A stretch of 64,000 nucleotides of DNA, from positions 6,138,001-6,202,000 of the forward strand of contig NZ_CP059693.1 of the NCBI RefSeq assembly GCF_028657945.1. Reading direction: 5' to 3'. This stretch comes from Thalassomonas haliotis (GTDB taxonomy: Bacteria; Pseudomonadota; Gammaproteobacteria; Enterobacterales; Alteromonadaceae). Under the pieces are notes generated by a model. That model was not told the DNA's origin and made no database searches. It saw only the letters and a list, made by a program, of their open reading frames with translations. Each line of letters opens with the position of its first letter. Within the stretch, counting starts at the first letter, position 1. The translations under genes were made by a program, and so were the position numbers. Of the stretch, positions 1-64,000 are shown piece by piece.

Positions 1-371
1 CTGTTGAAGAGTACTTGCCCCAGGGGTTGTTCTCCCAAGTGGGCCAATTGCCGTTCACTGCCGGTTAAACTGGTTAACGGCAGTAAGCTTCTGGCAAAAA
101 CCTGGGGGCTATCATCGCAATAGAGTATCACTTCCCGTACCAGTACTTGTTCGCCCTGCTTGATATCGCCGTGGGCCTCTGCCGCACTGCAGGGTAAAAT
201 CTGCTGTCCGAGCACTTCGACCCTAAAGTGTGAGCACAACTGCTTTAATCTCGCCGTTAGCGAGCCCCGTGCAAGCAACCAGTCGCGCAACCCGGCAGTC
301 AACGGATAAGCCGCCGCTTTTTGCCAACTCACCTCCAGGGTGACAGGAAATAAAATATGTTGTTCACTCAT
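1..371 (-). CDS. ubiC: Chorismate lyase UbiC (partial, 3' end outside the window)
   Basis: Converts chorismate to 4-hydroxybenzoate and pyruvate, the first committed step of ubiquinone synthesis in the cytosol. The first 123 codons are present, starting at the ATG whose complement is at 369-371. Reading the minus strand gives the family's pattern: a short N-terminal stretch with [10 protein letters not shown], then [11 protein letters not shown], an [11 protein letters not shown] segment and [12 protein letters not shown], which line up in order with E. coli UbiC (REILLCADGEP, VPVSTLSGPE, KLGKTPLGRYLF). The C-terminal third lies beyond base 1. In many relatives ubiA follows; that cannot be seen here. 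The gene is divergent from the FliL-like gene. Confidence 0.93.
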
Positions 372-607
372 ACCAGTCGATAATTAACTTTAAAAAACGC
401 GCACATGATATCAGGGTTTTAAATTTTCCCATAATGAATCGCTTAACCGGAAAAGAAATTATCTGCCGGTGGCAAATTCATCCCCCGACAGCCAAATGCA
501 AGCAATAAAAAACAGTTTTTTATGAAAATGCTAGACTATTCAACTAAAAATCAGGTTATTATAGCGCTAAGGACTTTTCTCTTATCACGAAATACATGTT
601 GACCATT

Positions 608-988
608 ATGAAAAAATCTCTTTTGTTTTTTGTCTGTCTGTTAGCCATACCGACAACCAAAGCAGCCGATTACGTTTATTATGGTTTTGAACCGGCGATC
701 GTGACCAACTATGTCGCCGTTAAGAAAAAAATGGGTTACGTGCGCCTGACGGTGGAGTTGATGATCGAAGGCCCCAACAATTTTGAAGTGGTTGAACACC
801 ACTCGCCGCTGTTGCGCGATGCCATCATCACCATTATCGGCCAGCAGCCGGAAGAAAAAATAAAATCCATCCGCGGCCGTTCGGAAATCCAGCGCTTATG
901 CGAACTGAAAGTACAGAATTTACTGACCCAGGAAACCGGTAAACCTCTAGTGAAAAAGCTGCTCTTTACCCAGTGGCTGGATAACTAA
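608..988 (+). CDS. FliL-like, flagellar basal-body-associated family protein
   Basis: A small exported protein of 126 residues. An N-terminal signal segment (MKKSLLFFVCLLAIPTTKAA) is followed by a region reading YYGFEPAIVTNY, KKMGYVRLTVELMI, the pattern of the FliL C-terminal domain (a beta strand pairing an Ala/Pro-x-Ile-Val-x-Asn motif with x-Tyr-Leu-Arg/Val), then HSPLLRDAIITIIGQQ and a C-terminal helix. FliL proteins sit next to the flagellar stator. This copy lies outside any flagellar cluster and carries a signal peptide instead of a long membrane anchor, so it is a paralogue whose partner is unknown. I use the ATG at 608 (MKKS) rather than one 12 bases upstream, because it gives a normal signal peptide. 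Confidence 0.75.
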   Translation: MKKSLLFFVCLLAIPTTKAADYVYYGFEPAIVTNYVAVKKKMGYVRLTVELMIEGPNNFEVVEHHSPLLRDAIITIIGQQPEEKIKSIRGRSEIQRLCELKVQNLLTQETGKPLVKKLLFTQWLDN

Positions 989-1000
989 TAACATAAAACG

Positions 1001-1022
1001 GCAAGCAGCTGTGGCTGCTTGC
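1001..1022 (+). terminator. Hairpin between the FliL-like gene and glpG
   Basis: Perfect 9-bp inverted repeat GCAAGCAGC / GCTGCTTGC around a TGTG loop, 13 bases after the FliL-like stop. Only a weak T stretch (TTGTTAG) follows, so termination is likely but not certain. It lies between two convergent genes and could serve both. Confidence 0.6.
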
Positions 1023-1035
1023 TTGTTAGCCGACA

Positions 1036-1896
1036 TCAAGTCCGTTTTTTCCACACCGCCTGCGCCAGTGCCAGTAAACAACCGCTGATCAGTCCAAGCA
1101 AATGGGCGGTATTGGCCATATTGATCGGTAAAACATCGGCATAACCAAGCAGCAGCCAAAACAACAAAAAGCCCACTATCGGCTTAGATAAAAACAAACC
1201 TTTTTCCGGCGCCAGCCAGCCCATCCACCAGACAAAACCCACCAGGCCATATACCACACCGGACAGACCGCCGAAATTCGCCCCCGATACCAGGTATTGC
1301 CCGACATTGGCAGTGATCGCCGACAAGAGCAGCAGATGCACTAACACCCCTTTACCCAGGACTTTTTCAACACTGCCTCCCAGTTGCCACCACCACATGG
1401 TATTAAAGACAATATGCAACCAGGAAAAATGGAAAAAAGCCGGTCCCAACAAACGCAACGGCTGATCGAAAAACGCCTGCCAGGACAACTGCGGATAAAA
1501 CTGCAAATAACTGAAAATATAACGGGCACCGCCAAACAAACTGGCCACAAACACCAACCAGCACAAGACAAAAACCGTTAACGTCACTAAGCCGGCATGG
1601 GCAAGGAAGTGCTCTTTAAAACTTGCCAGCAAGGACGGACCGTCCGACTGTACCTGGCCGGCATTGCCGTGCTGCCACGCCGCCTGCTGGTATTTGGGAT
1701 GATAGGGCTGCTGGCTGAACTGCTCGAATTCTTCTTTTGCCTGAGAGATTTTATCCGGCGGGCAATAGACCACATAAACATCCTGCTCATTAACCGCCTC
1801 GGCCCGTATGCCCAAGCTGGTGAGATGATTAACGAATAATAAGGCGATGGCCTGCTGGTTAATCTGCACCAGAGCCTGCAGCGGCTGCTCAGTCAT
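1036..1896 (-). CDS. glpG: Rhomboid intramembrane serine protease GlpG
   Basis: Inner-membrane protease of 286 residues that cleaves transmembrane segments of substrate proteins. The N-terminal cytosolic domain (about 1-95) precedes six hydrophobic helices. The catalytic serine is S212 in GGLSGVVYG and its partner H265 in ANTAHLLGL; the conserved HxxxN of the second helix is present as HIVFNTMWWW (N165). The length is close to E. coli GlpG (276). The start overlaps the end of glpE by 4 bases (ATGA), implying coupled translation, so the two form one unit. In E. coli glpEG sits with the glycerol regulator glpR; here it follows kbl-tdh instead. Confidence 0.95.
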   Translation of the reverse strand: MTEQPLQALVQINQQAIALLFVNHLTSLGIRAEAVNEQDVYVVYCPPDKISQAKEEFEQFSQQPYHPKYQQAAWQHGNAGQVQSDGPSLLASFKEHFLAHAGLVTLTVFVLCWLVFVASLFGGARYIFSYLQFYPQLSWQAFFDQPLRLLGPAFFHFSWLHIVFNTMWWWQLGGSVEKVLGKGVLVHLLLLSAITANVGQYLVSGANFGGLSGVVYGLVGFVWWMGWLAPEKGLFLSKPIVGFLLFWLLLGYADVLPINMANTAHLLGLISGCLLALAQAVWKKRT

Positions 1897-2228
1897 GAGT
1901 GTTCAACATCATCAGGATATACCTGCTGCCATTCGGTGAAACCGCCGTCGAGGGAATAGACGTCGGTAAAATCCTGGCTGATCAGGTATTGTGCCGCCTG
2001 CTGACTGGATATGCCGTGATAACAGCATACCACCACAGGCGCATCGGGATCGGCGCTGCGCAGAAAATCCGCCAGGGATTCATTGCTCAGGTGCACGGCA
2101 TCGGGAATATGTCCGGCCTGAAACGAGGCCGGATCTCGGATATCGACTACGGTAAACCCACCACCGGCCAACACCTGATGTAATTCACTGGTTTTAAAAT
2201 GCTTGAACCGGGTGTCATCCTGCGACAT
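1893..2228 (-). CDS. glpE: Thiosulfate sulfurtransferase GlpE (rhodanese)
   Basis: Single-domain cytosolic rhodanese of 111 residues that transfers sulfane sulfur from thiosulfate to a thiophilic acceptor. The active-site loop CYHGISS (C69) matches E. coli GlpE (CYHGNSS), and the rhodanese entry motif VVDIRDPASFQAGHIPDAVHL is recognisable at about 27-47 with the expected Asp-Arg. Length is nearly that of the E. coli protein (108). It starts one base before the end of tdh and overlaps glpG by 4 bases, so the three are probably cotranscribed. Confidence 0.95.
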   Translation of the reverse strand: MSQDDTRFKHFKTSELHQVLAGGGFTVVDIRDPASFQAGHIPDAVHLSNESLADFLRSADPDAPVVVCCYHGISSQQAAQYLISQDFTDVYSLDGGFTEWQQVYPDDVEHS

Positions 2229-3260
2229 CTATTGCTCCTCCCAGTTGAGAATAACTTTACCCGACTGACCCGAACGCATCACATCAAAGCCTTGTTGAAA
2301 GTCATCGATACTAAAATGATGGGTAATAATCGGCGATAAATCCAATCCGGACTGGACCAGGCTGGCCATCTTATACCAGGTTTCAAACATTTCCCGGCCG
2401 TAGATGCCTTTGATGGTTAAACCTTTAAAAATAACCTTGCTCCAGTCAATGGCCATATCTTTTCCTGGAATACCCAGCATGGCAATCTTGCCGCCGTTAT
2501 TCATGTTTTCCAGCATATCGGTAAAGGCCGCCGGTACGCCGGACATTTCCATACCGACATCAAAACCTTCACTCATACCCAGCTCAGACATCACCTCGGT
2601 CAAGTTTTGCTTGGCAACATTCACCGCCCGGGTGGCGCCCATTTTCAGCGCCAGCTCCAAGCGGTAGTCATTGACATCCGTGATCACCACATGGCGGGCA
2701 CCGACGTGTTTGGCTACGGCAGCCGCCATAATACCGATGGGACCAGCCCCGGTGATCAACACATCTTCACCGACCAAATCAAAAGATAATGCGGTATGTA
2801 CGGCATTGCCGAAAGGGTCAAAAATCGCCGCCAGGTCGTCGGAAATTTCATCCGGCAATTTAAAGGCGTTATAGGCGGGGATCACCAAATATTCGGCAAA
2901 AGCTCCCGGACGGTCAACCCCGACTCCGATAGTATTGCGGCACAAATGGGTACGGCCGCCGCGGCAGTTGCGGCAATGGCCGCAGGTAATATGCCCTTCC
3001 CCGGACACCCGGTCACCAATTTCAAAACCTTTGACTTCCAGGCCGATACCGACCACTTCACCGGCATATTCATGCCCCACCACCATAGGCACGGGTATGG
3101 TTTTTTGCGACCACTCGTCCCAGTTGTAGATATGGATGTCGGTGCCGCAAATAGCGGTTTTCTTAATTTTGATCAGCAGATCATTATGTCCCAGCTTAGG
3201 TTTGACACTCTTGGTCATCCAGATCCCGGGTTCTGCTTTAAGTTTTGCCAGTGATTTCAT
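2229..3260 (-). CDS. tdh: L-threonine 3-dehydrogenase
   Basis: Oxidises L-threonine to 2-amino-3-ketobutyrate with NAD+, the first step of threonine catabolism to glycine. The 343 residues form a zinc medium-chain dehydrogenase: catalytic zinc site C38 (AICGTD) with H63-E64 (GHEYAG), structural zinc cysteines C93, C96, C99 and C107, and a Rossmann motif GAGPIG near residue 173. Length is nearly identical to E. coli Tdh (341). It follows kbl, whose product uses the Tdh product directly, with a 189-base gap, and directly abuts glpE downstream. Confidence 0.97.
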
Positions 3261-3408
3261 TACTTTTACCTGTGATAAGACCTTTGGTCGGCCTTAAAAA
3301 TAATAGCCTGAATTTTACTCCCAAATTCAGGCTACCGCTTAACTGGTGAGAATATTCCTTAGGGTCTGCCGCCGGCAGCACAGGCTCACACTTTTCTTTG
3401 CTTAGTTA

Positions 3409-3452
3409 GCGCTTTATCAGCGCTTTATTAACTCTTTATTAACTCTTTATTA
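3409..3452. repeat. Four 11-bp tandem repeats overlapping the kbl stop codon
   Basis: On the plus strand four consecutive 11-base units read GCGCTTTATCA, GCGCTTTATTA, ACTCTTTATTA, ACTCTTTATTA. The last unit contains the complement of the kbl stop codon, so the repeats form the immediate 3' untranslated stretch of kbl. One turn of helix per unit. No function is known; replication slippage is the simplest origin. Confidence 0.8.
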
Positions 3453-4643
3453 GATAAGGCCCATGTCTTTACCGATACGGGTAAAGGCTTCTATCGCCTG
3501 GTCCAGCTGTGCTTTGCTGTGGGCGGCAGAGATCTGGGTACGGATACGCGCCTGGCCTTTAGGTACCACAGGGAAAGAGAAACCGATCACATAAATGCCT
3601 TCGTTTAATAAACGGTTGGCCATTGCTCCGGCAACCTTGGCATCGCCAAGCATCACAGGAATAATGGCATGGTCGGCGCCGGCACAGGTAAAACCTGCCG
3701 CTTCCATCTGTTCGCGGAAATAAGTGGCATTGGTTTTTAATTGTTGTCTTAACTTATCACCGTCCGCCAGTAACTCCAGGGTTTTGATGGAGGCATTAAC
3801 AATCGCCGGCGCCAGCGAGTTAGAGAATAAATACGGACGTGAACGCTGACGTAACCAGTCGATCACTTCTTTTTTACCTGAGGTATAACCGCCGGAAGCA
3901 CCGCCCATGGCCTTGCCTAAAGTACCTGTGATAATATCCACCCGGCCCATCACTTCACAGTGCTCATGGCTGCCTCGTCCCTGCTCGCCGACAAAACCGA
4001 CCGCGTGGGAGTCATCTACCATCACCAGGGCATTATATTTATCCGCCAAGTCACAGATGCCTTTAAGGTTGGCAATCACGCCGTCCATGGAAAAAACACC
4101 GTCGGTGGCGATCAATTTAAAACGTGCCCCGGCTTCATCCGCCTGCTGCAGGCACTTTTCCAGCTCCGCCATATCATTGTTGGCATAGCGGAAACGCTTC
4201 GCCTTACATAAACGCACGCCGTCGATAATCGAGGCATGGTTAAGGGCATCGCTGATAATGGCATCTTCCGGCCCCAACAGGGTTTCAAATAAACCGGCGT
4301 TGGCGTCAAAACAGGAAGAATATAAAATGGTGTCTTCCATGCCGAGAAAATCGCTGAGTTTCTGCTCCAGGGTTTTATGAATATCCTGAGTACCGCAAAT
4401 AAAACGTACCGAAGCCATACCAAAACCGTGCTCATCCAGGCCCTGCTTGGCGGCGGCAATCAGATCCGGGTGGTTGGCCAGGCCTAAATAGTTGTTGGCA
4501 CAAAAATTAATAACCTTTTCGCCTGTACTCACGGCAATTTGCGCTTGTTGAGCACTGGTGATCACCCGCTCATCCTTGTATAAACCGTCTTCTTTGACTT
4601 GTTGCAACTGAGTTTGCAGGTGACTATAAAAATTCGATGACAT
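3450..4643 (-). CDS. kbl: Glycine C-acetyltransferase (2-amino-3-ketobutyrate CoA ligase)
   Basis: PLP enzyme that splits 2-amino-3-ketobutyrate with CoA into glycine and acetyl-CoA, completing the threonine degradation begun by Tdh. The 397 residues (E. coli 398) show the alpha-oxoamine synthase fold: [10 protein letters not shown] with the PLP-ring aspartate, and the Schiff-base lysine K244 in [10 protein letters not shown]. First gene of the kbl-tdh-glpEG run. Its 5' leader holds an inverted repeat at 4706-4730 that could be an operator. Confidence 0.97.
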
Positions 4644-4705
4644 AAACGCCTCGGCAGTTAACTAATGGTTATTTACCGTCCGTGACCCTGGCTGCCAAAA
4701 CTGAA

Positions 4706-4730
4706 CATGTCTTAGCACAGCAAAGACATG
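4706..4730. promoter_or_regulatory. Inverted repeat upstream of kbl
   Basis: Perfect 8-bp arms CATGTCTT / AAGACATG separated by 9 bases, 63 bases upstream of the kbl start. The size and place fit a dimeric regulator's operator or an mRNA leader hairpin. I do not recognise the motif as a known consensus. Confidence 0.4.
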
Positions 4731-4842
4731 GAAAAAGCAACAGTAAACAAACGGTATCGACTAATAAATTGCCCGTATTGTACGATAATTTTTGCTCAGG
4801 TATAGTCCGATCTGTGTGACAAATCGATATTTTTGAAAACCA

Positions 4843-4862
4843 GCCATGAAAATATTCATGGC
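4843..4862. other. Palindrome between the hydrolase gene and kbl
   Basis: Inverted repeat GCCATGAA / TTCATGGC with an AATA loop, 41 bases past the stop of the hydrolase on the minus strand. No T run follows, so it is not a typical intrinsic terminator; an operator for kbl or an RNA hairpin are alternatives. Confidence 0.4.
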
Positions 4863-4903
4863 GGACAACAAAGAGAAGGCTTATTGAAAAGCCCTGGCGC
4901 GGC

Positions 4904-5764
4904 TTATTGATTCATTTTCAGCCATAAGGTGATGTCTTCCACCAGGTAATGATTGGCATTTAACAGTGCCTGTTCCACCCGGTTGCCTTTAAAGATTTGG
5001 CTTTTCGACTTGCGCGAGCCATTCCATTCAAAAAGCTCTTTTGCGGTTTGAAAGCTTTCCAGGTGCTGGGCGGAGTTAATAAAATAGCTGGGAATATCCA
5101 TCAACTCCTTATAGCGCTCTTTATCGGCATAATCCATTATCGGGGTGATCAATACCATAGCACTGATGCGCATTTTGTCCGCCAGATCCACCGCCTGCAC
5201 CGAAGAACAACCGCTGGCCACCACGGAAACCCCCTGGCTGCGATCTATTTTTTTACGTAAATACAAATAGGCCGCCAGCACATCCTCTCGCCAATAAGCC
5301 CTTAAAGCGGTTAACTGCCCCTGGTAACTGATAATATCCTTGGCGCGTAAATGAATTTTGCGCTCTGAAAACTCTTCGGAAATACTGCGGCCAAAACCGC
5401 GCAAGTCTATGGTTAAGGCATGCAGACCATTTGCCGCCAGGGTTTTCCCCAACTCAGCATAACTGCTGCTGTCCCTGTGGCAATCGTGCAGGATCAGGGC
5501 ACCGGACGCCGCCTCTTCGCCGGGAAAATAATTGCCGTGGATCGTAAACTTATCTTGGGTTTGCAAACTGACAGTCTGACTGGACTTTTTATTCGCTGCT
5601 GCCGATGAAAGCTGGCTCAACCTGGCGTTATCTTTTGCCTGGGAAGCCGGGGACATCGCCAGCAGCACGACAAGGAGTAGCAGAGATGACAAAATATACC
5701 GGGCTTCCGGCTTATGTGCTAACACAATACAGCAAACAACCCATTTCGATTTATCCGTTACCAT
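4904..5764 (-). CDS. Exported alpha/beta hydrolase fold protein
   Basis: A 286-residue protein with a hydrophobic export segment (SSLLLLVVLLAMSPASQA) preceded by about 25 residues, then an alpha/beta hydrolase core: LILHDCHRDSSSYAELG (oxyanion region), HALTIDLRGFGRS, and a nucleophile-elbow-like VVASGCSSVQA in which the usual G-x-S-x-G reads SGCSS. A late His (NANHYLVED) could complete the triad. I prefer the start at 5764 because GGTGGAG lies 5 bases upstream; an in-frame ATG 99 bases further upstream would place an odd extension before the signal. Substrate unknown; the atypical elbow makes catalytic activity uncertain. Confidence 0.75.
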   Translation of the reverse strand: MVTDKSKWVVCCIVLAHKPEARYILSSLLLLVVLLAMSPASQAKDNARLSQLSSAAANKKSSQTVSLQTQDKFTIHGNYFPGEEAASGALILHDCHRDSSSYAELGKTLAANGLHALTIDLRGFGRSISEEFSERKIHLRAKDIISYQGQLTALRAYWREDVLAAYLYLRKKIDRSQGVSVVASGCSSVQAVDLADKMRISAMVLITPIMDYADKERYKELMDIPSYFINSAQHLESFQTAKELFEWNGSRKSKSQIFKGNRVEQALLNANHYLVEDITLWLKMNQ

Positions 5765-5901
5765 AACAGCTCCACCCTTTATCTCTTTGCTGACATCCGT
5801 AAAGTAAGATAACAACATCTTTTTACTTTGGATATTGCCAAAACTCAGCGATAATCCTGCCATCCCCAGTTTATAACGCTAATTTGCTTTTATAAGGCTA
5901 A

Positions 5902-7203
5902 ATGTTGAAATATCACCTGGCATTGTTACTTTACCGCTTCTTTTTATTAATAAACCTGCCTGTTATCATTATAGTGCTGCTTATTCGTTCAACCAAGCAT
6001 AAGGCATACCGGCAGCGACTGACCGAAAGATTAGGTCTGCTCCCCGGGGGCCTAAAGTCCGGCGGCATAGTGATCCATGCCGCCAGTGTCGGTGAAGTTA
6101 TGGCGTTAAAAGCCTTTATCGAACAGGTGTTGGCGGCTTACCCTGAACTGCCGGTCACCCTCACCACCTTTACCCCTACCGGCTCGGCGCAGGTAAAAAA
6201 ACTTTTTGCCGACCGGGTGCAGCACTGCTATCTGCCCTTGGATATCTGGCCGTGCAGCACCCTCTTCCTCCGCACACTTGCCCCGAAAGCCATGGTATTT
6301 ATGGAAACAGAGTTATGGCCTAATTTACTCGGCCAGAGCGCCGGAAAAAATATCCCGTTACTCCTTGTTAACGGCCGCCTGTCAGAAAACTCCATGAAAA
6401 GTTACCGCAAACTGAGCTGGTTAATCACCCCGGCATTGCAGCGTTTCGATACCATCCTGCCCCAAAGCCAGCCGCACAGGGATAACTTCCTGGCCTTGGG
6501 GGCCAAGGCGGACACCTGCATAGTATCGGGCAATCTAAAATTCGACATCTCGCAAACGGCAGAAATCAGCAATAAGCAAGAAGAATTATCGCAACTGATG
6601 GCGAACAGGGGGCCGGTTTGGATCGCCGCCAGCACCCATGAGGGAGACGAACAGCTGATTTTAGCCGCTTATAAGAAAATCACCCTTAACACCCCCAAAT
6701 TATTGCTGGTGATGGTGCCGCGCCATCCCGAGCGCTTCGAAAAAGTCCACCAGTTATGCCTGGATGCCGGGTTATCGGTCATCAAGCGCTCAAGCAACCA
6801 GCCCCTGGACGACGATAGCCAGGTATGGCTGCTGGATACCCTGGGAGAGTTGATGGCGGCTTATGCCCTGTCGGATATTGTCACCATCGGCGGCACTTTC
6901 AGCCATATCGGCGGCCACAACCCGCTGGAACCGGCCTTGTTTAAAAAACCTGTGATTGTCGGCAGTGATATGAGTAATTTTGCTGAAATCCACCGGCAAT
7001 TTAACCGGGAACAGGCGGTGATAGAAATCCCCGCACAGGGAGATGTCAGCACCACTTTGGCAGAGCAGGTACAACACCTGCTCGACTCGCCGCAGCAGGC
7101 GCAAAACTTAGGGCAGAACGGCTATGACATTGTTCGGCAAAACCAGGGAGCCAGTGCTTTTAGCCTGGAGCAGTTAAGCCGGTTATTAGCGGGCAACAGC
7201 TAA
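5902..7203 (+). CDS. waaA: 3-deoxy-D-manno-octulosonic acid (Kdo) transferase WaaA
   Basis: Transfers Kdo from CMP-Kdo to the lipid A precursor at the inner-membrane cytosolic face, building the lipopolysaccharide inner core. 433 residues (E. coli 425): an N-terminal membrane anchor (about 7-27), the WaaA domain with IHAASVGEVMA, TTFTPTGSAQVKK and METELWPNL, and a C-terminal GT-B half with GTFSHIGGHNPLEPA and NFAEI for nucleotide-sugar binding. The neighbouring genes (family 9 glycosyltransferase, KdkA) act on the same core, and waaA precedes coaD as in E. coli, although three genes are inserted between them. Confidence 0.96.
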   Translation: MLKYHLALLLYRFFLLINLPVIIIVLLIRSTKHKAYRQRLTERLGLLPGGLKSGGIVIHAASVGEVMALKAFIEQVLAAYPELPVTLTTFTPTGSAQVKKLFADRVQHCYLPLDIWPCSTLFLRTLAPKAMVFMETELWPNLLGQSAGKNIPLLLVNGRLSENSMKSYRKLSWLITPALQRFDTILPQSQPHRDNFLALGAKADTCIVSGNLKFDISQTAEISNKQEELSQLMANRGPVWIAASTHEGDEQLILAAYKKITLNTPKLLLVMVPRHPERFEKVHQLCLDAGLSVIKRSSNQPLDDDSQVWLLDTLGELMAAYALSDIVTIGGTFSHIGGHNPLEPALFKKPVIVGSDMSNFAEIHRQFNREQAVIEIPAQGDVSTTLAEQVQHLLDSPQQAQNLGQNGYDIVRQNQGASAFSLEQLSRLLAGNS

Positions 7204-7225
7204 CAGGCCTTAATTTATTGCCGGT

Positions 7226-8293
7226 TTACGGCTGGCTCAATTCCGGATAATGATCGGCGACCAGTTGACGGATTTTATCTTTCACCTGCTCGATGCTGAT
7301 GTCATGCATCAGTTCACTGCCTTTGGCCCTGATGCCCCAGGGAAGTTTACTTAAAGGTTTGCCGTATTGTTTTTGCACCGCCTGCTGGTAGCAACTGACC
7401 ACATAGTGCTGGTACAGATAAGGGCCGGTGCGATGCGGGTTGCTGTGGGCGTATAAACCAATCACCGGGGTATTGACCGTTACCGCCATATGCGCTGGCC
7501 CGGTATCCGGGGCTATCACCAGGTGCGCTAACTTAAGCACCGCCAGCAGCTGCTTTAAACTGGTTCTCCCCACCAGGTTTTCTATCCGGGTCTGACTCAG
7601 CCCGATAATTTCCCCGGCCAGTTGCTGCTCAAGTGCTGTCGGACCGCCGCAGATCACAGGTAAAAACCCCAGCTGCGCCAAATGATCCGCCGCTTGTGCA
7701 TAACCCCGGGCATGCCAGTTGCGCTCCGCCTTGCTGGCGGCGGGACAAATCACCGCCAGCGGTCGCTCACCACTAAATAACTCACTGGCCCAGAGCATGT
7801 CCTGATCTGTGATCGGCATCTGCCACTGCGGACTGGCCGGCTCCAGCCCAAGCGCCCGGGCAAAGCCCATAAAACCGTCCAGCACATGGGGATGCTCCTG
7901 GGCAGCAATACCTTTATTGGTAAACAACCACTGGCCTTCGATGGCACGCTTACGGTCAAAACCAATCTTTACCCTGGCGGGAATACATAAGCTTGCCAAA
8001 CTGGCTCTCAAAGCGACCTGCATATGCAGCAAGAGCTCAAACTGCCGCGACTTTAGCTGAGCACGCAAATCCCGATAACCTTGCAGCCCGGCTCTTTTAT
8101 CAAAAATAATAAACTCAACATTGTCCAGTCCCTGCAGCAGGCTGGCTTCTATCTTACCTATTACCCAAGTGATTTTAGTCTCGGGCCAGTGGCGCTGGAT
8201 GTGCTGCACCATAGCCACGGCATGACAAACATCGCCAATGGCGGATAAACGTAATAAACATAGATTTTTTGGAGCAGTTATTTGACCCGGCAT
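7226..8293 (-). CDS. Glycosyltransferase family 9, heptosyltransferase-like
   Basis: A 355-residue GT-B enzyme of the ADP-heptose:LPS heptosyltransferase family. N-terminal LCLLRLSAIGDVCHAVAM is the family's opening motif; the middle holds ARVKIGFDRKRA, and the C-terminal half has LIAPDTGPAHMAVTVNTPVIGLYAHSNPHRTGP, the conserved D-T/S-G-P-x-H donor-binding loop. It is convergent with waaA (22 bases apart) and divergent from kdkA, so probably adds a sugar to the Kdo inner core. The exact acceptor and sugar cannot be told from sequence alone; WaaC/WaaF/WaaQ-type roles are all possible. Confidence 0.85.
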   Translation of the reverse strand: MPGQITAPKNLCLLRLSAIGDVCHAVAMVQHIQRHWPETKITWVIGKIEASLLQGLDNVEFIIFDKRAGLQGYRDLRAQLKSRQFELLLHMQVALRASLASLCIPARVKIGFDRKRAIEGQWLFTNKGIAAQEHPHVLDGFMGFARALGLEPASPQWQMPITDQDMLWASELFSGERPLAVICPAASKAERNWHARGYAQAADHLAQLGFLPVICGGPTALEQQLAGEIIGLSQTRIENLVGRTSLKQLLAVLKLAHLVIAPDTGPAHMAVTVNTPVIGLYAHSNPHRTGPYLYQHYVVSCYQQAVQKQYGKPLSKLPWGIRAKGSELMHDISIEQVKDKIRQLVADHYPELSQP

Positions 8294-8344
8294 TAAGGAA
8301 TCACCACAATAGGCAGCTAAATAGAAAAAATTAGGGCTATTATC

Positions 8345-9091
8345 TTGAACCAGCCAGCAATTGTAAAACCTTGCCGGGAAAAAGTTTTACAGCAGGACAA
8401 TGTTTACTGTGTCTTTGACCAAGAAAAAATCTCCGATTTCTCCCCGGATATGCTCAGCGAAAAGTACTGGCTAAAACAAAACGCCGTCAGCGGCAGCGCC
8501 CAGGGCAGGGGCACGACCTGGTTCATCTCGCACCAGGAGCAGCAATGGGTACTCAGACATTATTACCGCGGAGGTTTGATCGGCAAATTCAATAAAGACA
8601 GCTACTGGTTTAGCGGACAAAAAAATACCCGTGCGGCCCGGGAATTCTCCTTATTGTTAACCTTAGAGCAACTCGGCTTACCGGCACCGCACCCCGTGGC
8701 CTACCGGGTGAAACGTCAGGGGCTTTTTTACCGTGCCGATCTGCTGTCCACCCGCATAAAAGATGCCGAAGATCTGGTGGCGATATTAAGCCGGGAAAGC
8801 CTGGATAAGAGCCTGTGGGCAGATATCGGCGCCACCATACGGCGTTTTCATGATCACGGCATTTACCACCATGATTTAAATGCCCATAACATTTTACTGG
8901 ACCGGCAGCATAAGGTTTCGCTGATCGACTTTGACCGCGGCGAGCAACGCGCTGTCAAGCAAAGCTGGCAACAGGCGAATATGGAAAGGTTATTGAGATC
9001 TTTTCGCAAAGAACAAAATAAAATACCCGGTTTTCACTGGCAAGAAGATAACTGGCACATGCTGCAACAGGGTTACCGCCAGAAAAACTAA
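8345..9091 (+). CDS. kdkA: 3-deoxy-D-manno-octulosonic acid kinase KdkA
   Basis: Phosphorylates the Kdo residue of the LPS inner core, using ATP. The 248-residue sequence resembles H. influenzae KdkA throughout: GSAQGRGTTWF, LRHYYRGGLIGKFNKDSYWF, LPAPHPVAYRV, and the kinase catalytic loop HHDLNAHNILL followed by the metal-binding LIDFDRG. The reading frame opens with a TTG codon at 8345; no ATG occurs before residue 36 or so, and homology begins earlier, so the TTG start is probably right. Organisms with KdkA usually carry a single phosphorylated Kdo, which fits the nearby waaA. Confidence 0.92.
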   Translation: MNQPAIVKPCREKVLQQDNVYCVFDQEKISDFSPDMLSEKYWLKQNAVSGSAQGRGTTWFISHQEQQWVLRHYYRGGLIGKFNKDSYWFSGQKNTRAAREFSLLLTLEQLGLPAPHPVAYRVKRQGLFYRADLLSTRIKDAEDLVAILSRESLDKSLWADIGATIRRFHDHGIYHHDLNAHNILLDRQHKVSLIDFDRGEQRAVKQSWQQANMERLLRSFRKEQNKIPGFHWQEDNWHMLQQGYRQKN

Positions 9092-9105
9092 CGCTATCTT
9101 ATAGC

Positions 9106-9762
9106 CTAAGCCGCATGCAGGGCATTCATATAACGTTGCTGGTACATTTCTCTGGCTTTGAGAAATTCAGGCATGGCGGATTCCGTGATATAGGGACGGA
9201 TGATCACCAGGATTTTTAGCACTCCCTGATAGAACACGGCATCGTTGATCTCAACATCGATATTCTGCGTCTGGTAGAAGCTGATCCAAAAGGTATTCAC
9301 CAGACGTAAGATGCTGACAATGTCCGGCAACTCTTCAACATCAAAGTCCATCATATCAGCATCGCGCAAGGATACCAGCAGCTGGCTGACCCGCTCGGCA
9401 ATGGATTGCTGGACGCTGACATATTTATCGCGCAAACTTGGATTTTTCGCCAACAATACAGGTAAGTTACTGTAGAAAAAGCGAAACTTCATCATGGCCT
9501 GGAATACGGCATCCATATAAAGAATAATGGCATCCAGGGGTTTAACATCGGGAGAGACCTGGGGAAAGGTTTCCAATACCAGGTTGCGGGCATATTCTTC
9601 ATAAATCGATAAGATAATGTCTTCTTTATTGCGAAAATGATAATAGAGGTTACCCGGGCTGATACCGAGGTGGGCGGCAATATGATTGGTCGTTACATTA
9701 CGCTCCCCTTGCTCGTTAAATAATGCAATACTTGCTTGTATTATTTTATCACGCGTCTTCAT
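9106..9762 (-). CDS. TetR-family transcriptional regulator
   Basis: 218 residues with an N-terminal helix-turn-helix (about 1-50): KIIQASIALFNEQG, VTTNHIAAHLGISPGNLYYHFRNKEDI, a textbook TetR DNA-binding domain. The C-terminal ligand/dimer domain is rich in aromatic residues and not diagnostic. The gene is divergent from coaD with a 167-base gap in which its own operator is likely. Its regulon is unknown. Confidence 0.9.
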   Translation of the reverse strand: MKTRDKIIQASIALFNEQGERNVTTNHIAAHLGISPGNLYYHFRNKEDIILSIYEEYARNLVLETFPQVSPDVKPLDAIILYMDAVFQAMMKFRFFYSNLPVLLAKNPSLRDKYVSVQQSIAERVSQLLVSLRDADMMDFDVEELPDIVSILRLVNTFWISFYQTQNIDVEINDAVFYQGVLKILVIIRPYITESAMPEFLKAREMYQQRYMNALHAA

Positions 9763-9920
9763 ATTATTATCTTCTTAAAATGCCCACAGTAATTTTCTAT
9801 CATACTATCAAAAAATGCTTCACGGAAAGGCTTTCGAGTAAATACTTTAACAAAAGTCACAGATCCCAGTTGTTATTCCGCCAGCCAGCCCTTTACAATA
9901 CTAGCATCACCAAGCAATAA

Positions 9921-10745
<825 letters not shown>

Positions 10746-10786
10746 TCTCTTGCCGCAACTAAACCTGTGGTCAAAAGTATCAGCGC

Positions 10787-11602
10787 TTAATCCTTTTGGC
10801 AGCTGGGGCAATATACCGAACTGCGGTTGCCCTGTCTTACCTCCAGCAGCTCACTGCTGCACTGCAAACAAGGCTCTCCGGCCCGACCATAAACAAACAG
10901 GGACTGGGCAAAATATCCGGGACGGCCATCCGCCTGGGTAAAATCTTTTAAGGTGGTGCCTCCCTGTTTGATCGCTGCTTTCAGCACTTCTTTGATAATA
11001 TCTGTTAACTTATCCAGCCGCTGTTCGCTGATAGTGTTTGACGCCGTAGTCGGTAAAATTCCCGCCTGGAACAGGGCTTCATTGGCATAGATATTACCGA
11101 CCCCGACCACAATCTGGTTGTTCATCAGCAGGGTTTTAATGGCCACTTTACGGTTTTTTGCCTTGCTGTAGAGATAACCATAGGCAAAATCGTCACTGAG
11201 GGGTTCGGGTCCTAACTTGCTTAGCAACCCCTGGTCATCCTGATGCTGATCCAGCCATAATACCGCCCCGAACCGACGGGGATCATTCAGGCGCAAGGCC
11301 GTGTTACCGCCAAACACCAGGTCAAAATGATCATGTTTGGCCACAGGCGTATCCGCCTTGATCACCCGGATAGTGCCCGACATGCCCAAATGTAACACTA
11401 AGGTACCGGTTTCAAAGCGGATCAATAAATACTTAGAGCGGCGATCCACCGCCTGCACTTTATGACCCACCAGCAGCTTGACCTCATCCGGGATCGGCCA
11501 GCGCAACCTGGCATTTCTGACAATCACATCTGTGACTTGCTGACCGAGAATATGGGGGCTGATCCCCAGGCGACATACTTCAACTTCGGGTAATTCGGGC
11601 AT
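10787..11602 (-). CDS. mutM: Formamidopyrimidine-DNA glycosylase MutM (Fpg)
   Basis: Base-excision repair enzyme removing 8-oxoguanine and ring-opened purines, with AP-lyase activity. 271 residues (E. coli 269). The mature N-terminus PELPEVE supplies the catalytic proline P2 and E3; the helix-two-turn-helix motif includes GVGNIYANEALF, and the C-terminal zinc finger has CLQC and CPSC pairs. It keeps its usual neighbours coaD and rpmG. Confidence 0.97.
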   Translation of the reverse strand: MPELPEVEVCRLGISPHILGQQVTDVIVRNARLRWPIPDEVKLLVGHKVQAVDRRSKYLLIRFETGTLVLHLGMSGTIRVIKADTPVAKHDHFDLVFGGNTALRLNDPRRFGAVLWLDQHQDDQGLLSKLGPEPLSDDFAYGYLYSKAKNRKVAIKTLLMNNQIVVGVGNIYANEALFQAGILPTTASNTISEQRLDKLTDIIKEVLKAAIKQGGTTLKDFTQADGRPGYFAQSLFVYGRAGEPCLQCSSELLEVRQGNRSSVYCPSCQKD

Positions 11603-11614
11603 AATCTAATAATT

Positions 11615-12109
11615 TCATTGTAAAAGAGACGGCGGTAATAACTGCCGGTAGATAGGCAAAGGCAAAGACAACCAGCTATTGCGGCCGTGATGATAAAGCA
11701 ACAGCTGTTCATTCACAGGATAGAGGCTAAACACTTGTGCTTGCTGCTGTCCCGCCAGGTGCAGGGTTACCACCACGGCGGAAATTTGTTCAAGTCCCGA
11801 CGGCTCTTCCACCACAGTGCCGCTGTTATCCTGCCAGGCCAGCATCATCTGCTCCAGCGCCTGGCCGGTTATTTTCGCAGGAGTTGCCCGCCAGGTACGG
11901 CCGATACGTTCGATCACCAGCTGCTGGTTGACTTCCAGGGTTAAGATCGCGCTGTGGCGATCAATAAGAAAAACGTCTTCTGCGCCTGTTTCTTCGCCTG
12001 AATCAAACAAACCTTTATTCATCTGGTTGATCAGTAAAATCATCGCCATAACGGAAAAAATGATGACATTATTCCAGCCGGTCTTTGATAACTTCATCCC
12101 TATACTCAT
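11615..12109 (-). CDS. Membrane-anchored protein of unknown function next to mutM
   Basis: About 164 residues. One transmembrane segment near the N-terminus (VIIFSVMAMILLINQM) and a soluble remainder with an acidic patch (DSGEETGAEDVF), HSAILTLEVNQQLVIERIGRTWR and a Leu-rich C-terminus. It most likely sits in the inner membrane with the bulk in the periplasm. I do not recognise a family. The frame can also be opened 12 bases upstream by TTG or 12 bases downstream by ATG; none has a clear ribosome site. It lies between mutM and the rpmBG terminator, 12 bases from mutM, so it is probably cotranscribed with mutM. Confidence 0.7.
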   Translation of the reverse strand: MSIGMKLSKTGWNNVIIFSVMAMILLINQMNKGLFDSGEETGAEDVFLIDRHSAILTLEVNQQLVIERIGRTWRATPAKITGQALEQMMLAWQDNSGTVVEEPSGLEQISAVVVTLHLAGQQQAQVFSLYPVNEQLLLYHHGRNSWLSLPLPIYRQLLPPSLLQ

Positions 12110-12150
12110 CTGGTTTGACAATAGCTTAATGATACTGAATTTCAGGCAAT

Positions 12151-12177
12151 AAAAAACCCGGTAAAAACCGGGTTTTT
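12151..12177 (-). terminator. Intrinsic terminator of rpmBG
   Basis: AAAAACCCGGT / ACCGGGTTTTT inverted repeat with a short AAA loop, followed on the minus strand by a run of six T. It is 17 bases past the rpmG stop. The symmetrical A/T flanks would also allow termination in the other direction. Confidence 0.9.
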
Positions 12178-12193
12178 GTCAAGAAGGCCAAAA

Positions 12194-12349
12194 TTACTTG
12201 ATTTTAGCTTCTTTATACATCACGTGTTTACGTGCTTTTGGATCAAATTTTTTGATTTCCATTTTTTCAGGCATAGTCTTTTTATTCTTATCAGTAGTAT
12301 AAAAATGACCTGTACCGGCGCTGGAAACTAAACGAATTTTATCACGCAT
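12194..12349 (-). CDS. rpmG: 50S ribosomal protein L33
   Basis: A 51-residue reading frame: begins [20 protein letters not shown] and continues with [20 protein letters not shown], ending YKEAKIK. This is the cysteine-free form of L33, a small basic protein of the large ribosomal subunit that contacts 23S rRNA near the exit site. It lies 9 bases after rpmB on the same strand, the usual rpmB-rpmG pair, followed by a strong terminator. Confidence 0.98.
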
Positions 12350-12358
12350 AATAATTCC

Positions 12359-12595
12359 TTAAACTTTTTCGCCGCGAGCACGGATGTCTGCTAATACAGC
12401 ATCAATGCCTTTTTTATCGATAATACGCATACCTTTAGGGGTTAAACGTAATTTAACGAAACGATTTTCACTTTCAACCCAAAAACGGTGAGATTGAAGG
12501 TTAGGTAAGAAACGACGACGAGTTGCGTTTCTTGCGTGAGAACGGTTGTTCCCTACGACTGGTTTTTTGCCTGTTACTTGGCAAACTTTAGACAT
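12359..12595 (-). CDS. rpmB: 50S ribosomal protein L28
   Basis: 78 residues starting [17 protein letters not shown], then [20 protein letters not shown] and [17 protein letters not shown], which match bacterial L28 along its length. I use the ATG at 12595; an ATG nine bases upstream would add three residues not found in the family. First gene of the rpmB-rpmG pair. Confidence 0.98.
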
Positions 12596-12604
12596 GTGAG
12601 TCAC

Positions 12605-12906
12605 TCCAAAATTAATTTCAGCTCGAGCTATCTTGCCCCACGGCCGTCGCCTTGGGATCCTGAAAAAGGTGGCATATTATAGAGAAACTAAATTATGAAT
12701 GCCAGCTTTTCTCTCCCCCTAAGTAAAAACTATATATTTAAGCATATATTTCAATAGATTAAAGAAATAAATCCAGAAGAAATCGCGAGTTTTTACAACA
12801 AATATTGCTGTTTAATAAGGCTATATGGACAAATTTACACCGGGATTTATTGCCGGGACACGGCAAAACAGCAAATTTCACAGCACTTAAAACCGCTCCG
12901 GCGGCT
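12605..12906 (-). promoter_or_regulatory. rpmB upstream region with likely promoter
   Basis: This 302-base gap separates the ParA-partner gene from rpmB. On the minus strand a perfect TATAAT (complement at 12676-12681) is preceded at 18 bases by CTGGCA, a plausible sigma-70 promoter giving an rpmB leader of about 70 bases. The rest is AT-rich with no reading frame worth noting. Confidence 0.6.
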
Positions 12907-13299
12907 TCAATTAGTATCAGATGACAACAGCTTTTTCAATTGTTCGTGCTGCTCCTTATTGCATAACTCGGCAATCAGGATGCGGATAATATGGGATTTG
13001 GCCAGCTTACTCTCATTGGCCAGGAGCTGTAACTGCTCTATGGCTTCTTCACTTAAGGTAAAGGTCGCATGGCGGAAAGGCTTGGCGGGTTTTTGTTCTT
13101 GCTCTTGCCCGGCAAGATTTTTTTTGGCCGCTGAAATGGCCTGGTTCAAACTCAACGGCTCTTTCGGTTCGGCATCGTTGCTGACTATCTCCGGCTGGCC
13201 TTTGGCATAATTTTCCGCATCAGAAATAAATTCATCCACAGTGAAGCTTTTCTTTTTCCCCGCCGGTTTTTTCGACTTTTTAAGATCAGTTAAACTCAT
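12907..13299 (-). CDS. Small basic protein paired with the ParA-like ATPase (putative DNA-binding partner)
   Basis: 130 residues. A Lys-rich N-terminus (LKKSKKPAGKKKSFTVDEF), an acidic linker, then a C-terminal part ATFTLSEEAIEQLQLLANES followed by KLAKSHIIRILIAELCNKEQ. The strand-helix-helix order of this C-terminal part resembles a ribbon-helix-helix DNA-binding domain, the type often encoded next to ParA as its partner. The start overlaps the end of the ParA-like gene by 14 bases, so translation is probably coupled. Function as a partition or positioning partner is inferred from this arrangement, not from a recognised family. Confidence 0.75.
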   Translation of the reverse strand: MSLTDLKKSKKPAGKKKSFTVDEFISDAENYAKGQPEIVSNDAEPKEPLSLNQAISAAKKNLAGQEQEQKPAKPFRHATFTLSEEAIEQLQLLANESKLAKSHIIRILIAELCNKEQHEQLKKLLSSDTN

Positions 13300-13954
13300 G
13301 CGAGTTGTCCGGTTTCATTGCCAATATCTCTTCGGCAATAGCAATGATTTCACCGGCCGCTTTTCCCTCGGCATCAATCTCCAGTACCGAAGAGCCTTTT
13401 TCTTCACTGTCATCATAAACATTACGGCTGAAAGTCACGGCATCGAGCACATTAATACCATAAGAGCTGCACACTTCTTTTGCTTCAAGAATACGGCTGG
13501 CCTGATTGGGTAAAGAGGGACACTGAGTGATCACAAAAGAGGCAAGCATTTTCGGATTGACCATCTTACAGGTGCTGAGCATATCTTCCATATGGGCCAC
13601 GGTTTTTAAGTCCCGTCGTTTCGGCCTTAACGGAATGATCACATGATCTGCCACCGACATCGCCGCACGCAATGCCAAATTGTCCTGGCCGCCGCAATCG
13701 ACAATGACATGATCATAATGTTGGTTCAGGCTCAATAAGTCGTTGCGTATTTTACCGTAGAGTTGAATACAATTAATCGCGGGCAGGGTCGGATCGGTAT
13801 TGCGTGCCTGAATCCAGTCGGAAGTGGTTCTTTGCGGATCGCAATCCACCATCAGCACAATGGCATCTTTTTCTCGGGCAAAAAACACCGCCAGATTTTG
13901 CGCCAGGCAGCTCTTGCCGCTACCGCCTTTTTCACCACCCACTAATATCATCAT
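13286..13954 (-). CDS. ParA/MinD-type P-loop ATPase
   Basis: 222 residues with the deviant Walker A motif GGEKGGSGKS (about 6-15), VMLVDCDPQRTT-like Walker A' (here VLMVDCDPQRTTSDW) and VIVDCGGQDNLALR as Walker B. These are the hallmarks of ParA-type ATPases that form dynamic gradients on the nucleoid or membrane and position cargo. It is shorter than chromosomal ParA (about 260) and has no N-terminal DNA-binding domain. The overlapping downstream gene is the likely partner, and the PilZ gene lies just upstream; the trio is inserted between rpmB and radC. Cargo unknown. Confidence 0.9.
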   Translation of the reverse strand: MMILVGGEKGGSGKSCLAQNLAVFFAREKDAIVLMVDCDPQRTTSDWIQARNTDPTLPAINCIQLYGKIRNDLLSLNQHYDHVIVDCGGQDNLALRAAMSVADHVIIPLRPKRRDLKTVAHMEDMLSTCKMVNPKMLASFVITQCPSLPNQASRILEAKEVCSSYGINVLDAVTFSRNVYDDSEEKGSSVLEIDAEGKAAGEIIAIAEEILAMKPDNSHEFN

Positions 13955-14011
13955 ATCGCCAGTCCTTTATGGTCACCTGCCGGGGATTTATTCATTTATT
14001 ATAGCCAAAGA

Positions 14012-14317
14012 CTAATCATCCAACTGCAATGCAATTTCAAACCAACCATTGTCCTGCTTTTTACAGCGCACAACTTTACCTGTCATCGACTTACTGCCGG
14101 GATTCGCCGCCTTAAACAAGACATGGGTCTTTGTCTCCAGCGGAATAGGCTGATCGCTGTCGAGCCTGACACCGGTGCGGGAAAAATCAACACAAGTCAC
14201 TTTTTTCTGATATTGCTGACCGCTGCCATCGGTCCAGCCAACATCCACCATTTCCTTTTCCATATCCAGTCGAAAAGCCCCCCGGCGTTCGATATCTAAA
14301 CTACTACCGTCTCTCAT
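14012..14317 (-). CDS. PilZ-domain cyclic di-GMP receptor protein
   Basis: Single-domain protein of 101 residues. Both c-di-GMP-binding motifs are present: RxxxR in ERRGAFR (R12-R16) and D-x-S-x-x-G in VDFSRTGVRL. A GMTGKV-like strand (SMTGKVVRC) completes the barrel. With only a PilZ domain it would act as an adaptor that changes a partner on ligand binding. A good ribosome site (GAGAGGGTGA) precedes the ATG. It lies 57 bases upstream of the ParA-like gene on the same strand and may be cotranscribed with it. Confidence 0.92.
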   Translation of the reverse strand: MRDGSSLDIERRGAFRLDMEKEMVDVGWTDGSGQQYQKKVTCVDFSRTGVRLDSDQPIPLETKTHVLFKAANPGSKSMTGKVVRCKKQDNGWFEIALQLDD

Positions 14318-14473
14318 CAGGTCACCCTCTCGTCATTAACTCAATGCATTCAACTTAGTGCTCAAGTCCCGCAAAAATCAATCACATGTTAATTAGCCCT
14401 AACTATAAAGCTAATCGCCATAGTGCCAGCTTGCAAATTTTCGGGCTTTTTATCTTGTTTTACCATCAAAAAG

Positions 14474-15148
14474 CTAAGCTAAGTCACCATGTTCGGCGAA
14501 AGAATAACAATGACCACCGGCCACTATCATGTGATCCAGCACCCGGATATCGACTAAATTTAACGCCTGTATCAATCTTTGGGTAATTTGTTTATCGGCA
14601 ATACTGGCCTCGGCCAGGCCGGAGGGATGGTTGTGGCTGAGGATCACCGCGGCGGCATGGTGTTTAATCGCCTGCTCCACCACGATCCGCGGATAAACCG
14701 CTGCCGCATCGACGGTGCCGAAAAACAGCCGTTCAAACTTAAGAACCTGGTGTTGGTTATTCAGATATAACACGGCAAACACTTCCCGGGTTTCATGGCG
14801 CAATTCGGCAATGAGATAATCCCGGGTCGCCTGTGACGAAAGCAGCTCCTGGCCGTTTTTCATTTGCTCCGCCAGATAACGTTTCGACATTTCCAGGCAG
14901 GCCTGCAACTGGACAAATTTGGCGCTGCCCAGTCCGTGCTGTTGGCAAAACTCATCATGTTCCGCCCGGTATATGCCGGAAATACTGCCAAAGTTCTTGA
15001 GCAGCTGTTGCGCCAGCTCAACCACATGGCAGCCCTTGACCCCGGTTCTTAAAAAAATCGCCAGCAGCTCGGCATCGGTTAAACTTTCCGCCCCCAGATG
15101 CAGCAACTTTTCCCTGGGACGTTCGAGATCAGGCCAGTCCTTTAACAT
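14474..15148 (-). CDS. radC: RadC-family JAB-domain protein
   Basis: 224 residues (E. coli 222). N-terminal helix-hairpin-helix-like part (RPREKLLHLGAESLTDAELLAI, HGLGSAKFVQLQA) followed by the JAB/MPN metalloprotein domain with the zinc signature SHNHPSG plus a downstream Asp. Named for DNA repair but the true biochemical role of RadC is not settled. Position next to coaBC (divergent) matches E. coli. Confidence 0.95.
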   Translation of the reverse strand: MLKDWPDLERPREKLLHLGAESLTDAELLAIFLRTGVKGCHVVELAQQLLKNFGSISGIYRAEHDEFCQQHGLGSAKFVQLQACLEMSKRYLAEQMKNGQELLSSQATRDYLIAELRHETREVFAVLYLNNQHQVLKFERLFFGTVDAAAVYPRIVVEQAIKHHAAAVILSHNHPSGLAEASIADKQITQRLIQALNLVDIRVLDHMIVAGGHCYSFAEHGDLA

Positions 15149-15249
15149 AAGTTATTCCGTTATCTTGCAATGATAGAAAGCGATAGGTAAGAGATTTTTA
15201 CCGTCAATAATGTTATCTTGTCAGCAAACATTTTTAAGATTAGCAGGTT

Positions 15250-16464
15250 ATGCAAATTCTTCAGGACAAAAAAATTGTTCTTGGGATCACCGGCGGAATA
15301 GCAGCCTATAAAACCCCGGAACTGGTCAGGCGCCTTAAAGAGCAGGGGGCCGATGTCAGGGTGGTGATGACCCAGGGAGCAAAAGCCTTTATTACCCCGA
15401 TGACTTTACAGGCGGTATCAGCCAACCCGGTTGCCGACAGTTTACTGGACCCACAGGCCGAACTGGCCATGGGCCATATAGAACTCGCCAAATGGGCAGA
15501 TCTGATTTTGATCGCCCCGGCAAGCGCCAATACCCTGGCCCGGCTGGCAATCGGTATGGCAGATGACCTGCTCAGCACTATCTGTTTAGCCAGCGCCGCC
15601 CCTGTAGTGCTGGCCCCGGCCATGAACCAGCAAATGTGGCATGCCAGCGCCACCCAGGCCAATGTTGACACCCTTAAGCAGCGCCGGATCACCTTCTGGG
15701 GACCGGGTGCGGGCGAACAGGCCTGTGGCGATGTCGGTTTGGGCCGCATGTTGGAACCGGAAGAATTAACCCAACTTTGCTGCCAGCTGTACCAGGAAAA
15801 AACCCTGGCTGGCCAACATTGGCTGCTCACTGCCGGCCCTACCCGGGAAGCCATAGACCCGGTACGCTATATTTCCAACCACAGCTCAGGAAAAATGGGC
15901 TATGCCATTGCCCGCGCCGCGGTAAATGCCGGTGCCCGGGTGACCCTGATCACCGGTCCGGTAAACTTGCCTGCTCCCCGGGGCTGCCGGGTCATCCAGG
16001 TCAACAGCGCCTTGGAAATGCATCAACAGGCCCTGGCATTTGCCCCCGAGGCCAGTGTTTTTGTTGCCTGCGCCGCGGTAGCCGATTACCGCCTGGCGGA
16101 TATCGCCACGCAGAAAATCAAAAAAACCGCCGACGACATGGTGCTCAAGCTGGTTAAAAACCCGGATATTGTCGCCGATGTTGCCGCCCTGCATCAGCGT
16201 CCCTTTACCGTAGGTTTTGCCGCCGAAACCCGGGACGTTGAGCAATATGCCCGCGGCAAACTCAGCCGTAAAAAACTGGACCTGATCGCCGCCAATGACG
16301 TCGCCAGGGAAGGACAAGGATTTAACAGTGAAAACAATGCTCTGACGGTATTTAGTGCCGACAGCGCCACCGAGATTGCTTTGGCGGATAAACAGCAAGT
16401 GGCCAACCAGCTGATCACCATAATCAATCAAAGCTATCAGGCAAAAAGATCCCCCACAGAATAA
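15250..16464 (+). CDS. coaBC: Bifunctional phosphopantothenoylcysteine decarboxylase / phosphopantothenate-cysteine ligase
   Basis: Two-domain CoA-pathway enzyme of 404 residues (E. coli 406). The N-terminal flavin-dependent CoaC half has [18 protein letters not shown], the substrate-recognition PAMNQQMW and [10 protein letters not shown] containing the catalytic cysteine. The CoaB half begins near residue 190 with [19 protein letters not shown]-type CTP-ligase motif, and has [19 protein letters not shown]. In E. coli dut follows; here the next gene is slmA after a gap holding two hairpins. Confidence 0.97.
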
Positions 16465-16488
16465 ACATTTAAAGTAGAATAACCCTAG

Positions 16489-16534
16489 TTTGACGTTGGA
16501 TTGCTGCTAAAGAACATTATACAATCACGTCAAA
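16489..16534. other. Long imperfect inverted repeat between coaBC and slmA
   Basis: TTTGACGTTGGATTG pairs with CAATCACGTCAAA (13 paired positions, two unpaired bases) around an 18-base loop. Plus-strand sequence after it is A-rich rather than T-rich, so it is not a normal coaBC terminator. It overlaps a possible slmA promoter (TTGGAT, 16 bases, TATACA). Confidence 0.55.
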
Positions 16535-16540
16535 AAATAA

Positions 16541-16562
16541 GGCGGGCTTAATAAAGTCCGCC
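16541..16562. other. Hairpin in the slmA leader
   Basis: GGCGGGCTT / AAGTCCGCC with an AATA loop (one G-T wobble), ending 28 bases before the slmA start. It could be a leader hairpin or, with the element just upstream, a coaBC 3' structure; no T run follows. Confidence 0.5.
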
Positions 16563-16590
16563 ATAACAATAAATCAGAGAAATAAGTTGT

Positions 16591-17175
16591 ATGTCGGCTA
16601 ATCAGAAACCAAATCGTAAGCAACAAATTTTAGAATGCCTGGCGTTAATGTTACAAACCAGCCCGGGACAACGCATTACTACGGCGAAACTCGCCGCCGA
16701 AGTGGGCGTATCTGAAGCGGCTTTATATCGCCACTTTCCTTCCAAGGCACGGATGTTCGAAGGGTTAATCGAATTTATTGAAGAGTCTATTTTTTCCCGT
16801 ATCAATTTGATCTTGGGGGATCATAAAGAAGCCCTGGTCCGCTGCCACCATATCCTGCATGTGATGCTTATCTTCGCCGAGCGCAACCCGGGCATGTGCC
16901 GCATCTTATCCGGCGATGCCATCATGGGGGAAAATGAACGTTTAGGCATCCGGGTGAACCAATTTTTTGAAAAACTCGAATCCCAGTTCAAACAAGTCTT
17001 GCGTGAACGTAAGCTGCGTGAAGGCAAAGGTTTCGACATCCCGGAACAGGCCCTGGCCAATATGCTGGTTTCCTACACCGAAGGGAAAATCAGCCAGTAT
17101 GTACGTTCGAGTTTCAACAAAAAACCCAGTGATGACTTTAATGAGCAATGGCAATTTTTAATGGCCAGTAAATAA
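16591..17175 (+). CDS. slmA: Nucleoid occlusion factor SlmA
   Basis: TetR-fold DNA-binding protein of 194 residues that blocks FtsZ assembly over unsegregated chromosome by binding SlmA sites. The N-terminal helix-turn-helix reads [20 protein letters not shown] then [41 protein letters not shown] and [14 protein letters not shown] are characteristic of SlmA and not of generic TetR proteins. Length matches E. coli SlmA (198). A clear terminator follows. Confidence 0.96.
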
Positions 17176-17190
17176 GCCTTAATCACTCCA

Positions 17191-17220
17191 AAAAACGCTG
17201 GCCCCGCCGGCGTTTTATTT
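17191..17220 (+). terminator. slmA terminator
   Basis: AAAACGC-TGGC-CCC-GCCG-GCGTTTT hairpin followed by ATTT, 16 bases after the slmA stop. It separates slmA from the repeat array and pepD. Confidence 0.85.
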
Positions 17221-17267
17221 AACCAAAACCATAAAATTAAACATAATCAGCTTATTAGGGAATTCTT

Positions 17268-17648
17268 ATGAGCGATATCGCAAAATTACAACCTCAGGGT
17301 TTTATATGACGGCAGATATTCAATTGATAAAAATTCCATAATAAAAAGCTTCACCCATATTTTTAACACATATACAGCTTATGAAGGATTTCTTATGAGC
17401 GATATCGCAAAATTACAACCTCAGGGTTTTATATGACGGCAGATATTCAATTGATAAAAATTCCATAATAAAAAGCTTCACCCATATTTTTAACACATAT
17501 ACAGCTTATGAAGGAATTCTTATGAGCGATATCGCAAAATTACAACCTCAGGGTTTTATATGACGGCAGATATTCAATTGATAAAAATTCCATAATAAAA
17601 AGCTTCACCCATATTTTTAACACATATACAGCTTATGAAGGATTTCTT
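17268..17648 (+). repeat. Three 127-bp tandem repeats, each carrying the pepD ribosome site and first codons
   Basis: Start codons with the same context occur at 17268, 17395 and 17522, and the real pepD start at 17649, exactly 127 bases apart each time. Each unit begins with the first 33 bases of pepD (MSDIAKLQPQG) and then diverges into FI-stop, giving a 13-residue reading frame; its stop overlaps by ATGA a second mini-frame of 11 codons (MTADIQLIKIP). The units are identical except for one base before the start: GAATTCTT before starts 1 and 3, GATTTCTT before starts 2 and 4, an alternation suggesting duplication of a two-unit block. The rest of the unit is AT-rich. The sequence left of the first start is only a diverged version of the repeat. 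Confidence 0.95.
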
Positions 17649-19106
17649 ATGAGCGATATCGCAAAATTACAACCTCAGGGCCTGTGGCAAATCTTCGACA
17701 GCATTTGTGCCATTCCCCGTCCGTCTAAACACGAAGAAAAAGTCTCCGCCTGGATCCAAAACTGGGCCAAAGAGCTGGGCTTAGCAGTAAAAGAAGATAA
17801 AGTCGGCAACCTGATCATCAGTAAAGCCGCCACCGCCGGCATGGAAGACCGCAAAGGCGTGATCTTACAAGCCCATATGGATATGGTGCCGCAAAAAAAT
17901 GCCGACACCCAGCATGACTTCCTGACCGACCCCATCCGCCCTTATATTGACGGCGACTGGGTGACCGCAGAAGGTACCACTTTAGGCGCCGATAACGGTA
18001 TCGGCCTGGCCTCTGCCCTGGCGGTATTGGCCAGCAATGATATTCCACACGGTCCGTTGGAAGTCTTAGTGACCATCGATGAAGAAGCCGGTATGACCGG
18101 GGCATTTGGCCTGGAAGCTGGCTGGCTCGAAGGGGATATCCTGATCAATACCGACTCCGAACAGGAAGGGGAAGTTTATATGGGCTGCGCCGGCGGCATC
18201 GACGGCTCGGTAACCTTTGATCTCGACTTTGATACTGTACCTGCCGACAGCCAGGCCTTTAATTTATCCATTTCCGGCCTCAAAGGCGGTCATTCCGGCG
18301 TCGATATCCACACCGGCCGCGCCAACGCCAACAAGCTACTGGTACGCTTCTTGTTGAATGCCAGTGAAAACTTCGGCATCCGCTTAACCGAATTAAACGG
18401 CGGCAGCCTGCGCAACGCCATTCCACGTGAAGCCAATGCCAGTTTTGTTGTTGCCAAAGGGCAAATCGAACCGTTAAAAGCAGCGCTGGACGATTATCTG
18501 CAAACCATACGCCGCAACCTGGCCGGAGTAGAAACCGATATCGACATGCTGATGATCTCGCCGGAAACCTTCGAGACCTGCTGGAACCAGGAAAAGCAAA
18601 ATACCATCTTAAGAGCCCTCAATGCCTGCCCTAACGGCGTGATCCGCATGAGCGATGATATCGAAGGCATAGTAGAAACCTCGTTAAACCTGGGTGTGAT
18701 GCGCTGTAAAGGACCAAAATTTGTTGCCCTGACCCTGATCCGTAGCCTACATGACGACGGCAGGCTGGAAGCACAGCAAATGGTGCAGTCGGTATTTGCA
18801 CTGGCGCAGGCAAAAATTGAGTTTTCCGGCGCCTACCCCGGCTGGAAACCTGACACCAGCTCCGCCATCATGCAGGTAGTTCGGGATACCTACCAGGGTC
18901 TGTTTAATAAAATTCCTGAGATCATGGTGATCCATGCAGGTCTTGAATGTGGCCTGTTTAAAACCGCCTACCCGCATTGGGATATGGTGTCTTTCGGCCC
19001 AACCATTAAATTCCCGCATTCGCCGGATGAAAAGGTGGAAATCGCCACTGTCGGTCAATACTGGCAATTACTGGTAGCGGTCCTGGCGGCAATTCCGGCT
19101 AAATAA
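17649..19106 (+). CDS. pepD: Cytosol non-specific dipeptidase / aminoacyl-histidine dipeptidase PepD
   Basis: Zinc M20-family exopeptidase of 485 residues (E. coli 485) that hydrolyses Xaa-His and many other dipeptides in the cytosol. Metal ligands lie in LQAHMDMVPQK (His, with the following Asp), LGADNGIGLA (bridging Asp), IDEEAGMTGA (catalytic and ligand Glu pair) and INTDSEQEGE; the final His is in KFPHSPDE. The start is the last of four near-identical ATG contexts; only this one continues in frame. Translation and mRNA dosage are probably affected by the three decoy starts upstream. Confidence 0.97.
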   Translation: MSDIAKLQPQGLWQIFDSICAIPRPSKHEEKVSAWIQNWAKELGLAVKEDKVGNLIISKAATAGMEDRKGVILQAHMDMVPQKNADTQHDFLTDPIRPYIDGDWVTAEGTTLGADNGIGLASALAVLASNDIPHGPLEVLVTIDEEAGMTGAFGLEAGWLEGDILINTDSEQEGEVYMGCAGGIDGSVTFDLDFDTVPADSQAFNLSISGLKGGHSGVDIHTGRANANKLLVRFLLNASENFGIRLTELNGGSLRNAIPREANASFVVAKGQIEPLKAALDDYLQTIRRNLAGVETDIDMLMISPETFETCWNQEKQNTILRALNACPNGVIRMSDDIEGIVETSLNLGVMRCKGPKFVALTLIRSLHDDGRLEAQQMVQSVFALAQAKIEFSGAYPGWKPDTSSAIMQVVRDTYQGLFNKIPEIMVIHAGLECGLFKTAYPHWDMVSFGPTIKFPHSPDEKVEIATVGQYWQLLVAVLAAIPAK

Positions 19107-19135
19107 GCTAACAGCTGTCATATTCCGATAAAAAT

Positions 19136-19173
19136 AAAAAGCGCTGTCGAGTTGATCGGCAGCGCTTTTTTAA
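19136..19173 (+). terminator. pepD terminator
   Basis: AAAAAGCGCTG / CAGCGCTTTTTT hairpin with a loop of about 14 bases and a run of six T, 30 bases past the pepD stop. Confidence 0.9.
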
Positions 19174-19270
19174 TAGCTAACATTTAGTTGCCGGCAATAA
19201 ATACTGCCGAAAATACCTAGATCTTTGATATCACAGGCCAAATAAGCTGCTTTTAACATTCTACAGGCAT

Positions 19271-19302
19271 AAAAAAAACCGGCTGTATAACACAACCGGT
19301 TT
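19271..19302 (-). terminator. Intrinsic terminator downstream of the Fur-box promoter
   Basis: On the minus strand AAACCGG pairs with CCGGTTT around a 13-base loop and is followed by an eight-base T run (complement 19271-19278). Confidence 0.88.
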
Positions 19303-19433
19303 CCCGTCAAACTACAAATTTTAATGTGCGAGCAATTTACCGCCTTGCCATTGTGCGTCCTGGGTCACAAGGACTCAGCAGTAAACTATCTGGAAGTCGC
19401 TATAAGGCATAAATCTTAGCGCCTCACCAGTTA
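19271..19433 (-). ncRNA. Candidate Fur-controlled small RNA (RyhB-like role)
   Basis: A transcription unit with no protein gene: a near-consensus promoter overlapped by a Fur box (19438-19468) and an intrinsic terminator at 19271-19302 define an RNA of about 160 bases on the minus strand. It lies downstream of tex and converges on pepD. The predicted RNA has an internal stem GTCCT/AGGAC (about 19375-19357) and a single-stranded stretch ATTGCTCGCACATT (19336-19323) that partly resembles the RyhB core ATTGCTCACATT. The longest frame inside is very short. The RNA itself and its RyhB-type function are inferred; the promoter, box and terminator are read directly. The terminator might instead end tex mRNA. 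Confidence 0.6.
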
Positions 19434-19437
19434 ACGC

Positions 19438-19468
19438 AAATGATAATAGTTATCGTTTGCGTTGTCAA
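19438..19468 (-). promoter_or_regulatory. Sigma-70 promoter overlapped by a Fur box
   Basis: Minus strand: TTGACA (complement 19463-19468), 17-base spacer, TATCAT (complement 19440-19445). The spacer and -10 lie in AAACGATAACTATTATCATT (19438-19458 region), which differs from the Fur palindrome AAATGATAATNATTATCATT at two positions. The symmetry extends to ACGCAAATGATAA / TTATCGTTTGCGT (19434-19462). A repressor bound here would block polymerase directly. Confidence 0.8.
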
Positions 19469-19516
19469 ACTTTTATTTGCTTATTTTTTAACAAATAACT
19501 TTTAACCGATTTCAGT

Positions 19517-21880
19517 TTACTTTTTCAGCTTGGCAAAAGCATCGGCAAAGGCATTGCCCATGGCGGCATTAGCCGGTTCTTTCGGCTTATGGTTTTTGCC
19601 TTTCCCCTGCTTGGCTCCGCCCTTGCCGCCGGGTTTGCCGCCCGCTCCCTTGTTTTGCTGATTACCGCCTTCGGCAACTTTACCTTTTTTATGGGCAGGT
19701 TTATCGCTGACCTTATCGTCCAGGCGCATGGTTAAGCTGATGCGTTTACGCTCAGCATCGACCTCAACGACCTTCACTTTAACGATATCGCCGGCTTTGA
19801 CCACTTCCCTTGGATCGCTGACAAACTTATCGGTTAACGAAGAAATATGCACTAAACCGTCCTGGTGCACCCCGACATCGACAAAAGCACCGAAGTTGGC
19901 AACATTGGAAATCACCCCTTCGAGGATCATGCCCACCTTTAAATCGCTGATTGTATTCACGCCCTCCTGGAAGGTTGCGGTTTTAAACTCAGGACGGGGA
20001 TCGCGGCCGGGCTTCTCCAGCTCTTTGATCACATCCAGTACCGTTAACTCACCGAACTTTTCATTGGCCAAGTCTTCGGCTTTCACCTGCTTTAATAACT
20101 CACCATTGCCTAAAATAGCATCCAGCTCACTGTTTAAGGCTCGGGTAATTTGTTCCACTACCGGATAGGTTTCCGGGTGCACGCCGGATTTATCCAGCGG
20201 ATTGTCACCATTGGCAATACGCAGAAAACCTGCCGCCTGCTCAAAAGCTTTGGGTCCGAGGCGGGGCACCTTGATCAGTTCTTTGCGGTTATTAAAGCGG
20301 CCGTTGGCATCGCGAAACGCGACCACATTTTGCGCCATGGTTTTGGTTAAACCGGAAACCCGGGTCAGTAAAGGCACAGACGCACTGTTAAGGTCGACAC
20401 CGACGGCATTTACACAATCTTCAATGACATCATCCAAAGTTTTACTGAGCAGGCTCTGGCTGACATCATGCTGATACTGGCCGACCCCTATCGCCTTGGG
20501 ATCGATTTTCACCAGCTCAGCCAGCGGGTCCTGCAGGCGACGGGCGATGGATACCGCACCGCGCAGGGAAACATCCAGCTCGGGAAATTCATTGGCGGCA
20601 AATTCTGAGGCGGAATAAACCGAGGCCCCGGCTTCGCTGACCATGATTTTTCTCGGCTTAAGCGACTCCAGCGTCTGAATGGCTTCCGCCACAAGTTTAT
20701 CGCTTTCCCTTGATGCGGTGCCGTTGCCTATGGCAATGAGTTCGACCTTATATTGCTGACACAGGTTCACTAAAGTGCGTACCGATTTGTCCCAGTGGTT
20801 CTGCGGCGCATGGGGAAAAATAGTGCTGGTGTATAACAGCTTGCCGGTACCGTCCACCACGGCAATTTTACAGCCGGTGCGCAGCCCGGGATCCAGTCCC
20901 AGGGTAGTTTTTGCCCCTGCCGGGGAAGCCATAAGCAAGTCATTTAAATTACTGGAGAAAACTTTAATAGATTCAACTTCTGCTTGCTCACGCAACTGGC
21001 CTAACAGCTCATTTTCCAGGCTCAGGCTGAGTTTTACTTTCCAGCTCCAGCGCACCACCTTAGTTAAAAATTCTGCCGCGGCCTGGCCGGACAGGCGCAG
21101 GTTAAAGTGCTCCATGATCAGCTGTTCGGCGCTGGAGTAACTGCTGTCTTCCTGTCCCGGATCAACATCAATATTAAGCTGCAAATAGCCTTCGTTGCGG
21201 CCGCGGAACATAGCCAAAGCGCGGTGAGACGGCACATTTTTCAGTAATTCTGAATGCTCAAAATAATCCCGGTATTTCGCCGCCTCTTTTTCCTTGCCTT
21301 TAACCAAAGTGCTGGTCAGGTGTGCCTGCTTTAATAAATGGCGACGCATTTTTTGCAGTAAATCGGCATCTTCGGCAAAACGTTCGATCAGGATATAACA
21401 GGCGCCGTCGAGTACCGCTTTTTCATCTTTAAAACCGGCTTCAAGATTGATAAAGTCTTTCGCCGCCTGTTCGGGATTCACCTGCCAGTCTTGATAGAGC
21501 TTGTCCGCCAAAGGTTTTATGCCGGCCTCTATGGCAACTTGCCCTTTGGTACGGCGCTTGGGGCGGTAAGGCAGATACAAATCTTCGAGGCGGGTTTTAT
21601 TGTCCGCCGCCAGAATTTGGCTTTTAAGCTCGGCAGATAAATTGCCCTGCTGCTCGATATTGGTAAGGATCACCTGGCGGCGATCCTCAAGGTCACGCAA
21701 GTAGCCCAGGCGCTGCTCAAGATGGCGCAGGTGATTATCATCCAGGCCCTGGGTAGCTTCTTTGCGGTAACGGGCAATAAAAGGCACGGTAGAGCCTTCA
21801 TCCAACAAGGCGATTGCAGCGTTAACTTGTGAAACTTTAACGGTTAATTCTTTGGCGATTTGCTCGGCAATTTGCGTCAT
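19517..21880 (-). CDS. tex: Tex, S1-domain RNA-binding transcription accessory protein
   Basis: 787 residues (typical Tex about 770-785). N-terminal helical region with [15 protein letters not shown], a YqgF/RNase H-like domain starting [17 protein letters not shown] (about 325), helix-hairpin-helix repeats near 500-570 ([15 protein letters not shown]), and a C-terminal S1 RNA-binding domain ([20 protein letters not shown], about 650-720). A Gly/Lys-rich tail ([17 protein letters not shown]) is an additional nucleic-acid-binding extension. Tex affects transcription and RNA handling; precise role is not settled. Single gene, with greB upstream on the same strand. Confidence 0.95.
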
Positions 21881-22099
21881 GAATAATACATTCCGGCTGA
21901 TTTTCGGCTAACGAAAATTAAGATAAAAAAAATTGCTTTTTATATACTCTTGATAGCGCCGATTTACCAGCATATTTTTCAATATTGCCGGTTATGGCGC
22001 AAAAAACACCCACAAAATTGATTTTCATCACTCTGGCGGCAGCCCTGATGGCTGAAATTTAACGACTGACCGAAAGTGATCAGCCAGCTGGCTGCACGG

Positions 22100-22576
22100 C
22101 TAATCCTTGTGATAGATGATCTTATTGATATACCAGGTTTTCTCACCGTTTGGGGTGTTTACAACAGCTTCGTCGTCCACTTGTTTTTTCAGTAACGCCC
22201 GGGCCATGGGGGAGTCGATCGAGGTATAATCGGTACGGCCATAAATTTCATCCGGACCGACAATGCGAAAACTTAACGTTTCACCCTGGTCGTTTTCAAT
22301 TTCCACCCAGGCGCCAAAAAAAACCTTGCCTTCCTGCTGGGGAGAATAATCAACAATTTTAATGCTTTCCAAGCGTTTGGTCAGGTAACGCACCCGACGG
22401 TCAATTTCCCTGAGGCGTTTTTTATTGTATTGGTAGTCGGCATTTTCCGACCTGTCCCCCAGGCTCGCCGCCCAGGACACTTTCTGGGTGGTTTCCGGCC
22501 GCTCCACTTTCCATAGCTGGGTTAATTCCTGCTGCAGCTGTTCATAGCCGCCCCGGGTGATTAAATTCGTTTTCAT
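22100..22576 (-). CDS. greB: Transcription elongation factor GreB
   Basis: 158 residues (E. coli 158). Rescues backtracked RNA polymerase by stimulating cleavage of the transcript 3' end. N-terminal coiled coil with the acidic tip region GDRSENADYQYNKKRLREIDRR, which holds the conserved D and E residues inserted into the polymerase channel, then the FKBP-like C-terminal domain. ITRGGYEQLQQEL at the start and ALLKKQVDDEAVV near the end favour GreB over GreA. Confidence 0.94.
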   Translation of the reverse strand: MKTNLITRGGYEQLQQELTQLWKVERPETTQKVSWAASLGDRSENADYQYNKKRLREIDRRVRYLTKRLESIKIVDYSPQQEGKVFFGAWVEIENDQGETLSFRIVGPDEIYGRTDYTSIDSPMARALLKKQVDDEAVVNTPNGEKTWYINKIIYHKD

Positions 22577-22752
22577 TTACCAGTATTCTCAACAAGCCGG
22601 TGATTGCAATAACTCATTATCATATCAGCAACCTGACCAAGACCAAGCTTTTTTGCCGACCGGATAGGCAAAGCCATTGGATCTGCAAATCAAGATTGGT
22701 ACTATGTGCGGCAAAAATCATCGCCAAAAACCACTAACATTCGGAGTTTTAA

Positions 22753-23463
22753 GTGAATAAAAGTGTTATCACCAACCTGCTTGCCTTGCTGTGTACCCTG
22801 GGCGGGTATTTTCTTAGCCACGCAATTTTATTTACCGTCGGCATTTTTGCCCTCTCGGGCGCGATCACCAACTGGCTGGCGGTGCATATGTTATTTGAAA
22901 AGGTGCCCGGTTTATACGGCTCAGGGGTGATCCCCGCCCGGTTCGAAGATTTCAAAAGAGGCATACGCGAACTGATGATGGAGCAATTTTTTACCGAAGA
23001 GAATATCGACCGCTTTTTATCCGACAGCTCAGGCAAGGCAAATACCTTAGATTTAGCCCCGGTGATCGAAAAAGTCGATTTAAGCCCGGCCTTTGATAAC
23101 CTGGTATCGGTGATCGAAAGCTCCTCCTTCGGCGGCATGCTGGCCATGGTCGGCGGCAGCGAAGCGATACAACCGCTGAAAGAGCCCTTTATCGAAAAAA
23201 TGAAAGCCAGCATAGGCGAAATTTCCCAAAGCGAAGAATTCAACAACCTGCTCAGGGATGAACTGGAACAGCCGAGTGTTATCGCCGGTATGCGCGATAA
23301 GGTCAGCGATATTATCGAAAAACGCCTCAATGAACTCACTCCACAGCTGGTAAAAGAGATCATTCAAACCATGATCCGTGAGCACTTGGGCTGGCTGGTG
23401 GTCTGGGGTGGTGTCTTCGGCGGTGTTATCGGTTTAATTGCCGCCGTGACCAAGACCTTTTAG
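22753..23463 (+). CDS. DUF445-family inner-membrane protein
   Basis: 236 residues starting with GTG at 22753. Two N-terminal hydrophobic segments (LLALLCTLGGYFLSHAILF and the following GIFALSGAITNWLAVHMLFE) and one at the C-terminus (LVVWGGVFGGVIGLIAAVT) flank a soluble, helical, acidic middle. AITNWLAVHMLFEKVPGLYGSGVIP is typical of the DUF445 family. Function unknown. Divergent from greB. Confidence 0.8.
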   Translation: MNKSVITNLLALLCTLGGYFLSHAILFTVGIFALSGAITNWLAVHMLFEKVPGLYGSGVIPARFEDFKRGIRELMMEQFFTEENIDRFLSDSSGKANTLDLAPVIEKVDLSPAFDNLVSVIESSSFGGMLAMVGGSEAIQPLKEPFIEKMKASIGEISQSEEFNNLLRDELEQPSVIAGMRDKVSDIIEKRLNELTPQLVKEIIQTMIREHLGWLVVWGGVFGGVIGLIAAVTKTF

Positions 23464-23502
23464 TCCGGATTTATCGCCTACTTTCAACTCAAAGAACTCC
23501 CC

Positions 23503-23549
23503 CGGGTAACTTGCCAGAATGGCCCGCTGGTCACAGTGTAAGTTACCCG
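23503..23549. other. Inverted repeat upstream of the aminotransferase gene
   Basis: CGGGTAACTT and AAGTTACCCG, perfect 10-bp arms, separated by 27 bases. It begins 40 bases after the DUF445 stop and sits about 210 bases before the aminotransferase start. No T run follows; it could be an operator pair or a large RNA hairpin. Confidence 0.5.
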
Positions 23550-23756
23550 AAAATCTTTCCTGTAAAGCGACAGAAACTAAGGCGTTATTTTATCGTGCCA
23601 ATGAATGGCTTTTAGCGGTCATTTTTTTATGAATAAGGCTTTAATTTCGCCCCCAAACTAGGCTATGCTTGGCCCTCAAACTCTGGGGGTTAACAAGCTG
23701 GCTAGCGATGGCGCTAAAACAGAAAAAACCTCCGTAAATAAAAGGTAAATGGAGTC

Positions 23757-24944
23757 ATGTTTGGTAGTTTAAAGGCTTTGCCGGCCGATCCGATTTTAGG
23801 CTTGTTGGCGAAATATAGAAATGATGAAAACCCGCAGAAAATTGATCTGGGTGTGGGCGTATACAAGGATGAATCTGGACATACCGCGATTTTAGATTGC
23901 GTCAAAGCTGCTGAACAGCATCGTTTTAAAACCGAAGACACCAAAGTATACATAGGCCCGACCGGCTCGCCTTTGTTTAATGACGAAATGAGCAAGCTGA
24001 TTTTCGGCGATCATAAAGTATTATCCGAAAACCGTGCCCGCACTGTCTCTACCCCGGGCGGCACCGGTGCATTACGCGTTGCTGCCGAGTTTATCAGTAG
24101 CTGTAAAACCGGCGCTACCATCTGGGTCAGCAACCCGACCTGGGCCAACCACACAGGTTTATTCCAGGCTTCAGGTTTAAATGTTAAACAATATCCTTAT
24201 TACGACCACGAAAACAAAAACCTGGACTTTGACGGCATGTTAACGGCGTTAAAGCAGGTTGCCAAAGACGATGTCGTGTTATTACACGCCTGTTGCCACA
24301 ACCCAAGCGGCATGGATTTAAGCCGTGAACAATGGCAGCAAGTGGTAGAAGTAGCCAAAGACGTAGGTTTCACCCCGTTTATCGATATGGCCTACCAGGG
24401 TTTTGGCGACGGCTTGGACGAAGACGCCTACGGTCTGCGCTTGATGGCAGAAAATGTTAAAGAAATGCTGATAGCCAGCTCATGCTCGAAAAACTTCGGT
24501 TTATACCGCGAGCGTATCGGCGCCTGTACCATTATCGGTGAAACTGCCGCCAGCACAGATATTGCCAACTCAGTACTGCTGAGCGTAGTACGTTGTATTT
24601 ATTCCATGCCTCCGGCCCACGGCGCAGCCATAGTTGAAACCATTTTAAGCTCCGACGAGTTACGTCAGCAATGGTACGGCGAATTAAAAGAAATGCGCGA
24701 TCGCATCAACGGCAACCGCCAGTTGCTGGTAGATAAACTGGTCGAGCAGGGCATCAGCCGCGACTTCAGCTTTATCACCCGTCAAAAAGGCATGTTCTCC
24801 TTCTTAGGGATTACCCCGGAGCAGGTACAACGCCTGCAGGACGAGTTCAGCATCTACATGGTGGATTCAAGCCGCATGAGCATTGCCGGTATCGCCAACA
24901 GCAATGTTGATTACCTGGCAAAGTCTATTGCTAAAGTTTTGTAA
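23757..24944 (+). CDS. Aromatic/aspartate aminotransferase (TyrB/AspC type)
   Basis: PLP-dependent class I aminotransferase of 395 residues (E. coli TyrB 397, AspC 396). The opening MFGSLKALPADPILGL with KIDLGVGVYKDESG is the family N-terminus; ACCHNPSGMDL holds the active-site Asn, and the PLP lysine is in SSCSKNFGLYRERIG. The final RMSIAGI contains the substrate-carboxylate Arg. Sequence alone does not tell TyrB from AspC; the CNSKSYGL-type segment suggests a general aromatic aminotransferase. Followed by a strong terminator. Confidence 0.93.
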   Translation: MFGSLKALPADPILGLLAKYRNDENPQKIDLGVGVYKDESGHTAILDCVKAAEQHRFKTEDTKVYIGPTGSPLFNDEMSKLIFGDHKVLSENRARTVSTPGGTGALRVAAEFISSCKTGATIWVSNPTWANHTGLFQASGLNVKQYPYYDHENKNLDFDGMLTALKQVAKDDVVLLHACCHNPSGMDLSREQWQQVVEVAKDVGFTPFIDMAYQGFGDGLDEDAYGLRLMAENVKEMLIASSCSKNFGLYRERIGACTIIGETAASTDIANSVLLSVVRCIYSMPPAHGAAIVETILSSDELRQQWYGELKEMRDRINGNRQLLVDKLVEQGISRDFSFITRQKGMFSFLGITPEQVQRLQDEFSIYMVDSSRMSIAGIANSNVDYLAKSIAKVL

Positions 24945-24973
24945 TCGGCCCGCTGACTTACAGACACAAAAAC

Positions 24974-24998
24974 GGGTGAATTGAGTTCACCCTTTTTT
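24974..24998 (+). terminator. Aminotransferase terminator
   Basis: GGGTGAA / TTCACCC hairpin with a TTGAG loop followed by a run of six T, 30 bases past the aminotransferase stop. Confidence 0.9.
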
Positions 24999-25007
24999 AT
25001 TGCCCCC

Positions 25008-25157
25008 TTATTCGTCCCAGACCCACTCAGAGATAAAACCCTCCTGCCGAATAGCGGGATCCCGGTTAATGCTCCCCTTACACCGCCTGGACTCCTGGTA
25101 TTCATCTTCCAGCTCTTCTTTCTCTTCTACTGTTAACCTAAGCTGTGCAAAATTCAC
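25008..25157 (-). CDS. Small acidic protein of unknown function (49 residues)
   Basis: A short frame starting with GTG (complement 25155-25157). A good ribosome site, GCAGGAG, ends 5 bases before the start. The product begins MNFAQLRLTVEEKEELEDEY and ends EGFISEWVWDE; it is highly charged and likely one or two helices. The composition looks like a real soluble protein and unlike the shadow frames around it. No family recognised. It is convergent with the aminotransferase gene, just past its terminator. Confidence 0.6.
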   Translation of the reverse strand: MNFAQLRLTVEEKEELEDEYQESRRCKGSINRDPAIRQEGFISEWVWDE

Positions 25158-25485
25158 AATACTCCTGCAATTAAAAACCGCTCTCTGGCTTTAACTGCCA
25201 TATCACAGCGCCGCCGTTAGCGCAGAAATGCCGCTGTTCCCGTCAAATACCACACCTTAATATACCGAGTAGCTATATAGGCTGATTACCTATCCAGTAT
25301 TGTTGATTTACCCAGCCTTTTAAGCTAAAAATTAAGAAGGTATTTATCATCAAAGGAGGCATTAAAAAACAGTTATTGAATAGACAAAATAGCAATTGAA
25401 AAACAGGCATTGAAAACAAGCGCTATCCCCGAGTGCAACAAACACCCGGAGACAGCTAACCAAAACGAACTTAACGGAGTCCGTC
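25158..25485. other. Non-coding stretch upstream of the SymE-like gene
   Basis: 328 bases with no convincing frame. An AAAGGAGG sequence at about 25354 has no start codon at a useful distance. Three spaced ATTGAA motifs (TTATTGAATAG, CAATTGAAAAAC, GCATTGAAAACA, about 25373-25414) sit 70-110 bases ahead of the SymE-like start and may be regulatory. Confidence 0.4.
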
Positions 25486-25770
25486 ATGGCTGAATATCAT
25501 CATACGCCAGAGCTTAACTCGGCAAAAGTAAAATATCCCAGTTATCGCCAGCTTACCGTGCTGGAAACAACCCGTGAATCGGCAGCAAAAAACCACGGCA
25601 TCGGCATTAACTATGTGCCGGTCAATCTTGAACCTTGTCTGGTGCTCAGGGGAAAATGGCTGCACCAGGCCGGTTTTACCATAGGGCAAAAGGTCGATGT
25701 GGTCATCAAGCCGGATGAAATTATGCTCACCCGCCAACAGGAGAGCCTAACCCCGCCAATCGATAAATAA
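25486..25770 (+). CDS. SymE-like toxin-family protein
   Basis: 94 residues. The C-terminal half, CLVLRGKWLHQAGFTIGQKVDVVIKPDEIMLT, follows the SymE pattern (L-R-G-x-W-L-x-x-A-G-F-x-x-G-x-x-V-x-V), an AbrB-like fold. In E. coli SymE is an SOS-induced toxin repressed by the antisense RNA SymR; the protein affects RNA and nucleoid compaction. Here no LexA box is visible. A weak antisense promoter (TTGCCG, 15 bases, TATGAT, complement 25499-25525) lies in the first codons and could drive a SymR-like RNA across the start site. SymE-type proteins also occur as solitary genes of unknown role. Confidence 0.7.
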   Translation: MAEYHHTPELNSAKVKYPSYRQLTVLETTRESAAKNHGIGINYVPVNLEPCLVLRGKWLHQAGFTIGQKVDVVIKPDEIMLTRQQESLTPPIDK

Positions 25771-25954
25771 AGGTTCAAGCCACTGCGTCCATTGGCAGAT
25801 GCGGTGGCTTTATAGCCATTCCACTTCAAGATGCAACTTCACAGTTCAGCATTATTGTTGAAAAGATTGTGCGAAAGAATCATCGGCTAACGCCTGTCTA
25901 TCTTTACCTGACCCCCAGCTACTTAACGGCCAGAAACCGCCACAGGATCCCTTA

Positions 25955-26494
25955 ATGCGAAAATCTAACCGCTCCATAAAAAAAGCCAGCACGCGCATTC
26001 ATTTGCTCACAACCTTATTAGCTATCACAGTAACCGGTATGGTTCCTGTAACTCATGCCTTTGAAAAAACAGTCAATAAACCCGCAAAGGTGATGACTCA
26101 GGGCATTAACCATCTAGGCCTGACCGTCGCTAAATTAGATCAGAGCGTGCGTTTTTTTACCGAGACCTTAGGCTGGCAGCTCAAAGGTGGCGTTCCTTCC
26201 TATCCGGCTAAATTTGTCAGTGACGGTAAATTATTTATCACCCTATGGCAGGCTAAGGATCCTGAAAAAGCCGTTCCCTTCAACCGGAAAACCAATATAG
26301 GTTTGCATCATTTGGCCTTAACGGTAGACAGCTTTGAAACCTTAGATTTATTACATCAGCGCTTTTTGCATACGCCGGGAGTGGTGATTGAATTTGCTCC
26401 CGAGCTCAATGGCAAGGGGCCAACCAAACATATGATGATCCGGGAGCCAAGCGGCAACCGTATCGAGTTTGCCCATAATCCTCCTAAAAATTAA
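25955..26494 (+). CDS. Exported VOC/glyoxalase-fold protein
   Basis: 179 residues. A basic N-terminus and hydrophobic stretch (LLTTLLAITVTGMVPVTHAF) form a signal peptide; the mature part is a vicinal-oxygen-chelate domain: INHLGLTVAKLDQSVRFFTE, KFVSDGKLFITLW, GLHHLALTVDS and MMIREPSGNRIEF. The His and Glu positions of the metal site appear conserved (NHLGL, HHLAL, RIEF). Most VOC proteins are cytosolic, so export is unusual. Substrate unknown. Confidence 0.82.
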   Translation: MRKSNRSIKKASTRIHLLTTLLAITVTGMVPVTHAFEKTVNKPAKVMTQGINHLGLTVAKLDQSVRFFTETLGWQLKGGVPSYPAKFVSDGKLFITLWQAKDPEKAVPFNRKTNIGLHHLALTVDSFETLDLLHQRFLHTPGVVIEFAPELNGKGPTKHMMIREPSGNRIEFAHNPPKN

Positions 26495-26553
26495 CCCAGA
26501 AGGATCAACAAGCTGACATAAGTGAACAGGACCCCCCCTGCATACACTTCAAC

Positions 26554-26590
26554 AAAAAAGCCCGAAATGGATACTTTCACTTCGGGCTTT
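26554..26590. terminator. Terminator shared by the VOC gene and the phosphatase gene
   Basis: AAAGCCCGAA / TTCGGGCTTT inverted repeat with a loop of about 12 bases, A-rich on the left and T-containing on the right. It lies between convergent genes and can work in both directions; on the minus strand a T run follows. Confidence 0.8.
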
Positions 26591-26622
26591 GTTAAACATC
26601 TACCGGTAAAAACCGGCGTGTT

Positions 26623-28320
26623 TTATTCCTGAATAAGCGCCGCCATCATCTTATTGGCAATATCAACATGGTGCTGCATGGTCGAAAACTGCTTAGTGAT
26701 CGCCTCCGGACCAAAGACATATACCGGCACAGGCGCTGCGGTATGGGTACCGGTTCCCCAAACAATGTTTTGCTCTTTTGCCAGGGCGCGACCGATTAAA
26801 TCACCGTGAATTTCATCACCGTAAACATAGAACTCTTTAAAATCGTTCACTTTCGGGAACTCTTGGGCACTTAAGTAGCTGTGATCATGCACCAGGTAGT
26901 CATTCACCTCGCGCTCGCCGATAAATTCAGCTTCTTCGGCAGTCACTTTAAATTCACTGTGAGTATTGATAGCATCCGCCCATTGCTCACCCGTGGTATT
27001 GGTGAAGTCCCAGTCGGCACTGACAATATCCATCATGTCGTAGAAGGTACCGGTTTGACCATAAAGCATATCCAGTTTGCTTAACGCGCCAAAGTTAAAA
27101 TTTGGCTTGTATTCACGACCCTTCATACCGTCGCCGTCAAGGATTTGGGCTTCGGGTAAGTCGTTACGGGAATAACTGAAACCGAAACTGCCGGTTTCAT
27201 GATCGGCGGTAACCACTACCAGGGTGTCATCTCTGTCTTTTACCCACTCATATACTGCGGCTATGGCTTCATCGAATTTTAGTAATTCATGCAGCATCCA
27301 GCCGGCATCATTAAGGTGACCGGCCCAGTCGATTTGCCCTCCCTCAATCATCAGGAAGAAACCGTCGGGATCTTTAGCCAGGATATCCAGGGCTTTTAAG
27401 GTCATTTCCCTCAATGAAGGCTGGGTACAGCTGTTATCTTTTTTACAGTCGCTATAGGCAATACCGTCCGCCATGCCCGAGTTGGCAAACAGACCTAATA
27501 TTTTTGTGCCTTCATCGGTGGCAGCGCTATTAAGCTGGTCACGGTCAAAAGCCAGGTGATAGCCGTATTCATTTTTCGCTTCGAGCAAAAGGTTACGGTC
27601 ATCGCTGCGCTTCGATTTTTTATAGACACTTTCCGGTGCGCCTAAATCCGCCATCGTTTGCCGATCGGCTTCATCGGTTTTAATATCTGATGGCAGAAAT
27701 ACCCGGGCGCCACCGGACAACATCAAATCAACACTGCCGGAAGCAATCAATTCTTCAGCAATTTCAGCTTCCAGCGAGCGATGCGGCTGATGGGCGGCAA
27801 AGGCTGCCGGCGTAGCATGGGTGATACGGGTATCAGACACCAGGCCGGTGGCTTTACCCTGGGCCTTGGCTTTTTCCAGGATGGTTTTAACAACATTACC
27901 TTCGCTGTCCAGGCCAATCATTTCCGAGCCGGCGGCAACACCTGTCGCCAACTGGCTGGCGGAACAGGCAGAGTCCACCACTAAACTACCGTTGGCACCA
28001 AAAGGAGCGTTTAATGATAAACCCAGCTGACCCGCCTGAGCCAATTTGGTCAATGCGGTTTCATTGCCCGAGGCATTATAAGTAGAGTTGGGGGCACGGC
28101 GGGCATATTCTTCCAACAGGCCAACCTGTTGCGGTCCCATGCCGTCGCCTATCATTAAAATCACATTTTTAACGCTGGTGACGTCCTCGTTGGTTTCCCT
28201 GGGCACTTCAACTTCTTTAATAACTTCCACTTCCTTGATCACTTCACGGGTATCGTCGTCATTACAACCCGCTAAAAATACCCCGGAGACCACCATGGCC
28301 AGCATAGTTTTCTTGAACAT
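26623..28320 (-). CDS. Alkaline phosphatase, lipoprotein
   Basis: About 565 residues, exported. A lipobox LAGC follows an N-terminal hydrophobic stretch, so the protein is probably anchored to a membrane by a lipid. Catalytic and metal-site motifs of the alkaline phosphatase family are all visible: VILMIGDGMGP (metal Asp), VDSACSASQLATG (nucleophile Ser), MIEGGQIDWAGHLND, VVVTADHETGSFGF and GTGTHTAAPVPV (late metal His). An EVIKEVEV repeat links the anchor to the catalytic part. It hydrolyses phosphomonoesters outside the cytosol to supply phosphate. A Pho box lies upstream. Start at the second of two adjacent ATGs chosen for spacing from AAGGG. Confidence 0.92.
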   Translation of the reverse strand: MFKKTMLAMVVSGVFLAGCNDDDTREVIKEVEVIKEVEVPRETNEDVTSVKNVILMIGDGMGPQQVGLLEEYARRAPNSTYNASGNETALTKLAQAGQLGLSLNAPFGANGSLVVDSACSASQLATGVAAGSEMIGLDSEGNVVKTILEKAKAQGKATGLVSDTRITHATPAAFAAHQPHRSLEAEIAEELIASGSVDLMLSGGARVFLPSDIKTDEADRQTMADLGAPESVYKKSKRSDDRNLLLEAKNEYGYHLAFDRDQLNSAATDEGTKILGLFANSGMADGIAYSDCKKDNSCTQPSLREMTLKALDILAKDPDGFFLMIEGGQIDWAGHLNDAGWMLHELLKFDEAIAAVYEWVKDRDDTLVVVTADHETGSFGFSYSRNDLPEAQILDGDGMKGREYKPNFNFGALSKLDMLYGQTGTFYDMMDIVSADWDFTNTTGEQWADAINTHSEFKVTAEEAEFIGEREVNDYLVHDHSYLSAQEFPKVNDFKEFYVYGDEIHGDLIGRALAKEQNIVWGTGTHTAAPVPVYVFGPEAITKQFSTMQHHVDIANKMMAALIQE

Positions 28321-28374
28321 CATTCAACCCTTATAAACGGTGTGATAAAAATAGTTGCCGCTAAATTAGTGCTA

Positions 28375-28407
28375 AAAGGTGACAAAAGAAAGACAGATTT
28401 AAGACAG
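28375..28407 (-). promoter_or_regulatory. Pho box upstream of the alkaline phosphatase gene
   Basis: On the minus strand three consecutive 11-base direct repeats read CTGTCTTAAAT, CTGTCTTTCTT, TTGTCACCTTT, matching the PhoB-binding pattern (CTGTCAT repeats every 11 bases). They end 55 bases upstream of the start codon, with TAATTT as a possible -10 about 8 bases downstream. PhoB would replace the -35 contact here, so the gene should be induced by phosphate limitation. Confidence 0.85.
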
Positions 28408-28609
28408 AATTATTACAACTCTGACCAGCTAGCGATAAATCAATCAACTGAATTTACAGATAAAAAAGTACAATTGTTAACCAAATCTGCCAGATATAAA
28501 GCTAAACTTAAACCTCCACGCTCAAAATAAAAAACGTGGCAAAGAGGGCAAAATTAGGTATAGTGCGCGCCCCTGAATTTTCGAAGTAAGCTTTTTAAAA
28601 GGAACGACA

Positions 28610-29239
28610 GTGGCAGCCAGTGGTAACTTATTTATTTTGTCGGCCCCCAGCGGAGCCGGTAAATCAAGCCTGATCACCGCATTACTGAAGCAGGCATCAC
28701 CAAGACCTATGCAGGTTTCTGTTTCCCATACTACGCGCGCCCCCCGCCCGGGTGAAAACAATGGCGAACATTACCATTTTGTCAGCGTTGATGAATTTAA
28801 AAAGCAAATCGAGCAAAAAGCCTTTTACGAATACGCCGAAGTATTCGGTAATTATTACGGCACCAGTGAGGCCGCCATTGATGCCCAGCTGGCACGCGGC
28901 ATAGATGTTTTCCTGGATATCGACTGGCAGGGCGCCCAGCAGGTACGGATGAAAAAGCCGGAAGTGACCACGATTTTCATCAGTCCGCCGTCAAAGCAGG
29001 AGCTGGAAAACCGCCTGCGCAGCCGCGGCCAGGACAGCGACGAAGTGATCCGCGATCGCATGGCCCAGGCCAAGGCAGAATGTTCCCATTACCAGGAATT
29101 TGATTACATTATTGTTAACGATGACTTTGATCGGGCACTGCTTGATCTTACCACTATCGTGAACAACCAACGCTTAAAGCGTAGTCAGCAGATAGAAAAA
29201 CATCAGGATTTGTTTAATGATCTATTGGCTAACGATTAA
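28610..29239 (+). CDS. gmk: Guanylate kinase
   Basis: Phosphorylates GMP to GDP with ATP. 209 residues (E. coli 207), starting GTG at 28610 with AAAGGA 8 bases upstream. P-loop [11 protein letters not shown] (about 10-20), GMP-binding [20 protein letters not shown] and lid region with [14 protein letters not shown] likely promoter TATAGT lies near 28560. First gene of a block with rpoZ and spoT, as in E. coli. Confidence 0.97.
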
Positions 29240-29292
29240 GCATGAAGTAAACTACGCTACTATTTTATAAATTTTATTGTTGGAGTGACCTA

Positions 29293-29574
29293 ATGGCTCG
29301 CGTAACTGTTGAAGATGCCGTAGATAAAATCGGTAATCGTTTTGACCTGGTGCTGGTAGCATCTCGTCGTGCCCGCCAAATTGCAACCGGCGGAAAAGAT
29401 CCTTTGGTTGAGCTTGAAAATGACAAACCAACAGTATTGGCGTTACGTGAGATCGAAGAAGGTTTAATCACCACAGATGTCATGAACAGCGCTGAGCGTC
29501 ATGCACAGGTAGAGCAGGAATCGGCCGAACTTGCTGCCGTTGCCGCTATTGTTGGTGGACAAAACGCAGAGTAA
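29293..29574 (+). CDS. rpoZ: RNA polymerase omega subunit
   Basis: 93 residues (E. coli 91). [20 protein letters not shown] and [14 protein letters not shown] followed by [15 protein letters not shown] are the conserved omega sequence. It helps assemble beta-prime and forms part of the ppGpp site on polymerase. Neighbouring spoT makes and degrades that nucleotide. Confidence 0.97.
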
Positions 29575-29596
29575 CTCTTCTCTGGGTTGTTGTCTG

Positions 29597-29640
29597 AAAA
29601 CGCGTAATAACTGGCTTCAGTTTTGCGCGTTTTTTATTTT
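29597..29640 (+). terminator. rpoZ terminator
   Basis: AAAACGCG / CGCGTTTT arms with an inner ACTG/CAGT stem and a run of six T, starting 23 bases after the rpoZ stop. It implies partial or complete separation of gmk-rpoZ from spoT transcription. Confidence 0.82.
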
Positions 29641-29780
29641 CACGGCTTTTTTTGAAAATCGAAAAATTTCATACCCAGAAAAGGTTTATAGCCATTGGCT
29701 TTATCGGCAAATACACGTATCCTGTGATTTGTCCCCTAGATTAATATTCACCGAGCTGCAAAACATTAAGGGAGTTTTTG

Positions 29781-31889
29781 GTGTACCTTTTTGAACCATT
29801 AAAAGAACATGTTTCCGGTTACCTGTCCCCAGAGCAGATAGAGCTGCTCAAACAAGCTTATATCGTGGCCAGGGATGCCCATGAAGGCCAGATGCGCTCC
29901 AGCGGCGAACCTTATATTACTCACCCGGTGGCCGTTGCCCTTAACCTGGCGAAAATGCACCTGGACCATGAAACCTTAATGGCGGCACTGCTCCATGATG
30001 TCATTGAAGATACCAGCACTACCAAAGACGAACTGGCAGAGCTGTTCGGCCATACTGTGGCCGAGCTGGTGGAAGGGGTCAGCAAGCTAGACAAGCTCAA
30101 ATTCGATAATAAAGAAGAAATGCAGGCGGAAAATTTCCGTAAAATGGTACTGGCCATGGTGCAGGATATCAGGGTGATCCTGATCAAACTCGCCGACCGT
30201 ACCCATAATATGCGTACCCTGGAGTCACTCAGACCCGACAAACGCCGCCGCATCGCCCGGGAAACCCTGGATATATACGCCCCCATCGCCAACCGCCTCG
30301 GCATTCATGACATTAAAAACGAATTGGAAATCCTCGGCTTTGAAGCCCTGTATCCGATGCGCAGCCGGGCATTAAAGTCGGCGGTCAAGCAAGCCCGCGG
30401 CAACCGTAAAGAAATTATCAATAATATCCAGGAAGAAATCACCGCCCGCCTGGAAGAAAGCGGTATTCCTGCCACTATCGTCGGCCGGGAAAAGCACTTA
30501 TATTCCATCTACCGTAAAATGTTAAACAAAGAACTGATGTTTAACGAGGTGATGGATATTTATGCCTTTAGGGTTATCGTCGATAATAAGTTTGACGATT
30601 GCTACCGCGCCCTGGGGGCGGTACACAACCTGTTTAAGCCGATCGAAACCCGGTTCAAAGATTATATCGCCATCCCCAAAACCAACGGCTACCAGTCGCT
30701 GCATACTTCCCTGATCGGCCCCCACGGGATCCCGGTAGAAATTCAGATCCGTACCAAAGACATGGATCAAATGGCGGATAAAGGGGTCGCGGCCCACTGG
30801 TTGTACAAACAAGACGGCGACGACAGCGGCACCACGGCGCAGATGAAAGCCCGCCGCTGGATGCAGAGCCTGCTGGAATTACAACAAAGCGCCGGCAGCT
30901 CGTTTGAATTTATCGAAAACGTAAAATCGGATCTATTCCCGGAAGAAATTTATGTCTTTACCCCGGACGGCCGTATCATCGAGCTGCCGATGGGCGCCAC
31001 CGCGGTCGACTTTGCCTACGCGGTACACACAGACGTCGGCAACTCCTGTGTCGGCGCCAAGGTTGACCGCAAGCCTTATCCGCTCAGCCAGCCGATAGAC
31101 TCGGGCCAAACCATAGAAGTGATCACTTCCTCGGCAGCGCGACCCAATGCCACCTGGCTCAACTTCGTGGTAACCGCCAAGGCCAGGTTACAGATCCGTA
31201 CCTATTTGCGCTCCCAGGAAAAAACCGAGTCCCAGGCACTGGGTTTACGGTTGTTAAGCCATGCCTTAGGCAAAACCGCGCTGGAAGATATTTCCCAGGA
31301 AAAAATCGACTCTGTGGTCAAGGAAACCGGCAATGCCAGTTTTGAAAATCTTTTGATCAACATAGGCTTAGGTAATGCCCTCAGTATCGGCATTGCCCGG
31401 CGTTTAACCGACGAATTTACCGAAGACAGCGAGCTGGAGCCGACGAGTAGCAAAACCAAGATGCCGATCAAAGGCACCGAAGGCATGCTGGTGAATTACG
31501 GTAAATGTTGCCGCCCGATCCCCGGCGACAGTATTCTTGCCTACCTCAGCCCGGGTAAGGGCCTGATGGTACACCAGCAGGGTTGCCGCAACATTAAAGG
31601 CCATGAGCAGGGCAGCTTGTTCCCGGTGAAATGGGACAGCGATATCGACCGCGACTTTATTGCCCGCCTGCGCATTGAAATAATTAACCACCAGGGGGCG
31701 CTTGCCGCCCTCACCAATGTCATCGCCCGCGGAGAGTCCAACGTACACTCCCTCAATACCGATGAAAAAGACTCCGGCTTATATACCATAGATCTGGAGA
31801 TCACCTGTCGAAACCGCGTACATTTAGCCGATATTATTAGAAAAATTAAGGTTATGGTGGATGTACAACGCGTGATCCGTAACAAATAA
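29781..31889 (+). CDS. spoT: Bifunctional (p)ppGpp synthetase/hydrolase SpoT
   Basis: 702 residues (E. coli 702). HD hydrolase domain with [10 protein letters not shown] (about 65-75) and [11 protein letters not shown]; synthetase domain with [17 protein letters not shown] and [14 protein letters not shown]; then TGS ([24 protein letters not shown]), a conserved zinc-finger-like CCRPIPGD, and a C-terminal ACT domain. Both hydrolase and synthetase residues look intact. I use the GTG at 29781 giving MYLFEPL as in E. coli SpoT, with GGGAG upstream; a TTG codon just before is less likely. Confidence 0.97.
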
Positions 31890-31900
31890 AAGAGAAATTT

Positions 31901-32290
31901 ATGAAAACCATTATCAAAACAGACAATGCCCCCAGCGCTATCGGCACCTACAGCCAGGCGGTAAAAGTAAAAAACACCGTATACCTTTCCGGCCAGATCC
32001 CTTTAGATCCAAATAGCATGGAAATCGTTGGCAACACTTTTGAAGAGCAGGCAGAGCAGGTATTTAAAAACCTGGTCGCCGTATGCGAAGCCGCCGACGG
32101 CAGCATCAACGATATGGTCAAAGTCAATATCTTCATGACCGACCTGAACAATTTCGCCACCGTCAATGAAGTAATGAGCCGTTACTTCAAAGAACCTTAT
32201 CCGGCACGCGCCGCCATAGGTGTTTCTCAATTGCCTAAAGGCGTCGACATTGAGATAGACGGCATCATGGAATTGCCCAGCGTCGACTAG
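31901..32290 (+). CDS. ridA: RidA-family enamine/imine deaminase
   Basis: 129 residues (E. coli 128). Hydrolyses reactive enamine/imine intermediates released by PLP enzymes such as threonine dehydratase IlvA, whose gene lies in this window. Family motifs: [40 protein letters not shown] and the substrate-binding Arg in [22 protein letters not shown]. It follows spoT by 11 bases and precedes trmH; E. coli lacks it in this place. Confidence 0.95.
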
Positions 32291-32380
32291 CATTGCTCTA
32301 ACAGAGTAGTAGCAACATCTTAACCCCCGATCGCTGGCAAAAAGTGATCGGACAGAGCTAAAACCTTAAGTAGTTACCTT

Positions 32381-33088
32381 ATGACACCAGAAAGACATGA
32401 ACGCATCAAGCTGATGCTGGATAAACGCCAACCGGATCTCACCGTTTGCATGGAAGGCGTGCACAAAAACCATAACCTGGCCGCCGTGGTACGTACCTGC
32501 GATGCCATAGGTGTCAGCGATGTGCACGCGGTATGGAAAAGCGAACAGATGCGGGTTTCCGGGGGCAGCGCCGCCGGCAGTCAAAACTGGATTGACGTAC
32601 ATAACTACACCACCACAGAAGACGCCATCGCCGAGCTGAAAAAGCAAAATATGCAGGTGCTGGTAACTAACCTGTCACCGACGGCGGTAGATTTTCGCGA
32701 AGTTGATTATACCAAACCGACCGCCATTATCCTCGGCCAGGAAAAATTCGGCGCTTCACAAACCGCGTTGGATTTGGCGGATCAGGATATCATTATTCCT
32801 ATGGTCGGCATGGTGCAGTCGTTAAATGTTTCCGTGGCCTGCTCGGTGGTATTATATGAAGCCCAGCGCCAGCGCCAGCTTGCCGGACTGTACGACAGCC
32901 CGCGCTTATCCGAAGAGCGCCGCCAACGCGTGCTGTTCGAAGGCGGCCATCCTATTTTTGCCAAAGCCTGTGTCCGCAAAGGTTTGCCTTATCCTAAAAT
33001 CGACGATGAAGGACAGATCATCGCCAGCGATGACTGGTGGCAAAAAATGCAGATGACCAAAGAAACCTGGCAGGATATCGACGACTAA
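32381..33088 (+). CDS. trmH: tRNA (guanosine-18-2'-O)-methyltransferase TrmH
   Basis: SPOUT-class methyltransferase, 235 residues (E. coli 229), that methylates the ribose of G18 in the tRNA D-loop using S-adenosylmethionine. The three family motifs occur in order: HNLAAVVRTCDAIGVSDVH with the catalytic Arg, AIILGQEKFGAS, and IPMVGMVQSLNVSVACSVVLYE, which forms the knotted cofactor pocket. RecG follows 3 bases later. Confidence 0.96.
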   Translation: MTPERHERIKLMLDKRQPDLTVCMEGVHKNHNLAAVVRTCDAIGVSDVHAVWKSEQMRVSGGSAAGSQNWIDVHNYTTTEDAIAELKKQNMQVLVTNLSPTAVDFREVDYTKPTAIILGQEKFGASQTALDLADQDIIIPMVGMVQSLNVSVACSVVLYEAQRQRQLAGLYDSPRLSEERRQRVLFEGGHPIFAKACVRKGLPYPKIDDEGQIIASDDWWQKMQMTKETWQDIDD

Positions 33089-33091
33089 ACC

Positions 33092-35200
33092 ATGGCGACT
33101 CAGGCTTCATCCGGGCAGGGCTTAAGCAACCTGGCGATCACCCCGGTGACCGTACTTAAAGGTGTCGGTCCCGGTATGGCCAAAAAACTGGAAAAGGTCG
33201 GCTTGCTGACCATCCAGGATCTGCTGTTTCACCTGCCGCTGCGTTATGAAGACCGCACCCGGATCCTCTCCATCGGCGAGCTGGTGCCCGGCATACATAC
33301 CAATGTTATCGGTGAAGTCGTCAACAACCAGATAGTGCAGGGGAAACGCCGCATGCTGGTGGTCACCTTAAGTGACGATACCGGCACTATCAACCTAAGA
33401 TTTTTTCATTTTTCCGCCAGTTTGATCAAAACTTTGGCGGTCGGCACCAGTATCCGCTGCTACGGCGAAATCAGCCGCGGCGGACGCGGTTTTGAAATCG
33501 TACATCCGGAATACAAACCCCTGGATCAGGACCAGCCCTTAGCTGCCGGCGATGAAACCCTGACCCCTGTCTATCCCACCACAGAAGGGTTGAGGCAAAT
33601 TTCCCTGCGCAACCTGACCGAGCAGGCGCTGGTGCGCCTGAAACGGGGCCAGGTGGAAGAGCTGGTACCGCCGGAATTTCTGCAACATCCTTTATCTCTG
33701 GCCCAGGCACTGGCGATAATTCACCGCCCGCCGCCGGATACCAACATCAGCGCGATAGAAAACGGCAAACACCCGGCGCAAATCCGTTTGATCAAGGAAG
33801 AATTGCTGGCCCATAACCTCAGTATGCTGAAATTAAGGGCGTCGAGCGATAAGCATAAAGCCATCTCCCTGGATATCGATGCCAAACTCAACAAGAGTTT
33901 TCTCGACTCCCTGCCGTTTTCTCCTACCGGCGCCCAGGCCCGGGTGGTGGATGAAATCCGCACCGATTTGATCAAAACCGTACCTATGATGCGCCTGGTA
34001 CAGGGGGATGTCGGCTCGGGTAAAACCCTGGTGGCGGCACTGGCAGCCATTACCGCCATAGGCCAGGGTTACCAGGTGGCGCTGATGGCACCAACGGAAA
34101 TATTGGCGGAGCAGCACGCCATTAATTTTCAAAAATGGTTTGAGCCGCTCGGCATCAATGTCGGCTGGCTCGCCGGCAAAACCAAATCCAAGGCGAGAAA
34201 CCTGGCATTGGCGGCAATAGCGGACGGCAGCATGCAGCTGGTGATCGGCACCCATGCCCTGTTCCAGGAACAGGTAGTGTTTCAAAAAATGGTGCTGGTG
34301 ATCATAGATGAGCAGCATAAATTCGGGGTACACCAGAGATTATCCCTGCGGGAAAAGGGCGCTTTTGACGGCACCTATCCCCACCAGCTGATCATGACCG
34401 CGACCCCGATCCCCAGAACCCTGTCCATGACCGCCTATGCCGATCTCGATACTTCAGTAATCGATGAACTGCCGCCGGGACGCACCCCGATCACCACAGT
34501 GGCCCTGCCCGACAACCGCCGGGACGATGTGGTGGAACGCATCCGTCAGGCATGCGAGCAGGATAACCGCCAGGCCTACTGGGTCTGCACCCTGATTGAT
34601 GAATCGGAAGTGTTGCAATGCCAGGCGGCGGAAGATACCGCCAACTATTTGCAGCAGCAATTGCCGACTTTAAAAATCGGCCTGGTGCACGGCCGGATGA
34701 AGGCGGTGGAAAAACAGGAAGTCATGGACCAGTTCAAGGCAGGCAATCTGCACCTGTTGGTGGCAACAACGGTGATCGAAGTCGGCGTCGATGTGCCCAA
34801 TTCCAGCTTAATGGTTATCGAAAACCCGGAACGTTTGGGCCTGGCCCAACTGCACCAGCTGCGCGGCCGGGTAGGGCGTGGCGCCATCGCTTCCCACTGT
34901 GTGCTCATGTACAAAAGTCCGCTATCAAAAACCGCCATTAAACGCCTGGGAGTTTTACGGGAAAGCAACGACGGTTTTGTCATCGCCCAACGGGATCTGG
35001 AAATACGCGGTCCGGGTGAATTGCTCGGTACCCGGCAAACCGGTTTGGCGGAATTAAAAATCGCCGATCTATTACGGGATGCCGAATTGATCCCGGAAGT
35101 AAAACGCGATGCCTATTTGTTATGGAAAAAACATCCGGATAAAGGCCTGGCATTGATCAATCGCTGGCTGGCCAATAAAGAACAATATTCCAACGCCTGA
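33092..35200 (+). CDS. recG: ATP-dependent DNA helicase RecG
   Basis: 702 residues (E. coli 693). Remodels stalled replication forks and Holliday junctions. N-terminal wedge domain that splits the fork (VGPGMAKKLEKVGLLTIQDL, OB-fold to about 280), then two helicase lobes: Walker A GDVGSGKT (about 305), Walker B DEQH (VIIDEQHKFGV), TATPIPRT, and the second lobe with HGRM, VATTVIEVGVDVPN and QLRGRVGR. Starts 3 bases after trmH, so it is cotranscribed with spoT-ridA-trmH. Confidence 0.97.
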   Translation: MATQASSGQGLSNLAITPVTVLKGVGPGMAKKLEKVGLLTIQDLLFHLPLRYEDRTRILSIGELVPGIHTNVIGEVVNNQIVQGKRRMLVVTLSDDTGTINLRFFHFSASLIKTLAVGTSIRCYGEISRGGRGFEIVHPEYKPLDQDQPLAAGDETLTPVYPTTEGLRQISLRNLTEQALVRLKRGQVEELVPPEFLQHPLSLAQALAIIHRPPPDTNISAIENGKHPAQIRLIKEELLAHNLSMLKLRASSDKHKAISLDIDAKLNKSFLDSLPFSPTGAQARVVDEIRTDLIKTVPMMRLVQGDVGSGKTLVAALAAITAIGQGYQVALMAPTEILAEQHAINFQKWFEPLGINVGWLAGKTKSKARNLALAAIADGSMQLVIGTHALFQEQVVFQKMVLVIIDEQHKFGVHQRLSLREKGAFDGTYPHQLIMTATPIPRTLSMTAYADLDTSVIDELPPGRTPITTVALPDNRRDDVVERIRQACEQDNRQAYWVCTLIDESEVLQCQAAEDTANYLQQQLPTLKIGLVHGRMKAVEKQEVMDQFKAGNLHLLVATTVIEVGVDVPNSSLMVIENPERLGLAQLHQLRGRVGRGAIASHCVLMYKSPLSKTAIKRLGVLRESNDGFVIAQRDLEIRGPGELLGTRQTGLAELKIADLLRDAELIPEVKRDAYLLWKKHPDKGLALINRWLANKEQYSNA

Positions 35201-35668
35201 TGATTTTCGTATCGGGTTTGGCAACGGTTAACAACAGCTAAAATCATCAATCAGCATCTTGCGAGTTATATTTTCCCAGTTAGCTCCTTACCTTTTTATT
35301 AACAAACACCTTACCAGCCCCCTTTTTCCGGTGATTATTTCTCCACCAAACAACAAATCGTACCAGCCATAGTTAACAGCTCTATTATTTTTAATTAACA
35401 TCGAAAGTAACCACATGAATATAAAGAAATAATTTTCCGATGTCGTGAATTAACGAAAACCCGTCGCAAATTTACTAGAGGCAAGTCACCCAGTTGTTAG
35501 TATCGAATAACGCTCAGAGCAGGATTGCTTTGACGCTATTTAGCCTGAACCAAACGGATGTCTTCCGTTCATCTAAATCACATAATTAAAAAAATTGTGC
35601 ATCAATAATAAAAATAACCGCACTTAAACCATAAAAACATTTCGATAGAATTCCCCGATGGAGTAAAC
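35201..35668 (+). promoter_or_regulatory. Upstream region of the first subtilase with shared promoter element
   Basis: 468 bases without a gene. At 35454-35519 lies GAAAACCCGTCGCAAATTTACTAGAG followed after a variable stretch by GTTGTTAGTATCGAATAACGCTC. The same two blocks, at identical spacing, precede the second (38334-38400) and third (41074-41130) subtilase genes. TAGTAT is a plausible -10; no good -35 is present, so an activator probably binds the upstream block. The start codon is about 150 bases downstream. Confidence 0.6.
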
Positions 35669-37954
35669 ATGAAAGTGTCAAAATTTACCGCATCCGTTAT
35701 TGCATTAGCGGTATCAAGTGCTTTTGCCGTACAGGCAGCAGACGAAAGATATATCATCAATGTAGATAATAACAATAAAGCGGCGGTTAAAGCCTTAGCG
35801 AAAAAACTTGGCGGTGAAATCAAAGTAGATGCCGACGGCTTTATCTCGGCCACCTTTAAAGGCAAAAGCTTAAATTCAGTTAAAAAGATGATGAGCAACC
35901 CGGTTGCAGCTTTAGCAGCAAAAGGCTTAAAGGCAACATCAGATATCAACAATGCCGTTTTTAATGCCATTGAAATCGATCAGCCTCGCTACCTGATGGC
36001 GGCCTACGATGACGATGCCGGCGACCCGCGCACCGGTCAAATCACTCCTTATTCTATTAAGCAGTCACAAGCCGACCAGGTAACTTTTAATGCCAATGCC
36101 GGCATGAAGGTTTGTGTTGTCGACTCTGGCCTTGATCAACATCACCAGGATTTTGACTGGAACAATATCACAGGCGATAACGACTCGGGCACAGGCAACT
36201 GGAACGACGGCGGCTCGCACGGTACTCACGTAGCCGGTACTATCGGCGCGGCCGACAATAACATAGGCGTAGTTGGTATGGCGCCGGGTGTTGCCATGCA
36301 TATTATCAAGGTATTCAAAGATACCGACGGCAAATGGGGCTACTCTTCTGATCTGGCCCATGCCGCACAAAAATGTACCGATGCCGGTGCCAACATTATC
36401 AGCATGAGTTTAGGTGGCGGCGCAGCCAATGCCACAGAAGAAAATGCCTTTGACGCCTTTACTGCCGCCGGTGGTTTAGTGGTAGCAGCCGCAGGTAACG
36501 ACGGCGACAATACCCGTTCATACCCGGCGGGTTATGAGTCGGTAATGATGATCGGCGGTAACAGCAAAGACAATGGCCGTTATGAGTCTTCCCAGTTCCC
36601 TAGCTGTCAAGCTACCCGCGACAACTGTGTTGAAGTCACTGCCGGTGGTTTAGATGTTTTATCTACCTACCCTATGGATACGCCTACCCTGGCAGAAATC
36701 CAAGTGGGCGGTCAAACTTATTCCGCTACTACCGTAACGAACTCTGAAACCCCTGCGGGCACGAACTTCACCGGCAGCACCTATCATATGGGTACGGCTG
36801 AAGCAACAGATGGCGGTGCCAACGGCAATATCTGTGTTATCGACCGCGGTAATATCTCTTTCCATGACAAAGTGAAAAACTGTGAAGATTCCGGCGGTAC
36901 TGGCGCTATCATCATCAATAATGAGGCCGGTTCTTTATCTGCAACCTTAGGTGATACCAATACCACCACTATCCCGGTAGTAGGCGCTTCCTTTGAAGAC
37001 AGGGCTGCACTGATCGCAGCCAGTTCAGCCACTGTTGACGTAACCGCAACCGGTTACAACATCATCAGCGGTACTTCTATGGCAACTCCGGGCGTTTCAG
37101 GTGTTGCCGCCTTAGTTTGGTCAAACCATACGCAATGTACCGGTAGCCAGATTCGTGAAGTATTAAAAGCAACGGCTGAAGATTTAGGCGATGCCGGTCA
37201 CGATGTTTACTACGGTTACGGTGTTGTTAAAGCCAAAGCTGCCACTGATTACATCACAGAGCATGGCTGTAGCGGCCCGGTTTCCAGCAACGAATTAGCC
37301 AACGGTGTAGCAAAAACCGCACTGAGTGCCAGCAAAGGCAACGACTTGACCTTTACTTTCGAAGTACCGGCAGGCGCAACCGACCTGAGCTTTAACACCA
37401 GTGGCGGCAACGGCGGCGATGCAGATCTATACGTTAACTTCGGCTCAGCAGCCAGCTCTAGCAGCAATGACTGTAAATCTGAATCCGCCACCAGCACCGA
37501 AAGCTGTGCCATCGCTTCTGCACAGGAAGGTACCTACCATGTTACCGTTTCTGCCTACAGCACCTTCAGCGATCTTAGCCTGGTAGCAAGTTACAGTGAA
37601 GCAGGTGCAGGTAGCAACAGCTACAGCAACAACACCAGCGCCAGCATTACCGACAGAAATACCAGCAGCACCAGTATCTCGGTGAACGACAGCGGCTCAA
37701 GCGCTATTGCCAGTGTAGATGTTGATATCACTCACACCTACAGCGGCGACTTACTATTAACTTTAGTATCGCCTAGCGGTGCAGAGCAGGTACTACGCAG
37801 CCACACAGGCGGAAGCACCGACAACATTAAAGAAAGTTATAATGTTGAAGGTTTTGCCAGCAGCGAGCGCAACGGTAACTGGACACTGAAAGTGTATGAC
37901 AATGCCGGTGGCGACACAGGTACTTTGAATTCATGGACAATCAACTTCAAATAA
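35669..37954 (+). CDS. Secreted subtilisin-family (S8) serine protease with PA, PPC and P domains
   Basis: 761 residues. Signal peptide (about 1-23), an inhibitor-type propeptide (DERYIINV to about 105), then the S8 catalytic domain: D152 in VCVVDSGLD, H184 in GGSHGTHVAG, oxyanion N277 in AAAGNDG, S470 in ISGTSMATPG. A PA-type insert (about 340-460, with NGNICVIDRGNISFHDKVKN) sits between N277 and S470. C-terminal: a PPC domain (about 545-640, VPAGATDLSFNTSGG, DADLYVNF) and a P/proprotein-convertase domain (about 645-761, IASVDVDITHTYSGDLLLTL, NGNWTLKVYD). PPC and P domains are usually trimmed or used in secretion. Role: extracellular protein breakdown. Two paralogues follow. Confidence 0.93.
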   Translation: MKVSKFTASVIALAVSSAFAVQAADERYIINVDNNNKAAVKALAKKLGGEIKVDADGFISATFKGKSLNSVKKMMSNPVAALAAKGLKATSDINNAVFNAIEIDQPRYLMAAYDDDAGDPRTGQITPYSIKQSQADQVTFNANAGMKVCVVDSGLDQHHQDFDWNNITGDNDSGTGNWNDGGSHGTHVAGTIGAADNNIGVVGMAPGVAMHIIKVFKDTDGKWGYSSDLAHAAQKCTDAGANIISMSLGGGAANATEENAFDAFTAAGGLVVAAAGNDGDNTRSYPAGYESVMMIGGNSKDNGRYESSQFPSCQATRDNCVEVTAGGLDVLSTYPMDTPTLAEIQVGGQTYSATTVTNSETPAGTNFTGSTYHMGTAEATDGGANGNICVIDRGNISFHDKVKNCEDSGGTGAIIINNEAGSLSATLGDTNTTTIPVVGASFEDRAALIAASSATVDVTATGYNIISGTSMATPGVSGVAALVWSNHTQCTGSQIREVLKATAEDLGDAGHDVYYGYGVVKAKAATDYITEHGCSGPVSSNELANGVAKTALSASKGNDLTFTFEVPAGATDLSFNTSGGNGGDADLYVNFGSAASSSSNDCKSESATSTESCAIASAQEGTYHVTVSAYSTFSDLSLVASYSEAGAGSNSYSNNTSASITDRNTSSTSISVNDSGSSAIASVDVDITHTYSGDLLLTLVSPSGAEQVLRSHTGGSTDNIKESYNVEGFASSERNGNWTLKVYDNAGGDTGTLNSWTINFK

Positions 37955-37964
37955 AAGCATGATA

Positions 37965-38034
37965 AAGCTCAAATGATTTGAGCTTTATCCGGCAAAAGCC
38001 ATTATCGGGTCTTTATCCTGATAATGGCTTTTTT
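37965..38034 (+). terminator. Double hairpin terminator of the first subtilase
   Basis: AAAGCTCAAAT / ATTTGAGCTTT at 37965-37989, then AAAAGCCATTATC / GATAATGGCTTTTTT ending 38034 with a run of six T. The second is the stronger intrinsic terminator. Confidence 0.88.
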
Positions 38035-38580
38035 ATTTGCAGCCTATCCTCACAATTATCCCGTTGCCAAGTCATGCAATTTTGATAAGCAACCCCGACA
38101 ACCAAAACAAATAGCAAGTTATTTTAGGGCAAGACAGGCGATTCACCTCCCGAAACAAACCGGCATAAAACCAACAGAACAATAAACCGGCGCTTTATGC
38201 TTGTCCTTTCAGCACATTTGCCCTTTTTTTTGGTGAATCTACGCCAAATCATCGACAAAAAGCGCCCAGTTAATTTTACACCACCCATAAGCAACTGTTT
38301 TAATTGAATTATTTAGCAACTGTCGGAATTAAGCGAAAAGCTGTCGTGAATTTGCTAGATGAGAACGAGTCAGTTGTTAGTATCGAATAGTGCTCGGAGC
38401 AAGGAAGCTCAGGCACCTTTTAGGTTGAGAAGTATTGCCGTTCATCTAAATAAAGATAAAAAGCAGCCGGACCAATAACAACAAAAACGGCCGCGCTAAT
38501 AACCGAACATAAGCAACCGCACCAAATAACAATAACACCCGCGGTTGAAACAATAATAAATATCTTCCAGAGAGAGTAAT
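38035..38580 (+). promoter_or_regulatory. Upstream region of the second subtilase with shared promoter element
   Basis: 546 bases between terminator and gene, no credible frame. The element at 38334-38400 reads GCGAAAAGCTGTCGTGAATT followed by TGCTAGATGAG, and then CAGTTGTTAGTATCGAATAG. It matches the element before the first subtilase in both halves and the third in the first half. A 180-base leader follows. Confidence 0.6.
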
Positions 38581-40491
38581 ATGAAAATGTCAAAGTTCAC
38601 TACATCCGTTATCGCATTAGCCATTTCAAGCGCTTTTGCAGCCCAGGCAGCAGACAACAGATATATCATCCATGTAGAAGACAACAACAAGCAAGCGGTT
38701 AAAGCCATGGCGAAAAAGCTTGGCGCTAATATCCATGTTGACGCCAACGGTTTTATCTCGGCAACCTTTGAAGGCAAAAGCCTGAACAGCGTTAAAAAAA
38801 TGATGAACAACCCGGTTAAAGCTCTGCAGGACAAAGGCCTGAACACGGCTTCTGAGCAGATAAATCAGGCGGCCTTTGCTGCTCTTGAAATCCAGGAAGA
38901 TGCCCGTCGTTACCCTATGGCCGCCTTCAATGACGATATCGGCGATCCGCGTACCGAGCAGTTAACGCCTTATTCTGTTTATCAGTCAGAAGCCAACCAG
39001 GTAACCTTTAATGCCAACGCCGGCATGAAAGTATGTGTTATCGATTCAGGCCTGGACAAAACCAATCCTGACTTTGACTGGTCCAGAATCACAGGCGACA
39101 ACGATTCAGGCACAGGTAACTGGGATGAACACGGCGGACCACACGGTACTCACGTTGCCGGTACTATAGGTGCGGCCGATAATAATATCGGTGTTGTCGG
39201 TATGGCGCCGGGTGTTGATATGCACATTATCAAGGTATTCAACGCCAGCGGTTGGGGTTACTCTTCTGATTTAGCCCATGCCGCACAAAAATGTACCAAT
39301 GCCGGCGCCAACATCATCAGCATGAGTTTAGGTGGCGGTGCAGCGAACAATGCAGAAGAAAGCGCCTTCGACACCTTTACCGCCAACGGTGGTTTAGTAG
39401 TAGCCGCTGCCGGTAACGACGGCAACAGTGTGCGCTCTTACCCGGCCGGTTATGAGTCAGTAATGATGATTGGCGGTAACGATGCCGACAACGGCCGTTA
39501 CGACGCATCTCAATACCCAAGCTGTTCTGCAAGCCAGGATAACTGTGTAGAAGTTACTGCCGGCGGTGTTAATGTTTTATCTACTTACCCTGAAGACATG
39601 GCGAGCTTATCGGTAACCGTCGCTTCCGGTCAGGCCTATGCTTCTACCGCGATGGAAAACACAGGTTCGGTTTCAGGCAGCACCTATTATATGGGCACGG
39701 CTGAAGCAACCGACAGTGCAGCCAACGGTAAAGTTTGTGTTATTGACCGTGGTAATATCTCTTTCCATGACAAAGTACAAAACTGTGAAAACTCAGGTGG
39801 TATCGGCGCTATTATCATCAATAACGTTTCCGGCGTATTATCCGGTACTTTAGGTGAAACCAACGCCACCAGCATTCCAGCCGTAGGCACCGCGTTAGAA
39901 GATAAAACAGCCCTGGTAGCGGCAACCACAGCCAGCATCGACATTTCTGCCAGCAGCTACGGTTATATGACAGGTACTTCTATGGCGACTCCGGCAGTTG
40001 CCGGTGTAGCCGCCCTGGTTTGGTCAAACCATACCGAATGTACCGGTACACAAATCCGCGACGTATTAAAAGCCACCGCGGCTGACTTAGGTGATGCAGG
40101 TCACGATGTTTACTTCGGTCACGGTGTCGTTAAAGCCAAGGCAGCTCACGATTACATTACAGCTAACGGTTGTGGTGACATTGTAACTCCTCCGGGTGAA
40201 GGTGATAGCGTAGAGAAAAGCTTTAGCTCTATCAGAAGAAAAGCATCTGAAATCTTTACTGTTACTATCCCTGAAGGTATGAGCAACTTCACCATCAACA
40301 CAAGCGGTGGAACAGGTGATGCCGACCTTTATATCTACAAGGCGGGTTCATCAGCTGAAGTATGTAAGTCTACCAACTCCAACAATGAAGAAAGCTGTAC
40401 TATCAGCAGCCCTGCAGCCGGTGACTGGGAAATCGAAGTTTACGCCTACAGCCGCGTAAGAAACGTTACTGTCACTGCCCAGTGGAACTAA
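38581..40491 (+). CDS. Secreted subtilisin-family (S8) serine protease with PA and PPC domains
   Basis: 636 residues, closely related to the previous gene (propeptides nearly alike: KGKSLNSVKKMM against EGKSLNSVKKMM). Signal peptide to about residue 23; D155 (VCVIDSGLD), H188 (GGPHGTHVAG), Asn in AAAGNDG and Ser in MTGTSMATPA form the active site. PA-type insert with GKVCVIDRGNISFHDKVQN. It differs by having a single C-terminal PPC domain (about 545-636, TINTSGGTGDADLYIY) and no P domain. Followed by a GC-rich terminator. Confidence 0.93.
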   Translation: MKMSKFTTSVIALAISSAFAAQAADNRYIIHVEDNNKQAVKAMAKKLGANIHVDANGFISATFEGKSLNSVKKMMNNPVKALQDKGLNTASEQINQAAFAALEIQEDARRYPMAAFNDDIGDPRTEQLTPYSVYQSEANQVTFNANAGMKVCVIDSGLDKTNPDFDWSRITGDNDSGTGNWDEHGGPHGTHVAGTIGAADNNIGVVGMAPGVDMHIIKVFNASGWGYSSDLAHAAQKCTNAGANIISMSLGGGAANNAEESAFDTFTANGGLVVAAAGNDGNSVRSYPAGYESVMMIGGNDADNGRYDASQYPSCSASQDNCVEVTAGGVNVLSTYPEDMASLSVTVASGQAYASTAMENTGSVSGSTYYMGTAEATDSAANGKVCVIDRGNISFHDKVQNCENSGGIGAIIINNVSGVLSGTLGETNATSIPAVGTALEDKTALVAATTASIDISASSYGYMTGTSMATPAVAGVAALVWSNHTECTGTQIRDVLKATAADLGDAGHDVYFGHGVVKAKAAHDYITANGCGDIVTPPGEGDSVEKSFSSIRRKASEIFTVTIPEGMSNFTINTSGGTGDADLYIYKAGSSAEVCKSTNSNNEESCTISSPAAGDWEIEVYAYSRVRNVTVTAQWN

Positions 40492-40525
40492 GCTGAGCAA
40501 CAATAAACAAGAATAACGTTCCCAC

Positions 40526-40558
40526 ACAAAATCTCCGCCCCGGCGGAGATTTTTTTTG
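40526..40558 (+). terminator. Terminator of the second subtilase
   Basis: AAAATCTCCGCC / GGCGGAGATTTTTTTT hairpin with a CC loop and a run of eight T, 35 bases past the stop. Confidence 0.92.
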
Positions 40559-41278
40559 CCTGCTGTTTTCTCCTTTATCAGAAACAACACAACTGCAAGC
40601 CCATATAAGCCATGACGACCACAACTTACAAAGGGCAGCCGAGCAGCGGCGATTTTCGCCGGAGCAGCCTGTTCGATATCTTATGCCCCGTAAGCACTGC
40701 AATATAGTTTGCCTGCCGCCCATAAGTCAGCAGCTGATAAAGAACCCGTTTACTCCTCTGCTTTTCTGCGCAGGAACAGTCCTTATCGGGCAGACAGCAC
40801 ACTTCACCGATATTTTATCTCACCTAGTTATTCACTCGATTTAAATATTTATTAACTCTTGCGGACAGGTTTGCAGCCAATAAAAGCTTATCCGGCTTAC
40901 CCGTAAAAATCAGGAAACAACACAGGCATATTGAAACGTCGTTTTATTAACCCCTTAAAGGGTGTTTTTCAAACTAATTTAGCCTGCCGATAAAATCAAA
41001 CATTTGTTTTAACCAGACAGACAAGTTTAAGGTGATGAAATATAAGGGTAAATATAGCAGGGTCGCAATTATGCGAAAAGCTGTCGTGAATTTGCTAGAA
41101 GCGGGAAGGACACTTGCTACTATCAATTTCCCCTCAACGAAGGGGTGGTTAAGCAGACATTTAATAACGCATAAATACTTACTTGCTGCTTAAACCAAGA
41201 TTAATAAAAAAAGAATAATAAGACTTAATAACAACAATAACAGTCACCATAAAAAATATAATTAGAGATGGAAGTAAC
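40559..41278 (+). promoter_or_regulatory. Upstream region of the third subtilase with shared promoter element
   Basis: 720 bases without a gene. The element at 41074-41130 begins GCGAAAAGCTGTCGTGAATT, matching the second subtilase's element base for base over its first 27 positions, and ends in CTTGCTACTATCAATTTCC, with TACTAT in the -10 position. The leader to the ATG is about 150 bases. I see no other feature here. Confidence 0.55.
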
Positions 41279-43714
41279 ATGAAAAAGATCCAGTCAAATA
41301 AAAGAGCTTTATCTAAGCTCGTTATCGGTGTTTGTGCCGCGTTAGGGGCACAACAAACAATCGCGGCAAACGGCACCCTGCAAAGCTTTGAAGCAGCCAA
41401 CAATAGCGGCAAAGGTTTTGCTTCCTGGTTAGCCAGCGAGAAACAAGCAAAAAGAGATGCGATGAGTGAGCGCATCATAGTTAAATATAAAGATTCCGCC
41501 AACCTGCGCCAAATCATGTTCGCCGGTAAGTCGGTTGCAGACCTTAACAGCATCAGCGCAGACAGCCTGCACCAGGCAATGGCCACCAAATTAAGCAAAA
41601 CAACAGGCGCAGGTCTTACCCACGTTAAGGCCATGAAAAACAATGTCCATGTTTTCACTGTAGATAAAGCCGCTAAAAGACAAAATATCAAGGCAATGCT
41701 TAACAGCATCAACAGTGACAAGAACGTTGAATATTCAGAGCAAGATCAATTACGCTACCTTGCCGCGCAGATGCAGCCCTGGGGTATCGGCAATGTTCAG
41801 GCAGATCAGCTAAGCGACAGCGCCGCCGGTAACATGACGGTTTGTATTATCGATTCAGGTTACGAGCGCTCGAACCCGGATTTGAATGCCAACAACCACT
41901 CAGGTACCAATGATTCAGGTACAGGTAACTGGTATCAAAACGGCGGTTCTCACGGTACCCATGTAGCCGGTACTATCGCCGCGGTAAACAACAGCGAAGG
42001 TGTCGTTGGCGTATTACCTAACACTAATGTTAACCTGCATATCGTTAAAGTATTTAACGAAAGCGGCTGGGGTTACAGCTCGGAACTGGTTGACGCGGTT
42101 GATACTTGTGTCAACAACGGCGCCAAAGTAGTGAACATGAGCTTAGGTGGCCCAAGCGCAACGACTACAGAAAGAAATGGCTTAGAAGCCGCCACTAACG
42201 CAGGTGTACTGCTGATTGCCGCATCAGGTAACGATGGCGACTCCAGCCTGTCATACCCGGCCTCTTACGATACCGTTATGGCGGTAGGCGCAGTGGATGC
42301 CAGCGGCCGTCACGCAGAATTCTCTCAATACACGGCCCAGGTTGAAGTTGCAGGTCCGGGGGAAGCTATTTTATCTACCGTTGCCGGTGACGGCCGTTTA
42401 GGTTCAATCACCATCGGCGGCACCACTTATGCCAACGACATGGTTGCACCGCAAACCCGTTTCACACCAAGCGGCGGCAGCTACTCAGTAAATGACATCA
42501 ATGGTTCAGCCAGCGGTATCCTGGGCGAATGTAGCGTTTCAGGTTCAAGCTACAGCTGTAGCAATGTTTCCGGCAACATCTGTCTTGCCGAGCGTAACGA
42601 CAACCAGATCGGCAGCAACTACCCTGAAATCAACCCGGCAAAAGCCTGTGCCGATGCCGGCGCCGCGGGTATCATTGTTTTCAGTGACAGCGACCGCTCT
42701 GCACTGCAAAACCCCTTCCTGGTTGATGCCGGTAGCGATATCACGGTACCAACAGTATCGGTAGACCGCGCGTTAGGTCAGACTTTACAAGGTATGCTGG
42801 GCCAGTCTGTTAGCTTAAGTGTTGATGCCAACCAGGATTATGCCTACTACAACGGTACGTCAATGGCGACACCGCATGTAACAGCTGTTGCCGCATTAGC
42901 CTGGAGTAACAACATCTCCTGTACCGCCGATGAAGTACGTACCGCCCTGAAAAATACCGCGGTTGACCTGGAAACTTCCGGTCGCGACGACAAAACAGGT
43001 TACGGTTTAGTTCAAGCTAAAGCCGCTTCCGACTATATGGCAGCCAACTGTGGCAGCGTAGTGGTTGAGCCTCCGGTAACCGGCACTGAGCTGACTAACG
43101 GTGTTGCTAAAACTTCACTTTCCGGCGCCAAAGATGAAACTCAGGTATTTACCCTGGAAGTACCGGCCGGCGCAACTGGCTTAAGCTTTAACTCTACCGG
43201 CGGCTCAGGCGATGCCGATATGTATGTTAAGTTTGGTTCGGCGCCGACAACCGGCTCAGGCGGCTATGACTGTCGTTCATGGAACAGCAACAGCACTGAA
43301 TCTTGTGATATTGCAACGGCTCAGGCAGGTACTTACTATGTCATGCTAAACGGCTACAGCGCCTATAGCGGTGTGAGCCTGACCGGCAGCTTTACCGAAG
43401 GCAGCAGCAACCAAGGCGGCAGCATGCAGGAAACTGGTGTTGCAGCATCTTCAGGTTATGCCAAGTTCTTCACCATTGAAGTACCGGCGGGCATGACCAG
43501 CCTGGATATCACCACAACAGGTGGCAGCGGTGATGCAGATCTGTACGTACGTTTCGGCAGCCAGCCAACATCTTCAACTTACGACTGTTTATCAGAAAAG
43601 AGCAGCAATGAAGAAACTTGTAGCTTCACTTCACCAAGTGCAGGTACCTGGCATATTGCGGTAAATGCCTATAGCACTTTCTCTGGCGTGACTTTAGACG
43701 CCGTATGGAAATAA
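41279..43714 (+). CDS. Secreted subtilisin-family (S8) serine protease with PA and two PPC domains
   Basis: 811 residues, the most distant of the three. Signal peptide, then a longer I9-type propeptide (SERIIVKYKDSANLRQIMFA to about 160). Active site: Asp in VCIIDSGYE, His in GGSHGTHVAG, Asn in AASGNDG and Ser in YNGTSMATPH. The PA insert contains NICLAERNDNQIGSN and ACADAGAAGIIVFSDSD. Two C-terminal PPC domains follow, about 605-705 and 715-811 (FNSTGGSGDADMYVKFG and TTTGGSGDADLYVRFG). The pairs of cysteines in these domains (DCRS/ESCD, DCLS/ETCS) likely form disulfides. Confidence 0.93.
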   Translation: MKKIQSNKRALSKLVIGVCAALGAQQTIAANGTLQSFEAANNSGKGFASWLASEKQAKRDAMSERIIVKYKDSANLRQIMFAGKSVADLNSISADSLHQAMATKLSKTTGAGLTHVKAMKNNVHVFTVDKAAKRQNIKAMLNSINSDKNVEYSEQDQLRYLAAQMQPWGIGNVQADQLSDSAAGNMTVCIIDSGYERSNPDLNANNHSGTNDSGTGNWYQNGGSHGTHVAGTIAAVNNSEGVVGVLPNTNVNLHIVKVFNESGWGYSSELVDAVDTCVNNGAKVVNMSLGGPSATTTERNGLEAATNAGVLLIAASGNDGDSSLSYPASYDTVMAVGAVDASGRHAEFSQYTAQVEVAGPGEAILSTVAGDGRLGSITIGGTTYANDMVAPQTRFTPSGGSYSVNDINGSASGILGECSVSGSSYSCSNVSGNICLAERNDNQIGSNYPEINPAKACADAGAAGIIVFSDSDRSALQNPFLVDAGSDITVPTVSVDRALGQTLQGMLGQSVSLSVDANQDYAYYNGTSMATPHVTAVAALAWSNNISCTADEVRTALKNTAVDLETSGRDDKTGYGLVQAKAASDYMAANCGSVVVEPPVTGTELTNGVAKTSLSGAKDETQVFTLEVPAGATGLSFNSTGGSGDADMYVKFGSAPTTGSGGYDCRSWNSNSTESCDIATAQAGTYYVMLNGYSAYSGVSLTGSFTEGSSNQGGSMQETGVAASSGYAKFFTIEVPAGMTSLDITTTGGSGDADLYVRFGSQPTSSTYDCLSEKSSNEETCSFTSPSAGTWHIAVNAYSTFSGVTLDAVWK

Positions 43715-43748
43715 GTAACTAATAACTGTCATTAGTTTCTCCCAAGTC

Positions 43749-43782
43749 AAAATCCCCGCTCCCGCGGGGATTTTTTTATACA
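43749..43782 (+). terminator. Terminator of the third subtilase
   Basis: AAAATCCCCGC / GCGGGGATTTTTTT hairpin with a TCCC loop and a T run, 35 bases past the stop. Confidence 0.92.
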
Positions 43783-43984
43783 CGGAAGTATTTCGGCTTA
43801 CCCGTTCCGGAAACAAACTAAGTACCTGCGGACAAGCAGGCACAGTTTGCAGGTTCCGGAGAGAAATAAAATACCTGCGTCCATTGATTTATCTCAGTAA
43901 ATGCCATTATTCCGGTTAAGCTAATTGTTGATTGCCCGGGCATGCAGTAAACTATCGGCAATTTTAGTGATAAGTGAATTGCCC

Positions 43985-44764
43985 ATGTCATCATCAAACC
44001 CAGATCATCAGCAACACAAGCAGGACAGCACCACACATTTTGGTTACAAAACCGTCGAGAAAAATGACAAGGCCTCTATGGTGGCCGGTGTTTTTCATTC
44101 GGTAGCCAAGCAATATGATGTGATGAATGATCTTATGTCATTTGGCGTTCATCGTTTATGGAAACGTTTTACCATAGATGCCAGCGGCGTACGTCCGGGT
44201 AATAAAGTACTGGATTTAGCCGGCGGCACCGGCGATTTAACCGCCAAATTCTCCCAGCTGGTGGGTAAGCAGGGCAAAGTTATCCTCGCCGATATCAACA
44301 GCTCTATGCTTAATGTCGGTCGCGATAAGTTGCGTGACCGCGGTTTGGTGCAAAATATCGAATACGTCCAGGCCAATGCCGAAGCCCTGCCGTTTGAAGA
44401 AAATACCTTTGACCTAGTTACTATCGCCTTCGGCCTGCGCAATGTCACCGATAAAGACAAGGCCCTGCGCTCTATCTATTCGGTGCTAAAACCCGGCGGC
44501 CGTTTGCTGGTACTGGAATTTTCCAAACCTGAGCACGAACTGCTGAACAAGGCCTATGATTTCTATTCCTTTAATATTTTACCGAAAATGGGTGAGCTGG
44601 TAGCCAAAGACGGCGACAGCTATCAGTACCTGGCGGAATCTATCCGCATGCATCCGGATCAGGAAACCCTCAAAGGCATGATGGAAAACGCAGGTTTTGA
44701 GCAGGCCGGTTATAAAAACCTTACCGGCGGCATAGTCGCCCTGCATAAAGGTTATAAGTTCTGA
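43985..44764 (+). CDS. ubiE: Ubiquinone/menaquinone C-methyltransferase UbiE
   Basis: S-adenosylmethionine-dependent C-methyltransferase of ubiquinone and menaquinone synthesis, 259 residues (E. coli 251). Motifs: [22 protein letters not shown], cofactor motif [41 protein letters not shown] and [14 protein letters not shown]. An ATG 60 bases upstream exists, but the extra residues are not like the family, and the start used here begins the Gln/His-rich tail seen in relatives. First gene of ubiE-ubiJ-ubiB. Confidence 0.96.
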
Positions 44765-44768
44765 TCTT

Positions 44769-45413
44769 ATGAGTATCCTGATGCCGGCACAAACCTTAAG
44801 CGCCACACTTGAACTTGTGATCAATAAAGCACTGGCGCTTAATATTCATGGCAACAGCCAGCTGGATAAGTTGGCCGGGCAAACCCTGACCCTGAACTTA
44901 AGCGAGCTGGATTTCCCGCTCAGTTTTACCGTGGCCGGCAAGCAGCTCATGGTGACCGGCATCAGGGAAAGGGCAGATTGCGAAATCAATACCGGTATCA
45001 AAACCTTGTTGCGGCTGAAAAAAGAGCAGGCATTAACTCAACTTATTAAAGAAGATTTACTGGATATCCAGGGAGATCTTAAAGTCGCCCAGGGCTTTGC
45101 CGCTGTCGCGGATAACCTGGAGATCGACTGGCAAAGCGAATTGGCCCGCTATATCGGCGATGTTGCCACCCATAAGCTGGTAGCAACCGGCCGGACCATC
45201 CGGGAAAAGTTCGCTTTCGCCGCCCGGCAAATCCAGTCGGATGCCGGTGAATACCTGGTACATGAGCAGAAATTAGCGGTAACCGGCAGCCAGCTGAGTC
45301 ATTTTAACGAGCAGGTAAGCAGCTTAGCCGCACAAACCCAAGCCTTAACAGCACGCGTCCAAAACATGGCCGGGCAACTGCAAACCAAGCCAAGCGCCGG
45401 CACAAACAAATAA
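44769..45413 (+). CDS. ubiJ: Ubiquinone biosynthesis accessory factor UbiJ
   Basis: 214 residues (E. coli 201). SCP2-like lipid-binding domain at the N-terminus with ISTGIKTLLRLKKEQALTQL and LDIQGDLKVAQGFAAVADNLEIDWQ, the family's most conserved segment, and a C-terminal coiled coil. UbiJ binds quinone intermediates and organises the Ubi complex together with UbiK, which is encoded at 50 kb in this window. It starts 4 bases after ubiE. Confidence 0.92.
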   Translation: MSILMPAQTLSATLELVINKALALNIHGNSQLDKLAGQTLTLNLSELDFPLSFTVAGKQLMVTGIRERADCEINTGIKTLLRLKKEQALTQLIKEDLLDIQGDLKVAQGFAAVADNLEIDWQSELARYIGDVATHKLVATGRTIREKFAFAARQIQSDAGEYLVHEQKLAVTGSQLSHFNEQVSSLAAQTQALTARVQNMAGQLQTKPSAGTNK

Positions 45414-45432
45414 ATAAAATACAAGGGTACAT

Positions 45433-47094
45433 GTGAACAGCCATCGTCTTTACCAGATACTGAAAACCTTTTTACAATACGGCTTAGACGAGCTGTTGCC
45501 AAAGCAGGCCCTGCCCTGGTATGTGCGTCTGTTCCGCCATTCCCTGTTCTGGTTAAGGAACAAGCATAAAGACAAGCCGGTTGCGCTGAGGTTCCGCCTG
45601 GCGATTGAATCCCTGGGGCCGGTATTTATTAAATTCGGTCAGATGTTATCTACCCGCCGCGATTTATTGCCGCCGGACTTTGCCGATGAGCTGGCGGCGC
45701 TGCAGGATCAGGTATTACCGTTTGACGGCGAGCAGGCCAAACAGATTATCATTGCCGCCATGGGGGAAGAGGCTTTTAATCTTCACTTCGGCGACTTTGA
45801 CGCGACCCCGCTGGCATCCGCCTCTATCGCCCAGGTGCATACCGCCAGCTTTTATCCCGACGGCAAAGCAGGCCAGGGCCGGGATGTGGTACTTAAGGTC
45901 CTGCGCCCCGGCATCAGTAAAACCATTCTCGCCGACATCAAGGTAATGGCCATGTTTGCCGCCATCGTCGCCCGCTGGTTGCCGGACGGTAAACGCCTGC
46001 GTCCGAAAGAAGTGGTGGCGGAATACCGCAAAACCATCCTGGATGAACTGGACTTAATGCGCGAAGCCGCCAATGCCATCCAGCTGAAACGTAACTTCGA
46101 ACAAGGCAGATCCAGCGATAAGGTCTTGTATGTACCCGGTATTTATAGCGAATACTGCCATAAAAATGTCCTGGTCATGGAACGCATCTATGGCATAGGG
46201 GTCGGTGAAATCGAGGCCCTGCACCAAAAACAGGTCAATATGAAATTATTGGCGGAGCGCGGTGTGGAAGTATTTTTTACCCAGGTCTTTCGCGACAGCT
46301 TCTTCCATGCCGATATGCACCCGGGCAATGTTTTCGTTGATGCCACCACGCCCGAAGATCCCACCTGGATCGCCATCGACTGCGGTATCGTCGGCACATT
46401 AAACCGGGAAGATAAACGTTACCTGGCGGAAAACTTTGTCGCCTTTTTTAACCGGGATTACCGTAAGGTGGCCCAACTGCATGTAGATTCCGGTTGGGTG
46501 CCCTATGAAACCAGTGTCGACGAATTTGAATTTGCCATCCGCACTGTTTGTGAGCCGATTTTCAACAAACCGCTGGCGGAGATCTCCTTCGGCCAGGTGC
46601 TGGTGAACCTGTTTAATACCGCCCGGCGCTTTAATATGGAAGTACAGCCCCAGCTGGTGCTGCTGCAAAAAACCTTGCTTTATATCGAAGGCCTGGGACG
46701 CCAGCTCTATCCGCAACTGGATTTATGGCAAACCGCCAAGCCGTTTCTGGAAAGCTGGGTTAAACAACAAATGGGACCAAAAGCCATTTTCACTAAGGTC
46801 AGGGAAAACCTGCCGTTCTGGAATGAAAAGCTGCCGGAAATGCCGGATCTGGTCTATGACTACCTAAAAGCCGGTAAAGACAGCCAGATACAACAAGCGC
46901 AACTGATCAACCAACTTAACCGCCAGCAGGAACACAACAGCCAAAAATTGCTGTACGCAGTTTTTTCCGGCGCCCTGATCATCAGTGCTACCTTATTATT
47001 TATCGAAAACAATACTTTGCCGGCATTGATACTGGCGGGTGCTGGTGCTGTGATGGCCTTGCTGGCGCTAAAGAAAAAACCAGCCATCGATTAA
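45433..47094 (+). CDS. ubiB: UbiB, ABC1-type atypical kinase/ATPase of ubiquinone synthesis
   Basis: 553 residues (E. coli 546), starting GTG at 45433. ABC1/ADCK family: KxGQ motif in [23 protein letters not shown], Ala-rich loop in [11 protein letters not shown], catalytic [12 protein letters not shown] and metal-binding AIDCGIVG. Two transmembrane helices at the C-terminus (about 505-545) anchor it to the inner membrane. The ATPase activity is thought to help deliver hydrophobic ubiquinone precursors. Confidence 0.96.
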
Positions 47095-47138
47095 CCGCTA
47101 AAAACACGGCTCACCCGGCTTAGGAAATGGCTTGCAAA

Positions 47139-47702
47139 TCAGTCCATTTCCGCCGGATTGATTTTTGCCGTCAGAATATGATCCCGCCACTGACCGGCAA
47201 TCTTCAGATAAGATTTGGCCAGTCCTTCTTTTTCAAAGCCAAGCCGCTGTAGCAAACGCTCACTGCGGATATTTTCAGGCATGTAGTTGGCCATAATCCT
47301 GTGCATGCCCAGCTGCTCGAAAACAAAGGCATTGGTGGCAATCAGCATTTCAGCCATCAGCCCCCGCCCCTGATATTTCTTGGCGACAGAATAGCCGAGG
47401 TAACAGGCCTGGAACGGCCCGTGGATCAAATGACTGTAGGTGGCCAGGGCGACAATTTCATTTTCTCCCGGCCAACAGGCGGCAAAATGCAGCTCCCGGC
47501 CCTGGTTAAAGCCGGTTAACGCCCGGGTCAGCCTTTTTTGCACCTCAGGCCCCTGGTGATAATCCGTTTCCCTGAGCGGCTCCCAGGGTGCCAGGTGCTG
47601 CTCGTTTTCCCGATAATAGTCTTGCAGCAGGGCATAATCTCCCGGCTGCAGCACAGTGATCTGCAAATTTTCCGTGGTCAGTCTCGGCAGGACCTGTATC
47701 AT
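47139..47702 (-). CDS. rimJ: GNAT-family acetyltransferase, RimJ-like
   Basis: 187 residues (E. coli RimJ 194). RimJ acetylates the N-terminus of ribosomal protein S5. The acetyl-CoA-binding loop GYSVAKKYQGRGLMAEM has the R/Q-x-x-G-x-G/A pattern; LGMHRIMANYMPENIRSERLLQRLGFEKEG is the C-terminal GNAT signature. The YYRENEQHLAPWEP segment is typical of RimJ. A good ribosome site (GGGAGG) precedes the start. Other ribosomal-protein acetyltransferases of the family cannot be excluded. Confidence 0.88.
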   Translation of the reverse strand: MIQVLPRLTTENLQITVLQPGDYALLQDYYRENEQHLAPWEPLRETDYHQGPEVQKRLTRALTGFNQGRELHFAACWPGENEIVALATYSHLIHGPFQACYLGYSVAKKYQGRGLMAEMLIATNAFVFEQLGMHRIMANYMPENIRSERLLQRLGFEKEGLAKSYLKIAGQWRDHILTAKINPAEMD

Positions 47703-47732
47703 ATCGCTGTTTGCCTCCCTTGCGGCATTTAG

Positions 47733-49760
47733 CTAGTTTTTCTCGCTTTTCGCTTTAAGCATAGCCCGTAAATTGGCGACCCCGGCTTTGCCTTTTTCCT
47801 GTTTTTGCTCGGCAGTGGGCTGATTCCTGCCACTTTCCCAGTTGAGATCGTCCTGCGGCAATTCGTATAAGAAACGGCTCGGCTCGGTACGGGCCACTTC
47901 ACCGAATTGCCTGCGCTCCCTGGCATAGGTAAAAATCAGCTCCCGCTGCGCCCGGGTAATGCCGACATAAGCCAGGCGACGCTCTTCTTCAACATTGCCT
48001 TCATCAACACTGGTTTGGTGGGGCAACAGGCCTTCTTCCATGCCGATCAAAAATACATAGGGAAACTCCAGCCCTTTAGAGGCATGCAGGGTCATCAGCT
48101 GCACCTGGTCCGCCATATCCTCTTCTTCGTTGCGCTCCATCATATCCCGTAAGGTCAAGCGGGTGACGATTTGCGGTAAGGTCATAGGCTCATCCAGTTC
48201 ACCGCCTGCCAGCATTTCCGTGACCCAGCTAAATAACTGGGTGACATTTTTCATGCGCATTTCCGCGGCCTTGGCGCTGGGAGAAGTATCGTATAACCAG
48301 TCTTCATAGTTAATTTCCCGGATCATCGAGCGCAGTACCGCAGCGGTATCACCGCGCTCGGCATTGTCGGCGGTTTCGACAATCCAGCGGGTAAAGCGCT
48401 GGACACTGGCCAGGCCACGCCCGGTCAGGTGCTGTTCCAAACCCAGTTCAAAGCTGGCGGCAAACATACTGATCTGGCGCATATTGGCGTAGCTGCCCAA
48501 TTTTTCCAAGGTAGTCGGGCCAATTTCACGGCGCGGCACATTCACGATACGCAAAAAGGCATTATCGTCGTCGGGATTCACCAGCACACGTAAATAGGCC
48601 ATGATGTCCTTGATTTCACTGCGGGAAAAAAAGGAAGTGCCGCCGCTGATCTTATAGGGAATACGGTTGGTCATCATCGCCTTTTCCAATAAACGCGACT
48701 GGTGGTTGCCCCGGTACAAGACCGCATAATCCTTAAACTGACTTTTATTCTGGAACCTGTGGCCGATCAGCTCCCCCACCAGGCGTTCCACTTCATTTTC
48801 TTCATTTTTGGTCTGCACCACCCGTAATTCCAGCCCGTAAGCCAGCTCGCTAAACAGCGCCTTGTCATACACATGGGGGTTGTTGGCGATCAATATATTG
48901 GCGCATTTGAGAATACGGCCGCTGGAGCGGTAGTTTTGCTCTAGCTTGATCAGCTTCAAACCGGGGAAGTCCTTACCTAGCTGCACCAGGTTTTCCGGTT
49001 TTGCCCCGCGCCAAGAATAGATAGACTGATCATCGTCTCCCACCACAGTTAAGCGGCCACGCTCGCCGGTGATCAGCTTAACAAATTCATACTGGCTGGC
49101 ATTGGTATCCTGGTATTCGTCCACCAGCATATAACGGATTTTATTTTGCCAGCGCTGGCGTACTTCCGGATAGTTGCGCAGCAATAAGGTCGGAATAAGG
49201 ATCAGATCATCAAAATCCAGGGCGTTATAAGCCTTCATATGCTTCTGGTAACGGGCATAAAACTCGGCATATAAGGCGGCATCGGCATCACCGGCAGTTT
49301 TTAATGCCCCGTCCGGCAACAACAGGTCATTTTTCCAGTTGGAGATCATGCCCTGTAATTTATTTAGCAGGTCCTTATCGCCGTCGAGTTCCTGTTCGGT
49401 GAGTTCCTTTAACAGCGCCAGGGTATCCTGGTCATCAAACAGGGTAAAACCCGGCTTATAACCCAGAGTTTTAATTTCACGGCGCACGATATCCAGGCCC
49501 AGGGAGTGGAAAGTTGACACCGTTAATCCCCGGGTCAGCTCGCGGCCAAGCATTTTACTGACCCGCTCTTTCATTTCCCGGGCGGCCTTATTGGTAAAGG
49601 TTACCGCGGCAATATTTCTCGCCTTGTAGTCACATTTTTGGATCAGATAGGCTATTTTCTGACAAATAACCCCGGTTTTACCACTGCCGGCGCCCGCCAG
49701 TACCAGGCAAGGGCCGCTAACATATTTTACCGCTTCATTTTGTCCGGGATTAAGTTTCAT
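47733..49760 (-). CDS. rep: ATP-dependent DNA helicase Rep
   Basis: 675 residues (E. coli 673). Superfamily 1 3'-5' helicase that clears nucleoproteins ahead of the replisome. Begins [20 protein letters not shown] with Walker [12 protein letters not shown], then [60 protein letters not shown] and the C-terminal [18 protein letters not shown] and [11 protein letters not shown]. The [14 protein letters not shown] segment and length point to Rep, not UvrD. Divergent from ubiK. Confidence 0.97.
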
Positions 49761-50047
49761 ATTGGATCAGTTTTCTAAAAAATTTACAGGTTATCGAATG
49801 CTTTTCAGGGAAATGCTATCCGCCGTCAGCCTATAGCTAAATCTTATGCCTACAGTAAGGCGGCTCAAGCAGAACGGCCAGGATATGCATCATGGCGATT
49901 ATGAAAGCGCAGATTTTACCCTTTTTTTGCCCCGGGCAACATCCGTCTTTTGATATTGGGGCAAGAAATTTGCCCAATAACTTTATACTCGCGCCCTAAA
50001 AGTGTTTACAATAGGCGCAAGTACAGCAGATAAAGCAGCTTAGCCCT

Positions 50048-50353
50048 ATGTTAAACGCTAAAAAAATTGAAGAAATAGCCCGTCAGGTCACGGATTCCAT
50101 CCCGCCGGGATTAAAGACCATAGCCAACGACTTCGAAGATAAGACCAAAACCGTCTTGCAACGTAAATTGTCTCAATTAGATGTGGTCACCCGGGAAGAA
50201 TTTGATGTGCAAACCCAGGTATTAATTAAAACCCGCGCCCAGCTGAACATGTTGGAAAATAAGATTGCCGAGCTTGAAGCCAGCCTGCAAGAGAAAAAAA
50301 CAGCACATCCGCTGGAGAACAGCCCTGAGAATAACCAAGCAGGAGAAGCATAA
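50048..50353 (+). CDS. ubiK: Ubiquinone biosynthesis accessory factor UbiK
   Basis: 101 residues (E. coli YqiC/UbiK about 96). KKIEEIARQVTDSIPPGLK is the family's amphipathic N-terminus and LDVVTREEFDVQTQVLIKTR followed by AQLNMLENKIAELEASL is the trimeric coiled coil. It binds membranes and partners UbiJ to stimulate aerobic ubiquinone synthesis. The genes for both partners are within this window. Confidence 0.93.
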   Translation: MLNAKKIEEIARQVTDSIPPGLKTIANDFEDKTKTVLQRKLSQLDVVTREEFDVQTQVLIKTRAQLNMLENKIAELEASLQEKKTAHPLENSPENNQAGEA

Positions 50354-50422
50354 GCGTTTGCTTTCCGCTTTTAACTGGCCGCCCCAAGCTTGATAACGGC
50401 GGCCAGAAAATAGACCAACGCC

Positions 50423-51142
50423 TTAATGTTTAAACAGTTTCCTTTCCAGCACAAAGCCCATAATGCCCGCAGAGAACAATAACACCGCTAAGATTTGTAG
50501 TAAGGCATTGATAAATCTCGGCACCTGCTCTTGCTTATCTAACTGGTAGACACGAATACCGCCGCTGACCTGCTCGGTGAAATGCGGCCCTAAATGCTCC
50601 CGGATTAACTGGTATTTGACATCCTTGCGCTGCGCCATTTCTATTTTTTTCTTAAGGTGAAGCCTGCGATGCTCTTCACCGCTCTCTGCTATCAGCCTGG
50701 ACCAACTTCTGAAAATATCTTTGGGCTCACCGGGCAGCACCACCCCCTGGGACTCATACTGGTAACGCACTTCACTGAACAGCAGAGTACTGAAACCGGC
50801 GTAAAACAAGGTAACCGCCAGCACTATCAGGCCACTGCAGGCATATAAATAACGCCGCTGCCGTTGCCCCTGTTGTAGTTGCTGGCGATTCAGCCAGTTG
50901 TCAATATCCGGGATCCGGCTTAATTGCCCCCGGCAGGTGTTTAGATCAAAACGTTTCAGGAACTGGCTTAGTTCCAGGTTAAAGGCCTTAAGTAAACTTC
51001 TGAAAATCTCGTTGGACGGCACCGACTTATCATTTTCCAGCTTGGATAAATAAGATTGTTCTATTCCCGCCAGCTCCGCCAATTCCGGTTGGCTTAATCC
51101 CAGCTCATGCCTGAGTTGTTTGAATTGTTCACCGAGTGTCAT
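50423..51142 (-). CDS. Membrane-bound XRE-family regulator
   Basis: 239 residues. N-terminal Cro/C1 helix-turn-helix (about 7-60, QLRHELGLSQPELAELAGIE, SYLSKLENDKSVPSNEIF). Then a transmembrane segment (about 97-117, YLYACSGLIVLAVTLFYAGF), a periplasmic stretch of about 90 residues and a second transmembrane segment (about 212-234). A DNA-binding domain tied to a two-helix membrane domain suggests direct sensing of an outside or membrane signal. Target unknown; its neighbours rep, ubiK and a LysE-type exporter give no clear clue. Confidence 0.82.
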   Translation of the reverse strand: MTLGEQFKQLRHELGLSQPELAELAGIEQSYLSKLENDKSVPSNEIFRSLLKAFNLELSQFLKRFDLNTCRGQLSRIPDIDNWLNRQQLQQGQRQRRYLYACSGLIVLAVTLFYAGFSTLLFSEVRYQYESQGVVLPGEPKDIFRSWSRLIAESGEEHRRLHLKKKIEMAQRKDVKYQLIREHLGPHFTEQVSGGIRVYQLDKQEQVPRFINALLQILAVLLFSAGIMGFVLERKLFKH

Positions 51143-51334
51143 AGTGATCCCTTATATAAAATAATTGCCTGTAAAATCTTTCCAGAGAAAGAAGCTATAG
51201 CGCCGGCTGCTGAAGGCTATTCTTGGTTATTCCTGCCGGGATAAAAAGCAGAATATTGGCGAATAACCGGGAATCCAGGCCAAAAAGGTGAAAAAATCAA
51301 CAAAAATACAGAGAATAAAAGCAGAAAAAGCGGA

Positions 51335-51976
51335 TTAATTAATTTTCGATGTCAGCAGTTTTAACCCCAAAGCAATCATGGCGCCGCCTAAAACCCTGTC
51401 TATCCAATGGCCAAAACGTTGAAAACCGGCATTGACCTTAGGCCTGGAAAGCAACAGCACCACGCTGGAAAACCAGCCCAGCTGGATCACCATCATCCAG
51501 ACACCGTATACCGCAATTTGATATAAAGGCATATCCGGTGATAACACTAAAGTAAAAAGGGAAACAAAATAAACCGGAGCCTTGGGATTGAGGGCATTGC
51601 ATAAAAAACCTGACCCTATGCTTTTTGCCGAACCCGGACGGGTGCTTTGCTCCGGCTCTGGTTGCGTATCAGTAGCACTTTGTGGCTGGGCTTTTGATTT
51701 TAGCCCCTGGTACCCCAGATATAACAAATAGCCGCCGCCGAGAATTTTAATTGCCCACAAGGCCATGGCAGAGTTGGCAATCACAGCCGCCAGGCCAAAG
51801 GCAGAATAAACGATATGAATCGACAGGCCTAAAGTAATGCCAAGGCTGATCAGCAGGCCGGTCTTTTTACCATGGCGCAGGGTTTGTTGGGAAACCAGGA
51901 CAAAGTCAGGCCCGGGAGAAGCCGCCGCCAACAGATGTATTGAGGTGATCAATAATAATCCGGTAAATAAATCCAT
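51335..51976 (-). CDS. LysE/RhtB-family amino-acid exporter
   Basis: 213 residues with about six hydrophobic helices. N-terminal LLAAASPGPDFVLVSQQTLRHG contains the family signature (SPGPD) followed by a Gly-rich helix, a central polar loop (KSKAQPQSATDTQPEPEQ) and GFLCNALNPKAPVYFVSLF, the second conserved signature (NPKAxxFF). It would export an amino acid or derivative across the inner membrane. The substrate is not predictable. Confidence 0.88.
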   Translation of the reverse strand: MDLFTGLLLITSIHLLAAASPGPDFVLVSQQTLRHGKKTGLLISLGITLGLSIHIVYSAFGLAAVIANSAMALWAIKILGGGYLLYLGYQGLKSKAQPQSATDTQPEPEQSTRPGSAKSIGSGFLCNALNPKAPVYFVSLFTLVLSPDMPLYQIAVYGVWMMVIQLGWFSSVVLLLSRPKVNAGFQRFGHWIDRVLGGAMIALGLKLLTSKIN

Positions 51977-52016
51977 CGGGACTCCCTAAGGTTATCTAAG
52001 TTAGTACTTATCTCAA

Positions 52017-52087
52017 AAAACTGTGTCTCCGCCGCTACCTCAGTACTATCTCAGTACTATCTCAGTACGAAAGGGAGACACAGTTTT
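52017..52087 (-). terminator. Long-stem terminator with triplicated loop, after the M18 aminopeptidase
   Basis: AAAACTGTGTCTCC pairs with GGAGACACAGTTTT (14 bp perfect) around a 43-base loop. On the minus strand it begins 7 bases past the aminopeptidase stop and ends in a T run. The loop carries CTCAGTACTAT, CTCAGTACTAT, CTCAGTAC in tandem (52039-52068). Confidence 0.85.
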
Positions 52088-52093
52088 ATACCA

Positions 52094-53506
52094 TTAATAT
52101 TGGTAAAAAGCACTCATGGCCCGGTACAGGGAATAGATATCCACTTTCGAACTCAGGGCATAGGGAGAGTGAATAGATAAGACCGGCACGCCGAAATCGA
52201 TCACTTCCATATTGTCTTTAGACAAGCTGCTGCCGATAGTACCACCGGAAGCTTTCCCCTTATAGGTACTGGTTTGCCATAAGATATCCGCTTTATCTAA
52301 ATAACTGCGGGTCCAGGCGATATATTCAGAGTTGGCATTAAAGCCGCCGCCATACAGCTTAAGGTTAACCCCTTGTCCCAGGCGCGGGGCATTGCCCAGA
52401 TCCCAGACCCCCGGCCAGTTAGGATTCACCCCGGGATTAACATCGGTAGAGATAACCTTAGTATTTTTCAGTGCCTGGCGTAAGAAATGATCGTTATAAT
52501 CGCCGCCTTTATTGAGGTAAAGCATCTCAGAAATCAAGTCCACCAGGTAGGTAGACTTAGCACCGGTATTATTGATATTGCCGACTTCTTCGTTATCCAC
52601 CAGAAAGGCCATCGCGGTATATTCCGGAGTTTTCTGCTCCAGTATGGCTTTAACCGAGGCAAAAGCCGCCAGCTTGTCGTCCTGGCCATAAGCGGCGATC
52701 ATAGCACGGTCGATACCGACATCCCGCGGTTTCATCGCCGGTACCAGCGCCAACTCGGCCGAGACCAGATCCGAGAGGGAAATATCATATTCAGCTTTTA
52801 AAAAATCAATCACCTGCTGTTTTACCTGCGAGTTTTTACCCGGCTTAGAGGCAATGATGGCATCGAGCTCTTCTTTTTTGATCACCTCGCGGTTCGATCT
52901 TTTACGGTATTCCTGATCCACATGCGGGGCCAGATCCGGCACCATAAACACAGGATCGTCGGCATCAAGGCCAATGGAAATTTTCACCCGGCTGCCGTCT
53001 TTTTTATCAACATGCCCCACCAGGGCCAGCGGTATATTAACCCACTGGTAATTTTTAATACCGCCGTGGATATAGGTTTGCACCAGGGCAAAACCTTCTT
53101 TTTCATATAAAGGGCGGCCTTTTAGCTCAATTCTCGGAGAATCGATATGGGAGCCGACAATACGTACCCCCTGGGTTAACGGCTTTTCACCGATCACTAT
53201 CAAATTCATCGCCCGGCCGCGGTTGATATCATAAAAACGCGCTCCCGGGGTTAATACGCTGTCGCTTTTCAGCGCTTTAAAACCCTGGGCTTCCACCAGT
53301 TTTATCGTTTCATCGACAAAACTGATTTCGGTTCTGGCCTTGTGGATAAAAGCCTTGTAGTCACTGGCATAACTTTCAACTTGCCTAAGTTCTTTTTTGG
53401 ACATTGCCAGCCAGGAAGACTTTTCTTCTGCCGCCAGGGAAAGTGGCGCACTAAACGCCAAACCGGTCGCCAGCATAAGGCCGGCAGCTTTAAATACCTT
53501 GTTCAT
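52094..53506 (-). CDS. Secreted M18-family zinc aminopeptidase
   Basis: 470 residues. Signal peptide ending near SLAAEEKSS. Then the M18 (aspartyl aminopeptidase/aminopeptidase I) fold: GSHIDSPRIELKG with zinc His and Asp, FLVDNEEVGNINNTGAKS with the catalytic and zinc Glu, STDVNPGVNPNWPG and the final zinc His in SIHSPYALSSKVD. M18 enzymes are usually cytosolic and dodecameric; export is unusual and fits a role in finishing peptides released by the subtilases. I use the ATG at 53506; another lies 6 bases upstream. Confidence 0.9.
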   Translation of the reverse strand: MNKVFKAAGLMLATGLAFSAPLSLAAEEKSSWLAMSKKELRQVESYASDYKAFIHKARTEISFVDETIKLVEAQGFKALKSDSVLTPGARFYDINRGRAMNLIVIGEKPLTQGVRIVGSHIDSPRIELKGRPLYEKEGFALVQTYIHGGIKNYQWVNIPLALVGHVDKKDGSRVKISIGLDADDPVFMVPDLAPHVDQEYRKRSNREVIKKEELDAIIASKPGKNSQVKQQVIDFLKAEYDISLSDLVSAELALVPAMKPRDVGIDRAMIAAYGQDDKLAAFASVKAILEQKTPEYTAMAFLVDNEEVGNINNTGAKSTYLVDLISEMLYLNKGGDYNDHFLRQALKNTKVISTDVNPGVNPNWPGVWDLGNAPRLGQGVNLKLYGGGFNANSEYIAWTRSYLDKADILWQTSTYKGKASGGTIGSSLSKDNMEVIDFGVPVLSIHSPYALSSKVDIYSLYRAMSAFYQY

Positions 53507-53744
53507 AAACATACTACCTGAATAAATATCTGCTTATAGTAAGCTAAGTGGCAGGGGAATCAAATGCCAATAAATCATTTTGTTACCATAAAAATTTACG
53601 CTTATGCCGGTTTTTTCTCTGGAAAAACAGCCGGCCACAGGAGCAATTCTCAGCCAAAAACACATAAAAAAAGCTTCAGGAAATTGAACAACTTATCGAC
53701 ACCTCTTGATGTAACCGGCTATTTTTTATAGAAAAAACAATTTA

Positions 53745-53773
53745 TTAACATAGTTTGTCAGCTATGCTATCAT
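53745..53773 (+). promoter_or_regulatory. Promoter of the peptide-export genes
   Basis: TTAACA, 17-base spacer, TATCAT, ending 34 bases before the HlyD-type start. The spacer contains the symmetrical pair ATAG and CTAT flanking TTTGTCAG. Confidence 0.65.
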
Positions 53774-53807
53774 GCTTTTGATTCAGTAAGAGCCCGTAGT
53801 AATTGTT

Positions 53808-55052
53808 ATGGATAACCTTTTCCGTCCCGAAGTATTAGAAAAAAAACGCCACAGACTGGACGGAGCCGTCAGCTTAGTTCAGCCGCCGCTGTTTAAATCC
53901 TTTGCCCTGCTAATGGTTTTTATCGTTTTCATTAGCCTGGTTTATCTCTCTATCGGCAGCTATACCCGCAAAGAAAGGGTCAGCGGCATGCTGCAGCCGG
54001 ACAGCGGCCTGGTCAAATTAACCGCACCGCAATCGGGTATTATCACCCAGTTACTGGTACAGGAAGGCCAGGCGGTGCAAAAAGATCAGCCTTTGCTGCG
54101 CATCACCTCGGAAAAACATGGCGCCGAGGGCTTTGAACTGAACCAGTCACTGATCAACCAGTACCAGTTCCAGATCACCACTTTAGAACAGCAAAAAAGC
54201 AAGCAGCAAACCCAGCACCAGCTGCAGATCACTGAGCTGGAAAATAAGCTCAGTAATTTTAAAAAACGCCTGCAGCAGCTGGACCTGCAAAAAGAGATTT
54301 TCGACAAGCGTATCGCCATCAACAAAGAAATCGTGTTGCAGGTATCCACTTTGGCGGGCACGGGGTATATTTCCGATCTCGAACTGAAAAAACAAAAAGA
54401 TTCCCTGTTGTCACTGGACCAGCAAGCTTCCGGCATCCGCTCGGAGCGATTGAGCATTAATGATCAAATTGAACAGATAGAGAACCAGCTGGCCCAATTG
54501 CCAATTGAACAGGCCAAGCTCAGCAACCAGATCAATACCCAACTGGCGGAAACCAGGCTGCAGCTGGCAACCATCAAACAACAGCGCCTCGGTGAATTAA
54601 GGGCGCCCGCCGACGGCATCATTTCCGGCTTACTGGCCAAAACGGGAAAATCGGTACTCACCAACCAGAACCTGCTGAGCATTCTGCCCGATGGCAGCGC
54701 CATGCAGGCGGTGATTTATGTGCCGACCTCGGCGTTTGGTTTTATCAACAACGGCCAGAAAACCCGGTTAAGATACCATGCCTTCCCTTATGAAAAGTTT
54801 GGTATTTATGACGGCACTATTTCAGAAATCAGCACCAGTGTGATTTTACCGGATGAGCTTGAGACCCCGGGACTGATCAATCAGCCTTCCTACCGTGTGG
54901 TAGTGGACCTGGCACATCAGAATATAAATGCCTATGGCAAAGAAATTTCCCTGCGCTCCGGCATGATGCTCGACGCCGATATTATTATCGAAGAGCGCTC
55001 GTTATTACACTGGTTATTCGATCCTGTGCTCAGCATTAAGGGCCAGTTATAA
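53808..55052 (+). CDS. HlyD-family membrane-fusion protein of a peptide exporter
   Basis: 414 residues. An N-terminal cytosolic tail, one transmembrane helix (about 31-50, LLMVFIVFISLVYLSIG), then RKERVSGMLQPDSGLVKLTA opening a lipoyl/barrel-sandwich domain (SGIITQLLVQEGQAVQKDQPLLRI), a long coiled coil (about 110-245) and the returning half-lipoyl segment GELRAPADGIISGLLAKTGK. This is the CvaA/HlyD adaptor type bridging an inner-membrane ABC exporter to an outer-membrane channel. The ABC partner follows; no TolC-type gene is in the window. Confidence 0.92.
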   Translation: MDNLFRPEVLEKKRHRLDGAVSLVQPPLFKSFALLMVFIVFISLVYLSIGSYTRKERVSGMLQPDSGLVKLTAPQSGIITQLLVQEGQAVQKDQPLLRITSEKHGAEGFELNQSLINQYQFQITTLEQQKSKQQTQHQLQITELENKLSNFKKRLQQLDLQKEIFDKRIAINKEIVLQVSTLAGTGYISDLELKKQKDSLLSLDQQASGIRSERLSINDQIEQIENQLAQLPIEQAKLSNQINTQLAETRLQLATIKQQRLGELRAPADGIISGLLAKTGKSVLTNQNLLSILPDGSAMQAVIYVPTSAFGFINNGQKTRLRYHAFPYEKFGIYDGTISEISTSVILPDELETPGLINQPSYRVVVDLAHQNINAYGKEISLRSGMMLDADIIIEERSLLHWLFDPVLSIKGQL

Positions 55053-55202
55053 ATGTTCTCAACCCCGGCAAGCTCATTATTTGGCTCGGCAGTTATCTCG
55101 ACAACTAGCTCGACTCTTGGCCCGACTCTTAACCCGACTCTTTACTCGGTAACTAGCCCATTAACACCTATGTACCAATTATCAGCCAAGGACTGTAACT
55201 AG
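55053..55202 (+). CDS. Possible small Ser/Thr-rich peptide filling the hlyD-transporter gap
   Basis: A 49-codon uninterrupted frame that begins directly after the HlyD-type stop and ends 3 bases before the transporter start. The product is Ser/Thr/Leu-rich, with three in-frame 12-base repeats at 55110-55145 encoding STLGP, TLNP, TLYS. It has no recognisable domain, Cys, or double-Gly motif, and no strong ribosome site of its own. It could be a translational bridge or a chance frame kept open by the repeats. Confidence 0.35.
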   Translation: MFSTPASSLFGSAVISTTSSTLGPTLNPTLYSVTSPLTPMYQLSAKDCN

Positions 55203-55205
55203 ATT

Positions 55206-57338
55206 ATGGATAACTCTTCTCCAGGCGCAAAATTACAGTTTTGGCACCGTAAAACACTCCCTTTATTGCTGCAATCGGAAGCAACCGAATGCGGCCTGGC
55301 TTCGCTGGCGATGGTGGCGGGTTATCACGGCCATAAATCCGATCTGCTGGCGATGCGGCAAAAGTTCAGCCTCTCCCTTGAAGGGGCGACTTTACTCGAT
55401 ATCATGCATTTTGCCGAAAAACTGGAATTAACCTCCCGGCCGCTGCGCATCGAACTCGATGATATGCAGCACCTGCAGACTCCCTGCATTTTACATTGGG
55501 ATCTCAACCATTTTGTGGTGTTAAAGTCCGCCAACGCCAAAGGCATAGTCATTCACGATCCGGCCTCAGGTGTCAGAAAATTAAAACTCGCAGAGGTTTC
55601 CGGCCATTTTACCGGCATCGCATTAGAGCTGAGTCCGACCCAGGCTTTTGAACAAAAAGAGCCGCCGCCGTCGCTGAAATTCAGTGATTTCTGGAGTAAG
55701 ATCACCGGCTTAACTAAGTCGCTGACCCTTATTTTCACCCTGTCGCTGCTGATCCAGGTATTCGCCCTGGCCAGCCCCTATTATATCCAGCTGGTGGTGG
55801 ATGACGTCATTCTCACCGGGGATACCTCTTTGCTGACTGTGCTGGCAATAGGCTTTTTCCTGCTGCTGCTGTTTGAAACCGTGACCAATGCCATCCGGCG
55901 GCTGTCGTTAATGCATTTTGCCAACTTGATGAGTATCCAGCTTGGGGCCAATTTATTCCATCACCTGATCCGCCTGCCGCTGCAATATTTTGAAAAGCGC
56001 CATATGGGTGACGTGGTCTCCCGTTTTGGCTCTTTGCAGGAAGTAAAAAGGCTGCTGACCACAGGGGTAATTGAAACCATCATCGACGGCCTGATGGCGA
56101 TGATCACCCTGGGCATGATCTTCTTTTACAGCCCGGCGCTGTCGGCTGTGGTATTAGCCGCGGTCTGCCTGTATGCCCTGGTACGTTTTCTCAGCTATAA
56201 ACCTTACCGGGCCATCAGCGAGCAGGAAATCATTGCCCGCGCCGAAGAAAACAGTAATTTTATGGAAACCGTACGCGGCATCCAGACCATTAAATTGTTT
56301 GGCTCAGAAGTCAAAAGGGAAGGCCAGTGGCAAAACCGTTTTGCCGCCGCCATCAACCAGAATATCCGCTTCGGCAACTTTGTTATTTCCTATGATGCCA
56401 TCAACCGTTTCCTGTTTGGCGTCGAGAATATTGCGGTAATTTATCTTGCCGCCCACCTGGTGATCGACGGCGGTTTCAGTACCGGTATGCTGTTTGCCTT
56501 TATGGCCTATAAACGACAATTTATCGACAAAATGGCGGCACTGATCGAGAAAGTCATCGAATTTAAAATGCTGGGATTACATTTCGAGCGTTTGGCGGAT
56601 ATCGCCCTGACAGAAAAAGAAGTACTGCAGGAAGAGGATGCCAAACCCCATGATATCAAGGGAAAAATCACCCTGGAAAATGTCTCCTTCAGCTATAGCG
56701 ATGCCGGACAAGATGTCATACACGGCGTCAATATGAAGATCAATGCCGGCGAATCCGTGGCCATCACCGGGCCTTCCGGCAGCGGCAAATCCACCTTGTT
56801 GAAAATCATGCTCGGCTTAAACCAACCTCAGCAGGGCCAGGTACTGATAGACGATATTCCGCTGCAACAGCTGGGACATAAACAGTTCCGCCAGCAGATC
56901 GCTGCGGTGATGCAGGATGATGAGCTGCTTTCGGGTTCGGTGGCGGATAATATCGCCTTTTTTGATACCTCGATCGATATGGAACACTTGGTATATTGCG
57001 CCGAACTGGCGGCGATCCATGACGATATCAGCAATATGCCCATGGGTTATAACAGCCTCATCGGCGATATGGGCTCAAGTTTATCCGGCGGACAAAAACA
57101 GCGCATCATACTGGCACGGGCCTTATATAAGAAACCTAAGATCCTGTTTATGGATGAAGCTACCAGTCACCTGGATACCCAGCTGGAATCGGATATCAAT
57201 GACGCGGTTAAACGCCTGGATATTACCCGGGTGATCATCGCCCATCGCAAGGAAACCATTGCCTCGGCGGACAGGGAAATCAAAATTACCGAACAAGAAA
57301 ATAATGAGGCCCAAGCCAATGAAAAGGCGGCGGGTTAA
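55206..57338 (+). CDS. Peptidase-containing ABC transporter (C39 leader peptidase, bacteriocin-type exporter)
   Basis: 710 residues. An N-terminal C39 cysteine peptidase (about 1-140) has an intact triad: C29 in SEATECGLASLAM with Q23 for the oxyanion, H102 in WDLNHFVVL and D118 in IVIHDPASG. A six-helix ABC transmembrane domain follows (about 165-440), then the ATPase: Walker A GPSGSGKST (about 521), signature LSGGQKQR, Walker B ILFMDEATSHLD and an H-loop His in IIAHRKE. Such proteins cleave a double-glycine leader and pump the mature peptide to an adaptor; here the HlyD protein is adjacent and a double-glycine precursor gene lies just downstream on the other strand. Confidence 0.95.
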   Translation: MDNSSPGAKLQFWHRKTLPLLLQSEATECGLASLAMVAGYHGHKSDLLAMRQKFSLSLEGATLLDIMHFAEKLELTSRPLRIELDDMQHLQTPCILHWDLNHFVVLKSANAKGIVIHDPASGVRKLKLAEVSGHFTGIALELSPTQAFEQKEPPPSLKFSDFWSKITGLTKSLTLIFTLSLLIQVFALASPYYIQLVVDDVILTGDTSLLTVLAIGFFLLLLFETVTNAIRRLSLMHFANLMSIQLGANLFHHLIRLPLQYFEKRHMGDVVSRFGSLQEVKRLLTTGVIETIIDGLMAMITLGMIFFYSPALSAVVLAAVCLYALVRFLSYKPYRAISEQEIIARAEENSNFMETVRGIQTIKLFGSEVKREGQWQNRFAAAINQNIRFGNFVISYDAINRFLFGVENIAVIYLAAHLVIDGGFSTGMLFAFMAYKRQFIDKMAALIEKVIEFKMLGLHFERLADIALTEKEVLQEEDAKPHDIKGKITLENVSFSYSDAGQDVIHGVNMKINAGESVAITGPSGSGKSTLLKIMLGLNQPQQGQVLIDDIPLQQLGHKQFRQQIAAVMQDDELLSGSVADNIAFFDTSIDMEHLVYCAELAAIHDDISNMPMGYNSLIGDMGSSLSGGQKQRIILARALYKKPKILFMDEATSHLDTQLESDINDAVKRLDITRVIIAHRKETIASADREIKITEQENNEAQANEKAAG

Positions 57339-57361
57339 TCTGGTTAAACGGAAAAATAAAA

Positions 57362-57395
57362 AACGGTCTTTACTGCATAAACTAAAAAGACCGTT
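57362..57395 (-). terminator. Terminator between the exporter and the precursor peptide gene
   Basis: Perfect 10-bp arms AACGGTCTTT / AAAGACCGTT around a 14-base loop. On the minus strand it follows the precursor peptide stop by 39 bases and is followed by TTTTTTATTTTT. The plus strand shows no T run, so it belongs mainly to the peptide transcript. Confidence 0.88.
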
Positions 57396-57433
57396 GCCTT
57401 AAGTGCAAATTGAAGCTGCTGACAGTCATAGCA

Positions 57434-57610
57434 TTAATGCGTAACACGATATTCAGTGGTTTTCCTGGTCAGAATTCTGACACGGCTACCCCGCATTTCC
57501 GGTATCTCTGGCAAGGTGCCGCCGGCAATTTCTGCGGTGAACTCCATTGGCATGGTTTTCAGATCCCTTGATAAATTCGCTAATTTCTTTTTATTAACTT
57601 TTAATTCCAT
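57434..57610 (-). CDS. Double-glycine leader peptide precursor, candidate substrate of the C39 exporter
   Basis: A 58-residue frame with AGGA 8 bases before the ATG (complement 57608-57610). It starts MELKVNKKKLANLSRDLKT, a basic amphipathic leader, and continues PMEFTAEIAGG, a double-glycine cleavage site at residues 30-31. The 27-residue mature part begins TLPEIPEMRG and ends TEYRVTH: no cysteine, several Arg and Thr, rather polar. The gene converges on the peptidase-transporter gene 96 bases away, with its own promoter and terminator. Leader and location strongly support it as the exported substrate. Whether it is a bacteriocin, a signal or something else cannot be said; no modification enzyme is encoded nearby. 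Confidence 0.75.
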   Translation of the reverse strand: MELKVNKKKLANLSRDLKTMPMEFTAEIAGGTLPEIPEMRGSRVRILTRKTTEYRVTH

Positions 57611-57663
57611 AACTCAATCCTTTTGATTTATTTTAATTCCTGCGCACCCGAAAGTGCCCCATT

Positions 57664-57691
57664 AAAATAGCAATTAATCGTCCAGAGTCAA
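57664..57691 (-). promoter_or_regulatory. Promoter of the double-glycine peptide gene
   Basis: Minus strand TTGACT (complement 57686-57691), 16-base spacer, TATTTT (complement 57664-57669), about 55 bases upstream of the ATG. Confidence 0.6.
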
Positions 57692-57783
57692 GTCAGAGAT
57701 ATAACATTTCGTTTACTATTCATACAAATTTTGGCAGCTTAACTTGCCAGAAAAAAATGACAGTAAATAAGCCAAGAAATAAC

Positions 57784-57805
57784 AGGCAGGAAAAATTCCC
57801 TGCCA
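57784..57805 (-). terminator. Hairpin downstream of ilvA
   Basis: GGCAGG / CCTGCC arms with a T-rich loop, about 40 bases past the ilvA stop. The T run is weak; it is a plausible end of the ilv operon. Confidence 0.55.
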
Positions 57806-57842
57806 GGTTAATAAGTTAACTAGATGAGTAAACAGAAATAAC

Positions 57843-59387
57843 TTAGCGGGTTAAAAACGCCTGATAGGCAGGGTTATTGGTTTCTTCCTGCCAGCTGTAG
57901 CCCAGGGCCTTAAGGTGTTCAAAGAAGTCCGGCTCTTCTTCGGCTTTAACTTCAAAGCCCGCCAGAACCTGGCCAAAAGCGGCGCCATGGTTACGGTAAT
58001 GGAACAGGGTAATATTCCACAGTTCCCCTAAGGTATCGAGAAACTGCTCCAACGCTCCCGGGTATTCCGGAAACTGGAAGCGGAAGATACGCTCATTGAC
58101 CGGCATAGGGTTTTGTCCGCCTATCATATAACGTACATGCAACTTGGCCAGTTCATTGTCACTGAAGTCACGCACCTTATATTGTGCCTGCTCCAGGATA
58201 TCCGACAACTGCTGCCGCTCCTGCGGCCCGCTTAAGCGGATACCGACAAAAATATGGGCTTTGTCGCTGCCGACATAGCGGTAATTAAATTCGGTGATCA
58301 CCCGTCCGGCCAGCACCTGGCAAAAACGGCGGAAGCTGCCTTTTTGCTCCGGGATAGTCACCGCAAAAACCGCTTCTTTTTGTTCCCCCAATTCACAACG
58401 CTCGGATACGTAACGTAAACTGTGAAAATTCATGTTGGCGCCGGATAACACCGCCACCAACAGCTCATCGCCGGGGCTTGTCTGGCAATACTTGTTTACC
58501 GCCGCCAGCGACAACGCGCCTGCCGGTTCGGCAATCACCCGGGTTTGTTCAAAAATATCTTTGATCGCCGCACAGATCTCATCGCTGTTGACCGTGATCA
58601 CCTGGTCGCAATAACGCTTGATCAGCTCAAAGGTATGGCTGCCGATGCGTTTCACCGCCACCCCGTCGGCAAATAAACCCACCTGGTCGAGATCCACCGG
58701 GTTGCCCGCCGCTAATGCCGCCTGTAAGCAGGCGGAATCTTCGGCTTCAACGCCGATAATTTTGATGCCCGGGCGTAACTGTTTCAGATAAACCGCCATG
58801 CCCGCCAGCAAACCGCCGCCGCCAACCGGCACAAACACTACGTCGGCCTTGGGCTGTTGCTGCAACAATTCTTTTGCCACTGTGCCCTGGCCGGCAATAA
58901 CATCTACATCGTCAAAAGGATGGATCAGGGTTTTCTTTTCTTCCCGGGCAAACTTTAACGACGCCGCCTGGGCTTCATTAAAGCTGCGGCCGATCAAACG
59001 TACCTCGGCGCCGAAACGGCGGACATTGTCTACCTTGATTTCCGGCGTGGTGATCGGCATCACGATCGTCGCTTTGATGCCCAGCTTGCTCGCCGACAGT
59101 GCCAACCCCTGGGCATGGTTACCGGCAGAAGCCGCCACCACGCCATGAAAACATTCCTGCTCCGACAAGTTGCTGAGCTTGTTGTATGCGCCGCGCAATT
59201 TAAAAGAGTGTACCGGCTGCTGATCTTCCCGTTTAAGAAAAATCTGGTTATTTAACCGTGACGATAACTTGGTTAACGGCGTCAGTTCGGTTTCAACGGC
59301 AATATCATATACCGGCGCCAGTAAAATACGGCGCAGATAATCCATATCCCCGCTGTTATCTGAAAGCTGCTCTTCGGCTTTAGTCAT
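57843..59387 (-). CDS. ilvA: Threonine ammonia-lyase, biosynthetic (IlvA)
   Basis: PLP enzyme converting threonine to 2-oxobutanoate, the entry to isoleucine. The start at 59387 gives 514 residues, the E. coli length; a longer frame adds 23 unlike residues. PLP lysine in [19 protein letters not shown], phosphate loop [13 protein letters not shown], and two C-terminal ACT-like regulatory domains ([37 protein letters not shown]) for isoleucine feedback. The start overlaps ilvD by 8 bases. The reaction releases the enamine that RidA (31901-32290) deaminates. Confidence 0.97.
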
Positions 59388-61242
59388 CGCTGTCTCCGTC
59401 GAGCAATTTACGATTACGCACCGCCCCTTTATCGGCACTGGTGGCCAGCATGGCATAATTTTTCAGGGCATAACTGATCGGCCGCACCCGTTCAACCGGC
59501 TGCCAGGCTTCTTTGCCTTTGGCCAACATCTGACGGCGGCGTTTTTCCAGCTCTTCATCGGAAAGCTGCAGTGCAATCACCCGCTTGGGAATATCAATAT
59601 GGATAATATCTCCCTGCTCAACCAGGCCGATGGCGCCGCCGTCAGCCGCTTCAGGAGAAATATGGCCGATAGATAACCCCGAGGTACCGCCGGAAAAACG
59701 GCCATCGGTGATCAGGGCGCAGGCTTTGCCCAGTCCCATAGATTTCAAATAAGTGGTCGGATATAACATTTCCTGCATACCCGGGCCGCCTTTAGGACCC
59801 TCGTAACGGATCACGACCACTTCACCGGCAACCACTTTACCGGCCAGGATACCTTCCACCGCATCTTCCTGGCTCTCAAACACATGGGCAGGGCCGGTAA
59901 AAGTTAAATTATCTTCTGCCACCCCGGCGGTTTTTACAATACAGCCGTCCACGGCAATATTACCGGATAATACCGCCAGACCGCCTTCCTGGGAAAACGC
60001 ATGTTCCCGGGTGCGGATACAGCCTTGCTCGCGATCGACATCCAGGGTGTCATAACGGCAATCCTGGCTAAAGGCCTGGGTGGTACGGATACCGGCGGGA
60101 CCGGCGCGGTAAAAGTCTTTTATTTTGTCGTCTTGGGTTACGGCAACATCATATTTTTCAATTAATTCACCCAGACTGGTACCCAGGACATTTCTTACCC
60201 CGGTATCAAGTAACTTAGCACGCGCCAGCTCACCTAAGATGGCAACCACACCGCCGGCGCGGTGTACGTCTTCCATATGATATTTCTGGGTGGAAGGAGC
60301 CACCTTACATAAATGCGGTACCTGGCGCGATAAACGGTCGATATCCGCCATGGTAAAATCTATCTCTGCCTCATTGGCCGCCGCCAGTAAATGCAATACC
60401 GTATTACTGGAGCCGCCCATGGCGATATCCAGGCACATGGCATTCTCAAAGGCAGTTTTATTGGCGATATTACGGGGCAGGGCAGACTCGTCGTCTTGCT
60501 GGTAATAACGTTTGGTCAAATTGACGATTTCTCGTCCCGCCTGTAAAAACAGCTGCTTCCGATCGGCATGGGTGGCGAGCATAGAACCGTTGCCGGGCAG
60601 TGCCAGGCCAAGGGCTTCCGCCAGACAGTTCATGGAGTTGGCGGTAAACATGCCGGAGCAGGAGCCGCAGGTAGGACAGGCGGATCTTTCCACCTGATCG
60701 CTTTGTTCATCGGATACCGATGGATCTGCTCCCTGGATCATGGCATCCACCAGATCTAACTTGATGATCTGATCCGACAACTTGGTTTTACCGGCTTCCA
60801 TCGGACCGCCGGAAACAAAGATCACCGGGATATTAAGGCGCATTGCCGCCATCATCATGCCCGGGGTGATCTTGTCGCAGTTGGAGATACACACCATGGC
60901 ATCGGCGCAATGGGCATTGACCATATATTCCACCGAGTCGGCGATAAGATCCCGTGACGGCAGACTATAGAGCATACCGCTGTGACCCATGGCGATACCG
61001 TCATCCACGGCGATGGTATTAAATTCTTTGGCGACACCGCCGGCCTCCTGTATGGCGCCTGCCACCAACTGTCCCATATCTTTTAAATGCACATGCCCGG
61101 GCACAAACTGGGTGAAAGAATTCACCACGGCAATAATAGGCTTGCCAAAATCATTGTCCGTCATACCGGTTGCACGCCAGAGGGCACGGGCACCCGCCAT
61201 GTTACGGCCCTGGGTAGAAGTTGCAGATCTTAATTTTGGCAT
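59380..61242 (-). CDS. ilvD: Dihydroxy-acid dehydratase IlvD
   Basis: Iron-sulfur enzyme that dehydrates dihydroxy acids to the keto acids of valine and isoleucine. 620 residues (E. coli 616). Cluster cysteines are in [13 protein letters not shown] and [12 protein letters not shown], and the metal-binding [11 protein letters not shown] motif is present. [20 protein letters not shown] and [15 protein letters not shown] mark the C-terminal domain. Overlaps ilvA by 8 bases. Confidence 0.97.
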
Positions 61243-61337
61243 AGCTTTACATGTCCATTTAAAAAATATTGATGATTAATATTGGGAAACCTCACCGGTA
61301 TTTAACCTGCAAAGTTTCCCAGTTTTCGTTGACTGTT

Positions 61338-62267
61338 CTACTCAGAGACTGACTCTAACCAGCCCCATTTATCTTCAGTGCTGCCGTCGAAGATGCCGAA
61401 AAAGGCTTCTTGTAAGGCTTTGGTCACAGGACCACGGCTACCGCTACCCACAGCGATACCGTCTACGGTTTTCACCGGTACGATCTCAGTGGCGGTACCT
61501 GTCATAAAGAATTCATCAGCCAGGTAAAGGGCTTCGCGGGAAATGGTTTCTTCACGCACTTCATAACCCAGTTCTTTTGCCAGTACGAATACCGCATCAC
61601 GGGTCAGCCCCTGAAGGATGGAAGCCGTACCCGGCGGGGTATAAATGATACCTTTGCGTACCAGGAATAAGTTCTGTCCGGCACCTTCACTTATCTGGTT
61701 GTTAACGTCCATGGCAATACCTTCGGTATAACCGTGACGGCCGGCTTCCATAGAAATCAGTTGAGATGACAAGTAGTTACCACCGGCTTTTGCCGCCGTT
61801 GGCATAGTATTCGGCGCCAGACGGTTCCAGCTCGATACCCCGACTTCAACGCCGTTTTCAATGGCATCGGCACCTAAGTAGGCTTCCCAGCTAAAGGCGG
61901 CGATCATAAGATCGGCTTTGGCATCGGCAGGCGGACGTAACCCCATGCCGACATCGCCTAAAAAGGCCAGCGGACGCAGGTAGGCAGCTTCCAGTTTATT
62001 TGCGGTGACGGCTGCTTTACAGGCCTGTACCACTTCTTCTACGGTATAAGGAATATCCATACGGTAGATTTTGGCAGAATCGAACAAACGTTCGATGTGC
62101 TCTTGTAAACGAAAAATACAGGTGCCCTTATGGGTCTTATAGGCCCGGATCCCTTCAAACACGGATGAACCATAATGTAATGCGTGGCTCATCACATGCA
62201 CAGTAGCGTTCTGCCATGGAATGAGTTCACCATTAAACCAAATGAGTTCAGCACTTACTTTAGCCAT
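61338..62267 (-). CDS. ilvE: Branched-chain amino acid aminotransferase IlvE
   Basis: Fold-type IV PLP aminotransferase for the last step of valine, leucine and isoleucine synthesis. 309 residues (E. coli 309). WFNGELIPWQNATVHVMSHALHYGSSVFEGIRAY opens the family; the PLP lysine is in AAKAGGNYLSSQL, and TGTAAEIVPV-like TGTATEIVPVKTVDG near the end. Operon position after ilvM and before ilvD is as in E. coli. Confidence 0.97.
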   Translation of the reverse strand: MAKVSAELIWFNGELIPWQNATVHVMSHALHYGSSVFEGIRAYKTHKGTCIFRLQEHIERLFDSAKIYRMDIPYTVEEVVQACKAAVTANKLEAAYLRPLAFLGDVGMGLRPPADAKADLMIAAFSWEAYLGADAIENGVEVGVSSWNRLAPNTMPTAAKAGGNYLSSQLISMEAGRHGYTEGIAMDVNNQISEGAGQNLFLVRKGIIYTPPGTASILQGLTRDAVFVLAKELGYEVREETISREALYLADEFFMTGTATEIVPVKTVDGIAVGSGSRGPVTKALQEAFFGIFDGSTEDKWGWLESVSE

Positions 62268-62310
62268 TTTCTTTTCCTAACGTTAAATTACAACAAAACT
62301 GTTGTTTTTA

Positions 62311-62568
62311 TTATGCGCGACATTGCAGCGATGTGGTATTGTCAACCCTGATATCCCTGATGTCGAATAATTTATCTAATTGATGGTATAAATTGTCGAT
62401 AGAGTTCTCGCTGCGCACCGATATTTCTATCGCCAGCTCATCTCCCGCTTCCTGGGGAAACATGGTCATGCCGGTAACGACAAAACCGCGGTAACGGGTG
62501 ACCTGCAACAACCTTTCCAGCACTGTGGGCTGATCCGATGCGGTGATCTTCAATGTATGTTGATTCAT
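62311..62568 (-). CDS. ilvM: Acetolactate synthase II small subunit IlvM
   Basis: 85 residues (E. coli 87). Regulatory subunit with a single ACT domain: LKITASDQPTVLERLLQVTRYRGFVVTGM and a second half IDNLYHQLDKLFDIRDIRV. It partners IlvG and stabilises the enzyme. Separated from ilvG by a short spacer frame. Confidence 0.93.
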   Translation of the reverse strand: MNQHTLKITASDQPTVLERLLQVTRYRGFVVTGMTMFPQEAGDELAIEISVRSENSIDNLYHQLDKLFDIRDIRVDNTTSLQCRA

Positions 62569-62572
62569 CTTG

Positions 62573-62653
62573 TTAGCTCCTGGCCTGGCTGTAAAAGGTA
62601 TTAGAAAGTGTTGAGGCCACTAAGGCCGTTTTTTGCAATAAGTTGTTGTTCAT
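62573..62653 (-). CDS. Short spacer frame between ilvG and ilvM
   Basis: A 26-codon frame whose ATG overlaps the ilvG stop (ATGA) and whose stop is 4 bases before the ilvM start. It starts [14 protein letters not shown] and ends SQARS. The coupled arrangement would carry ribosomes from ilvG to ilvM, which directly overlap in E. coli. It may be only a bridge; no family is recognised. Confidence 0.4.
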   Translation of the reverse strand: MNNNLLQKTALVASTLSNTFYSQARS

Positions 62654-64000
62654 CAATGACTCTCCATCATTTCGTCATTGGCGGTCTCCGGCGGCACTAA
62701 AGGCCAGACATTGTCGCCGGCAGAAATTTTTACCTGCAGCAAATAAGCGCCGTCATGGTTAAACATTTCCTCGATGGCGTCTGATATTTCACTTTTTTTA
62801 CTGATCGCCCTGGCCTTGATATCAAAGGCGCTCGCCAGGGAGACAAAGTCCGGATTGTCGGATAAGTCAGTTTCACTATAGCGCTGCTCAAAAAACAGCT
62901 GCTGCCACTGGCGCACCATGCCCAGTTTGGCATTGTCGATCAGTACAATTTTCACCGGCAAACCATAACGTTTGATGGTGGAAAGCTCCTGAACATTCAT
63001 CATAAAAGAGCCGTCGCCGGAAACGGCAATCACGGTATCCTGTGCCCGGCTGACCTGGGCGCCGATCGCTGCCGGGATGCCAAAACCCATGGCCCCCTGG
63101 CCACCGCTGGTTAAAAAATTACTCGGCCGGGAAAACGCCATATGCTGGGCACTCCACATCTGGTGCTGACCGACATCGGTTGTCACCACGGAATTTTCCG
63201 GCATGGCCCGGGATACCTGATTCAACAGGGCCGGGGCAAAGATGCCCTCGCCGGGATGGTCATAATCCCAGCCAAAGCTATCTTTCATATGCAGGCATTT
63301 CGTGCGCCACAGCTCGATTTCCAATGGCAGGCTACAAGCAGGCAAATTCACCTTTAAATCCCCCAGAACTACGGCATCGGCGACACGGCGCTTGCTGATT
63401 TCCGCCGGATCGATATCAAAATGTATCACCTTGGCATTCGGGGCAAATTCCGCCAGCTTTCCGGTCACCCGGTCATCAAATCTTGCTCCTACCGCGATCA
63501 GCAAATCACACTGCTGTACCGCCAAATTAGCAGCCTTAGTACCGTGCATGCCCAACATACCCAGGTAAGTATCGGTTTTTGGATCTACCGCTCCCAGCCC
63601 CTTTAATGTCGACACACTTGGGATAGCGCTGACCTCGATAAATTCACGCAATTCAGCAACGGCATCCGCCATGCCGACGCCGCCGCCGACATACAAAACC
63701 GGCTTTTTCGCCTGGCTCAGCAGCGCCAGGGCAGCACCGACATTGGCGGGCGCCTGCCTGGTTTTATCCGCCTGCTGGCCGGTTGTTGCCAGCGCAGCAA
63801 GCTCGTCTGATTTCCGGCTCACCGCAGCCAATTGAATATCCTTGGGAATATCCACCAACACTGGCCCCTGACGGCCCGAAAGCGCCATGGTAAAGGCCTG
63901 GTGCAATACACCCTCTAAATCATCAACATCTTTCACCTGAAAGCAGTGTTTAGTGCAAGCCAGCGACAAACCTATGATATCTACTTCCTGAAATGCATCC
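62653..64000 (-). CDS. ilvG: Acetolactate synthase II large subunit IlvG (partial, 5' end outside the window)
   Basis: TPP-dependent enzyme condensing pyruvate with pyruvate or 2-oxobutanoate in branched-chain synthesis. The frame is open to base 64000, where it reads [18 protein letters not shown], matching E. coli IlvG; about 120-130 residues are missing. Visible: [17 protein letters not shown], the central nucleotide-type domain ([20 protein letters not shown]), and the TPP motif [21 protein letters not shown] ending near [11 protein letters not shown]. An attenuator, if present, would lie beyond the edge. Confidence 0.96.

Follow-up and report, generated by a model that had tools for sequence, protein, structure and literature searches.

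The window examined here is a stretch of 64,000 nucleotides of the Thalassomonas haliotis chromosome, and one part of it encodes a peptide exporter, a periplasmic adaptor and, on the opposite strand, a small peptide with a double-glycine leader. The question raised by this locus is what such an exporter serves when no modification gene lies beside it. The answer favoured here, and judged rather probable from the sequence comparisons set out below, is that the window encodes the exporting and leader-cleaving components of a class I lanthipeptide system with scattered genes, and that the neighbouring peptide is a linear substrate. An exporter acting as the unlinked LanT of such a system would explain why modification genes are missing from the window. 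The initial annotation of this DNA had stated that no modification gene was evident, which holds for the locus but not for the genome, where a LanB and three LanC are encoded elsewhere.

The exporter locus and its small gene

The features of the locus, with the basis of each in brackets, are as follows.

53808 to 55052, plus strand: HlyD-type periplasmic adaptor, 414 aa (Pfam HlyD_3, E 2.2e-20)
55053 to 55202, plus strand: small frame between HlyD and C39, ending in SAKDCN, not claimed as part of the mechanism (list of open reading frames)
55206 to 57338, plus strand: C39 peptidase-ABC exporter, 710 aa, proposed unlinked LanT (Pfam, residues, tree)
57350 to 57395, minus strand: terminator of the peptide gene, stem AACGGTCTTT/AAAGACCGTT, then a T-rich run (folding; stem conserved in 4/4 genomes)
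57434 to 57610, minus strand: 58-codon double-Gly precursor peptide without Cys (in 4/4 genomes of the genus; dN/dS below 1)
57437 to 57517, minus strand: 27-residue core with 0 Cys and 6 Ser/Thr (alignment of four orthologues, counts)
57518 to 57610, minus strand: 31-residue leader MELKVNKKKLANLSRDLKTMPMEFTAEIAGG (member of the dispersed leader family)
57618 to 57622, minus strand: ribosome site AAGGA, 7 bases before the ATG (sequence; conserved in 4/4)
57664 to 57691, minus strand: promoter-like TTGACT-16-TATTTT, with TG before the second hexamer (scan; conserved in 4/4)

The Pfam matches in both large genes lie above the cut-offs, with HlyD_3 in the adaptor and Peptidase_C39, ABC_membrane and ABC_tran in the exporter. 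The exporter retains Q23, C29, H102 and D118 and has the build of a LanT- or PCAT-type protein, that is, a C39 domain with its Cys, His and Asp fused to an ABC exporter; the intact C39-ABC transporter and HlyD adaptor of the initial annotation are confirmed by these domains and residues. The small frame between the two genes begins at the HlyD stop codon (TAAATG) and is Thr/Ser-rich and repetitive in the window, and the DNA of three congeners likewise ends in SAKDCN at this place, with a frame shorter than that of the window. Beyond the opposite-strand leader gene lie what we take, from their protein sequences, to be amino-acid biosynthesis genes.

The peptide gene is convergent with the C39-ABC gene and had been proposed at first as an unlisted double-Gly gene of 58 codons on the minus strand. 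Near-full-length relatives of its product (74–79% identity) adjoin the exporter in all three of the other Thalassomonas genomes sampled (G001–G003, with T. haliotis as G000), and the gene is therefore more than a chance reading frame. Conservation of the frame and of its Gly-Gly site had been named from the start as the check on the proposal, and since both are kept in the three congeners, each of which retains the exporter, the sequence-based grounds for rejecting it fall away. The named genome collection, when searched with the 58-residue protein, gave one locus, and the peptide had no match in Pfam or NCBIfam at E values up to 1. The window leader ends in TAEIAGG, and an alignment of the four orthologues revealed a core made up of an acidic Pro-Glu stretch of variable length and then a conserved basic tail. 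There is no Cys in any of the four cores, and because it lacks this residue the window peptide cannot form a lanthionine.

The ribosome site, promoter and terminator that had been assigned to the gene are all conserved in the four genomes. For the promoter it is the retention of the −35/−10 region in 4/4 genomes that speaks for it and not the consensus alone, as the consensus scan by itself did no better than chance (2 found versus 1.4 expected). The terminator was revealed by folding and conservation; its omission from the signal scan probably stems from a loop too long for the limits of that scan. Upstream of the gene, two short inverted repeats (about 57644–57660 and 57732–57749, minus strand) are also conserved in 4/4 genomes, one of them at the predicted transcript start and the other being TGGCAAGTTAAGCTGCCA, and a role for them in the regulation of the peptide gene is possible.

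A leader shared among dispersed precursors

When the 58-residue protein was used to query 40 genomes, its own included, nine matches were obtained in T. haliotis and 21–23 in each congener, mostly to the leader only. A wider leader model was seeded from six genomes (G000–G003, G019 and G020), and with it 15 leader frames were found in T. haliotis, 14 of them at E values of 1.9e-10 or lower and one at 0.001; all 74 candidates were scored in this genome, giving 16 rows, and the row that fell inside the LanB frame (E 0.012) was dropped. At least 23, at least 27 and at least 27 leader frames are present in G001, G002 and G003. The window peptide itself belongs to this leader family (E 4e-15 against the model), and its leader is 42–87% identical to the other 20 seed leaders.

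The cores that follow this leader are highly variable. Among the 78 distinct cores in the fetched loci, a count that leaves out one truncated frame in L140, 73 carry Cys together with Ser/Thr, and the five that are free of Cys are the four window orthologues and a frame in L150. Cys is present in 14 of the 15 leader frames of T. haliotis, the window peptide being the sole Cys-free one. The hallmarks of class I precursors, a common leader and a core with Cys and Ser/Thr, are found genome-wide. A mature part without Cys had been described from the first, and the counts show that it is truly unusual among the cores of this family; for this reason the early suggestion that the peptide may be a signal or a new type persists.

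Several members of the family drew attention for other reasons. The second Cys-free frame (L150:1124-1312, plus strand, in G002) has another HlyD-C39 pair of that genome, with 62% identity to the window exporter, about 2.5 kb away. A precursor in G112 (L064:1498-1893, plus strand) has 17 Cys and repeated (T/S)CGST-like units, and two others (L067:1393-1644 and L108:10776-10970, both minus strand) have a partial duplication of the leader before the Gly-Gly site. At about 3.21 Mb in T. haliotis (L029:7249-12612, minus strand), a dispersed precursor is flanked on one side by a YcaO-OsmC gene and on the other by genes of AraC and radical SAM type, and a further C39 exporter lies about 10 kb away.

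The possibility that every dispersed precursor has modification genes of its own nearby was considered and set aside. The 20 proteins scanned around precursors and one other C39 locus were mostly ordinary ones, such as a lipase, a dipeptidase, a nucleoside transporter and a cytochrome peroxidase, with one LanC among them; a second precursor-adjacent LanC came from a separate LanC search.

The distribution of the leader ties it to a modification enzyme found elsewhere. The leader is present in 26 of the 295 genomes of the taxonomic family, 20 of which are independent of the model seeds. Matches to LanB (PF04738) were found in 32 genomes, 25 of them strong (E below 1e-60, a cut-off chosen after seeing the data), one fragmentary and six weak. 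The genomes with strong or fragmentary LanB are the same 26 that carry the leader, and strong LanB occurs in none of the other 269 (Fisher p 8e-38, with kinship ignored). The fragmentary case, G058, was counted as positive on two pieces with a best E of 1.1e-27, and leaving it out gives a match of 25 of 26. The six genomes with weak matches (E 3e-18 to 1e-35) carry no leader, and when every LanB match is counted the leader is found in 26/32 versus 0/263. In an order-level sample of 394 genomes the leader was found in five at E 1e-4, four of them from the same taxonomic family. A stand-alone locus for one unmodified peptide is made unlikely by this concordance.

The exporter among lan operons and the enzymes elsewhere

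Close relatives of the window exporter, defined by at least 64% identity over residues 1–470 (a limit chosen after seeing the data, with 62% and 59% as the next values), were found in 22 of the 295 genomes. The leader accompanies the exporter in 19 of these 22, versus 7 of the other 273, and the C39 exporters of those seven leader genomes are more distant. No LanB match was found in the three genomes that have a close exporter and no leader (G081, G152 and G172). Leader, LanB and close exporter occur together in 19 genomes, and in 15 of them the exporter starts 3.7–6.4 kb from LanB, in operons with LanC and HlyD; both LanB Pfam domains were found in the four that were scanned. Only the four Thalassomonas genomes depart from this arrangement. 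The notion of an isolated system without modification genes, as the locus had first appeared, did not survive these comparisons, with the leader tracking LanB in 26/26 genomes and the exporter's relatives standing in lan operons in 15/19.

As in the window, the genes for HlyD and the C39 exporter stand side by side in the lan operons that were fetched. Three of these operons (L107, L109 and L110) have the order HlyD, C39, opposite-strand leader gene(s), LanC and LanB, with the leader gene(s) in the same slot and orientation as in the window and with Cys in the cores. Because its order of HlyD, C39 and opposite-strand leader gene matches theirs, the window resembles a lan operon from which LanC and LanB are missing. 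In seven loci (L105, L109, L110 and L112–L115) a protein of 453–455 aa (cluster c5) adjoins HlyD, and the one copy that was scanned, in L105, is a nucleotidyltransferase with hexapeptide repeats.

Relatives with Cys-containing cores in the same slot, and a window peptide that no longer has LanC and LanB beside it, would also fit a decaying lanthipeptide precursor that has lost its Cys and is now functionless. Such decay is improbable, given core dN/dS values of 0.22–0.40 over six pairs (leader 0.12–0.42, with very few changes in the closest pair), Fisher p values of 0.006 and 0.037 in two pairs, and a frame kept in 4/4 genomes despite changes in length, together with a conserved promoter region and terminator. 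By these ratios the window peptide is under purifying selection; overlapping signals are also a possible source of the constraint.

A tree of the exporters places the genus within a clade of 23 rows, of which 15 are linked to LanB. Support for this placement of the window exporter is 100/100, and the sister of the genus is G043 (93/90); the clade also includes G168, a genome without LanB. The LanB-linked exporters as a whole do not form a single clade, as linkage is scattered over the tree and 63 of 500 label shuffles were equally clustered. This tree bears on a further explanation, in which the exporter serves its neighbour only, as an unmodified double-Gly peptide of a microcin-like or signal kind, the dispersed precursors use the two other C39 exporters of the genome and the likeness of the leaders reflects common ancestry. 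The peptide and exporter are indeed inseparable in 4/4 genomes, the peptide has no Cys, and one of the two other exporters has a dispersed precursor about 10 kb away, which is a counterpoint to a shared system as well. Even so, service to the neighbour alone is unlikely: of the three C39 exporters in T. haliotis only that of the window falls within the LanB-linked clade, the close exporter goes with the leader in the proportions given above, and the window leader has the identity to the other seed leaders noted before (42–87%).

A scattered class I system, the preferred reading, requires enzymes elsewhere, and these were found. The single LanB of T. haliotis (G000:C1:5129362-5131302, PF04738 E 3.9e-136) and one LanC lie 1.06 Mb from the window, at 5.13 Mb, where they stand beside two precursors and where no C39 gene was found near LanB. 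A LanB-LanC locus with adjacent leader-family precursors is present in G000–G003, and the leaders beside the 5.13 Mb LanB differ somewhat from the dispersed ones. Three LanC (at 5.13, 2.705 and 4.782 Mb) have the WCYG, CHG and AHG motifs, which presumably hold the zinc ligands, and those at 2.705 and 4.782 Mb each adjoin precursors; a fourth LANC-like protein is divergent. A LanM route in T. haliotis is made unlikely by the sizes of its four LANC_like frames (402–426 aa, none of LanM size). LanM-sized frames of 1112–1117 aa are present in the three congeners, with a leader frame beside one of them in G001.

The history of these genes may be read in part from the trees. The operon of G043, where the sister of the exporter is found, has a LanC with 66% identity to the one at 2.705 Mb, and the 2.705 Mb LanC for this reason looks like a one-time neighbour of the exporter. 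The LanB of the genus shares only 41–46% identity with the operon LanBs and groups outside their clade (98/96), and so is not the original partner of the exporter; that partner has probably disappeared, with the LanB at 5.13 Mb assuming its role. A simple history of an operon pulled apart is weakened by this placement, though one LanC fits it.

Taken together, precursors with one common leader, encoded at about 15 places on the chromosome, would be recognized in trans by the single LanB at 5.13 Mb, which would dehydrate Ser/Thr, and one or more of the three LanC (5.13, 2.71 and 4.78 Mb) would add Cys to give thioether rings. The window exporter would then cut after the Gly-Gly site and export the core. 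That the neighbouring C39 exporter handles the 58-residue peptide as a substrate, as was first proposed, is very likely, and the retention of frame and Gly-Gly site beside the exporter in 3/3 congeners agrees with this. It is probably exported as a linear peptide, unmodified or perhaps with Thr/Ser dehydrated. More tentatively, and with some doubt, it might be supposed that one LanB, several LanC and one exporter serve all of the roughly 15 scattered precursors (at least 23–27 in the congeners) in trans, and that the Cys-free member retained next to the exporter has turned into a specialized secreted peptide, linear and possibly dehydrated, such as a signal reporting export activity.

Relation to known lanthipeptide systems

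Class I lanthipeptides are already known from this genus, as viridisins from T. viridans XOM25 and thalassomonasins from T. actiniarum (PMC11433236), and the LanB-LanC locus at 5.13 Mb with its adjacent precursors resembles their clusters. The Cys numbers of the LanB-LanC-adjacent precursors in G001 (4, 2 and 2) and G003 (3 and 2) fit those of the viridisins and thalassomonasins (PMC11433236). The fit in length is rough, with leaders of 31 residues here versus 29 given for thalassomonasins, and with 26 residues in one core of G001 versus the 25 of the review; the passages of that account cited here make no mention of dispersed precursors, an unlinked exporter or a Cys-free peptide (PMC11433236). 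A class I region with a C39 gene in Pseudoalteromonas viridis was compared by its authors with thalassomonasin (PMC11015633).

The class II prochlorosins and cyanotins, in which one LanM serves many dispersed precursors and, among the cyanotins, some members lack Cys (PMC7268733; PMC12328550), are alike in having one modifying system, many distant precursors and a Cys-lacking member (PMC7268733). Unlike the prochlorosins, the system here is of class I (LanB plus LanC), with no LANC frame of LanM size in its own genome as judged by size, and the window leader has no match of the Nif11 or nitrile-hydratase type in a Pfam search of the window peptide at E up to 1. The first half of the NCBIfam model NF038158 (class I lanthipeptide leader, L1b) was matched by three of five family precursors (E 0.0013, 0.12 and 0.88), all below the curated cut-off; the window peptide gave no match to it at E up to 1.

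As far as the sources drawn upon extend, the class I lanthipeptides of the genus, dispersed class II precursors and Cys-lacking cyanotins are thus already known; no account of a class I system with scattered precursors and an unlinked exporter was found in the open-licence literature. The mining of gene clusters would miss the link of the exporter, and of most precursors, to the known lan locus. If the scattered system is real, the genus would hold several times more precursors than its clusters show, with one dehydratase and probably one exporter, and the handling of many cores by one LanB would be directly testable in a class I system. The missing step of export and leader cleavage would also gain a named candidate, and the peptide without Cys lends itself to the question of what the common leader is sufficient for by itself.

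For the exporter itself the nearest comparison is with the structure 4ry2, an 'ABC-type bacteriocin transporter' which we take to be PCAT1. The order of domains is the same as in the window exporter, with residues 14–696 aligned at E 4.5e-101. Differences from 4ry2 are the HlyD partner of the window exporter and its place in a Gram-negative clade associated with lan genes.
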